Notes under the pieces: model-generated
Database searches by the model: none
What the model was told of the DNA's origin: nothing
The model's input: only the letters and a program-made list of their open reading frames with translations
Position numbers and translations under genes: made by a program
Assembly (NCBI GenBank): GCA_015067255.1
Contig: SVMS01000022.1
Span: forward strand, 1-33,354
Length of the DNA: 33,354 nucleotides
Direction of reading: 5' to 3'
From: Oscillospiraceae bacterium
GTDB taxonomy: Bacteria; Bacillota; Clostridia; Oscillospirales; SIG519
Part shown: positions 1 through 33,354 of the stretch, in pieces
How positions within the stretch are numbered: the first letter of the stretch is position 1
Layout: every line of letters begins with the position of its first letter

Positions 1-335
1 TGCTTGAATTGGGAGTACCTGCACACATAAAAGGATATCAGTATTTAAGAGCTTCAATAATGATAGCTACAGTAGACAGCGAAGCGGTCAATGCGGTAAC
101 AAAAATATTATATCCCACCGTAGCAAAGAAATTTTCCACCACCTCTTCAAGAGTGGAAAGAGCTATAAGACACGCAATAGAGGTAGCGTGGGAAAGAGGA
201 GACATAGATATCTTACACGGCTTTTTCGGCTACACAGTATCAAACACAAGAGGAAAGCCTACCAACTCGGAATTTATTGCCCTTATTTCAGATAAGCTGA
301 GATTGAAAAATAAGAATAAGCAAAATTTGGCTTAA
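1..335 (+). CDS. spo0A: Spo0A, sporulation master response regulator (3' part only)
   Basis: Spo0A is the phosphorylated transcription factor that starts endospore formation. Only about the last 110 codons are present; the reading frame is open to the left edge (codons in phase from base 3), so the receiver domain lies outside the window and the TTG at base 9 is internal. What is visible is the C-terminal DNA-binding domain: the [13 protein letters not shown] helix region, the [18 protein letters not shown] recognition-helix segment and the near-terminal [18 protein letters not shown] segment, all hallmarks of Spo0A. The gene runs convergently into the citrate synthase gene, and a hairpin at 341-368 separates them. 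Identification is firm; nothing can be said about the N-terminal half. Confidence 0.95.
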
Positions 336-340
336 AAAAA

Positions 341-368
341 GAGGTGCCTTCTTAAATGAAGGTACCTC
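341..368 (-). terminator. Bidirectional intrinsic terminator between spo0A and citrate synthase
   Basis: An 11-bp stem (GAGGTGCCTTC pairing with GAAGGTACCTC, one G-U) with a six-base loop. On the minus strand it is followed by seven T, so it is a strong terminator for the citrate synthase gene. In the plus direction the T-tract is poor (gttta), so it may only partly stop spo0A transcripts. Confidence 0.8.
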
Positions 369-376
369 GTTTAATA

Positions 377-1735
377 TTATCTATCACTCAATGGTACATA
401 TGCACAGCTTTTCTTGACGTTTTTGTATGCAGGACGAATGATTTTTCCATTATTTACGATTTCCTCTATTCTGTGAGCGCTCCAACCGGCAATTCTTGAA
501 ATTGCAAAAAGAGGAGTGAACATTTCAGAGGGTATTCCCAACATTTTGTAAACAAAGCCGGAATAAAAATCAACGTTTGCGCTTACGCCCTTATACATTT
601 TTCTTTCCTGAGCAATAACCTCGGGAGCAAGACGTTCAATTTTACTGTAAAGCTGATATTCTTCTGAAAGACCTTTTTCCTCAGCAAGCTTTTCAACATA
701 AGCTTTGAAAATTTTGGCTCTTGGGTCTGAAAGAGAATATACAGCGTGACCGATACCGTAGATAAGGCCCGAATTGTCAAAGGCTTGCTTACGTAAAAGC
801 TTGAGTAAATAATCGGATATTTCCTCTTCGCTTTGCCAATTTTTAATATTCTCTTTAATATTTTCAAACATTTGCACAACCTTGATATTTGCGCCGCCGT
901 GACGTGGTCCCTTTAAGGAGCCTAAGGATGCGGCAACTGCTGAATAGGTATCTGTACCCGACGAGGTTACAACGTGAGTTGTAAAGGTAGAGTTATTACC
1001 GCCGCCGTGCTCAGCGTGAAGCACAAGAGCGATATCAAGAATTTTTGCTTCAAGCTCTGTATATGAGCTGTCGGGACGCAAAAGATGCAGTATATTTTCA
1101 GCGGTGCTAAGCTCAGGCTTTGGACTGTGAATAACAAGGCTTTGGTTTCCGTGATAATGGGAAAAAGCCTGATAGCTGTAAACAGCAAGCAAAGGAAATG
1201 CGGCTATAAGATGAATACACTGTCTGAGTACGTTTTCGACAGAAATATTGTCGGGATTTTCGTCGTAGGAGTAAAGGGTAAGCACGCTGCGGGCAAGGGA
1301 ATTCATAACGTCCTTACTGGGCGCTTTCATTATAATATCCCGCACAAAGCTGTCGGGAATAGAGCGCATCCCCGAAATAATTTCATTGAATTCATTAAGC
1401 TCTGAAGAATTGGGAAGCTCTCCGAACAAAAGCAGATAACAGGTTTCTTCAAAGCCGAAACGGTTTTCCTTTAAAAATCCGCCGACTATATCCTCAATAT
1501 CAATACCTCTGTAAAAAAGCTTACCCTCACAGGGAACAAGGTCCTCATCTATAATAATATGTGAACGCACCTCTGCAATTTCTGTAAGACCTGCAAGCAC
1601 ACCCTTACCGCTTATATCACGAAGTCCTCTTTTAACATCGTACTTAGGATAAAGAGCAGGATCAATAACACAGGAGCTTTTTGAAAGCTCGCTGAGGCGG
1701 GCAATTTTATCTTTTAAAAGCTGATTGTTTTTCAT
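377..1735 (-). CDS. gltA: Citrate synthase
   Basis: Condenses acetyl-CoA with oxaloacetate to citrate. In a clostridium it probably supplies 2-oxoglutarate/glutamate through an incomplete TCA branch. The 452-residue protein has the citrate synthase catalytic triad: His243 in HGGGNNST, His330 in GIGHAVY and Asp389 in ANVDFYSG. It also has the GPRHGGAN segment at 277-283. About 45 N-terminal residues precede the conserved core, as in other clostridial citrate synthases. The ATG is preceded by AAGGAGG five bases upstream, and a perfect TTGACA-N17-TATAAT promoter lies at 1770-1798. Single-gene unit, divergent from the DivIVA-like operon. A 2-methylcitrate synthase activity cannot be excluded from sequence. 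Confidence 0.93.
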   Translation of the reverse strand: MKNNQLLKDKIARLSELSKSSCVIDPALYPKYDVKRGLRDISGKGVLAGLTEIAEVRSHIIIDEDLVPCEGKLFYRGIDIEDIVGGFLKENRFGFEETCYLLLFGELPNSSELNEFNEIISGMRSIPDSFVRDIIMKAPSKDVMNSLARSVLTLYSYDENPDNISVENVLRQCIHLIAAFPLLAVYSYQAFSHYHGNQSLVIHSPKPELSTAENILHLLRPDSSYTELEAKILDIALVLHAEHGGGNNSTFTTHVVTSSGTDTYSAVAASLGSLKGPRHGGANIKVVQMFENIKENIKNWQSEEEISDYLLKLLRKQAFDNSGLIYGIGHAVYSLSDPRAKIFKAYVEKLAEEKGLSEEYQLYSKIERLAPEVIAQERKMYKGVSANVDFYSGFVYKMLGIPSEMFTPLFAISRIAGWSAHRIEEIVNNGKIIRPAYKNVKKSCAYVPLSDR

Positions 1736-1769
1736 AAAAACCTCCTTGAAAACAATTTGTGTTTAAATA

Positions 1770-1798
1770 ATTATAATGTATTTTTGCACCTGTGTCAA
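1770..1798 (-). promoter_or_regulatory. Sigma-A promoter of the citrate synthase gene
   Basis: On the minus strand TTGACA (1798-1793), a 17-base spacer and TATAAT (1775-1770) match the housekeeping consensus perfectly. The predicted transcript start is near 1763, which leaves about 27 bases of leader containing the AAGGAGG ribosome site. Confidence 0.85.
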
Positions 1799-1841
1799 CA
1801 AAACACCGACCTCTTTAAGAAAATTTAACAATGCCGAAATA

Positions 1842-1863
1842 TTTGACGGCAACAAACGTCAAA
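1842..1863. promoter_or_regulatory. Inverted repeat, candidate operator between divergent promoters
   Basis: TTTGACG-N8-CGTCAAA, a perfect 7-bp inverted repeat. It sits between the two divergent promoters, 11 bases upstream of the -35 element of the DivIVA-like operon and 43 bases beyond the -35 of citrate synthase. The position fits a regulator site. No known consensus was recognised. Confidence 0.4.
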
Positions 1864-1874
1864 AACACAGATGT

Positions 1875-1903
1875 ATTGACAAAAAAGAGGTATTTTGATA
1901 TAA
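1875..1903 (+). promoter_or_regulatory. Sigma-A promoter of the DivIVA-like/tcdA/prmA operon
   Basis: TTGACA at 1875-1880, a 17-base spacer and TATAAT at 1898-1903 form a perfect housekeeping promoter. The transcript should start near 1910, leaving roughly 40 bases before the TTG start at 1952. Confidence 0.85.
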
Positions 1904-1951
1904 TCTAAAATGTTGATTTATATATAAATTAAGGTTGAGGGAGTGTTAAGC

Positions 1952-2506
1952 TTGGCAGAGGGAAAAATTTTTAAAAGCTCTATGTTTGGCTATTCCAAAA
2001 AGGAAGTACTCGATTTTTTAAACGAGCTTAATGAAGAGCAGAAAAAAGCTAACGAAAAAAGCGGAATGGATATAAGCCGTCTTGAAAAAGAAATGAAAGA
2101 GCTTACCTTACAGCTTGACAGCTTAAAAGAAGAAAATGAAGAGCTTAAAACTCAGCTGGAAGAAAGAAAAGTTACCCCTCAGGTTGTAGAAGTACAGGAA
2201 ATAAAAGCTGATGCAGAATTGGAAAAAATAGATTTTTCTGTTAAAAATTCAGAGCTTTACTGCGAGCTTTTAAAAGAGATAGAGGATTTAAGACGTGAAA
2301 AGGAAACAGCTGTAAATCAATATGAGGAAGCTATTGCTGAAATCCGTCGCAATTACGAGAAGCAGTTAGAAGAGAAAAATGACGAAATTTATCAGCGCCG
2401 TCAGAAATATTTCAGCGCAGTGCTTGAGCATATTCAATATAAGCGCAGCGTTACTCAGATAATAGACGAGCTTAAAAAGAAAATTTCGGACGATACCTCT
2501 ATATGA
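1952..2506 (+). CDS. DivIVA-like coiled-coil protein
   Basis: The N-terminus (EGKIFKSSMFGYSKKEVLDFL) resembles the membrane-binding head of DivIVA/GpsB proteins, where an aromatic/FGY turn precedes a KxEVxxFL helix. The rest is almost entirely charged heptad sequence, predicted coiled coil at roughly residues 20-75 and 95-175. Such proteins mark curved membrane at poles or septa in Gram-positive cells; that role here is inferred from family. I chose the TTG at 1952 because GAGGGAG at 1937-1943 lies eight bases before it, whereas the GTG at 1943 overlaps that site and would add only three residues. It is the first gene of an operon, 12 bases before tcdA. It is shorter than typical DivIVA and could be a divergent paralogue. 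Confidence 0.65.
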   Translation: MAEGKIFKSSMFGYSKKEVLDFLNELNEEQKKANEKSGMDISRLEKEMKELTLQLDSLKEENEELKTQLEERKVTPQVVEVQEIKADAELEKIDFSVKNSELYCELLKEIEDLRREKETAVNQYEEAIAEIRRNYEKQLEEKNDEIYQRRQKYFSAVLEHIQYKRSVTQIIDELKKKISDDTSI

Positions 2507-2518
2507 AAAGGGAAAAAT

Positions 2519-3202
2519 ATGTTTTCGAGAACTGAACTTTTAATAGGCAGTGATGCCTTGAATAAGCTTAAGGACTCCCACGTTGCAGTGTTTGGCATCG
2601 GGGGAGTCGGTTCATATACGGTGGAAGCGCTGACAAGAGGTGGAGTAGGAACTCTCAGCCTTTTTGACGGAGACGTTGTTTCTGTCAGCAATATCAACCG
2701 TCAGCTTATTGCCACAAGTGAAAATATAGGGCAGAAAAAAACAGAGGCGGCAATAGAAAGAATTAAAAAAATAAATCCGCAGACAGTTGTATACGGATAC
2801 GATATGTTTATTGATGCGCTCAATATTTCACAGGTGAATTTTTCTGAATTTGACTATGTGGTAGATGCTATAGATACAGTAACCTCAAAGCTTTTGCTTA
2901 TTGAATATGCAAAGAAAGCAGGAGTTAAAGTAATTTCCTGTATGGGCGCAGGAAATAAGCTTGACCCCACAGCCTTTGAAATTGCAGATATCTCTAAAAC
3001 TACTGTATGTCCTCTTGCAAGAGTTATGAGAAGAGAGCTTAGAATAAGAGGAATAAAGGACGTTAAGGTACTATATTCAAAGGAGCCTGCAATTATTCCT
3101 TTGAACAACAGCGAAAAAAGAATAACAGGCAGTATTTCCTTTGTGCCTTCTGTGGCAGGGCTTATTATAGCGGGCGAGGTTATAAAGGATTTGAAAGGAT
3201 GA
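2519..3202 (+). CDS. tcdA: tRNA threonylcarbamoyladenosine dehydratase TcdA (ThiF/MoeB/E1-like)
   Basis: E1-like enzyme that uses ATP to cyclise the t6A37 base of ANN-decoding tRNAs to ct6A. The 227-residue protein opens with the family signature FSRTELLIGSDALNKL, then the nucleotide-binding GIGGVGSYTVEAL loop (about 26-38), the D-x-x-x-x-S-N-I-N-R-Q segment that binds ATP, and VDAIDTVTSK. A CMGAGNKLDP segment and a Cys at TTVCPLARVMRRELR follow, both typical of the TcdA/CsdL branch rather than ThiF or MoeB, which have different C-termini. The ATG follows AAAAGGG by a few bases. It lies between the DivIVA-like gene and prmA, so tRNA modification and ribosomal protein modification are co-transcribed. 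Confidence 0.87.
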   Translation: MFSRTELLIGSDALNKLKDSHVAVFGIGGVGSYTVEALTRGGVGTLSLFDGDVVSVSNINRQLIATSENIGQKKTEAAIERIKKINPQTVVYGYDMFIDALNISQVNFSEFDYVVDAIDTVTSKLLLIEYAKKAGVKVISCMGAGNKLDPTAFEIADISKTTVCPLARVMRRELRIRGIKDVKVLYSKEPAIIPLNNSEKRITGSISFVPSVAGLIIAGEVIKDLKG

Positions 3203-3208
3203 AAAAAT

Positions 3209-4159
3209 ATGGAATGGCTATGTGTAAGTATTGACACAAATCCCGACAATATAGATATTCTTACAGATAAGCTTCACGCAATAGGCGTGGCAGGCTTGGA
3301 GATTGAAACAGAGGAAGACTTTTTTAATTTCCTTGAGCAAAATAAAAAATATTGGGATTATGTTGACGAAGAGCTTATAAATTCAAAAAAAGGCAAGGCG
3401 TGCGTAAAGGTATATTTGCAAAAAAACAATGACGGACAAAGCACCCTTGAACAAATAAAAGAGTGCTGTAATGACGCTTCGTTGTATTCTATTTCCTGTA
3501 TTACAATGAAGGAAGAGGATTGGGCGAATAACTGGAAGCAATACTATAAGCCTGTGCAAATAGGTGAAAATTTGCTTGTTTGTCCTATATGGGAGGAATA
3601 TGCGGACAAGAGTAAAACAGTTGTTAAGCTTGACCCGGGAATGACCTTCGGAACAGGACTTCATCATTCAACACAGCTTGCCCTTTGCTCTATTGAAAAG
3701 TATATAAAAAAAGACGATTTAATGCTTGATTTGGGCTGCGGTAGCGGAATACTTGCTATTGCTGGACTTTTGCTTGGCGCACAATACGCATATTGCCTTG
3801 ATATAGACGAAAATGCCGCTAAGGTATGTCTTGAAAATGCGGCGCTTAATGATATATACCCCCCGAAGATTGAAAGCGACAAAGGTGATATACTGGGAGA
3901 TACCCTGTTAAAAGAGAGAGTTGCCCAAAGAAAATACGATATAATAAGCGCAAATATTGTGGCAGATGTTATAATCCCTCTTTGTGATATTGTTCCCTTA
4001 TTTGCAAAGGAAAATACGGTTTTTGTAACATCGGGCATTATAGATACAAGAAAACAGGACGTTATTGATAAAATGGAAAAATGCGGCTTTTCTGTAATTG
4101 AAATAGCCGAAAAAGGCGGCTGGTGCAGTATCACCTGCGGCTCGCTTATAAATAAATAA
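3209..4159 (+). CDS. prmA: Ribosomal protein L11 methyltransferase
   Basis: PrmA trimethylates lysines and the N-terminus of ribosomal protein L11 using S-adenosylmethionine. The 316-residue length is normal for the family. The N-terminal substrate-recognition domain covers about residues 1-95 (MEWLCVSIDT through the EEDWANNWKQYYKP segment). The SAM-binding domain shows LDPGMTFGTGLHHST, then motif I LDLGCGSGILAI, then SANIVADVI in the NPPY-equivalent position. It starts six bases after tcdA and ends in a hairpin shared with the oppositely oriented XRE gene. Confidence 0.93.
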   Translation: MEWLCVSIDTNPDNIDILTDKLHAIGVAGLEIETEEDFFNFLEQNKKYWDYVDEELINSKKGKACVKVYLQKNNDGQSTLEQIKECCNDASLYSISCITMKEEDWANNWKQYYKPVQIGENLLVCPIWEEYADKSKTVVKLDPGMTFGTGLHHSTQLALCSIEKYIKKDDLMLDLGCGSGILAIAGLLLGAQYAYCLDIDENAAKVCLENAALNDIYPPKIESDKGDILGDTLLKERVAQRKYDIISANIVADVIIPLCDIVPLFAKENTVFVTSGIIDTRKQDVIDKMEKCGFSVIEIAEKGGWCSITCGSLINK

Positions 4160-4166
4160 AAACAAA

Positions 4167-4191
4167 GGCAGGTGTATTTGTTACACCTGCC
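4167..4191. terminator. Shared terminator hairpin between prmA and the XRE gene
   Basis: A 10-bp stem GGCAGGTGTA/TACACCTGCC with a five-base loop. Reading on the minus strand it is followed by a T-rich tract (TTTGTTTTTATTT), so it serves the XRE gene well. On the plus strand the tail is only gtta, so termination of prmA may be partial. Confidence 0.7.
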
Positions 4192-4195
4192 GTTA

Positions 4196-4453
4196 CTACC
4201 GGATTTCTTGCTCGAGTCTGTCAAATTCATCGGAATCAAAAAAGTCCTTAAGGGACATATTCAAACCGTCACATATAATTTTTATAGTTGCGATTTTAGG
4301 ATTTTTACTTTTGCCGTAAAAAATATTTTTTATTGAAGACGGCGGTAAGCCTGATATAGTTGCCAAAGCATTTATTGTTAAATCATTTTCAGCACATAGC
4401 TGTAATATTCTGTTTTTAACAGCTTTGCAGAGCGGAGAACGTTCGTCCGGCAT
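4196..4453 (-). CDS. Small XRE/Cro-CI family transcriptional regulator
   Basis: An 85-residue helix-turn-helix protein with little beyond the DNA-binding domain: AVKNRILQLCAENDLTINALATISGLPPSSIKNIFYGKSKNPKIATI spans the five-helix Cro/CI fold, followed by ICDGLNMSLKDFF and a short acidic tail. The ATG at 4453 is chosen because AGAGGTAG lies six bases upstream; a TTG at 4474 would add seven residues without a ribosome site. It is divergent from the SLOG gene, and the 112 bases between their starts contain repeated TAGGCTA motifs. It is therefore probably an autoregulator that also controls its neighbour, which is inference from layout only. Confidence 0.85.
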   Translation of the reverse strand: MPDERSPLCKAVKNRILQLCAENDLTINALATISGLPPSSIKNIFYGKSKNPKIATIKIICDGLNMSLKDFFDSDEFDRLEQEIR

Positions 4454-4513
4454 ATTGACTACCTCTATATACAAAAATTATATATATAGTGTAGTCTGTT
4501 TTTTTAGTTTTTA

Positions 4514-4550
4514 TAGGCTACGCATACTACTTTTAGGCTATATATAGCCT
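4514..4550. promoter_or_regulatory. Twin TAGGCTA operator-like sites, one a perfect 16-bp palindrome
   Basis: AGGCTATATATAGCCT at 4535-4550 is a perfect palindrome immediately before the SLOG gene ribosome site. The same heptamer TAGGCTA begins 20 bases earlier (4514-4520), two helical turns away, and a degenerate half-site TAGTCT is at 4492-4497. This spacing is typical of cooperative binding by a small HTH dimer, and the adjacent XRE protein is the obvious candidate. Confidence 0.55.
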
Positions 4551-4565
4551 GTTGGAGATGAAAAA

Positions 4566-4994
4566 ATGGAGAAAACAGCAACATTTATTGGACATAGTGA
4601 ATGTTTTGGAATTGAAAAAGAAAGTGTTTGTACCTCAGTTGAAGAATTGATACAAAAAGGTGTGGAAACCTTTTTGTCGGGTGGTATGGGTGATTTTGAT
4701 TGGTTTTGTGCAAGGACTGTCTATGAGTTAAAGAAAAAGTATCCTCGTATCAAAAACATTCTTGTAATTCCGTATTTGACTTTTAACATACGCAATAAAG
4801 AAATTTTTGATGAAATAGTATATCCGATGGGCTTTGAAAAATATCATTTTAAGGCAGCAATACCCAAAAGAAATCGTTTTTTGGTTGACAATTCTCAATA
4901 TGCTGTTTGTTATGTAAAGCACGGTTGGGGAGGGGCGGCACAAACTTATGAGTATGCCAAAAAACAGGGGTTGAGCATTATAGATATCCAATAA
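4566..4994 (+). CDS. SLOG-superfamily (DUF1273/YpsA-like) protein
   Basis: A 142-residue single-domain protein. Visible motifs are GHSECFG (9-15), the glycine-rich SGGMGDFDWF loop (38-47), LVIPYL, AIPKRNRFLVDNS (the R-N-R and V-D pair typical of the family) and HGWGGAAQT near the C-terminus. This is the Rossmann-like SLOG fold, proposed from comparative genomics to bind nucleotide-derived ligands; no enzyme activity is established for this branch. The TTGGAG ribosome site is about seven bases from the ATG. It pairs with the divergent XRE gene, suggesting a small ligand-sensing module. It is followed by a 100-base gap holding the manA promoter. Confidence 0.75.
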   Translation: MEKTATFIGHSECFGIEKESVCTSVEELIQKGVETFLSGGMGDFDWFCARTVYELKKKYPRIKNILVIPYLTFNIRNKEIFDEIVYPMGFEKYHFKAAIPKRNRFLVDNSQYAVCYVKHGWGGAAQTYEYAKKQGLSIIDIQ

Positions 4995-5036
4995 CTGTAA
5001 AATGATTTTGAAAAGCGCTTAATATATAGATTTTTC

Positions 5037-5065
5037 TTGACATAAAGGCGTAAAAATTATAAAAT
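5037..5065 (+). promoter_or_regulatory. Promoter of the manA-recJ-rel-hemZ operon
   Basis: TTGACA at 5037-5042, a 17-base spacer and TAAAAT at 5060-5065. It is the only good promoter seen upstream of the six co-oriented genes that run to the terminator at 13090. Confidence 0.7.
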
Positions 5066-5102
5066 AAAAGGATAAATAGTTAGTGCTGAAGGAATGAACA
5101 TA

Positions 5103-6146
5103 ATGACAAAGCTTTATCCTTTGAAAATGAAACCGATTTACAAAGAAATTTTATGGGGCGGGCAAAGCTTAGCCTCTTTATATGAGCGCAAATTACCCTT
5201 TGAAAAAACTGCTGAAAGCTGGGAAGCATCTGCTCACAGAAACGGTTGCTCAACTGTTGAAGCGGGAGCGCTTTCGGGAGAAAATCTCGTACAGCTTGCA
5301 AAAGAATATAAAGAGGACTTTTTAGGCAGTCTTTGTGATGTGCAGGAGGGCTTTCCTTTGCTTTTGAAGCTTATAGATGCCTGCGACTTTTTATCTGTTC
5401 AGGTGCATCCTGACGATGAGCTTGCAAAGCTTGACAATGACAAGGGCAAAACTGAGATGTGGATAGTTCTGTGCGCAAAAGAAAATGCCGGTCTTTATAT
5501 GGGCTTTAACCGTGATATCACCAAAGAGGAATACAAAAAAAGAATTTCCGACAACACCTTGAAAGAGGTTTTGAATTTTGTTCCTGCAAAGGCGGGGGAC
5601 GTTTTTTATATTGCGGCAGGAACTGTTCACGCAATAGGAGCAGGTCTTGTTATTGCAGAGATACAGCAAAATTCCGACACCACCTACAGAGTATACGATT
5701 GGGGACGTGTAGGTAAGGACAATAAGCCAAGAGAGCTTCATATAGACAAGGCTCTGGAGGCTTCAACTCTTGAAAAATATTCTCCAAAGGCTCAGATTGC
5801 TTGTATAATGTCAGCTTCGACTAAAATCAGTTATTATCCTTGCTGTAAATATTTCGGTGCAGTCAAGCAAGAGATAGCTGAAGAATATAATGATTATACA
5901 AACAAAAAAAGCTTCCATATTCTTTTTTGCTCCGAGGGTGAGGGTGAAATTAAAGCAGATGGAAATTCTCACAGCATAAAGGCGGGAGAAACCTATATTA
6001 TTCCTGCCTGTGTTGAGCGCTATCAAATTAAAGGAAAACTAACAGTTTATAAATTTTTTGTACCTGATTTTAACGAAGATTATCTTCTGCCTCTTGAAAA
6101 AGCAGGAGTTTCTCAAGCTGTTATTGACAGTCTTAACAATATATAA
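5103..6146 (+). CDS. manA: Mannose-6-phosphate isomerase, class I
   Basis: Zinc enzyme that interconverts mannose-6-phosphate and fructose-6-phosphate. The protein begins KLYPLKMKPIYKEILWGG, the usual opening of the short Firmicute type. The metal site is visible in SVQVHPDD and GKTEMW, with a further His in AAGTVHAIGAGL and the catalytic-site segment IAEIQQNSDTTYRVYDWGR. The C-terminal cupin lies about 250-347. The ATG at 5103 is nine bases after GAAGGA; the ATG at 5094 abuts that site and is less likely. First gene of the operon, with recJ starting 18 bases downstream. Confidence 0.92.
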   Translation: MTKLYPLKMKPIYKEILWGGQSLASLYERKLPFEKTAESWEASAHRNGCSTVEAGALSGENLVQLAKEYKEDFLGSLCDVQEGFPLLLKLIDACDFLSVQVHPDDELAKLDNDKGKTEMWIVLCAKENAGLYMGFNRDITKEEYKKRISDNTLKEVLNFVPAKAGDVFYIAAGTVHAIGAGLVIAEIQQNSDTTYRVYDWGRVGKDNKPRELHIDKALEASTLEKYSPKAQIACIMSASTKISYYPCCKYFGAVKQEIAEEYNDYTNKKSFHILFCSEGEGEIKADGNSHSIKAGETYIIPACVERYQIKGKLTVYKFFVPDFNEDYLLPLEKAGVSQAVIDSLNNI

Positions 6147-6164
6147 TTGAAAGGAAGTAGTAGC

Positions 6165-7862
6165 TTGCCTTTTTGGGAAATAAAAGAACAATCTGAGCAA
6201 AAGGTTAATGAAATAGTAAAGCTTTCGGGACTTCCTGAAATTGCTGTCAGAGTGCTTATAAATAACGGACTTACAGACTTGGAAAAGATAAAAAACTTTT
6301 TGAATATTAAAGCGGAGAATATGCACAGCCCTTTTCTTTTTAAGGATATGGAAAAAGCGGTTGCAATAATTAAAGCTGCAATATTCAAAAATGAAAAAAT
6401 AGCTATTTACGGGGACTACGACGTTGACGGAGTAACAAGTGTTGCTCTTTTATATCTTTATTTGTCGTCTAAGGGCGTAGAGGTCAGCTTTTATATTCCG
6501 GACCGAAGCGATGAGGGCTACGGAATAAATAAGTCTGCTTTGGATAAGCTTAAAAATGACGGAGTGGACCTTATAATAACTGTTGACTCGGGAATTACCG
6601 CCTGTGAAGAAATAGCTTATGCTTATGAAATCGGCATGCAGGTTATTGTTACAGACCATCACGAATGTAAAACACAGGTGCCTGTATGTGAAGCTGTTAT
6701 CAATCCTAAGGTAGATGAAGGCTATCCTTTTTCGGGACTTGCAGGAGTAGGTGTTGCCTTTAAGCTTGTATGCGCTTTAGAGGGTGAGGACAATACAACT
6801 GCAATTTTAAACAATTACGGAGATATAATTGCTTTGGGCACTGTGGCAGACGTTATGCCTCTTGTTGATGAAAACCGTATTATCACTTCAATCGGAGTTT
6901 CAAAGCTTAATAAACGTAACGGAATTTTAGGAATAAGAGCTCTTTTATATGCTGCGGGAATTGAAAAGTCAAAAAAAGTAAATACATCTACCATAAGCTT
7001 TGTTTTGTCCCCCAGAATAAATGCGGCAGGAAGAATGGGCTCTGCTCAAAAGGCTCTTGAACTTTTCCTTGCAGATACGCCTGATTCTTCTCTTGAAATT
7101 GCTCAGCATCTTTGCCGTGAAAATACTGCCCGTCAGGAAACGGAAAATGTAATATATACTCAGGCTATTGAGCAGTTTAAAAGCACATATGACCCCGACA
7201 AAGATTTGGTATGTATTTTGCACGGGGAAAACTGGCATCAGGGAATAATAGGAATTGCGGCTTCTAAAATAGCAGACCGTTTCAACGTCCCTACAATTCT
7301 TATTTCAACTCAGGACGGAATAGGAAAGGGCTCGGGAAGAAGTATAAAGGGCTTTAATCTTTATGAGGCATTGGAAAGCTGTAAGGACTGTCTTATTAAA
7401 TTCGGAGGACACGAGCTTGCGGCAGGAATGAGTATTTGTGTTGATAAAATACCCGAATTTAAAGAGAAAATCAACCGATATGCTTCTGAAAATATAGATA
7501 AAAGCCTTTTAAATCCTGTTATATGTGCTGAATGCCGTGCCGATTTGAAAGATATAAATATTGAAACTATAAATACCCTTAAGCGTTTTGAGCCCTACGG
7601 GGTGGCAAATCCCGACCCTGTTTTTTATCTTGACAATGTTGAAATTACTTATACATCAGCTGTGTCTGAGGGAAAACATACAAAATTTTCGGCTTTCTCT
7701 GAAAACGGTAATATTCCTGCTATTTTCTTTAATCAGAAATTTTCGGAATTTTCCTTTAAAGCAGGAGATAAAATAGATATTATGTGCCGTTTTGACATAA
7801 ACGAATTTAAAGGCGCAAAAACACCTCAGATGTTAGTAAAGGCTGTGCGTGCTCATCAATAA
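6165..7862 (+). CDS. recJ: Single-stranded-DNA-specific 5'-3' exonuclease RecJ
   Basis: DHH-family nuclease used in recombination and mismatch and base excision repair. Counting from the TTG at 6165, the DHH motifs are GDYDVDGVTS (Asp84, Asp86 and Asp88) and TDHHEC (164-166), with ITVDSGI between them. The DHHA1 domain shows HQGIIGIAASKIADRF, GKGSGRSIKGFNL and GGHELAAGM. A C-terminal OB-like domain completes a 565-residue protein, the usual length for the compact RecJ. TTG 6165 is preferred since AAGGAAG at 6151-6157 lies seven bases upstream; the in-frame TTG at 6147 is upstream of that site. It sits between manA and rel with short gaps on both sides. Confidence 0.94.
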   Translation: MPFWEIKEQSEQKVNEIVKLSGLPEIAVRVLINNGLTDLEKIKNFLNIKAENMHSPFLFKDMEKAVAIIKAAIFKNEKIAIYGDYDVDGVTSVALLYLYLSSKGVEVSFYIPDRSDEGYGINKSALDKLKNDGVDLIITVDSGITACEEIAYAYEIGMQVIVTDHHECKTQVPVCEAVINPKVDEGYPFSGLAGVGVAFKLVCALEGEDNTTAILNNYGDIIALGTVADVMPLVDENRIITSIGVSKLNKRNGILGIRALLYAAGIEKSKKVNTSTISFVLSPRINAAGRMGSAQKALELFLADTPDSSLEIAQHLCRENTARQETENVIYTQAIEQFKSTYDPDKDLVCILHGENWHQGIIGIAASKIADRFNVPTILISTQDGIGKGSGRSIKGFNLYEALESCKDCLIKFGGHELAAGMSICVDKIPEFKEKINRYASENIDKSLLNPVICAECRADLKDINIETINTLKRFEPYGVANPDPVFYLDNVEITYTSAVSEGKHTKFSAFSENGNIPAIFFNQKFSEFSFKAGDKIDIMCRFDINEFKGAKTPQMLVKAVRAHQ

Positions 7863-7891
7863 ATTTATTTTTTAAAAAAGGAAGTGAATGT

Positions 7892-10054
7892 ATGGAATTA
7901 TTAGCACCCGTTATCGAAAAGCTTAAAAAAAGCAAAAACAATTATGATATTGAAAAAATTACCCACGCATATAATGTTGCGGCAACTGCCCACAAGGAGC
8001 AAAAGCGTGAGTCGGGAGAGCCATACATTATTCATCCTTTGGCGGTGGCTGAGATACTCAGCCAATTTGAGCCTGATACAAATACAATTATTGCGGCTCT
8101 TTTGCACGACACAATTGAAGATACAAGCTACGATTATCAGTTTATAAAAAAAGAGTTCGGTACAGAGGTTGCAGAGCTTGTTGACGGAGTTACCAAATTA
8201 GGTAAAATTCCTTTTTCTTCGAAAGAAGAGCAACAGGTTGAAAATCTGCGTAAGATGTTTTTTGCTATGGCAAAGGATATCAGAGTAATTCTCATAAAGC
8301 TTGCAGACAGACTTCATAACGTGCGTACTCTTTCAAGCGTTTCACCTAAAAAACAGCTTGCGAAATCTCTTGAAACAATGGAGGTATATGCTCCGTTGGC
8401 TCACAGATTGGGAATTCAGGTTATAAAGAGCGAGCTTGAAGATACCTGTATGCGATATCTTGACCCTATCGGGTATAACTTGATAGAGGAAAAGCTCAAT
8501 GCTCTCATTTCAAGAGCTGATGACAATCTTGAAAAGCTTTCAAAACAGATAGAAAAAAGACTTTCCGAAGCAAATTTGCAATATAAGCTGGAAAGACGTA
8601 TTAAGCAAATTTACAGCATTTACCGTAAAATGTTTAATAACAATAAAGAATTTGAGGAAATTTACGATATTTATGCTGTTCGAATTATTGTGGATAGCGT
8701 TACCGAATGCTATGCGGCTTTGGGAATTATTCACGATATGTTTACTCCCGTTCCGGGCAGATTTAAGGATTATATAGGTACACCCAAGCCCAATATGTAT
8801 CAATCTCTGCACACTACCGTTATAGGTAAGGGCGGCGTTCCCTTTGAGGTTCAGATACGTACCTGGGAAATGCATAAAACCGCTGAATACGGTATCGCAG
8901 CCCATTGGAAATACAAAAGAGGAATTTTCAACAGGGACAGCAGTGATGAAAAGCTTATGTGGATACGTCAGCTTTTGGAAATTCAAAGCGATACAAGTGA
9001 GCCTGAGGACTTTATGCGTGCGCTTAAAATTGATATGTTTGCCGACGAGGTTTTCCTTTTTACACCTCAGGGCGATGTAATCAATTTGCCTGCAGGCTCT
9101 ACGGTTATTGACTTTGCTTATTCAATTCACAGCGCTATAGGAAACAGAATGCAGGGCGCAAAGGTCAACGGAAAAATAGTTGAGCTTTCCTACATTCCCA
9201 AAAACGGCGAAATTGTGCAGATACTGACCGCCTCCAACGCAACGCCTAACAGAGAATGGCTGAAAATTGCCAAAACAAGCTCTGCGAGAAATAAAATACG
9301 TCAATGGTTCAAAAAAGAAAAGCGTGAAGAAAACGTTGAAGAGGGAAGAGAAGCTTTTGAAAAAGAACTTAAGAGAAACAATATCGTTCTTACAGATGAA
9401 CAGCTTGAAGAGCTTGTTTCTCCCATTATCAAGAAAAATTCCTTTACCTCTATTGACGATTTTTATGCGGCTATAAGCTACGGCGGAATTTCTCTTACAA
9501 AGATTATCCCTAAAATTAAAGACGAATATCAACGTATTGTAAAGCAACAGGAGGAGCAGGGTCTTGACTCTATTGAGCTTGACGATAAAGCTAAAGAAAC
9601 CCATACAAGCGGTATTTTTGTAGAGGGAATTTCAAACTGCCTTGTAAAGCTTGCTCAGTGCTGTTCACCGTTGCCGGGGGACGATATAATCGGATTTGTT
9701 ACAAGAGGCTTTGGCGTTTCCGTTCATAAAAGCGACTGTAAAAACATTCAGAACATTTCCGAAAAAGAAAGACTTATTAAGGTTCGTTGGGACACCTCGA
9801 TAAATAACGACGAGTCCTTTATGGCTACAGTTATAATAAACGCCGCCAACAGATTGGGACTTGCGGCAGATATAACTGCACAGCTTGCCGCTATGCGTGT
9901 TATGATACACGGACTTAATGCAAGAGAATGTAATGACGGCTCTTGCGTTGTAACCTTTACCTTTGAGGTGAAAAGTCTTGACCATCTTCAAAGCGTTATT
10001 TCGAGAATTTCAAAAATTAAAGGTGTAACCTCTGTAAGCAGAGGAAATATGTAA
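7892..10054 (+). CDS. rel: Bifunctional (p)ppGpp synthetase/hydrolase (Rel/RelA/SpoT family)
   Basis: Controls the stringent response by making and degrading (p)ppGpp. The 720-residue protein has the full long-RSH layout. The HD hydrolase shows HPLAVAEIL around His48 and LLHDTIEDT with His72-Asp73 and Glu76-Asp77, so hydrolase residues look intact. The synthetase core is at about 230-345, with YAVRIIVDS, GRFKDYIGTPKPNMYQSLHTTV and EVQIRTWEMHKTAEYGIAAHWKYK. A TGS domain is near 395-455, a CC-motif zinc-finger/helical region begins CCSPLPGD at 590, and a C-terminal ACT domain covers about 640-720. Both catalytic halves being intact points to a single bifunctional Rel. It follows recJ by 29 bases, with AAAGGAAG before the ATG. 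Confidence 0.96.
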   Translation: MELLAPVIEKLKKSKNNYDIEKITHAYNVAATAHKEQKRESGEPYIIHPLAVAEILSQFEPDTNTIIAALLHDTIEDTSYDYQFIKKEFGTEVAELVDGVTKLGKIPFSSKEEQQVENLRKMFFAMAKDIRVILIKLADRLHNVRTLSSVSPKKQLAKSLETMEVYAPLAHRLGIQVIKSELEDTCMRYLDPIGYNLIEEKLNALISRADDNLEKLSKQIEKRLSEANLQYKLERRIKQIYSIYRKMFNNNKEFEEIYDIYAVRIIVDSVTECYAALGIIHDMFTPVPGRFKDYIGTPKPNMYQSLHTTVIGKGGVPFEVQIRTWEMHKTAEYGIAAHWKYKRGIFNRDSSDEKLMWIRQLLEIQSDTSEPEDFMRALKIDMFADEVFLFTPQGDVINLPAGSTVIDFAYSIHSAIGNRMQGAKVNGKIVELSYIPKNGEIVQILTASNATPNREWLKIAKTSSARNKIRQWFKKEKREENVEEGREAFEKELKRNNIVLTDEQLEELVSPIIKKNSFTSIDDFYAAISYGGISLTKIIPKIKDEYQRIVKQQEEQGLDSIELDDKAKETHTSGIFVEGISNCLVKLAQCCSPLPGDDIIGFVTRGFGVSVHKSDCKNIQNISEKERLIKVRWDTSINNDESFMATVIINAANRLGLAADITAQLAAMRVMIHGLNARECNDGSCVVTFTFEVKSLDHLQSVISRISKIKGVTSVSRGNM

Positions 10055-10071
10055 TTGAGAAAGGTAATACT

Positions 10072-10683
10072 ATGACAGTTACTGCAATATCGGTAGGCCC
10101 TCTTCACACAAATTGCTACGTTGTTTCAAAAAATAACGTGGGCGTTGTTATAGACCCGGGCTTTGAAGAGTGGAAAATACAGGAGCATATACAGGGAATA
10201 GATATACAGTATATTTTTCTCACACACGGTCATTATGACCATTTTGCAGCTGCAAAGGGAATAGCTGAAAAAACAGGCGCAAAAATTGTCATTTCTGAGG
10301 TTGACCGTCCTTTCTTAGACGATGTTGAGCTTAATCTCATTTGCTGGAATATGTCCCTTGTAAAAAAGCAAATAAGTGCAGATATTACGGTTAAAGACGG
10401 CGACACTTTAACTGTAGGGGATATGAACTTTAAATTTATGCTGACTCCCGGACATACTCCCGGCTCTATGTGCATATATATTGATAATCTGATGTTTTCG
10501 GGAGATACCTTATTTTGCGGAACTGTAGGAAGAACTGATTTGCCCGGAGGCTCTATGGAACAAATGATGAACTCCCTTCAAAACATTATAAAGCCGATAC
10601 AAAAGGACTATATTGTTTATCCGGGACATCTTGACAGCACTACTCTTTTTTACGAAAAGGAAAATAATCCTTATCTAAGATAA
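10072..10683 (+). CDS. MBL-fold metallo-hydrolase (glyoxalase II-like)
   Basis: A 203-residue metallo-beta-lactamase-fold protein with the binuclear metal motif THGHYDHFAA, followed by LTPGHTPGSMCIY, the bridging Asp in FSGDTLFCGTVGRTDLPGG and the last His in VYPGHLDSTT. The set matches the short glyoxalase II/YqgX-like hydrolases that often lie near rel in clostridia. Its substrate cannot be told from sequence: a hydroxyacylglutathione hydrolase role is unlikely in an anaerobe without glutathione, and another thioester or a bacillithiol-type substrate is possible. It begins 18 bases after rel, and hemZ follows 28 bases later. Confidence 0.88.
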   Translation: MTVTAISVGPLHTNCYVVSKNNVGVVIDPGFEEWKIQEHIQGIDIQYIFLTHGHYDHFAAAKGIAEKTGAKIVISEVDRPFLDDVELNLICWNMSLVKKQISADITVKDGDTLTVGDMNFKFMLTPGHTPGSMCIYIDNLMFSGDTLFCGTVGRTDLPGGSMEQMMNSLQNIIKPIQKDYIVYPGHLDSTTLFYEKENNPYLR

Positions 10684-10711
10684 AGGACATAACTGATAAA
10701 GGAAATTTTAA

Positions 10712-12130
10712 ATGCTTTTAAAAATAAAAGGCCACGACCGCAACTACGATATCCAAAGTATGTGTATGACGTTTTTTCCTTATGACAAGGTTATTATTAC
10801 CGATGATTTAAGGAAAAAGGCACAGGTAAAGGTGCTTAGTGCGGTTGAAATTAAAAATGACAAATATATATGTAAAACTATTATAAAAAACAAAGATAAA
10901 AAAGCTCAGAAGACAGTTGCTTCAAAGGATTTGGAAACTCTTTCCTTGAGAGATGCTTTGAAAATAAGCTTTTATCATGCGGCAATTAAATGTACCGACA
11001 TAGTCCCGCCCTGGGGAGTTTTAACGGGTATACGTCCTGCGAATTTTGCCCTTGAGCTTTTGGAAAAGGGAGAAAGCTTTGAAAAGGCTGAAAAAAGCTT
11101 GCAAAAAAACTTTTTTATAATGCCCAATAAAGCAAGGCTTTGCGTTAAGGTTGCTAACAAGGGACAGATAATAAAAAAGACATCTGACGAAAAAAGCGCA
11201 AGTCTTTTTATATCAATTCCTTTTTGTCCCTCAAGATGCAGATACTGCTCCTTTGTTACTCACGCTGTTGAAAACGCTCTTAAACTGTTGCCCGAATATG
11301 TTGATATGCTTTGTGAGGAAATTGCTTTAAACGGCAAGCAGATAAAAGAAGAGGGCTTGAAAATAAAATCAATATATATTGGCGGCGGCACTCCTACAGT
11401 TTTAAATGCTGAAATGCTGGATAAAATATTTTGCAGTGTCGAAAATAATATTGATTTAAGCCATTGTCTTGAATTTACTTTGGAGGCAGGCCGTCCCGAT
11501 ACCTTTACTGCCGAAAAGCTTGACGTTATTAAAAAGCACAATATAGACCGTCTTTGTATAAATACTCAAAGCTTAAATGACGAGGTTTTAAAAGCAATAG
11601 GAAGACCTCATACGGCAAATGACTTTTTTGAAGCTTATAAGCTTGCCGTTGAAAAAGGCTTTGACAATATAAACGTTGACCTTATTGCAGGTCTTGAAAA
11701 GGACAATCCCGAAAGCTTTGAAAGCTCGGTGTCGCAAATCTGCGCTCTTGAGCCTGCGAATATAACTATACATACGCTTTGTGTTAAAAAAGCTTCTTAT
11801 ATGGCTACTGACACAAGCGGACTTATTGCCCGTTGGAATGATACCTCGCTGATGCTTGATAAGGCGGAGAAGCTTTTAGAAAAGGCAGGCTATGAGCCAT
11901 ACTATATGTACAGGCAGAAAAACACTCTGGCAAACCTTGAAAATACGGGCTATTCCAAAAAAGGAAAAGAATGTCTATATAATATTTATATGATGGATGA
12001 TGTGCATACTGTTATAGGTGTAGGGGCAGGTGCAGTAACTAAAATCATAGACCAAAGCACAAATCAGATAACAAGAATTTTCAATCCAAAATATCCATAT
12101 GAATATTTGGCAAGGGGGAACCTGAATTGA
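10712..12130 (+). CDS. hemZ: HemZ, radical-SAM coproporphyrinogen dehydrogenase
   Basis: Radical SAM protein of the HemN/HemZ group, associated with oxygen-independent conversion of coproporphyrinogen III to protoporphyrinogen. The iron-sulfur motif is C172-x3-C176-x2-C179 (FCPSRCRYCSF). It is followed by IYIGGGTPT, the EFTLEAGRPD strand and RLCINTQSLNDEVLKAIGR. An N-terminal region of about 160 residues precedes the radical SAM core; that extension, containing PPWGVLTGIRP, distinguishes HemZ from HemN. Whether the organism makes haem cannot be judged here, and many clostridial HemZ-like proteins may have other substrates. The TGA stop overlaps the TTG start of the next gene by four bases (TTGA), implying translational coupling. 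Confidence 0.9.
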   Translation: MLLKIKGHDRNYDIQSMCMTFFPYDKVIITDDLRKKAQVKVLSAVEIKNDKYICKTIIKNKDKKAQKTVASKDLETLSLRDALKISFYHAAIKCTDIVPPWGVLTGIRPANFALELLEKGESFEKAEKSLQKNFFIMPNKARLCVKVANKGQIIKKTSDEKSASLFISIPFCPSRCRYCSFVTHAVENALKLLPEYVDMLCEEIALNGKQIKEEGLKIKSIYIGGGTPTVLNAEMLDKIFCSVENNIDLSHCLEFTLEAGRPDTFTAEKLDVIKKHNIDRLCINTQSLNDEVLKAIGRPHTANDFFEAYKLAVEKGFDNINVDLIAGLEKDNPESFESSVSQICALEPANITIHTLCVKKASYMATDTSGLIARWNDTSLMLDKAEKLLEKAGYEPYYMYRQKNTLANLENTGYSKKGKECLYNIYMMDDVHTVIGVGAGAVTKIIDQSTNQITRIFNPKYPYEYLARGNLN

Positions 12131-13059
12131 AAAATATGTATAATCTTAAAACGGTAAATGAAAACGCAAAAAATCCAAAAGAATTTATTGCGGAATATGA
12201 AAAGAAATATGACAGCACTTTAAAAAGCTTTGCTGTTAAAACAATAGAAGAAAAGAAAAAAATTATTTTATTGACAGGCCCTTCCGGCAGCGGAAAAACA
12301 ACAACAGCTTTAAAGCTTAAGGATGACTTTGCCGCTTTGGGACATTCCTGCGTTCTTATTTCTCTTGATAATTTCTTTAAAAATAAAACAGAAATGCCCA
12401 AAGACCCTATGGGAAAATATGAATTTGAAAAATTAGAGGCTCTTGAAATTCCGCTTATAAATCAAAAGCTTTATGAATTGGCATCAGGTAAAAAGACGAA
12501 GCTTCCCTACTTTGATTTTAATGAGGGACGCCGTATAGACGATGCTACCGAAATGGAGCTTGGAAATTCAATAGCAATAATCGAGGGAATACACGCTCAC
12601 AACGAAAGCTTAAGAGAACAGCTTCCCAACAGTGAATTTATAAAGCTTTATATAAGCGCTCACTCAGGCTTTGAAAATGACGGAAGCATAATTCTTCCTA
12701 AGAGAGATGTACGATTCTGCCGTCGAACGCTGAGAGATTATTTCTACCGTAACAGTAGCTTTGTAAATACCTGTGAGCTTTGGACAAAGGTTATTAAGGA
12801 TGAGCTTTTATACGTTACTCCTTATTCAAGCAAAACAGATGTAAGAATTGATACTACCTTCCCCTATGAAGTGGGTATGTTCAAAGATGAGCTGATAAAG
12901 ATTTTCAGTGAGATTGGCGAAAATGATATTTGGTATGAAAGAGCGCTATATCTTAAAAATATACTTTCTCAGTTTGCTTCCTACGATAAAAATGATTTAC
13001 CCGATACATCGCTGATAACGGAGTTTTGCGGCGGGGGAAAATTCAATTACGAGCAATAA
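12127..13059 (+). CDS. Uridine kinase-like P-loop nucleoside kinase
   Basis: A 310-residue P-loop kinase of the phosphoribulokinase/uridine kinase family. The Walker A motif GPSGSGKT lies at residues 51-58, then LISLDNFFKN (the DxF substrate motif) at about 79-88, PYFDFNEGRR, and IAIIEGIHAHNESL in the Walker B region. Members with this architecture are annotated as nucleoside kinases; the exact substrate is not certain. TTG at 12127 is chosen because AAGGGGG at 12112-12118 is eight bases upstream and the overlap with hemZ is four bases; the ATG at 12136 would be too far from that site. Last gene of the operon, followed by a strong terminator. Confidence 0.85.
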   Translation: MKNMYNLKTVNENAKNPKEFIAEYEKKYDSTLKSFAVKTIEEKKKIILLTGPSGSGKTTTALKLKDDFAALGHSCVLISLDNFFKNKTEMPKDPMGKYEFEKLEALEIPLINQKLYELASGKKTKLPYFDFNEGRRIDDATEMELGNSIAIIEGIHAHNESLREQLPNSEFIKLYISAHSGFENDGSIILPKRDVRFCRRTLRDYFYRNSSFVNTCELWTKVIKDELLYVTPYSSKTDVRIDTTFPYEVGMFKDELIKIFSEIGENDIWYERALYLKNILSQFASYDKNDLPDTSLITEFCGGGKFNYEQ

Positions 13060-13089
13060 AAAGGAAATGTAAAAAACGAAAAGTTTTTA

Positions 13090-13126
13090 GGCCAAGTACC
13101 CGTAAGGATACTTGGCCAGTTTTTTG
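13090..13126 (+). terminator. Terminator of the manA-hemZ-kinase operon
   Basis: A nine-bp stem GGCCAAGTA/TACTTGGCC (13090-13098 with 13109-13117) around a ten-base loop in which CC and GG can extend the helix. It is followed by AGTTTTTT. Confidence 0.88.
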
Positions 13127-13151
13127 CATTGTAAGAAGGTCAGAATGAAAC

Positions 13152-13180
13152 TTGAAAAACACTCTGATTTTTTATATAAT
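13152..13180 (+). promoter_or_regulatory. Sigma-A promoter of the GIY-YIG gene
   Basis: TTGAAA at 13152-13157, a 17-base spacer and a perfect TATAAT at 13175-13180, just after the preceding operon terminator. The transcript would start near 13187, giving an almost leaderless message with GGGGTGA directly before the start codon. Confidence 0.75.
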
Positions 13181-13198
13181 AGAATTAGGGGTGATTTT

Positions 13199-14218
13199 AT
13201 GTCAAAACTATCTTCGATAGAAAGAGAAATTCAGTTTCTTTATAATAAACATAACAAAGAAACAAAATATCCACTTGATATTGAGGAAGTAAAGTTTCCG
13301 TTATATATAATAAAAATATTGAATAAAACAACAAAACGCACCAAATTAGAAGCTAAAAAGTTGAAAATTTTTCGAAATAAAATATTATACGAATTAAGGT
13401 TGAAAAGTTGGCATCTGCAATATGTCGACGAAGAAGAACATAAGAAAAAACAAAAGGATAGACAGCAAAAAATTGCAACAAACAGAGATGTCAAGTATAA
13501 AAACGATCTTACTAAAATAAAACACTTTGGGATATGGTTTGATACGAATTCAAACATAAAACTAAATAGGGAGACTTACGCCAAAATAGATAAAAAAGTG
13601 CATTTGACAGTTTCTCCTTTTTTTATAGAGTATTATAAAAACAATCCGAATGAAAGAAGCAAGGTTTATGAAAATGAAGATTGCACTTTGTATTCTGATA
13701 GTTGGTGCACACAACACAAACAAAATTGCCTTAAAAATTTCGATTTAAATATTTCTTTTTTCGAAAAAATAGATAATGATAAATTTAATAATGCATTATC
13801 GACATTGTTGAAGCGCAGAAAAAACTTTGAACAAATATTTGATATTAATGAATTAGATGAAATAGAGGGTATATATGTTTTGGTTTTAGATAACTATAAA
13901 CAAATTTACATTGGACAATCTAAAAATATGAAACAAAGAATTTTACAACATTGGAGAAAAAACAAAGAGTTTGATAGATTGATTTTCGGTAAAATAGAAA
14001 CCTCTGTATTGTCAATTGATAGCTTTGGATGTTTAGATACAACAAGGATATTTATACTTAAAACAAAAACGTTATGGGAACTTGATGATGCTGAGAAAGT
14101 ATTAATTGATTCAATTAATAAAAAATACATATTAAATAGAACTGCCGGTGGAATTCATGGAAATGATAGATTTACAATGTTGGAAATTGAAGTAAATAAA
14201 AATAAGCGTAATTTGTAA
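13199..14218 (+). CDS. GIY-YIG nuclease-like protein with unrecognised N-terminal region
   Basis: The C-terminal third carries a GIY-YIG fold. GIYVLVL starts at Gly224, YIGQS at Tyr237, the conserved Arg247 follows in KQRILQHW, and a candidate metal-binding Glu in DDAEKVLID and the Asn of ILNRTAGG complete the pattern. GIY-YIG domains cut DNA in homing enzymes, repair proteins, restriction enzymes and mobile-element nucleases. The first 220 residues are lysine-rich with a helical, charged stretch (about 60-100) and a Cys-x8-Cys-x5-Cys group (CTLYSDSWCTQHKQNC); I do not recognise this domain. The start is the ATG after GGGGTGA. The gene is markedly more AT-rich than its neighbours, has its own promoter, and lies between two terminators, so it looks like an acquired one-gene islet. 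Function unknown. Confidence 0.7.
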   Translation: MSKLSSIEREIQFLYNKHNKETKYPLDIEEVKFPLYIIKILNKTTKRTKLEAKKLKIFRNKILYELRLKSWHLQYVDEEEHKKKQKDRQQKIATNRDVKYKNDLTKIKHFGIWFDTNSNIKLNRETYAKIDKKVHLTVSPFFIEYYKNNPNERSKVYENEDCTLYSDSWCTQHKQNCLKNFDLNISFFEKIDNDKFNNALSTLLKRRKNFEQIFDINELDEIEGIYVLVLDNYKQIYIGQSKNMKQRILQHWRKNKEFDRLIFGKIETSVLSIDSFGCLDTTRIFILKTKTLWELDDAEKVLIDSINKKYILNRTAGGIHGNDRFTMLEIEVNKNKRNL

Positions 14219-14320
14219 GGTTTACTGTTAAATGTTTGAGAAGGATAAAAAGTGTTTTAGAATATCTTATACAAGTGAAAATAACATACATTTTGCTGTT
14301 TGCTAATTTAAGTATGAGAC

Positions 14321-14361
14321 AAAAAAGAAAAGATGCACGAAATTTCCGTGCATCTTTTTTC
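14321..14361. terminator. Bidirectional terminator between the GIY-YIG and carboxypeptidase genes
   Basis: Stem AGATGCACG/CGTGCATCT (14331-14339 with 14347-14355) with a seven-base loop. It has an A-rich run on its left and TTTTTT on its right, so it can end transcription from both convergent genes. Confidence 0.85.
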
Positions 14362-14366
14362 TACGT

Positions 14367-15668
14367 TTATCTTCTGCGTCTTTTTATCCTTGCACTTCTG
14401 GAACGGGCTACCTTAACAATTATAACAATAAGAATAATTAAGAGTAAAATGGGAACAATAATCATTCCTGCATATAAGAAATAATATTTGAGACCTAAGT
14501 TTACAAATTCGTCGGAATAAAGCTCAACCTGTGTTAACTGCTGATTACCATACATAATTTTGGCTGTTGCCAACAATTCGTTCTTTCCAAAGGGTGCTTT
14601 AACGCTCTTAAATTCTTCGTCTGTTACAAGCTTAAGCTCTTTTTCATAACCGTTAGGCAAAACGAATTTTTTGTCAGAGCCTATTATCAAAGTTGTTTGT
14701 TTTTTGTCTGAAGGACCTCTTTTAATATCTACGGTAAGCTCTTCAAAGGAGAGAGAGTCAATTTCAACAGGCTGAAAGCTCTTTTCAATCCAGGAATAAA
14801 TATCCTTTTGTTCAGCAGAAACAGGACTTCCTTTGTCAGCTTTCAGGGTTATAAGAATAATTCGCATATTATCGGTTTGAGCATAGGTGGCAAGACATTG
14901 TCCTGCAGGGGTAGTAGTACCTGTTTTGATACCCGAAACGCTTTCGATACTGTTTAAAAGTTTATTTGTATTATATATCTTTCTTTCTTTTTGTTTATTG
15001 GTCGCTTTAAGAGTATAAGAATAGGTGTTTACTATTTCTCTGAATTTTTCACAGCCGTTCATTTCAAACATCGCATATTTTGAAAGTATGTATAAATCCT
15101 TTGCTGTGGTGTATTGGTCTTCGTCGTGAAGACCTGTGGAGTTTGTAAAATTAGTATTTTTTAAACCAAGCTCAGAAGCCTTTGCGTTCATTTTTTCAAC
15201 AAAGGCAGCTTCGCTGCCGTCGCCAAAATGACGAGCCAACATTTTTGCAGCATCTGCGCCTGAGGGGAGTAAAAGACAATAAAGCAGGTCATTTACGTCC
15301 ATCTCTTCATTTTTCGTAATCAAGGCTGTTGAAGCGCCTGCCGAAAAAACCTCATTTATAATAGATTGAGTAAGAGTTATTTTGGTGCTTTCCATCTCTT
15401 CAACGGAAATGCTTTCAAAAACAATAACTGCACTCATTATTTTAACAAGGGAAGCAGGATACATTTTTTTGTCTGCGTTTCTATTGTACAATACAGTATC
15501 GTCATCTATTGAAGCCTCGCTTGTGCCTATTTCCACAGCCAAAATGCTTTCCGATGTAATTTCGGGAAAGCCCTCATCATAATCAAGCTCTAAAGCAAAA
15601 GCTGTAGAAAAGCTTGAAACAATTAAAAATACAAGAACAAAGGTCAAAACATTAAAAATTTTTTTCAT
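14367..15668 (-). CDS. D-alanyl-D-alanine carboxypeptidase (penicillin-binding protein 5/DacF type)
   Basis: Low-molecular-mass penicillin-binding protein that trims the terminal D-Ala from peptidoglycan stem peptides outside the membrane. From the ATG at 15668 the 433-residue protein has a signal peptide (MKKIFNVLTFVLVFLIVSSF, cleavage likely after FSTAFA), the serine nucleophile motif SLVK (73-76), and KTG at 248-250. The second motif reads SGA (136-138) rather than the usual S-x-N. A C-terminal hydrophobic segment (about 400-420) and a final RSRSARIKRRRR tail anchor it in the membrane. The start at 15668 has GAGGAAAT upstream; an upstream in-frame start at 15749 would hide the signal peptide. 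Divergent from rpoB, convergent with the GIY-YIG gene. Confidence 0.9.
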   Translation of the reverse strand: MKKIFNVLTFVLVFLIVSSFSTAFALELDYDEGFPEITSESILAVEIGTSEASIDDDTVLYNRNADKKMYPASLVKIMSAVIVFESISVEEMESTKITLTQSIINEVFSAGASTALITKNEEMDVNDLLYCLLLPSGADAAKMLARHFGDGSEAAFVEKMNAKASELGLKNTNFTNSTGLHDEDQYTTAKDLYILSKYAMFEMNGCEKFREIVNTYSYTLKATNKQKERKIYNTNKLLNSIESVSGIKTGTTTPAGQCLATYAQTDNMRIILITLKADKGSPVSAEQKDIYSWIEKSFQPVEIDSLSFEELTVDIKRGPSDKKQTTLIIGSDKKFVLPNGYEKELKLVTDEEFKSVKAPFGKNELLATAKIMYGNQQLTQVELYSDEFVNLGLKYYFLYAGMIIVPILLLIILIVIIVKVARSRSARIKRRRR

Positions 15669-15706
15669 TATTATTTCCTCAAAACATTTTTTTAAAAAAT
15701 ACCTAT

Positions 15707-15735
15707 TGACAAAGAAAAAACAATGTGATATATTG
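15707..15735 (+). promoter_or_regulatory. Probable promoter toward rpoB
   Basis: TTGACA at 15707-15712, a 17-base spacer and TATATT at 15730-15735. The predicted start would leave a leader of about 170 bases before rpoB that contains several palindromes. A second promoter nearer the gene cannot be excluded. Confidence 0.6.
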
Positions 15736-15751
15736 TTATAATGTATCACAA
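15725..15751. promoter_or_regulatory. Inverted repeat overlapping the rpoB-side -10 element
   Basis: TGTGATA-N13-TATCACA, a perfect seven-bp inverted repeat covering the -10 hexamer at 15730-15735. It could be an operator for rpoBC, for the divergent carboxypeptidase gene, or for both. No known regulator consensus was recognised. Confidence 0.35.
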
Positions 15752-15913
15752 TGCGGAGATTTGCCCTTTTTTTAGAGTATTATACCATATAAAACCAGAA
15801 AAAGCAATAGCCAATCTTGTGTATTGTAATACAAAAAAATGTTGTAAAAATGGCTTGGTTAACCATTTTGTACAGACTTTACGTAAAAATAAAAAAATGG
15901 AGTGAATGCGTGT

Positions 15914-18900
15914 ATGCAGACAAAAAGCGAGGAAAAAGTTTTGCGCACAAATCCGGATTTTTTAGGAGCAAAAGAGGTAATGCTCGGTAGAAACGCCCGG
16001 GTCAGTTTTGCAAAAAATTCCGCCTGCCACGAAATGCCCAATCTTATCGAGGTTCAGAAGAAGTCATATGATTGGTTTATCGAGGAAGGTTTGGCTGAGG
16101 TTTTGAAGGATGCTTCCGGTGTTACGGACCATACCAAAAACCTTGTGCTTGACTATAAAAGCTTCAGACTTGACAAGGAGCCCAAATACACTATTGAAGA
16201 GTGTAAGGAAAGAGATGCTACTTACTCCACCGCTTTGCGTATGACTGTAGGTCTTCGCAAGGAAGATACAGGTGAGGAAATAGAGCAGGATATTTTCGTG
16301 GGTGAAGTTCCGAGAATGACAGACACAGGTACCTTTATTATTAACGGTGCAGAGCGTGTTATCGTTTCTCAGCTTATAAGAAGCCCCGGTATCTACTTTA
16401 CCGTTGAAAGAGATAAAAGCGGTAAAGAGCTTTTTGCGGGTACTGTTATGCCTAACAGAGGCCCTTGGGTTGAATATGAGAGCGACAGCTCTGATGTTTT
16501 ATATGTTCGTGTAGATAAGAACAGAAAGCTTCCCCTTACAGTTATTTTGCGTGTTATGGGAGCTTTCACCAATAGTGAAATTCTTGAGATGTTCGGAAAC
16601 GACGTAAGAATTAAGAACACTATTGAAAAAGATGCTACTACGGACTATGAATCTGCACTTATAGAGCTTTATAAAAAGCTACGTCCCGGCGAGCCCCCCA
16701 CAATTGACAGTGCAGAACAGCAAGTTCACTCTATGTTTTTCAATAAAAAAGCTTACGACTTAACCAAAGTAGGCAGATATAAATACAATAAGAAGCTATG
16801 CCTTAAGGACAGAATAAGAGGCGGTATTTTCTCACGTCCCGTTGTTGACTCCCTTACAGGCGAGGTTCTTTTTGAGGCAACAGGTGAAATTATTACTGAG
16901 GCTATGGCTCAGGCTGTTGTTGACAGAGGCATAAACGAGGTTTGGCTTAAGGTTAACGACGAAAGCGGTAACGGCGTAGAGGAAATCAAGCTGTTTTCCA
17001 ATAATATGGTGGATATGTCAAAGTTTGTAAGCTTTGAGCCTACCTACTATATTACTAAAATAAACGCTGAAACAGGCTATAGCGAAACCATTGAAACTCC
17101 TCTTAAGGAAATGGTGCGCAAGGATGTTCTTTTTGATATCCTTGATAAAACTCAGGACGAGGCAGAAATCAAGAAAATCGTAACAGAGCGTATTGACGAG
17201 CTTGTTCCTCTTCACCTCATTCCCGACGATATTATGGCATCGGTTAACTATTTAACCTGTCTTTACTACAATAAAAACAGCTATGTTGAAAACAGCAACT
17301 CCATAAGAGTTGGCTCTGTTGACGATATAGACCACTTGGGAAACAGACGTATCAGAAGCGTAGGAGAATTGCTTCAGAATCAGTTCAGAATAGGTTTTTC
17401 AAGAATGGAAAGAAGCATCAAGGAAAGAATGAACATTCAGGACATTGATGTTGTTCCCCAGTCTCTTGTAAATACCCGTCCCATAACTGCGGCTTTGAAA
17501 GAGTTTTTCGGTTCTTCACCTCTTTCTCAGTTTATGGACCAGACAAACCCTCTTGCAGAGCTTACTCATAAGAGACGTCTTTCTGCCCTTGGCCCCGGAG
17601 GTCTTACAAGAGACCGTGCAGGCTTCGAGGTGCGTGACGTTCACTATACTCACTACGGACGTATGTGTCCTATCGAGACTCCTGAAGGTCCTAACATCGG
17701 ACTTATTTCCTATCTGGCAAGCTATGCTCGTATAAATGATTTAGGCTTTATCGAAGCTCCTTACAGATGGGTAGACAAGGAAAACAAAAAGGTTACTGAT
17801 AAGGTTGTATATATGACAGCCGACGAAGAGGATAAGTATATCGTAGCACAGGCTAATGAGCCTTTGGTTGACGGATATTTCAAAAACCAGAAGGTTGCAG
17901 CACGCCGTTGGGACGAATTCCTTGAAATCGAGCCCGAGCATATTGATTATATGGACGTATCTCCTCAGATGCTTGTTTCCATAGCAACCTCAATGATTCC
18001 TTTCCTTGAAAACGATGATGCTAACAGAGCGCTTATGGGCTCTAACATGCAGCGTCAGGCAGTACCGCTTCTTACAACTCAGGCTCCTATCGTAGGAACA
18101 GGTATGGAGTACAAAGCAGGTGTTGACTCCGGTGTTTGCGTTATTGCAAAGGATGACGGTGTTGTAGAAAAGGTAAGTGCAAATGAAATTACCGTTAAAT
18201 ACGACAACGGCGAAAAGGTAACAACAAAGCTTACAAAATTTGCCCGTTCCAATCAGGGTACCTGTATCAATCAGCGCCCCATAGTTGTCGGCGGACAGAA
18301 GGTTAAAAAAGGCGAGGTTCTTGCAGACGGACCTTCAACAGATAACGGTGAAATTGCACTTGGTAAGAATGCGCTTATCGGATTTATGACCTGGGAAGGT
18401 TATAACTACGAGGACGCCGTACTTCTCAATGAAAACCTTGTTAAAAACGACGTGTTTACTTCAATTCATATTGAAGAGTACGAAATAGATGCAAGAGAGA
18501 CAAAGCTCGGACCGGAGGAAATCACCCGTGAAATCCCCAACGTAAGCGAAGATGCTCTCAAGGACTTGGACGAAAACGGTATCATCAGAATAGGTGCCGA
18601 GGTTCGTGCAGGCGATATCTTAGTAGGTAAGGTAACTCCTAAGGGAGAAACAGAGCTTACAGCCGAAGAAAAGCTTTTGCGTGCAATATTTGGAGAGAAG
18701 GCACGTGAGGTAAGAGATACTTCTCTTAAGGTGCTTCACGGCGAAAGCGGAACTGTTGTTGACGTTAAAGAGTTTACACGTGCAAATTCCAGCGAGCTTC
18801 CCCCCGGAGTTAATAAAGTAATCAGAGTTTATATAGCTCAGAAGAGAAAAATCAGCGTAGGCGATAAAATGGCAGGACGTCACGGAAACAAGGGTGTCGT

Positions 18901-19795
18901 TTCCAGAATTCTTCCTCAGGAAGATATGCCCTTCCTTCCCGACGGTACTCCTTTGGACATCGTGCTCAACCCCTTGGGCGTTCCTTCCCGTATGAATATC
19001 GGACAGGTGCTTGAGGTTCACTTGGGATATATCTCCAAGCTTTTAGGCTGGAAGATAATGACTCCCGTATTTGACGGCGCTCACGAGGAAGATATAGCAA
19101 AAGCCTTTGAGTATGCAGGCCTTGAGCCTCACGGAAAAACAGTTCTTTACGATGGAAGAACAGGTGAACGTTTTGACGGAGAGGTAACAGTAGGTTATAT
19201 GCATTATCTCAAGCTTCACCACTTGGTTGATGATAAAATTCACGCACGTTCAACAGGACCTTATTCTCTTGTTACACAGCAGCCCTTGGGCGGTAAAGCT
19301 CAATTCGGCGGACAGCGTTTCGGAGAGATGGAGGTATGGGCGCTTGAGGCATACGGTGCAGCATATACTCTTCAGGAAATTCTTACCGTTAAGTCTGACG
19401 ACGTAATAGGCCGTGTTAAAACCTACGAGGCTATTGTAAAGGGTAAGAACGTTCCCGAGCCCGGTATTCCCGAATCCTTTAAAGTTCTTATTAAAGAATT
19501 GCAGTCCCTCGGTCTTGATGTAAAAGCTATTGACAAGCAGGGTGACGAAATAGATATTTCCACTAACTTTGATGACGATAGTGATGACTATATCCCCGAG
19601 TTCAGAGATGAGCTTACAAAAGGCGTTGCTGAAGACGGCTCCTTTGAGGGATACACCGTGGCAGATGCTGAAAGCTTTGACGAGAGCGATTTATTAGTCA
19701 ACGAAATTATCGGCTCAGACAGCGATGAAGACTCGGAAGACGAGTATTTTGAAGATGTTTTTGACGTTGAGGACGACTTTGCAGGCGACGAATAA
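15914..19795 (+). CDS. rpoB: DNA-directed RNA polymerase subunit beta
   Basis: Catalytic beta subunit of RNA polymerase, about 1,293 residues. Family landmarks include the rifampicin-pocket stretch [17 protein letters not shown] continuing to [41 protein letters not shown], the active-site NEKDVFTS-equivalent [32 protein letters not shown], and the C-terminal [30 protein letters not shown]. Key rifampicin-contact residues (E. coli Q513, F514, D516, H526, R529, S531 equivalents) are all present. After the conserved end there is a strongly acidic tail of roughly 75 residues rich in Asp/Glu. I prefer the ATG at 15914, ten bases after GGAG; the GTG at 15902 lies in that site. The usual upstream rplJ-rplL genes are absent. 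Confidence 0.98.
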
Positions 19796-19817
19796 TTTTT
19801 GTCACCGAAAAATTATT
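19791..19817 (+). other. Perfect hairpin over the rpoB stop codon
   Basis: AATAATTTTT and AAAAATTATT form a perfect ten-bp stem around the loop GTCACCG. The left arm contains the rpoB TAA, and the right arm ends directly before the AAAGGAG ribosome site of rpoC. It is AT-rich and has no following T-run, so it is not a terminator. It may act as an RNase-processing or translation-tuning element between the two subunits. Confidence 0.5.
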
Positions 19818-19831
19818 AAAGGAGAATCAGT

Positions 19832-22800
19832 ATGGAATTCAATACTTTTGAAGCCATTAAAATAGGACTTGCATCTCCGGAGACTATCAGACGTTGGTCG
19901 TCGGGCGAGGTAAAAAAGCCTGAAACTATAAACTACAGAACCTTAAAGCCTGAAAGAGACGGTCTTTTCTGCGAAAGAATTTTCGGACCGACAAAGGACT
20001 GGGAATGTCATTGCGGTAAATATAAAAGACTTCGTTATAAGGGCAAAATCTGTGAACGCTGCGGAGTTGAGGTTACAAGATCCAAAGTAAGACGTGAGAG
20101 AATGGGACATATAGAGCTCGCAACCCCCGTTTCTCATATATGGTACTTTAAGGGAACTCCTTCAAGACTCGGTCTTGTATTGGATTTATCCCCCAGAATA
20201 CTTGAAAAGGTGCTTTATTTCGCACTTTATATAGTAATCGATCCCGGTGATGTAAGAGGTATCCGTGAAAAAGATACTCTTACAGAATCCGAGTACAGAG
20301 ATTTAAGAGAAAAATACGGCGACGGCTTTGAAGCTGAAATGGGCGCTTCTGCAATTAAGAAGCTTCTGTTGAAGATTAACAAGGAAGAGCTTCGTGACCA
20401 GCTTCTTGAAGAGCTTGAAACTGCTTCCGGTCAAAAAAGAGGCAGAATAGTTAAAAGACTTGATGCTATTGAGTCCTTTATCACAAGCGGAAACGAGCTT
20501 TCCTGGATGATTTTAGACGTGCTTCCTGTTATCCCGCCTGAAATTCGTCCTATGGTACAGCTTGACGGCGGACGTTTTGCATCCAGTGACCTTAATGACC
20601 TTTACCGCCGTGTTATCAACAGAAATAACAGACTTAAGAGATTATTGGAATTAAATGCTCCCGACATTATCGTCAGAAACGAGAAGAGAATGCTACAGGA
20701 GGCTGTCGATGCTCTTATTGACAACGGCAGACGTTCCCGTGCCGTAGGCGGCCCTAACAACAGAGCATTGAAATCTCTTTCCGATATGCTTAAGGGTAAG
20801 CAGGGCCGTTTCAGACAGAACCTTCTCGGTAAACGTGTTGACTATTCAGGACGTTCCGTTATCGTCGTAGGTCCTGACCTTAAGATTTATCAGTGCGGTC
20901 TTCCTAAGGAAATGGCTATTGAGCTGTTCAAACCCTTCGTTATGAAGCGTCTTGAGGAAATGGGTATTGCTAAAAATATCAAGAGCGCAAAGAAAATGGT
21001 TGAGCGTATGCAGGGCGAGGTTTGGGACGCTTTGGAAGAGGTTATCAAGGAGCATCCCGTTCTTCTTAACCGTGCGCCTACACTTCACAGACTTGGTATT
21101 CAAGCATTCGAGCCTGTATTGGTTGAAGGTCGTGCATTAAGACTTCATCCGTTGGTATGTACAGCTTACAACGCTGACTTCGACGGTGACCAGATGGCTG
21201 TTCACGTTCCTCTTTCCGCTGCAGCACAGGCAGAGGCTCGTTTCCTTATGCTCTCTGCTAACAACCTGCTTAAGCCTCAGGATGGAAAGCCTGTTACCGT
21301 TCCTACACAGGATATGGTACTCGGTGCATACTATCTTACAATGATTAAGGATAAGGATAAGCCCACAGAGCAAAGACCTTACTTTAAGGATATCGACGAG
21401 GCAAAGCTTGCATACTATGCAAAAACAGTTACTCTTCACGAGCCTGTAAGACTTCGTGTTGATAAAACTGATGACAACGGCGAAAAAACCGGCGAGCATA
21501 TAATGATAGATACCTCTATCGGCAGAATTATCTTCAATGAGGTAATTCCTCAGAATCTCGGCTTTATGGACAGAACAAATCCTGACCAGAAGTACAAGCT
21601 TGAGGTTGACCAGATTGTTACCAAAAAAGTTTTGGGACAGATTATCGACCGTTGTATCAAGGCTAACGGCGGCGCAGAAACTGCTGACACACTTGATAAA
21701 ATCAAGAGCATTTGCTATCAGTTCTCCACAAAGGGCGCTATTACCGTTTCCGTTTCCGATATGACAATTCCGCCTAAGAAATATGAATATATTGAACAGG
21801 CAGAAGAAAAAATTGAAGAAATTACAGAAAACTATAAGATGGGTCTTATGACTGATGACGAGCGTTACTCTGCTGTTATTGACCAGTGGGAGAAAACAAC
21901 AAAGCTCGTTACAGATGAGCTTGAAAAAGGACTTGACGAATTCAATCCTATCTATATGATGGCTAATTCAGGAGCTCGTGGTAGCATGAGCCAGATCAGA
22001 CAGCTTGCCGGAATGAGAGGACTTATGGCAAACACCTCCGGTAAAGCAATCGAAATTCCTATTCGTTCAAACTTCCGTGAAGGTCTTAATATCCTTGAAT
22101 TCTTTATTTCTTCCCGTGGTGCGCGTAAAGGTCTTGCCGATACTGCGTTAAGAACTGCGGACTCAGGTTACCTTACAAGACGTCTTGTTGACGTTTCTCA
22201 GGACGTTATTATCCGTGAGGACGATTGCGGAACTGATGAAGGCTTGATGGTAAGTGAGATTCCCAACGTTGAAAAGCTTACTGACAGACTTTTGGGCCGC
22301 TTCGCTGCGAAACCCATAGTTGACGAAAACGGAGAAGTTATCGTTGGAACAGATGTTCCTATGACCGAAAAAGATGCTAAGGCAATAATGGATGCAGGCA
22401 TAAAGAGAGTTGAAATCCGTTCAGTTCTTAAATGCCGTTGCAAATACGGTGTCTGCGCTAAGTGCTACGGTAAAAACCTTGCGGCAAACGAGGTTGTACG
22501 CACAGGTGAGGCTGTCGGCATAATTGCGGCACAGTCAATCGGTGAGCCCGGTACACAGCTTACAATGAGAACCTTCCATACAGGCGGTGTTGCCGGTAAG
22601 GACGTATCGGATATTACACAGGGTCTTCCCCGTGTCGAAGAGCTTTTCGAAGCAAGAAAGCCCAAGGCTCTTGCTGTTTTGGCTGAAATTTCAGGACGTG
22701 TTACCTTTGATGAAATCAAAAAGATTAAAAACGTTATCGTTACAAATGATGAAGGCGAGAGCGTTGCTCATCCTATCATATTTAGCTTAAGACTTAAAGA

Positions 22801-23410
22801 AAAAATCGAAATGGCTGAGAAAAACGGAACAGAGTGCTGGGTAGAAAAGGGCGAAGAGCTTACACAAGGCTCTAAGAACCCCCGTGATATACTCAGAATT
22901 TTGGGACCCGATGCCGTTCAGGAATACTTTATCGAAGAAGTACAGCGTGTATATAGATTACAGGGTGTTGATATCAACGATAAGCATATTGAAGTTATTG
23001 TTCGTCAGATGATGAAGAAATACAAGGTGCTTGATCCCGGAAGCGCACAGGCTGTTGACGGATTGCAAATCGTTGAAGGCGCTCAGATTGATAAGTATTA
23101 TTATCTCAAGGCTAAGGAAGACATTGAGAGAAGACGTGCAGAGGGAGAAGATGTTAAGGATATCGTAGCAGAGCCCGAGCTCCTCGGTATCACCAAGGCT
23201 TCTCTTGCAACGGATAGCTTCCTTTCAGCCGCATCCTTCCAAGAGACCACAAAGGTTCTTACAGATGCCGCTATCAGAGGTAAGACTGATCCCCTTATCG
23301 GACTTAAAGAAAACGTTATTATCGGTAAGCTTATCCCCGCAGGTACAGGACTTCCCAGATACAGAAACGTTGAAATTGTTGAAAACAATACAAACAATAA
23401 CAACCAATAA
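19832..23410 (+). CDS. rpoC: DNA-directed RNA polymerase subunit beta'
   Basis: Catalytic beta' subunit, 1,192 residues, normal for Firmicutes. The N-terminal zinc site is [20 protein letters not shown] (59-78). The double-psi barrel carries the magnesium-binding [12 protein letters not shown]. The bridge-helix and trigger-loop regions ([21 protein letters not shown] and [13 protein letters not shown]) are clear, and the second zinc site is [20 protein letters not shown] precedes the ATG, 36 bases after rpoB. It ends with a strong terminator at 23489. No ribosomal protein S12/S7 or fusA genes follow, unlike the common bacterial order. Confidence 0.98.
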
Positions 23411-23488
23411 TTTTACAGACTGTCGAAAAAGGCACAGACCGCAGAAAAAGAAAAAATCATAAAGGTTTGAAGCTAATTTCACAAATGA

Positions 23489-23525
23489 TATAGGAAAGGA
23501 GTTTTTCTCTTTTCCTATATTTTTG
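23489..23525 (+). terminator. rpoBC operon terminator
   Basis: Thirteen-bp stem TATAGGAAAGGAG/CTCTTTTCCTATA (one G-U) with a five-base T loop, followed by TTTTTG. Strong intrinsic terminator 79 bases after the rpoC stop. Confidence 0.9.
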
Positions 23526-23579
23526 TTTTAAGGAAAATTCCGTATAAGAATACGTAATTTAAGTAAAATTTTTCTGCTT

Positions 23580-23725
23580 TCCGCCAATCCGCTCTCTAAC
23601 GTACCACCGTACGCCGACGAGAACGGATTGACGAAATCTGCACTCTTTTTGGACAGTCTTGCCATGGTGTCGAAAACCTTTCGACACCCTGAAAGCTCGC
23701 TTCAATTTGAAGCGAGCTTTTTTGC
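23580..23725 (+). repeat. Hairpin-rich intergenic element of unknown nature
   Basis: Three consecutive stem-loops fill this gene-free stretch. CAATCCG (23585-23591) pairs with CGGATTG (23624-23630) around an inner CGTAC/GTACG stem. GGTGTCGAAA pairs with TTTCGACACC (23666-23688). The last is a terminator-like hairpin, AAAGCTCGCTTC with GAAGCGAGCTTT, plus a T-run. Composition is more GC-rich than the flanks. It may be a small structured RNA with its own terminator, or a copy of a dispersed palindromic repeat; copy number in the genome would decide. Short reading frames crossing it on both strands look like shadows of the stems. Confidence 0.45.
23692..23723 (+). terminator. Intrinsic terminator at the end of the hairpin-rich element
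   Basis: AAAGCTCGCTTC and GAAGCGAGCTTT form a 12-bp stem with a five-base AT loop, followed by further T (six in a row counting the stem end). No coding gene lies directly upstream, which suggests an RNA product or read-through protection. Confidence 0.7.
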
Positions 23726-23781
23726 GCCTGCTGAAGATTGGAAATTTATACTTGATAATACAGTATAATTGTGGTAAACTA

Positions 23782-23954
23782 ATAGTTGCCAAACTAATTA
23801 AATATTTTATAACAAGCAAAAAAGCCAAGGGGTTAGTATATCTTTTGGTTAAGTTTTATTTGAGGTACCTAACGATATGAATTTGATAAAAATGCAAATT
23901 CCACAATGTTAGGTGCTTATTGTGCTTGTTATATTGTATTAGTTTGGCGACTAT
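23782..23954 (+). ncRNA. Candidate structured RNA: long nested inverted repeat before the LRR gene
   Basis: The outer stem pairs ATAGTTGCCAAACTAAT (23782-23798) with ATTAGTTTGGCGACTAT (23938-23954), 17 bp with one G-U. After an internal loop it continues as TATAACAAGCA (23808-23818) with TGCTTGTTATA (23923-23933). Inside are two hairpins: one at 23823-23850, and one pairing AGGTACCTAAC (23863-23873) with GTTAGGTGCTT (23908-23918), topped by GAATTTG/CAAATTC. In addition AAAAATGCAAATTCC (23888-23902) can pair with GGAGTTTGCATTTTT (23956-23970), a 15-bp possible pseudoknot. A TATAAT at 23764-23769 could be its -10. A terminator follows at 23972. It could be an attenuation leader, a free small RNA, or a small palindromic mobile element. 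Confidence 0.45.
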
Positions 23955-23971
23955 CGGAGTTTGCATTTTTT

Positions 23972-24002
23972 GTGCGTCTGCTTCGGTAGGCGCACTTTTT
24001 TT
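23972..24002 (+). terminator. UUCG-tetraloop terminator just upstream of the LRR gene
   Basis: GTGCGTCTGC-TTCG-GTAGGCGCAC: a ten-bp stem with two G-U pairs and a stable UUCG tetraloop, then seven T. It ends 29 bases before the ATG at 24032, between the structured region and the ribosome site TTGGAGGG. It is either the end of a small RNA or an attenuator for the downstream gene. Confidence 0.88.
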
Positions 24003-24031
24003 ATCTAAAATTATTTTGGAGGGTTTTTAGT

Positions 24032-27000
24032 ATGAGTATTTTCAAAAACATCAAGCACTGTATTTCTCTTTTGCTGTGTGTTGTATTGCTTGCAACACTT
24101 ATGCTTATAGGTATATTTTCCGTCAGTGCGGAAAACGAAGGATATTATACCTATACAGTATCAAACGGAAAGGCAACTATAACAGGTTGCGATGAATCGA
24201 TAAGCGGAGATGTTACTATCCCCTCAACCTTAGGCGGTTATCCTGTTACAAGAATAGGAGATTATGCATTTTATAATTGCGGAAGTCTTACAAGTATAGC
24301 TATCCCCGATAGTGTTACAAGTATAGGTGAAGGTGCATTTTCTTATTGCGGAAGTCTTGAAAGTATAACCATTCCTGACGGTGTTACAAGTATAAGTGAT
24401 TTTGCGTTTCATTTTTGCTCTATCCTTACAAGTATAACAATTCCCGACAGTGTTACAAGTATAGGGGAACAAGCATTTGGTGGGACAAGACTTACAAGCA
24501 TAACAATCCCCGAAAGCGTTACAAGTATAGGGCGTGCTGCGTTTAGTAGTTGCAGAAGTCTTAGGAGCATAACAATTCCCGAAAGCGTTACAAGTATAGG
24601 TGATTATGCATTTAGCAATTGCACGTGTTTAACATCAGTTTTTTATAAAGGAACGACTCAGCAAAAAAATTATATGGAGATAAGTCTTAAGAATAATGAT
24701 ATTTTTATAAATACTATTTGGCATTATAAAGTGGAAAATGCTATTTTTGATAATGAAAATTGCATTTATTGTCCCGAATGTAATGATTATTTTTTGTCTA
24801 ACGGAAAATCTGTTGCAACAAAATATTATTCGTATTTTTTTACAGACGGAGAAATAACTATATACTATGTCGATCCGTCAATATCGGGGGATGCAACAAT
24901 CCCCTCAACATTGGACGGTTATCCTGTTACAGCTATAGGAGAATATGCGTTTTATAATTGCGATAGCCTTACAAGTATAACAATACCCGAAAGCGTTACA
25001 AGTATAGGTGATTCTGCGTTTTCTGCTTGCTCAAATCTTACAAGCATAACAATCCCTGACAGTGTTACAAGTATAGGTGATTTTGCGTTTAGATATTGCG
25101 AAAGTCTTGAAAGTATAACTATTCCTGATAGTGTTACAGAGATAGGTGATTCTGCGTTTGCTGCTTGTTCAAGTCTTGAAAATGTATATATAGAGAATAT
25201 AGTTGCTTGGTGTAACATTGATTTTTATAATGAGTACTCAAACCCGTTATATTTCGCTGATTATTTATATCTTAACGGAGAATTAATAACAAAACTTGTT
25301 ATTCCGAATGACGTTACTACCATACCTACATATGCTTTTTCGTGCAAAAATATTACGAGCATAACAGTTTCCGACAGTGTTACAAGCATAGAAAAATATG
25401 CTTTTTATGATTGTTCAAATCTTGAAAGCATAACCTTGCCGTTTGTCGGCGCTTCACAGGGAGAAACATCTAATACGCATTTTGGTTATATTTTTGGTGC
25501 ATCAATTGACTCTTGGATGGACTCATTTATTCCAAAATCACTAAAAAAAGTTATATTGACTGATGAATGTGTAATTATAAACGGCGGTGCATTTTCTAAT
25601 TGCGAAAATCTTGAAAATATAATAATTTCTGACAGTGTTACAAGTATAGGCGAGTATGCGTTTTTTAATTGCTCAAATCTTAAAAGTGTAACAATCGGTA
25701 ACGGCGTTACAAGTATAGGCGAGTATGCGTTTTATTATTGCGAAAGTCTTGAAAGTATAACCTTGCCGTTTGTCGGTGCTTCACAGGGAGGAACATCTAA
25801 TACGCATTTTGGTTATATTTTCGGCGCATCAAGTTATTCTTATAATGATGATTATGTACCGTCATCACTTAAAAATGTTATATTGACCGATAAATGTACA
25901 ACTATAGATGATAATGCGTTTAGATATTGCGAAAGTCTTGAAAGTATAATAATCGGTAACCATGTAACAAGTATAGGCGAGTATGCGTTTTTTAATTGCT
26001 CAAATCTTAAAAGTGTAACAATCGGTAACGGCGTTACAAGTATAAGCTCTTCTGCATTTTATGATTGCATAAGTCTAAAAAGTATAAATGTAAATTCAAA
26101 TAATACCTCGTATACTTCCAACGATGGAGTTTTATTTAACAAAGATAAAAGTCAAATAATCTGCTATTCTGCAGGTAAAACAGCATCATCATATACAATC
26201 CCTGACAGTGTTACAAGTATAGGTGATTTTGCGTTTAGATATTGCGAAAGTCTTGAAAGTATAACTATTCCTGATAGTGTTACGGAGATAGGTGATTCTG
26301 CGTTTGCTGCTTGCTCAAGTCTTGAAAATGTATATATAGAGGATATAGCTGCTTGGTGTAATATTGATTTTTATAATGAGCACTCAAATCCGTTGAATTA
26401 TGCTAATTATTTATATCTTAACGGTGAATTGGTAACAAGCCTTCTTATTCCTGACAGTGTTACAAGTATAGGCGATTATACTTTTTATAGTTGTTCAAGT
26501 CTTGAAAGTATAACAATCCCCGATAGTATAACAACTATAGGTGAGGAAGCGTTTTATTATTGCATAGGTCTTACAAGCATAACTATTCCTGATAGTGTTA
26601 CAGAGATAGGGGATTATGCATTTTCTGCTTGCTTTGGACTTACAAGAGTAACAATCGGTAATAGTGTTAAAAGTATAGGAAATTGGGCGTTTTTTAATTG
26701 CTCCAGACTCACAAGCATAACAATACCAAGCAGTGTTACAAGTATAGGTAATGGGACATTTTACTGGTGCTACGAACTTACAAGTGCAAATATTAATAAT
26801 GGCGTTATAAGTATAGGTGATATGGCTTTTTATGGCAGCGGGCTTACGGATATAACAATACCAAATAGTGTTATAAGTATAGGTGAAGCAGCTTTTCTTG
26901 ATTGCGATGCTCTTACAAAAATAATAATAGGAAACGGTACTACAAGTATAGGTTATTATGCGTTTTCTGGTTGCCATGTATTGAAAGATGTATTCTATTC

Positions 27001-27268
27001 GGGAACAGAGGAAGAATGGGGAAATATTTCGATAGATGAAGGCAACAACTATCTAACAAATGCTAATATCCATTACAACTACACAGAAAATGAAGCTGTT
27101 GAGGGCGACACTAACGGCGACGGAGAGGTAAATGTACTTGATGCTATCAGTATGAGAAACGGCTTATTAGGAAAAGAAGCTGAAAGCGAAATGTCAGATA
27201 TGAACGGAGATTCAGTTTTTGATATTTATGATTTGCTGATACTCAAGGCTTTGATTTTTAAAAAGTAA
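24032..27268 (+). CDS. Secreted BspA-like leucine-rich-repeat protein with C-terminal dockerin-like module
   Basis: A 1,078-residue exported protein. A signal peptide covers residues 1-33 (hydrophobic LLLCVVLLATLMLIGIF, cleavage likely after VSA). From about 40 to 1010 it is made of 23-residue LRR_5 repeats of the type IPDSVTSIGDYAFYNCSSLTS, the BspA/Treponema pallidum class used in surface adhesion and carbohydrate or host contact. Residues 1024-1078 hold two calcium-loop motifs, DTNGDGEVNVLD and DMNGDSVFDIYD, the duplicated pattern of a type I dockerin, suggesting attachment to a cohesin scaffold. Repeat units are nearly identical at DNA level in places (see 25051/26197 and 25421/25748). 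The ribosome site TTGGAGGG precedes the ATG; a structured region and terminator precede that. Binding partner unknown. Confidence 0.88.
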   Translation: MSIFKNIKHCISLLLCVVLLATLMLIGIFSVSAENEGYYTYTVSNGKATITGCDESISGDVTIPSTLGGYPVTRIGDYAFYNCGSLTSIAIPDSVTSIGEGAFSYCGSLESITIPDGVTSISDFAFHFCSILTSITIPDSVTSIGEQAFGGTRLTSITIPESVTSIGRAAFSSCRSLRSITIPESVTSIGDYAFSNCTCLTSVFYKGTTQQKNYMEISLKNNDIFINTIWHYKVENAIFDNENCIYCPECNDYFLSNGKSVATKYYSYFFTDGEITIYYVDPSISGDATIPSTLDGYPVTAIGEYAFYNCDSLTSITIPESVTSIGDSAFSACSNLTSITIPDSVTSIGDFAFRYCESLESITIPDSVTEIGDSAFAACSSLENVYIENIVAWCNIDFYNEYSNPLYFADYLYLNGELITKLVIPNDVTTIPTYAFSCKNITSITVSDSVTSIEKYAFYDCSNLESITLPFVGASQGETSNTHFGYIFGASIDSWMDSFIPKSLKKVILTDECVIINGGAFSNCENLENIIISDSVTSIGEYAFFNCSNLKSVTIGNGVTSIGEYAFYYCESLESITLPFVGASQGGTSNTHFGYIFGASSYSYNDDYVPSSLKNVILTDKCTTIDDNAFRYCESLESIIIGNHVTSIGEYAFFNCSNLKSVTIGNGVTSISSSAFYDCISLKSINVNSNNTSYTSNDGVLFNKDKSQIICYSAGKTASSYTIPDSVTSIGDFAFRYCESLESITIPDSVTEIGDSAFAACSSLENVYIEDIAAWCNIDFYNEHSNPLNYANYLYLNGELVTSLLIPDSVTSIGDYTFYSCSSLESITIPDSITTIGEEAFYYCIGLTSITIPDSVTEIGDYAFSACFGLTRVTIGNSVKSIGNWAFFNCSRLTSITIPSSVTSIGNGTFYWCYELTSANINNGVISIGDMAFYGSGLTDITIPNSVISIGEAAFLDCDALTKIIIGNGTTSIGYYAFSGCHVLKDVFYSGTEEEWGNISIDEGNNYLTNANIHYNYTENEAVEGDTNGDGEVNVLDAISMRNGLLGKEAESEMSDMNGDSVFDIYDLLILKALIFKK
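25051..25285 (+). repeat. Long intragenic duplication, copy 1
   Basis: About 235 bases that recur at 26197-26431, exactly 1,146 bases (382 codons) later. The first ~85 bases are identical and only scattered changes follow. The segment encodes SIGDFAFRYCESLES through NVYIENIVAWCNIDFYN and YLYLNGEL, a non-LRR insertion unit embedded between repeats. The match indicates recent in-frame duplication or gene conversion. Confidence 0.85.
25421..25505 (+). repeat. Short intragenic duplication, copy 1
   Basis: Encodes ITLPFVGASQGETSNTHFGY and IFGAS; a near-identical copy lies at 25748-25832, 327 bases (109 codons) downstream, with only a few base changes. This insert module within the LRR array separates canonical repeats. 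Confidence 0.8.
25748..25832 (+). repeat. Short intragenic duplication, copy 2
   Basis: Second copy of the module at 25421-25505, in the same frame, followed by SSYSYNDDYVPSSLKN, which parallels SIDSWMDSFIPKSLKK after copy 1. Confidence 0.8.
26197..26431 (+). repeat. Long intragenic duplication, copy 2
   Basis: Second copy of 25051-25285. Differences are mostly single bases, such as TTACGGAG for TTACAGAG and GAGGATATAG for GAGAATATAG, increasing toward the 3' end. Confidence 0.85.
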
Positions 27269-27340
27269 AATATATACTCACTTAAGCGTTTTAATAAACT
27301 ACAATCATTATAAATAAAAATTCTTTAATTTAATCTTTAA

Positions 27341-27379
27341 AATGACCTCTAAGGCTTTAAGCTTTAAAGGTCATTTTTT
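27341..27379 (+). terminator. Terminator after the LRR gene
   Basis: Arms AATGACCT (27341-27348) and AGGTCATT (27368-27375) enclose a partly self-complementary AAGGCTTTAAGCTTTA loop, with TTTTTTG at the 3' side. Confidence 0.8.
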
Positions 27380-27405
27380 GTGAGTTTTATTTTAAAGCGC
27401 AAAAA

Positions 27406-27413
27406 CATATACT
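27406..27413 (+). promoter_or_regulatory. Sporulation-type -10 element candidate before cwlD
   Basis: CATATACT, resembling the CATA-N3-T -10 of mother-cell sigma factors (sigma-E/K), lies 22 bases before the cwlD start, with an AT-rich tttattt around the -35 position. The same octamer occurs before the second amidase gene. No sigma-A promoter was found in this gap. Weak evidence on its own. Confidence 0.35.
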
Positions 27414-27434
27414 TATCTGAAAGGGTGCGGTTTA

Positions 27435-28124
27435 ATGATAGTGTTTGTAAATAAAAAATCAATTATGGGGTTTGCTGTTTGTCTTGTTTTGGTTGTTGTA
27501 CTTTGTTTTTCTATCCCTAATGTTATAAGCACTTTTTCCTCTGCTTCCAATTCCTTTACTGTTATAATTGATGCGGGACACGGGGGAATGGACGGAGGCT
27601 GTGTTGCAAAGGACGGAACGGTTGAAAAGGACTTAAACCTTGACATTTCTTTAAAGCTGAGAGAGCTTTTTGAGATATCGGGAATAAATACCGTTATGAC
27701 AAGAAAAGACGGCGGCTCTACCTACGACAGTGAAAAATTCAACAAAAATGCCGATATAAAAGCACGCATAGAGCTTATAAATTCATATTCAAATTGTGTT
27801 GTTTTGAGTATTCATATGAACAATTTTTCAGACAGCCGTTACAACGGCTCGCAGATTTTTTATTCAAACGATGATTTCAGTAAAGCACTTTCGGAAACCA
27901 TAAGAGCTGATATCGTTTCCTTTTTACAGCCTGACAATACTCGGAAAATAAAGCCGATACCCTCTTCGGTTTTACTCTTTAAAAGAATAAAAAATCCGGC
28001 AATTCTTTGCGAATGCGGATTTTTCTCAAATGAAGCGGAGCTTGAAAAGCTCAAAAGCGATTCTTACCGTACACAGCTTGCCCTTGTGATATACAATGCC
28101 TTTATGAAATACATTTCACAATGA
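27435..28124 (+). CDS. cwlD: N-acetylmuramoyl-L-alanine amidase CwlD (Amidase_3)
   Basis: Zinc amidase that removes stem peptides during muramic-delta-lactam formation in the spore cortex. The 229-residue protein has an N-terminal membrane/signal segment (residues 9-30) and then the catalytic domain: His49 in DAGHGGMDGG, Glu64 in GTVEKDLNLD, His127 in LSIHMNN and the catalytic Glu193 in LCECGFFSN. Size, single transmembrane start and lack of binding domains match CwlD of spore formers. The other possibility is a general cell-separation amidase. AAAGGG lies about ten bases before the ATG. Its terminator hairpin is shared with rpsU, which faces it. Confidence 0.85.
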   Translation: MIVFVNKKSIMGFAVCLVLVVVLCFSIPNVISTFSSASNSFTVIIDAGHGGMDGGCVAKDGTVEKDLNLDISLKLRELFEISGINTVMTRKDGGSTYDSEKFNKNADIKARIELINSYSNCVVLSIHMNNFSDSRYNGSQIFYSNDDFSKALSETIRADIVSFLQPDNTRKIKPIPSSVLLFKRIKNPAILCECGFFSNEAELEKLKSDSYRTQLALVIYNAFMKYISQ

Positions 28125-28126
28125 AA

Positions 28127-28154
28127 AAACCGCCTTCATTTTTGAAGGCGGTTT
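28127..28154. terminator. Bidirectional terminator between cwlD and rpsU
   Basis: Perfect 11-bp stem AAACCGCCTTC/GAAGGCGGTTT with a six-base loop. A-run on the left and T at the end of the right arm serve both convergent genes. Confidence 0.85.
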
Positions 28155-28165
28155 AGATGTACTTT

Positions 28166-28342
28166 TTACTTAAACTTTCTCTTACGTGCAGCTTCAGACT
28201 TCTTCTTACGCTTTACGCTGGGCTTTTCATAATGCTCTCTCTTGCGGAGTTCGGAAAGCACACCTGATTTTGCACATGAACGCTTAAAACGACGTAGTGC
28301 ATTATCAAGAGACTCATTATCCTTTAGATGAACTTCTGACAT
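28166..28342 (-). CDS. rpsU: Small ribosomal subunit protein bS21
   Basis: A 58-residue, strongly basic protein with the bS21 pattern: [20 protein letters not shown], then [27 protein letters not shown]. It helps the 30S platform in initiation. The ATG at 28342 follows GGGGGGAGGG by a few bases; the longer frame from 28360 would read through that ribosome site. Monocistronic with a perfect promoter at 28389-28417. Divergent from proS. Confidence 0.96.
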
Positions 28343-28388
28343 TTCTTTCCCTCCCCCCAAAATACGGGTTGTACATTGTTGCCATTAT

Positions 28389-28417
28389 ATTATATATTTT
28401 TTATTCACCAATGTCAA
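28389..28417 (-). promoter_or_regulatory. Sigma-A promoter of rpsU
   Basis: On the minus strand TTGACA (28417-28412), a 17-base spacer and TATAAT (28394-28389), a perfect consensus promoter about 40 bases before the rpsU ribosome site. Confidence 0.85.
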
Positions 28418-28477
28418 GCATAAAATTCAAAAAACTTGGTTGTATGAAACAAAAATATTTTTAAAGCATTAAAACAG

Positions 28478-28507
28478 TTGACAAACACTATGGTTTTGCA
28501 CTACAAT
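28478..28507 (+). promoter_or_regulatory. Promoter of proS
   Basis: TTGACA at 28478-28483, an 18-base spacer and TACAAT at 28502-28507. The leader is only about 35-40 bases, too short for a T-box. Confidence 0.75.
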
Positions 28508-28551
28508 ATATATTGATATGATATATAATAATAAAAAGGATTGAATAAATT

Positions 28552-29985
28552 ATGGCAAAGGAAAAAATGGTAAAAGAAATTACATCTATGGATGAAGATT
28601 TTGCGAAGTGGTATACAGATGTAGTTAAAAAGGCAGATTTAGTTGAATATTCCGGTGTACGCGGATTTATGATTATAAGGCCTTACGGATATGCTATTTG
28701 GGAGAATATCCAGAATATACTTGACGGTATGTTCAAAAAAACAGGGCACAAAAACGTTTATATGCCATTACTTATTCCGGAAAGCCTTTTGAATAAGGAA
28801 AAAGAACACGTTGAAGGCTTTGCACCCGAGGTTGCTTGGGTTACAATGGGCGGAAGCGAAAAGCTTACAGAAAGACTTTGCGTACGTCCTACCTCTGAAA
28901 CTCTTTTCTGTGAGCATTATAAGGATATTATCACTTCTTATCGTGATTTACCTAAGCTTTACAATCAGTGGTGTTCAGTTGTACGTTGGGAGAAAACAAC
29001 AAGACCTTTCTTGCGTTCAAGAGAATTTCTATGGCAAGAGGGCCATACAATGCACGCAACTGCTGAGGATGCACAGGAAGAAACAATCAGAATGTTAAAC
29101 GTATATGCGGATTTTGTAGAGAATTATCTTGCAATTCCCGTTGTATGCGGTCAGAAAACAGATAAAGAGAAGTTTGCAGGCGCAAATGCTACTTATACAA
29201 TTGAAGCACTTATGCATGACGGAAAGGCTTTACAGTCAGGTACCTCTCACAATTTTGGTGACGGCTTTGCAAGAGCTTTTGATATTAAATATTCCGATAA
29301 GAATAACACCTTACAATACTGTCATCAGACCTCTTGGGGAATGTCCACAAGAATTATCGGCGCAATTATAATGACTCACGGTGACGATAACGGTCTTGTT
29401 TTGCCCCCTGCAATAGCTCCTACTCAGGTTATGGTAATTCCTGTTGCTATGCATAAGGGCGGAGTGCTTGAAAAGGCTGAGGAAATTTGCGAGAGACTTA
29501 AGAAAATTTGCAGAGCTGATATTGATGCAAGTGAGGAAAGCCCCGGCTGGAAGTTTGCACAGTATGAAATGACAGGCGTGCCTATCCGTCTTGAAATCGG
29601 ACCCCGTGATATTGAAAATAACAGCTGTGTTTTGGCAAGACGTGATACAGGCGAAAAAATCAGCGTTTCTCTTGATGAGTTAGAGGAGAAAATCCCTGCA
29701 CTTTTAGACGATATTACAAAAACTCTTTACAATAAAGCTCTTGAAAGACGAGAGAAAATGACAAATGTTGCTTTCACTTTAGATGAAATGATTGAAACAG
29801 CAGCAACAAAGCCGGGCTTTATCAAAGCTATGTGGTGCGGAGATTTGGAATGTGAAGAGAAGCTCAAAGAGGTTGCAGACGTATCCTCACGTTGTATTCC
29901 CTTCAATGAAGAAGCAATTTCCGATACCTGTGTTTGCTGCGGCAAAAAGGCAACAAAGCTTGTATACTGGGGAAAAGCGTATTAA
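28552..29985 (+). CDS. proS: Prolyl-tRNA synthetase, archaeal/eukaryote type
   Basis: Class II aminoacyl-tRNA synthetase that charges tRNA-Pro. At 477 residues it lacks the roughly 180-residue editing insertion of bacterial-type ProRS. Visible class II motifs are motif 1 near [15 protein letters not shown], motif 2 in [17 protein letters not shown], and motif 3 in [13 protein letters not shown], preceded by [21 protein letters not shown]. The C-terminal zinc-binding domain has four cysteines (WCGDLEC and CVCCGKK), and the protein ends in a conserved Tyr. This type is common in clostridia and other lineages and is thought to have been acquired from archaea or eukaryotes. AAAAGGA lies before the ATG, with a housekeeping promoter upstream. 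Confidence 0.96.
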
Positions 29986-30046
29986 TAAGGGAATATTAAA
30001 AATGACGCTTTGCACATTTTTTCCTATCCCCTTAACACATTAAAAA

Positions 30047-30082
30047 GAGGATGTAAAAAAACTCTCGTTTTTTTACATCCTC
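30047..30082. terminator. Bidirectional terminator between proS and an amidase gene
   Basis: Perfect 15-bp stem, GAGGATGTAAAAAAA with TTTTTTTACATCCTC, and a CTCTCG loop. A-rich and T-rich flanks on both sides. Confidence 0.85.
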
Positions 30083-30086
30083 CGTT

Positions 30087-30656
30087 TTACAAGGCTCTTA
30101 AGCCAAAATAATTTAGCAGACCTTGGTATATTGCGTAGGCAAAAGCATATTGGTCGTTTTCAAGCTTTTGGGCGTCCTCGGGATTTGTTATATACGCAAG
30201 CTCAATAAGCACAGCGGGCATTCTCGTTCTTCTTAAAACGTAAAGGGACGGATTTGTTTTTACTCCGTTATTTTTTGTACCGACTCTTGCAACAATGGCA
30301 TCTAAAATATCCTGTGCCAAAGCTCCTGCTTCTCCGCCTTGTCTGAAAACGTATGTTTCAGTACCGTTGATTTGAGGGTTTGTGTTTGCGTTTGTGTGTA
30401 TGCTTAAAAAATAGTCGGCATTCCACTCGTTTGCCATTCGTACTCTTTCAATAAGGCTTGTGGAAGAATTAGTGCCTAAAATGTCGTCTATACTGTTTCT
30501 TGAAGTCATAACATCAAAACGTGGGTCAGTCCTTAAAAGATTTGCCAGATATGCACCTACCATATAAGTAATATCCTGTTCAATAAGTCCGTTGCCCACA
30601 GCACCGCCGTTTACACCGCCTCGGCTATGTCCTTGGTCTATAAATATTTTAATCAA
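30087..30656 (-). CDS. N-acetylmuramoyl-L-alanine amidase, CwlC-like, without signal peptide
   Basis: A 189-residue bare Amidase_3 domain. Zinc ligands and catalytic Glu are visible: His10 in DQGHSRGGVNGGA, Glu26 in LIEQDIT, His87 in LSIHTNAN and Glu152 in VLIELAYITN. There is no signal peptide and no cell-wall-binding repeat, as in mother-cell autolysins such as B. subtilis CwlC that act from inside after lysis begins; that role is inferred. The TTG start has AAGGAG eight bases upstream. A promoter resembling sigma-K sites lies at 30677-30703. Monocistronic, convergent with proS, divergent from the mrp gene. Confidence 0.85.
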   Translation of the reverse strand: MIKIFIDQGHSRGGVNGGAVGNGLIEQDITYMVGAYLANLLRTDPRFDVMTSRNSIDDILGTNSSTSLIERVRMANEWNADYFLSIHTNANTNPQINGTETYVFRQGGEAGALAQDILDAIVARVGTKNNGVKTNPSLYVLRRTRMPAVLIELAYITNPEDAQKLENDQYAFAYAIYQGLLNYFGLRAL

Positions 30657-30676
30657 GCTATCATCTCCTTATTTGC

Positions 30677-30703
30677 AGTATATGATTGCAAAATATTTTT
30701 TGT
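30677..30703 (-). promoter_or_regulatory. Candidate sigma-K-type promoter of the CwlC-like amidase
   Basis: On the minus strand AC (30703-30702), a 17-base spacer and CATATACT (30684-30677) fit the sigma-K pattern AC-N16/17-CATA-N3-T. The transcript would begin just upstream of the AAGGAG site. The -35 part is only two bases, so the match is suggestive, not decisive. Confidence 0.35.
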
Positions 30704-30707
30704 TACC

Positions 30708-30735
30708 TTGAATATACTAAAGATTAATATAAAAT
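30708..30735 (+). promoter_or_regulatory. Probable promoter of the mrp gene
   Basis: TTGAAT at 30708-30713, a 16-base spacer and TAAAAT at 30730-30735, followed by an AAAGGAAG ribosome site. Moderate match only. Confidence 0.45.
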
Positions 30736-30757
30736 TTAAAATAAAGGAAGTAATAAA

Positions 30758-31582
30758 ATGAGCGAATGTACACACAATTGTTCTTCTTGTTCAAGTAACT
30801 GTTCAGAAAGAACAAAGCCTCAGGATTTGAGAGAAAAGCCCCACGAGCTTTCAAAAATCAAAAAAGTTATTGCCGTTGTCAGCGGAAAAGGCGGAGTAGG
30901 TAAATCTATGGTAACCTCTCTTTTGTCCGTTTCAATGCAGCGTAAGGGCTATAAAACAGCTATTATGGATGCCGATATAACAGGACCGTCAATTCCTAAG
31001 GCTTTCGGTATAAAGGAAAAGGCAAGCGGAAGTGATATAGGTATTTTCCCTGTAAAAAGTAAAACAGGCATTGAAATTATGTCATTAAATCTTCTTTTAG
31101 AGAACGATACAGACCCTGTTGTGTGGAGAGGTCCTGTAATAGCAGGAACAGTAAAACAGTTCTGGACAGATGTTATCTGGAACGAGGTTGATTTTATGTT
31201 TGTGGATATGCCTCCCGGAACAGGTGACGTACCTTTAACTGTTTTTCAGTCTGTTCCCGTTGATGCAATTGTTATAGTAACATCTCCTCAGGAGCTTGTA
31301 AGTATGATAGTTGAAAAGGCTGTAAAAATGGCAAGAATGATGAATGTTCCCATTATCGGTCTTGTAGAAAATATGAGCTATGTTGAATGTCCCGATTGCT
31401 CTAAGAAAATCAAGATTTTCGGCGACAGTGACGTAAGCAAAACAGCAGCTCAGTATCAGATAGAGTCTTATGCATCATTACCTGTTAATCCCAAGCTTGC
31501 CGCTGCCTGCGATAAGGGCACAATAGAGCTTTTTGAAGGTGATTGGCTCAATTCTCTTTGCGATAAAATTGAGAAGGTATAA
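30758..31582 (+). CDS. mrp: Mrp/ApbC/Nbp35-family iron-sulfur cluster carrier ATPase
   Basis: P-loop protein that carries and inserts iron-sulfur clusters. The 274-residue protein starts with a cysteine cluster, C4-x3-C8-x2-C11-x3-C15, reminiscent of the N-terminal ferredoxin-like motif of eukaryotic Nbp35. The deviant Walker A GKGGVGKS is at residues 43-50, followed by MDADITGPSIPKAFG, FVDMPPGTGDVPLT, and the cluster-binding C211-x2-C214 in YVECPDCSKK. The MIP18/DUF59 domain found at the N-terminus of many bacterial Mrp proteins is absent. It is followed after four bases by the C_GCAxxG_C_C gene, so the two are likely co-transcribed. Confidence 0.93.
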   Translation: MSECTHNCSSCSSNCSERTKPQDLREKPHELSKIKKVIAVVSGKGGVGKSMVTSLLSVSMQRKGYKTAIMDADITGPSIPKAFGIKEKASGSDIGIFPVKSKTGIEIMSLNLLLENDTDPVVWRGPVIAGTVKQFWTDVIWNEVDFMFVDMPPGTGDVPLTVFQSVPVDAIVIVTSPQELVSMIVEKAVKMARMMNVPIIGLVENMSYVECPDCSKKIKIFGDSDVSKTAAQYQIESYASLPVNPKLAAACDKGTIELFEGDWLNSLCDKIEKV

Positions 31583-31586
31583 AAGT

Positions 31587-32027
31587 ATGGAAAGTAAAAG
31601 AGAAAAGGCGATGAAACTTTTTAAAGAGGGTTATAACTGCTCTCAGGCTGTGCTTCTTGCCTTTGCCGATGATTTAGGCATAGACAAAAAAACAGCCGCT
31701 ATGCTCGCCTCCTCCTTTGGCGGCGGTATGGGCAGAATGAGAGAGGTTTGCGGTGCTGTGAGCGCTATGTTTATGATTGCAGGACTTAAGTACGGATATA
31801 GCGACCCATTAGCACAAGAGGAAAAAAAAGAGCATTATGAGCTTATTCAAAGACTTGCGCAAAGCTTTAAAGAGAAAAATCATTCTATAATATGCCGTGA
31901 GCTGTTAGACGGTGTTCCCGTTAAAGAGGGAGCCCCCGAAGAACGCACAGAGCAGTATTATAAAAAGCGCCCCTGTGCCGAGCTTGTAGGCGATGCGGCA
32001 GAGATAGTGGAAAAACTATTTAAGTAA
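31587..32027 (+). CDS. C_GCAxxG_C_C family protein, probable redox/metal protein
   Basis: A 146-residue protein of the cysteine-rich C_GCAxxG_C_C family. The motifs are NCSQAVLLAFADDLG, then GGGMGRMREVCGAVSAMFM (the G-x-x-R-x-x-V-C-G-A signature), CRELL and RPCAELV, giving four conserved cysteines. The family is thought to bind a metal or undergo redox chemistry and often lies near redox or iron-sulfur genes, which fits its place directly after mrp; its biochemical role is not established. The ATG at 31587 is chosen since GAGAAGG lies about ten bases upstream within the end of mrp, and the longer frame from 31533 would overlap mrp by 50 bases. The insertion sequence begins 22 bases after its stop. 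Confidence 0.88.
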   Translation: MESKREKAMKLFKEGYNCSQAVLLAFADDLGIDKKTAAMLASSFGGGMGRMREVCGAVSAMFMIAGLKYGYSDPLAQEEKKEHYELIQRLAQSFKEKNHSIICRELLDGVPVKEGAPEERTEQYYKKRPCAELVGDAAEIVEKLFK

Positions 32028-32085
32028 ATTAAAGGACTGTAAAAACAAAATGAAGTGAACCCCAAAGTTTAGACAAAAATAAATA

Positions 32086-32976
32086 TTAAATTGCTTGTGA
32101 ATGAGTTCGGTATTGTACTGGACTCATTCCTTTTAGTTTTAAGGAAATTCTTTCGTTGTTGTAGTAATAAATATATTTCTTTAGTTCATCAATGAAAGCG
32201 TTAACGCTTTCGAATTTTTCGCCGTAGAACATTTCAACCTTAAGTCTACCAAAAAAGTTTTCCATAGCACCGTTATCCATACAGTTACCCTTGCGAGACA
32301 TACTTTGCGTAATATTATGTTCTTTTAGTAGTTTTTGGTATTCAGCGTGTTGGTATTGCCAACCTTGGTCTGAATGAAAGATTGGTGTCGCATCAGCAGG
32401 AAGTTTTTTAAACAAACCATTAAGCATTTCGCGAACTTGCTCTAAATTAGGACTTGTTGAAATGGAATAAGATACCACTTCATTGTTGAATAAATCTAAA
32501 ATAGGCGAAAGATATACTTTCTCGTCACAAACATTAAATTGTGTAACATCGGTTGTTATCTTTTCAAATGGTTTTTCTGCATAAAAATCTCTTTTAAGTA
32601 AATTGTCAGCAACTTTACCAACTGTGCCTTTGTATGAATGGTATTTATCGTTCTTACGCTGCTTGCCTTTTAAACCAAGTTGTTTCATCAGTTTTTGTAC
32701 GGTTTTGTGGTTAATTACATAACCTTTGTTACGCATAGCAATTGTGATTCTACGGTATCCATATCTGCCTTTATTGGAATTGTAGATATCTACAATTTCT
32801 TGCTTTTCACACGCATACTTGTCTGTATCATCGTGCTTTAGATAGTAATAGAACGTGCTGCGAGCAAGTCCAGATAATTTTAATAAATCTTTCAGCGGAT
32901 ATCTTTGCCTTAGTTCAGAAATTATTTTTGTTTTTTGCCGTTCTCTCGCTCTTCCGCAAGAACTAAGGCACTCAGT
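32086..32976 (-). CDS. IS3-family transposase OrfB (DDE integrase domain, made by -1 frameshift)
   Basis: The catalytic half of the transposase. The frame is open from the predicted slip site down to 32086. An N-terminal HTH_21-like part (KIISELRQRYPLKDLLKLSG, ARSTFYYYL, GRYGYRRITIAM) leads into the integrase core with the DDE triad: Asp in ITTDVTQF, Asp in HSDQGWQY and Glu in ENFFGRLKVEMF. No ATG, GTG or TTG occurs in this frame before the ATG at 32736, which lies inside the conserved domain. That supports synthesis as an OrfAB fusion of about 407 residues rather than from its own start. Catalytic residues look intact. Confidence 0.9.
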   Translation of the reverse strand, partial: TECLSSCGRARERQKTKIISELRQRYPLKDLLKLSGLARSTFYYYLKHDDTDKYACEKQEIVDIYNSNKGRYGYRRITIAMRNKGYVINHKTVQKLMKQLGLKGKQRKNDKYHSYKGTVGKVADNLLKRDFYAEKPFEKITTDVTQFNVCDEKVYLSPILDLFNNEVVSYSISTSPNLEQVREMLNGLFKKLPADATPIFHSDQGWQYQHAEYQKLLKEHNITQSMSRKGNCMDNGAMENFFGRLKVEMFYGEKFESVNAFIDELKKYIYYYNNERISLKLKGMSPVQYRTHSQAI

Positions 32977-33308
32977 TTTTTTAAGTATTCTATCTCCATA
33001 CGAAGTCGCTGGTTTTCGGCAATTAAATCTTCCTCAACCTTTTTATCTAATTTAGGTGGTCTGCCTCTTTTTGTTCCGCTAGCGGAACAAGCTCTGCCTC
33101 GTCTTTCTTTCATTAGACCTTCGGCTCCTTCTTCCAAGTATATGCGTTCCCACCGTTGTATTGTCCCGATTGCAGATGTTGGGGATACACCTTGTAAATA
33201 TTTTCTTACTGTTTCTCTATAACTCAAATGGTGTTCTCGCATATCTACTATAACACTTATTTTGAATTCAGTCGAGTATTTTCGTTGTATTTGTCCCTTT
33301 TTTGCCAT
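32922..33308 (-). CDS. IS3-family transposase OrfA (HTH, leucine zipper)
   Basis: A 128-residue DNA-binding protein with an HTH_Tnp/Psq-type domain (RKYSTEFKISVIVDMREHHL through GTIQRWERIYLEEG) and a C-terminal leucine-zipper-like helix (LIAENQRLRMEIEYLKKLSALVLAEE). The ATG at 33308 follows GGAGG by 11 bases; a TTG at 33326 overlaps that site. A heptamer A-AAA-AAA in frame at 32982-32976, within the zipper codons, is a good -1 slip site leading into the orfB frame. OrfA alone normally regulates transposition; the fusion is the transposase. Confidence 0.9.
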   Translation of the reverse strand: MAKKGQIQRKYSTEFKISVIVDMREHHLSYRETVRKYLQGVSPTSAIGTIQRWERIYLEEGAEGLMKERRGRACSASGTKRGRPPKLDKKVEEDLIAENQRLRMEIEYLKKLSALVLAEERENGKKQK

Positions 33309-33354
33309 AAAAATATGCACCTCCAAAAGTGTCTAACTTTTGGGGTGCATATCA

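Follow-up and report, generated by a model that had tools for sequence, protein, structure and literature searches.

A putative bistable leader RNA with a built-in terminator, found in many copies ahead of accessory genes of Clostridia

Positions 23782-24002 of the window (the whole stretch of DNA analysed, 33,354 nucleotides of an Oscillospiraceae genome assembly) are one member of a large RNA family, and we propose, with a probability of roughly 0.6, that this family, confined to Clostridia, represents a new class of cis-acting leader RNAs that serve as bistable attenuators of transcription, of the riboswitch type. All conclusions on the family are drawn from comparative sequence analysis. 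Comparison among relatives shows the predicted promoter, helices, mutual exclusion, terminator and position of the terminator beside the gene. Units of ∼150-220 nt carry these elements in one order, namely a sigma-70 promoter, a long outer stem (P1), an inner stem (P2), an apical hairpin (P3), a long-range pseudoknot pairing (PK) and a UUCG terminator. The copy in the window is laid out as follows.

23752-23757, + strand: -35 hexamer TTGATA; same layout in 182 related units
23775-23780, + strand: -10 hexamer TAAACT, with TG ahead and a 17-nt spacer from the -35; promoter layout of relatives
23782-23805, + strand: 5' strand of the P1 outer stem, outer 15+4 bp (paired 23782-23796 and 23802-23805); from folding and P1 covariation
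23808-23818, + strand: 5' strand of the second P1 segment, 11 bp; pairs with 23923-23933
23823-23850, + strand: side hairpin P1a at the junction, 11 bp; long-type members only
23863-23874, + strand: 5' strand of the inner stem P2; P2 covaries, z -61
23879-23901, + strand: apical hairpin P3, GAAUUUG/CAAAUUC, 7 bp; mutually exclusive with PK
23888-23902, + strand: 5' strand of PK, AAAAAUGCAAAUUCC, called strand b; 10 of 15 pairs changed on both sides
23907-23918, + strand: 3' strand of P2; pairs with 23863-23874
23923-23933, + strand: 3' strand of the second P1 segment; pairs with 23808-23818
23936-23954, + strand: 3' strand of the P1 outer stem, ending in UUUGGCGACUAU; pairs with 23782-23796 and 23802-23805
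23956-23970, + strand: 3' strand of PK, GGAGUUUGCAUUUUU, called strand d; 1 nt 5' of the terminator
23972-24002, + strand: intrinsic terminator with a 10-bp stem (23972-23995), UUCG loop and seven U (23996-24002); covaries at 10 of 10 pairs
24018-24023, + strand: Shine-Dalgarno sequence GGAGGG, read from the sequence
24032-27268, + strand: gene for a secreted BspA-type LRR protein with a C-terminal dockerin, 1078 aa; ATG at 24032

The 268-nt stretch that holds the leader folds to -92.1 kcal/mol, compared with -53 ± 4.1 kcal/mol for 200 dinucleotide shuffles, none of which folds as stably (z -9.6). The two-part outer stem of the original prediction is borne out, with segments of 15+4 bp and 11 bp that enclose two hairpins (23823-23850 and 23863-23918), and the UUCG terminator with seven T, the ribosome site GGAGGG and the ATG at 24032 that it named were all found in place. 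Absent from that account was a 15-bp pairing that joins the apical loop region (23888-23902) to the sequence just before the terminator (23956-23970) and competes with the apical hairpin P3 (23879-23901). A further complementarity was seen in the window copy between the P3 loop TTTGATAAAAA (23882-23892) and the terminator tail TTTTTATCTAA (23998-24008). At 23823-23858, a region of the long type, the side hairpin is followed by a conserved U-rich stretch that resembles a weak internal terminator or pause site. The surrounding DNA (19832-29985) contains rpoC, the leader with its LRR-dockerin gene, an amidase gene and, further on, a gene for prolyl-tRNA synthetase; strong hairpins with T-tails at 23487-23521 and 23663-23720, between rpoC and the leader unit, are probably the rpoBC terminators.

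The TATAAT at 23764, earlier suggested as a possible transcript start signal, is probably not the -10 element, a better promoter being formed by TTGATA (23752-23757) and, after 17 nt, a TG-preceded TAAACT (23775-23780). Among 182 units a strong sigma-70 promoter is present in 86 per cent, against 8 per cent of shuffled controls, and the end of its -10 hexamer typically lies 4-6 nt 5' of the base of P1. Given this fixed distance the RNA would start at P1, and we infer a +1 for the window transcript at about 23785-23788. The units fall into two types, long (mostly 190-230 nt, with the side hairpin, and including the window copy) and short (about 150-170 nt), and in 168 of 174 of them 0-1 nt separate the U-run of PK from the terminator.

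Conservation of the helices was assessed by comparing the pairing of strands within a unit with that of strands exchanged between units, over 177 distinct units, a test that is independent of any structure-fitted alignment and leaves relatedness uncorrected. Own strands paired better than swapped strands in P1 (-21.2 versus -11.3 kcal/mol, z -40), P2 (-20.9 versus -9.1 kcal/mol, z -61), PK (-17.5 versus -15.7 kcal/mol, z -18) and P3 (-5.0 versus -4.0 kcal/mol, z -12; n = 177 throughout), and three control pairings gave z values of -3.0, 0.5 and -1.8. Changes on both sides were counted at 20 of the 25 pairs of PK and terminator in a covariance-model alignment of 105 matches, which is fitted to the model and includes 17 sequences that built it. 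In this alignment 96.4 per cent of the PK and terminator cells are paired, compared with 85.7 per cent in shuffles and 41-65 per cent after the strands are slid. Covariation extends to all 10 pairs of the terminator stem, and both-side changes to 10 of the 15 pairs of PK. At the first four positions of PK the pair is A:U in virtually all sequences while neighbouring pairs covary freely, and this invariance suggests that pairing is not the sole reason for which the bases are maintained. The sense strand has 1116 G.U pairs versus 36 A.C mismatches, an excess on one strand that points to selection of the structure in the transcript and not in the DNA. Compensatory changes and one-sided G.U pairs are thus both present, as looked for in a structured RNA, and the original proposal of an undescribed structured leader with its own terminator is supported by this covariation together with the diverged copies and the lack of an Rfam match.

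These same changes bear on the suggestion that the sequence is a mobile palindrome at the DNA level (a MITE-like element or a site of recombination) whose promoter and terminator are incidental. The units are indeed palindromic, multi-copy and placed ahead of unrelated genes, some are duplicated in tandem (L100, L083 and L114) and copies occur in phage contigs. However, the stems keep their pairing by compensatory change with G.U on one strand only, what most copies within a genome have in common is just a conserved core of about 65 nt whose limits are not sharp, the window copy is not flanked by direct repeats, and a search for near-identical copies with target duplications found diverged copies instead, so that a mobile element is very improbable.

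The evidence for switching comes from 39 short members (alignment A6), in which four strands are involved; in one of them (L069) these are a GUAUGUAUUUUUA, b UAAAAAUACAUACUC, c ACAUACCU and d GGAGUUAUGUAUUUUU. By the own-versus-swapped comparison, covariation is found for a:b (z -9.7), b:d (z -9.5) and a:c (z -14.6), each lower than in any of 200 shuffles, and is absent in the short members for a:d, b:c and c:d (z -0.4, -0.3 and 0.8). In each of the 39, a:b and a:c have between four and nine residues of a in common (median 7), and the energy gap between the two states is -1.6 ± 3.6 kcal/mol, pseudoknot penalties not included. Since these strands are shared and the three pairings covary, two states are open to the RNA, P3 (a:b) on the one hand and a:c together with PK (b:d) on the other. 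Three covarying pairings, in two states of nearly equal predicted energy, are what a bistable regulatory RNA should show. The two conserved folds exclude each other, as in a riboswitch, and the RNA therefore probably switches the gene that follows on and off. Among long members b is the one shared strand, between P3 and PK, and for the window copy PK was computed to be ∼10 kcal/mol better than P3 before penalties, so this copy itself may not be balanced.

The placement of the terminator ties the RNA to a gene. In 141 of 195 units (72 per cent) the U-tract is followed, at no more than 60 nt, by a ribosome-binding site (RBS) and the start of an ORF of 40 aa or longer, compared with 9 of 168 on the divergent side, 319 of 4000 random points and 12 of 147 other terminators in the same loci (5-8 per cent); about 28 per cent of units have no ORF within 60 nt. 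So short a distance would hardly accommodate a second promoter, and expression of the gene probably depends on read-through. A terminator between promoter and gene, with scant space for another promoter, is the arrangement of an attenuator. To this extent the attenuation layout first proposed stands, whereas the antiterminator of a classical attenuator was sought and not found.

The main rival is that each unit is a free-standing sRNA of ∼150-220 nt that acts in trans, in which case the terminator would be its normal 3' end, the gene would receive constant low read-through, and switching between P3 and PK would expose or hide a target-binding segment. It would account for the promoter and terminator that every unit possesses, tandem arrays included (L113), for the copies that have no adjacent gene and for the numbers, up to 14 per genome; but in 72 per cent of units the RBS and start codon follow the terminator closely, with little room for another promoter, which is unexpected for an sRNA gene. 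We consider such an sRNA unlikely, and the free small RNA raised at the outset would apply chiefly to the minority of copies without an adjacent gene. Tandem units each carry their own promoter and terminator (L113:401-917, L112, L100, L083 and L114), which would be unneeded in a plain leader and counts against the attenuator. Truncated 5' ends of the downstream gene are left between the tandem copies of L100 and L083, and in L114 a 2.5-kb unit is duplicated together with a secreted-protein gene.

How an attenuator of this kind would produce its output is a guess, since no conserved antiterminator was detected when upstream segments were scanned against both arms of the terminator, apart from the overlap of the terminator's own 5' arm. 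Modest values near the 3' strand of P1 (z -4 to -6) are not trusted because subtypes share sequence, and strand d paired against the terminator arms gave z values of 0.7 and -1.9. Pairing of b or d with the RBS region gave no signal in a test for which the RBS itself is too conserved. A conserved leader peptide through GAAUUUGAUAAAAAUGC was rejected, as the length of the A-run varies and the frame is broken. With no antiterminator, the control step would have to be a direct action of PK on the terminator or the polymerase.

In the attenuator that we propose, RNA polymerase would start at the base of P1 and make a structured RNA of 150-220 nt that ends in the intrinsic terminator, and the RBS and gene would be reached when the terminator is read through. 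During transcription the conserved strand b (AAAAANGC...CUC/UUCC) would pair first with the upstream strand a as hairpin P3; once d emerged, b could shift to it and form PK directly against the terminator, and in short members a, freed from b, would pair with c. A signal, which might be a small molecule, an ion or a protein, would bias P3 versus PK and so alter termination. Strand d reaches to the foot of the terminator hairpin, which makes end-on stacking of PK and terminator possible, and PK may act on the terminator by such stacking. It is a doubtful but more far-reaching proposition that this is a new riboswitch-like output, in which a PK abutting the terminator controls termination by coaxial stacking, possibly with a U.A-U triple helix, and serves as a shared switch for accessory surface and small-protein genes of many Clostridia. 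In the triple-helix version, which is speculation, the U-tail of the terminator would run parallel to the A-strand of the invariant A4:U4 segment of PK. The U-rich stretch after the side hairpin of long-type units could also provide a third triplex strand. A role of the invariant U-run of PK as a pausing signal, equally speculative, would be simpler than a triplex.

The switch may also be set by a protein (an antiterminator or an RNA-binding regulator) or by the speed of transcription and not by a small molecule, which would be a sub-case of the attenuator. The long variable stems and the mixed regulon fit recognition of a compact core, and the genes have no small-molecule theme, but no partner gene was identified, and we hold this as a possibility of tentative standing.

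The range of the family was examined with a covariance model of the 3' core of the RNA (R1), in which PK was entered as a nested helix. Matches were found in 72 of 197 genomes sampled from the order (E <= 0.01) and in 92 of 391 genomes sampled from the class Clostridia (E <= 1e-6). Outside Clostridia there was none in a phylum sample of 299 genomes, in which the genome of the window itself was the sole match, indicating a low false-positive rate; plasmids also gave no match. A genome can hold up to 14 copies (12-14 in the densest of six that were more fully examined), and copy counts in the large searches are lower bounds because only 9-18 candidates per genome were scored. Units on genome contigs were picked by an exact pattern and are thus biased to the long type. 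By BLASTN, copies occur in 8 of the 59 genomes searched, the window's own included, where a second copy precedes another LRR gene and a third, which has diverged, a lipoprotein gene. Nearly all named records with a family member are Clostridia and Oscillospiraceae MAGs from animal guts, and one is a named isolate, Pumilibacter intestinalis CLA-AA-M10, whose copy (L182) spans about 6130-6352 with its gene at 6372.

The search of Rfam covariance models (Rfam 15) that had been recommended gave no match to the window at the gathering score, and in 20 diverse loci the matches were to tRNA and 5S only. Permissive scans returned unrelated families far below gathering, which is noise, and the Rfam models of 6S RNA, SRP RNA, tmRNA and T-box did not match the window. 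The fetched flanks of 4 of these 20 loci contain tRNA genes (L071, L082, L087 and L096). Searches of the open-access literature brought up no description of the family, although the RNA could be among the unnamed candidates of supplementary lists.

The secreted LRR-dockerin gene named in the original prediction does follow the window copy, while across the family the genes are not limited to LRR or dockerin proteins. The 186 downstream proteins form 128 clusters, the largest of which comprises 19 BspA-type LRR proteins, window included. Also recurrent are AMP-binding enzymes, stalk-domain proteins, AbrB-like proteins that carry a zinc motif, zinc-ribbon membrane proteins, cell-wall enzymes of the M23 and CHAP kinds, SLH proteins and numerous small unknown proteins; lipoproteins occur as well. 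No uniting pathway or function was found among them, and a common signal, such as a second messenger, stress or growth state, would suit this set better than feedback by a single metabolite. A defence or toxin-antitoxin theme was rejected, PADLOC giving scattered weak matches only.

Type III toxin-antitoxin systems (ToxIN) resemble the units in their order of promoter, structured RNA, terminator and gene and in being sometimes tandem. The many small unknown proteins downstream would also suit an RNA that is the antitoxin of such a pair, but the 186 proteins fall into 128 unrelated clusters that include LRR adhesins, M23 peptidases and AMP-binding enzymes. Among the 25 of 63 downstream families listed there is no ToxN/AbiQ-family toxin. 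The new RNA, at 150-220 nt, also differs from ToxIN in having no short repeat and no single toxin family behind it, and an antitoxin is hardly credible. Some copies are phage-borne. In three IMG/VR contigs (L235-L237) the unit and a gene for a zinc-ribbon membrane protein lie next to phage packaging-like genes, and a faecal phage contig (MT835503.1, L271:420-533) has a copy near its start. The former arrangement recalls phage morons, which are autonomous accessory cassettes; unlike the new RNA, most copies of which are in bacterial genome contigs, morons share no common RNA.

Among known regulators, c-di-GMP riboswitches occur in several copies per genome before surface proteins and other diverse genes. 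The new RNA is likewise multi-copy and ahead of surface proteins and diverse genes, although by Rfam scan the c-di-GMP aptamer is absent. The preQ1, fluoride and SAM-II riboswitches attenuate transcription and have pseudoknots. Like these, the new RNA places a 5' leader with mutually exclusive strands and a long-range pseudoknot, an intrinsic terminator, an RBS and a gene in order; it differs in lacking an Rfam match, in that its switching strands do not overlap the terminator arms, and in genes without a metabolic theme. The preQ1 riboswitch has been reviewed (PMC11625349). An intergenic search of 50 genomes yielded orphan riboswitch and leader candidates, one with a pseudoknot to the terminator loop that may block the terminator (PMC11109978), and a survey of human microbiomes gave 3161 candidates (PMC8040213). 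As far as their main texts go, these candidates resemble the present family in comparative evidence, position upstream of genes and terminator stems; term searches of those main texts did not bring up the motif itself, and overlap with unnamed supplementary candidates is possible. As far as Rfam 15 and these main texts go, the family appears to be previously unlisted, and it is widespread in gut bacteria.

For a class that had gone unrecognised, an RNA that occurs in roughly one in four of the Clostridia genomes sampled, in up to 14 copies each, and is missing from Rfam is unusually large. The arrangement of four strands leads to a direct, testable prediction, and the absence of an antiterminator together with a PK that lies 0-1 nt from the terminator points to a non-textbook step in the control of termination. 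The genes that follow it (LRR adhesin-like proteins, lipoproteins, cell-wall enzymes and small unknown proteins, some of them phage-borne) suggest that gut and rumen bacteria may use a shared signal for accessory genes.

Follow-up and report, generated by a model that had tools for sequence, protein, structure and literature searches.

The interval between rpoC and a gene for a BspA-like surface protein in the window (the whole 33,354-nt stretch of DNA that was analysed) raises the question of what a long, structured RNA does immediately in front of an intrinsic terminator and a gene. The structured leader occupies positions 23786–24002, and its parts, with the promoter before it and the gene behind it, are collected in Table 1. 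A TATAAT-like box is found at a similar place in the leaders of relatives, starting exactly 10 nt before the RTGCC motif of P1 in 71 of 138. The first 500 amino acids of the product of 24032–27268 match LRR_5 (E 1.3e-111). The rpoC–leader interval (23411–23730) holds several more hairpins, and the features seen 5' of the leader include a terminator-like site at 23487–23521, an inverted repeat CAATCCG...CGGATTG near 23585–23632 and a T-tailed hairpin at about 23693–23722.

Table 1. Promoter, RNA elements and downstream gene of the leader (window coordinates).
Feature	Positions	Strand	Basis or remark
Promoter: TTGATA (23752–23757), 17-nt spacer, extended -10-like TAAACT (23775–23780)	23752–23780	+	consensus scan
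P1, 5' strand, GCCAAACTAATTA	23788–23800	+	expected RNA start just before it
P2, 5' strand	23808–23818	+	predicted fold of window RNA
P3 hairpin	23823–23850	+	predicted fold; variable among relatives
P4 arm with apical region; lower stem 23863–23873 / 23908–23918	23863–23918	+	predicted fold
P4a apical hairpin, GAATTTG (23879–23885) / CAAATTC (23895–23901), local competitor of the pseudoknot	23879–23901	+	covariation
Strand B of the pseudoknot, AAAAATGCAAATTCC	23888–23902	+	conservation, covariation, shuffles
P2, 3' strand	23923–23933	+	predicted fold
P1, 3' strand; core TTAGTTTGGC at 23939–23948	23936–23948	+	covariation of the 13-pair helix
P1', alternative small hairpin, TAGT [TTGGCG] ACTA	23940–23953	+	mutual information, pairing counts
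Linker GACTATC, conserved, from P1 to strand C	23949–23955	+	alignments
Strand C of the pseudoknot, GGAGTTTGCATTTTT	23956–23970	+	conservation, covariation, shuffles
Intrinsic terminator: stem 23972–23995 and T-run	23972–24002	+	window sequence; spacing in relatives
Ribosome binding site, GGAGGG	24018–24023	+	sequence
Downstream gene, encoding a BspA-type leucine-rich-repeat protein of 1078 aa with signal-like N-terminus	24032–27268	+	open reading frame

The leader belongs to a family. A DNA search found two further copies in its own genome and matches in 21 of 147 genomes, its own included, while covariance model R1 (47 sequences) recovered three copies in its own genome, together with three more weak matches, among which are ones on the opposite strand of the copies. 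Alignment A1 comprises 46 of 60 diverse selected sequences and the window, the other 14 having been omitted to keep the model small. In genome samples of increasing breadth, R1 gave hits in 112 of 394 genomes at the level of the order, in 69 of 391 at that of the class (some of them also belonging to the order) and in 2 of 299 at that of the phylum; of these last two, one is the own genome and the other a weak hit (E 8e-4). The model also weakly matches the antisense strand, the leader rod being strongly self-complementary; at the E 1e-10 cut-off used for alignment A4, 9 such antisense matches contained in A3 fall away. Some of the family searches covered 100 source sequences of loci. The element is often present in several copies, up to six per genome among the matches listed. 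The conserved pattern occurs in at least 118 stretches of named genome records, and the 80 that were listed are all metagenome-assembled genomes, mostly with Clostridia or Oscillospiraceae in their titles.

Two forms can be distinguished. The long form, to which the window copy belongs, consists of the stem P1–P2, the hairpin P3 and the arm P4 with its apical hairpin P4a; the short form is about 130 nt long and lacks the P3 arm, and its strand B (TAAAAATGC...) has a T-rich strand further upstream as its local partner. Both forms retain P1, the linker, strand C and the terminator. Three loci (L048, L198 and L261) carry tandem pairs of elements a few hundred bases apart, each element with its own promoter and terminator. 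In L130, on the minus strand upstream of the element, a AACTATCGGG stretch is followed by a TTCG-loop terminator with no recognisable leader, and looks like a decayed second copy. A long-form copy also lies before a lipoprotein-like gene on an IMG/VR contig (L157, 5397–5577, minus strand), which is filed as viral and may be a prophage or a misfiled piece of chromosome. A phage or plasmid origin of the family was considered and rejected: one IMG/VR contig, one 54-nt match in one phage record and no plasmid were found, and an exact 21-base pattern had no match in viral contigs.

A sequence-only reading of the window had proposed that strands B and C pair over 15 bp, and both segments lie exactly at the positions of Table 1, forming 15 contiguous pairs with one G·U (23899·23959); as that reading also held, the pairing leaves the terminator stem untouched. 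The complementarity might be thought a chance product of a region of A and T runs, as 5 of the 15 pairs set an A-run against a T-run. The probability of this is practically negligible, since a helix of at least 15 pairs that joins the last 20 bases to the remaining sequence appeared in 0 of 1000 dinucleotide shuffles of 23786–23970 (maximum 14), and the conservation and covariation of B:C among relatives refute it. Covariation of B against C in related genomes was the check that the reading had proposed, and it came out in favour of the pairing, which is kept in the long form and covaries in the short form. In 101 long-form relatives, B and C are paired in 99.6% of 1407 cells; shifting the partner out of register by one, two or three columns lowers this to 23–58%. 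Counted alongside P1, the 15-pair helix is 99.5% paired, and the two helices counted jointly are paired in 98.6% of 2796 cells. Variation in the long-form helix is modest, changes on both sides being seen in 9 cells (1.4 in shuffles).

Judged by these alignments, the short form is a stronger test of selection on B:C than the long form. Its alignment A5, made without regard to structure, contains 58 of 61 sequences (L268, L239 and L200 were omitted); in it B:C is paired in 92.0% of 741 cells, and double-sided changes affect 6 of the 13 pairs, amounting to 37 cells where shuffles give 18.4. One pair is G-C in 36, A-U in 14 and G-U in 7 of the 58 sequences, and the column pair 132/223 is unpaired in 22 of 58. 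When strands C were swapped between sequences and energies compared, a short-form sequence's own strand C won 1878 of 2358 non-tied comparisons and beat the swapped mean in 51 of 60 sequences, whereas in the long form it won only 3385 of 5181 and stood above the swapped mean in 110 of 138. The losers include L274 as well as L200 and L239, which were counted in this test and neither of which beats the swapped mean; L239 has lost strand B. The full B:C helix is kept in L272, L202 and L240 despite quite different sequences, and the spacing between B and C varies little (55.5 nt, sd 4.1). The pairing crosses helices P1 and P2, which are themselves present, and is thus predicted to be an H-type or long-range pseudoknot; it is the conserved core of the leader family and is under selection.

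In the long stem of the leader, P1 comprises 13 pairs, of which 9 change on both sides in 101 sequences (97.6% of cells paired). Its conserved end is C23948, and this bears on the junction with strand C, for which a one-base gap and, from it, coaxial stacking of the two helices had been claimed. The one-base gap depends on extending the stem by ATAGT/ACTAT, where relatives have a conserved 7-nt linker, GACWATC, instead, and coaxial stacking loses its footing with it, as the linker intervenes and part of it is able to form a small hairpin of its own. ATAGT (23782–23786) falls after the -10-like box and before the expected RNA start and is not kept in relatives; the extension is probably outside the RNA, because what precedes GCCAAAC in relatives is promoter sequence. 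Mutual information points to a second alternative helix, P1', in which TWGT pairs with ACWA across a TTGGCG loop (126 of 138 sequences, those with clear anchors). In the long form P1' is paired in 98.3% of 404 cells, its varying pair being A-U in 39, U-A in 39, G-U in 17 and unpaired in 6 of 101 sequences; in the short form, 98.7% of 229 cells are paired with little variation. P1' and the inner part of P1 are mutually exclusive, and this second conserved exchange probably takes part in the switch, a tertiary contact being the other possible reading of the covariation. A compensation of stem lengths between P1 plus P2 and P4 was also considered; because some sequences lack a predicted P3, the split between the two is confounded, and no geometric claim is made from it.

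The first exchange concerns strand B itself. The local GAATTTG/CAAATTC hairpin, proposed by the sequence-only reading as a competitor of the pseudoknot, is present as P4a and is itself conserved and covarying in relatives, with 97.0% of 701 cells paired and 6 of 7 pairs changing on both sides in the long form. In the short form, the upstream strand makes a better match with its own B than with a B from another sequence in 1688 of 2260 comparisons; of the two helices that B can form, B:C is the stronger in 49 of 58 sequences. By energy estimates for 127 long-form sequences, the stem with the pseudoknot averages 9.5 kcal/mol below the best nested fold before any pseudoknot penalty, which would bring the two modelled states near balance. 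A fully nested fold in which B:C replaces P1 and P2 was rejected, being about 20 kcal/mol worse on average and never better in the 127 long-form and 58 short-form sequences. The five-T run in the 5' arm before P4 is a separate observation: it occurs in 111 of 126 long-form relatives (39.9 expected by shuffling) and not in the window copy. Such a run might base-pair with strand B, in the manner of the short form, or take part in a triple helix.

The energy advantage before the penalty also suits a different reading, in which the pseudoknot is a fixed structural part, for example a protein-binding or processing site, that undergoes no exchange, and a bound protein or a modification of the polymerase controls the terminator, as in processive antitermination. 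The terminator data agree with this reading to the extent that no base-paired coupling to the terminator was detected, but a fixed pseudoknot would not need the competitor's own covariation at 6 of 7 pairs in the long form, and we regard it as quite unlikely.

Terminators were recognised in 123 of 126 relatives, and in 122 of these 123 the gap between strand C and the stem is 0–2 nt. Mutual information shows no coupling of the stem with any column upstream of it, the best score being 0.076 as against 0.857 for P1. An antiterminator helix sharing bases with the terminator was therefore rejected as a candidate, there being no such coupling among the upstream columns, and the earlier statement that the pairing is no direct antiterminator holds. 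Since no antiterminator strand was found, the coupling of the pseudoknot to termination is drawn from geometry, and we infer that the pseudoknot may act in this way on the adjacent terminator.

The position of the gene behind the terminator is likewise narrow. Among the 124 of 138 elements with enough downstream DNA, 79 have an open reading frame (ORF) preceded by a ribosome binding site within 40 nt of the terminator, as compared with 5 of 213 other terminators of the same loci. So short a gap leaves hardly any space for another promoter, and read-through is the expected route into the gene. A promoter, a structured RNA, an intrinsic terminator and a gene predicted to be reached by read-through are, on sequence grounds, all the parts of an attenuator leader. 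No such ORF lies within 400 nt in 14 of 124 long-form copies or within 260 nt in 14 of 61 short-form copies, some of the latter for lack of sequence.

The downstream genes are skewed towards exported proteins. Using simple regular expressions on the N-termini of 97 genes starting within 60 nt, lipobox-like starts were found in 30 and signal-like starts in 51, against 17 and 57, respectively, of 429 other ORFs, all of at least 100 aa; among the downstream genes of at least 100 aa, the counts are 29 and 50 of 80. In the own genome, all three copies precede exported-looking proteins: two of these, one of them the BspA-type protein of the window, begin alike (60% identity), and the third has a lipoprotein-like start. 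The genes behind the short form are similar to those behind the long form. Of 116 downstream proteins (119 less the doubtful ORFs L086, L127 and L130), 12 match LRR_5 and 7 a zinc ribbon, and no shared pathway was found among them. An anti-phage defence theme was rejected, as the 116 proteins include 7 PADLOC families with at most 2 members each.

These gene data bear directly on the main rival of a conditional-termination leader, namely that the promoter-to-terminator unit is the whole gene of a free-standing small RNA which acts in trans or binds a protein, the genes behind being read by leakage. Such an RNA would account for the promoter and strong terminator of each copy, for the tandem and multiple copies (up to six per genome among the matches listed, as above) and for the 14 of 61 short-form copies that have no close ORF; it is unlikely, however, in view of the tight gap to an ORF with a ribosome binding site (79 of 124 versus 5 of 213) and the skew of the downstream genes to exported proteins.

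The element is probably a cis-acting leader that has a promoter of its own and ends in a conditional intrinsic terminator, that is, an orphan riboswitch-like attenuator serving mostly genes for exported proteins. Comparison of the relatives' sequences shows both helices of strand B, the fixed spacing of the terminator, no detected pairing to it and a gene just behind. Under the proposed mechanism, strand B would be common to two exclusive helices, the apical hairpin with GAATTTG and the 15-bp pseudoknot with C, and some signal (a ligand, an ion or a protein) would shift the balance between them. With B:C formed, a rigid helix would abut the base of the terminator and hinder closing of its hairpin, so that the polymerase would read into the gene, and with B held in the apical hairpin the terminator would work; the opposite direction, in which the pseudoknot favours termination, is about equally probable. 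A bolder version can be put forward tentatively and is somewhat doubtful: the leaders would form a new class of sensor RNA controlling a multi-copy regulon of surface proteins and lipoproteins in uncultured gut Clostridia, in which two coupled exchanges (hairpin to pseudoknot and P1 to P1') set or remove a rigid helix at the terminator base without an antiterminator, the arrangement possibly being held in place by a U·A-U triple helix that involves the 5'-arm U-run.

Such a leader would be an RNA regulator that is widespread among largely unculturable bacteria and apparently without a name, and the proteins that it regulates would face the host and other microbes. It offers a clean test case for asking whether termination can be governed purely geometrically, by a neighbouring helix that has no bases in common with the terminator, and the two forms and many copies are ready-made natural variants.

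As compared with Rfam 15, the window has no match at the gathering threshold and nothing relevant on the leader at E values up to 10, and the relatives give one tRNA and otherwise only chance-level matches; membership of a known Rfam 15 family (riboswitches, T-box, 6S and others) was rejected for want of a covariance-model match. A study of human gut bacteria (Fremin and Bhatt 2021; PMC8040213) describes thousands of unnamed candidate structured RNAs, cis-acting ones included; the parts of it consulted name no such motif, and the leader may be an anonymous entry in its supplementary tables. A literature search by motif strings and topic found nothing that names the leader, such an unnamed table entry in PMC8040213 apart. 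The leader family, present in many uncultured gut bacteria, is apparently undescribed.

Cyclic di-GMP riboswitches of Clostridia occur in several copies per genome before surface-protein genes, and the leader resembles them in being multi-copy and in standing in front of such genes. It differs in having no Rfam match and in that GGDEF is often missing from the genomes bearing it: GGDEF has no match in the own genome at E 1e-10 and is found in 43 of 112 element-bearing genomes (absent from 69) as compared with 167 of 282 others, counts uncorrected for phylogeny. Cyclic di-GMP is thus an unlikely signal. The processive antitermination RNAs put and EAR act on distant terminators, whereas the terminator here lies 0–2 nt behind the pseudoknot and no EAR-like Rfam match was found; what they have in common with the leader is a leader RNA that affects, or is here predicted to affect, termination with no antiterminator strand in the terminator. 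The ZTP, fluoride and preQ1-I riboswitches are pseudoknots with an intrinsic terminator behind them, some of whose bases also belong to the aptamer. The present leader differs from them in having no detected pairing with the terminator, no Rfam match and no pathway shared by its downstream genes, and is like them in its leader position, in the 3' strand of its pseudoknot being the last element before the terminator and in the predicted read-through into the gene behind.
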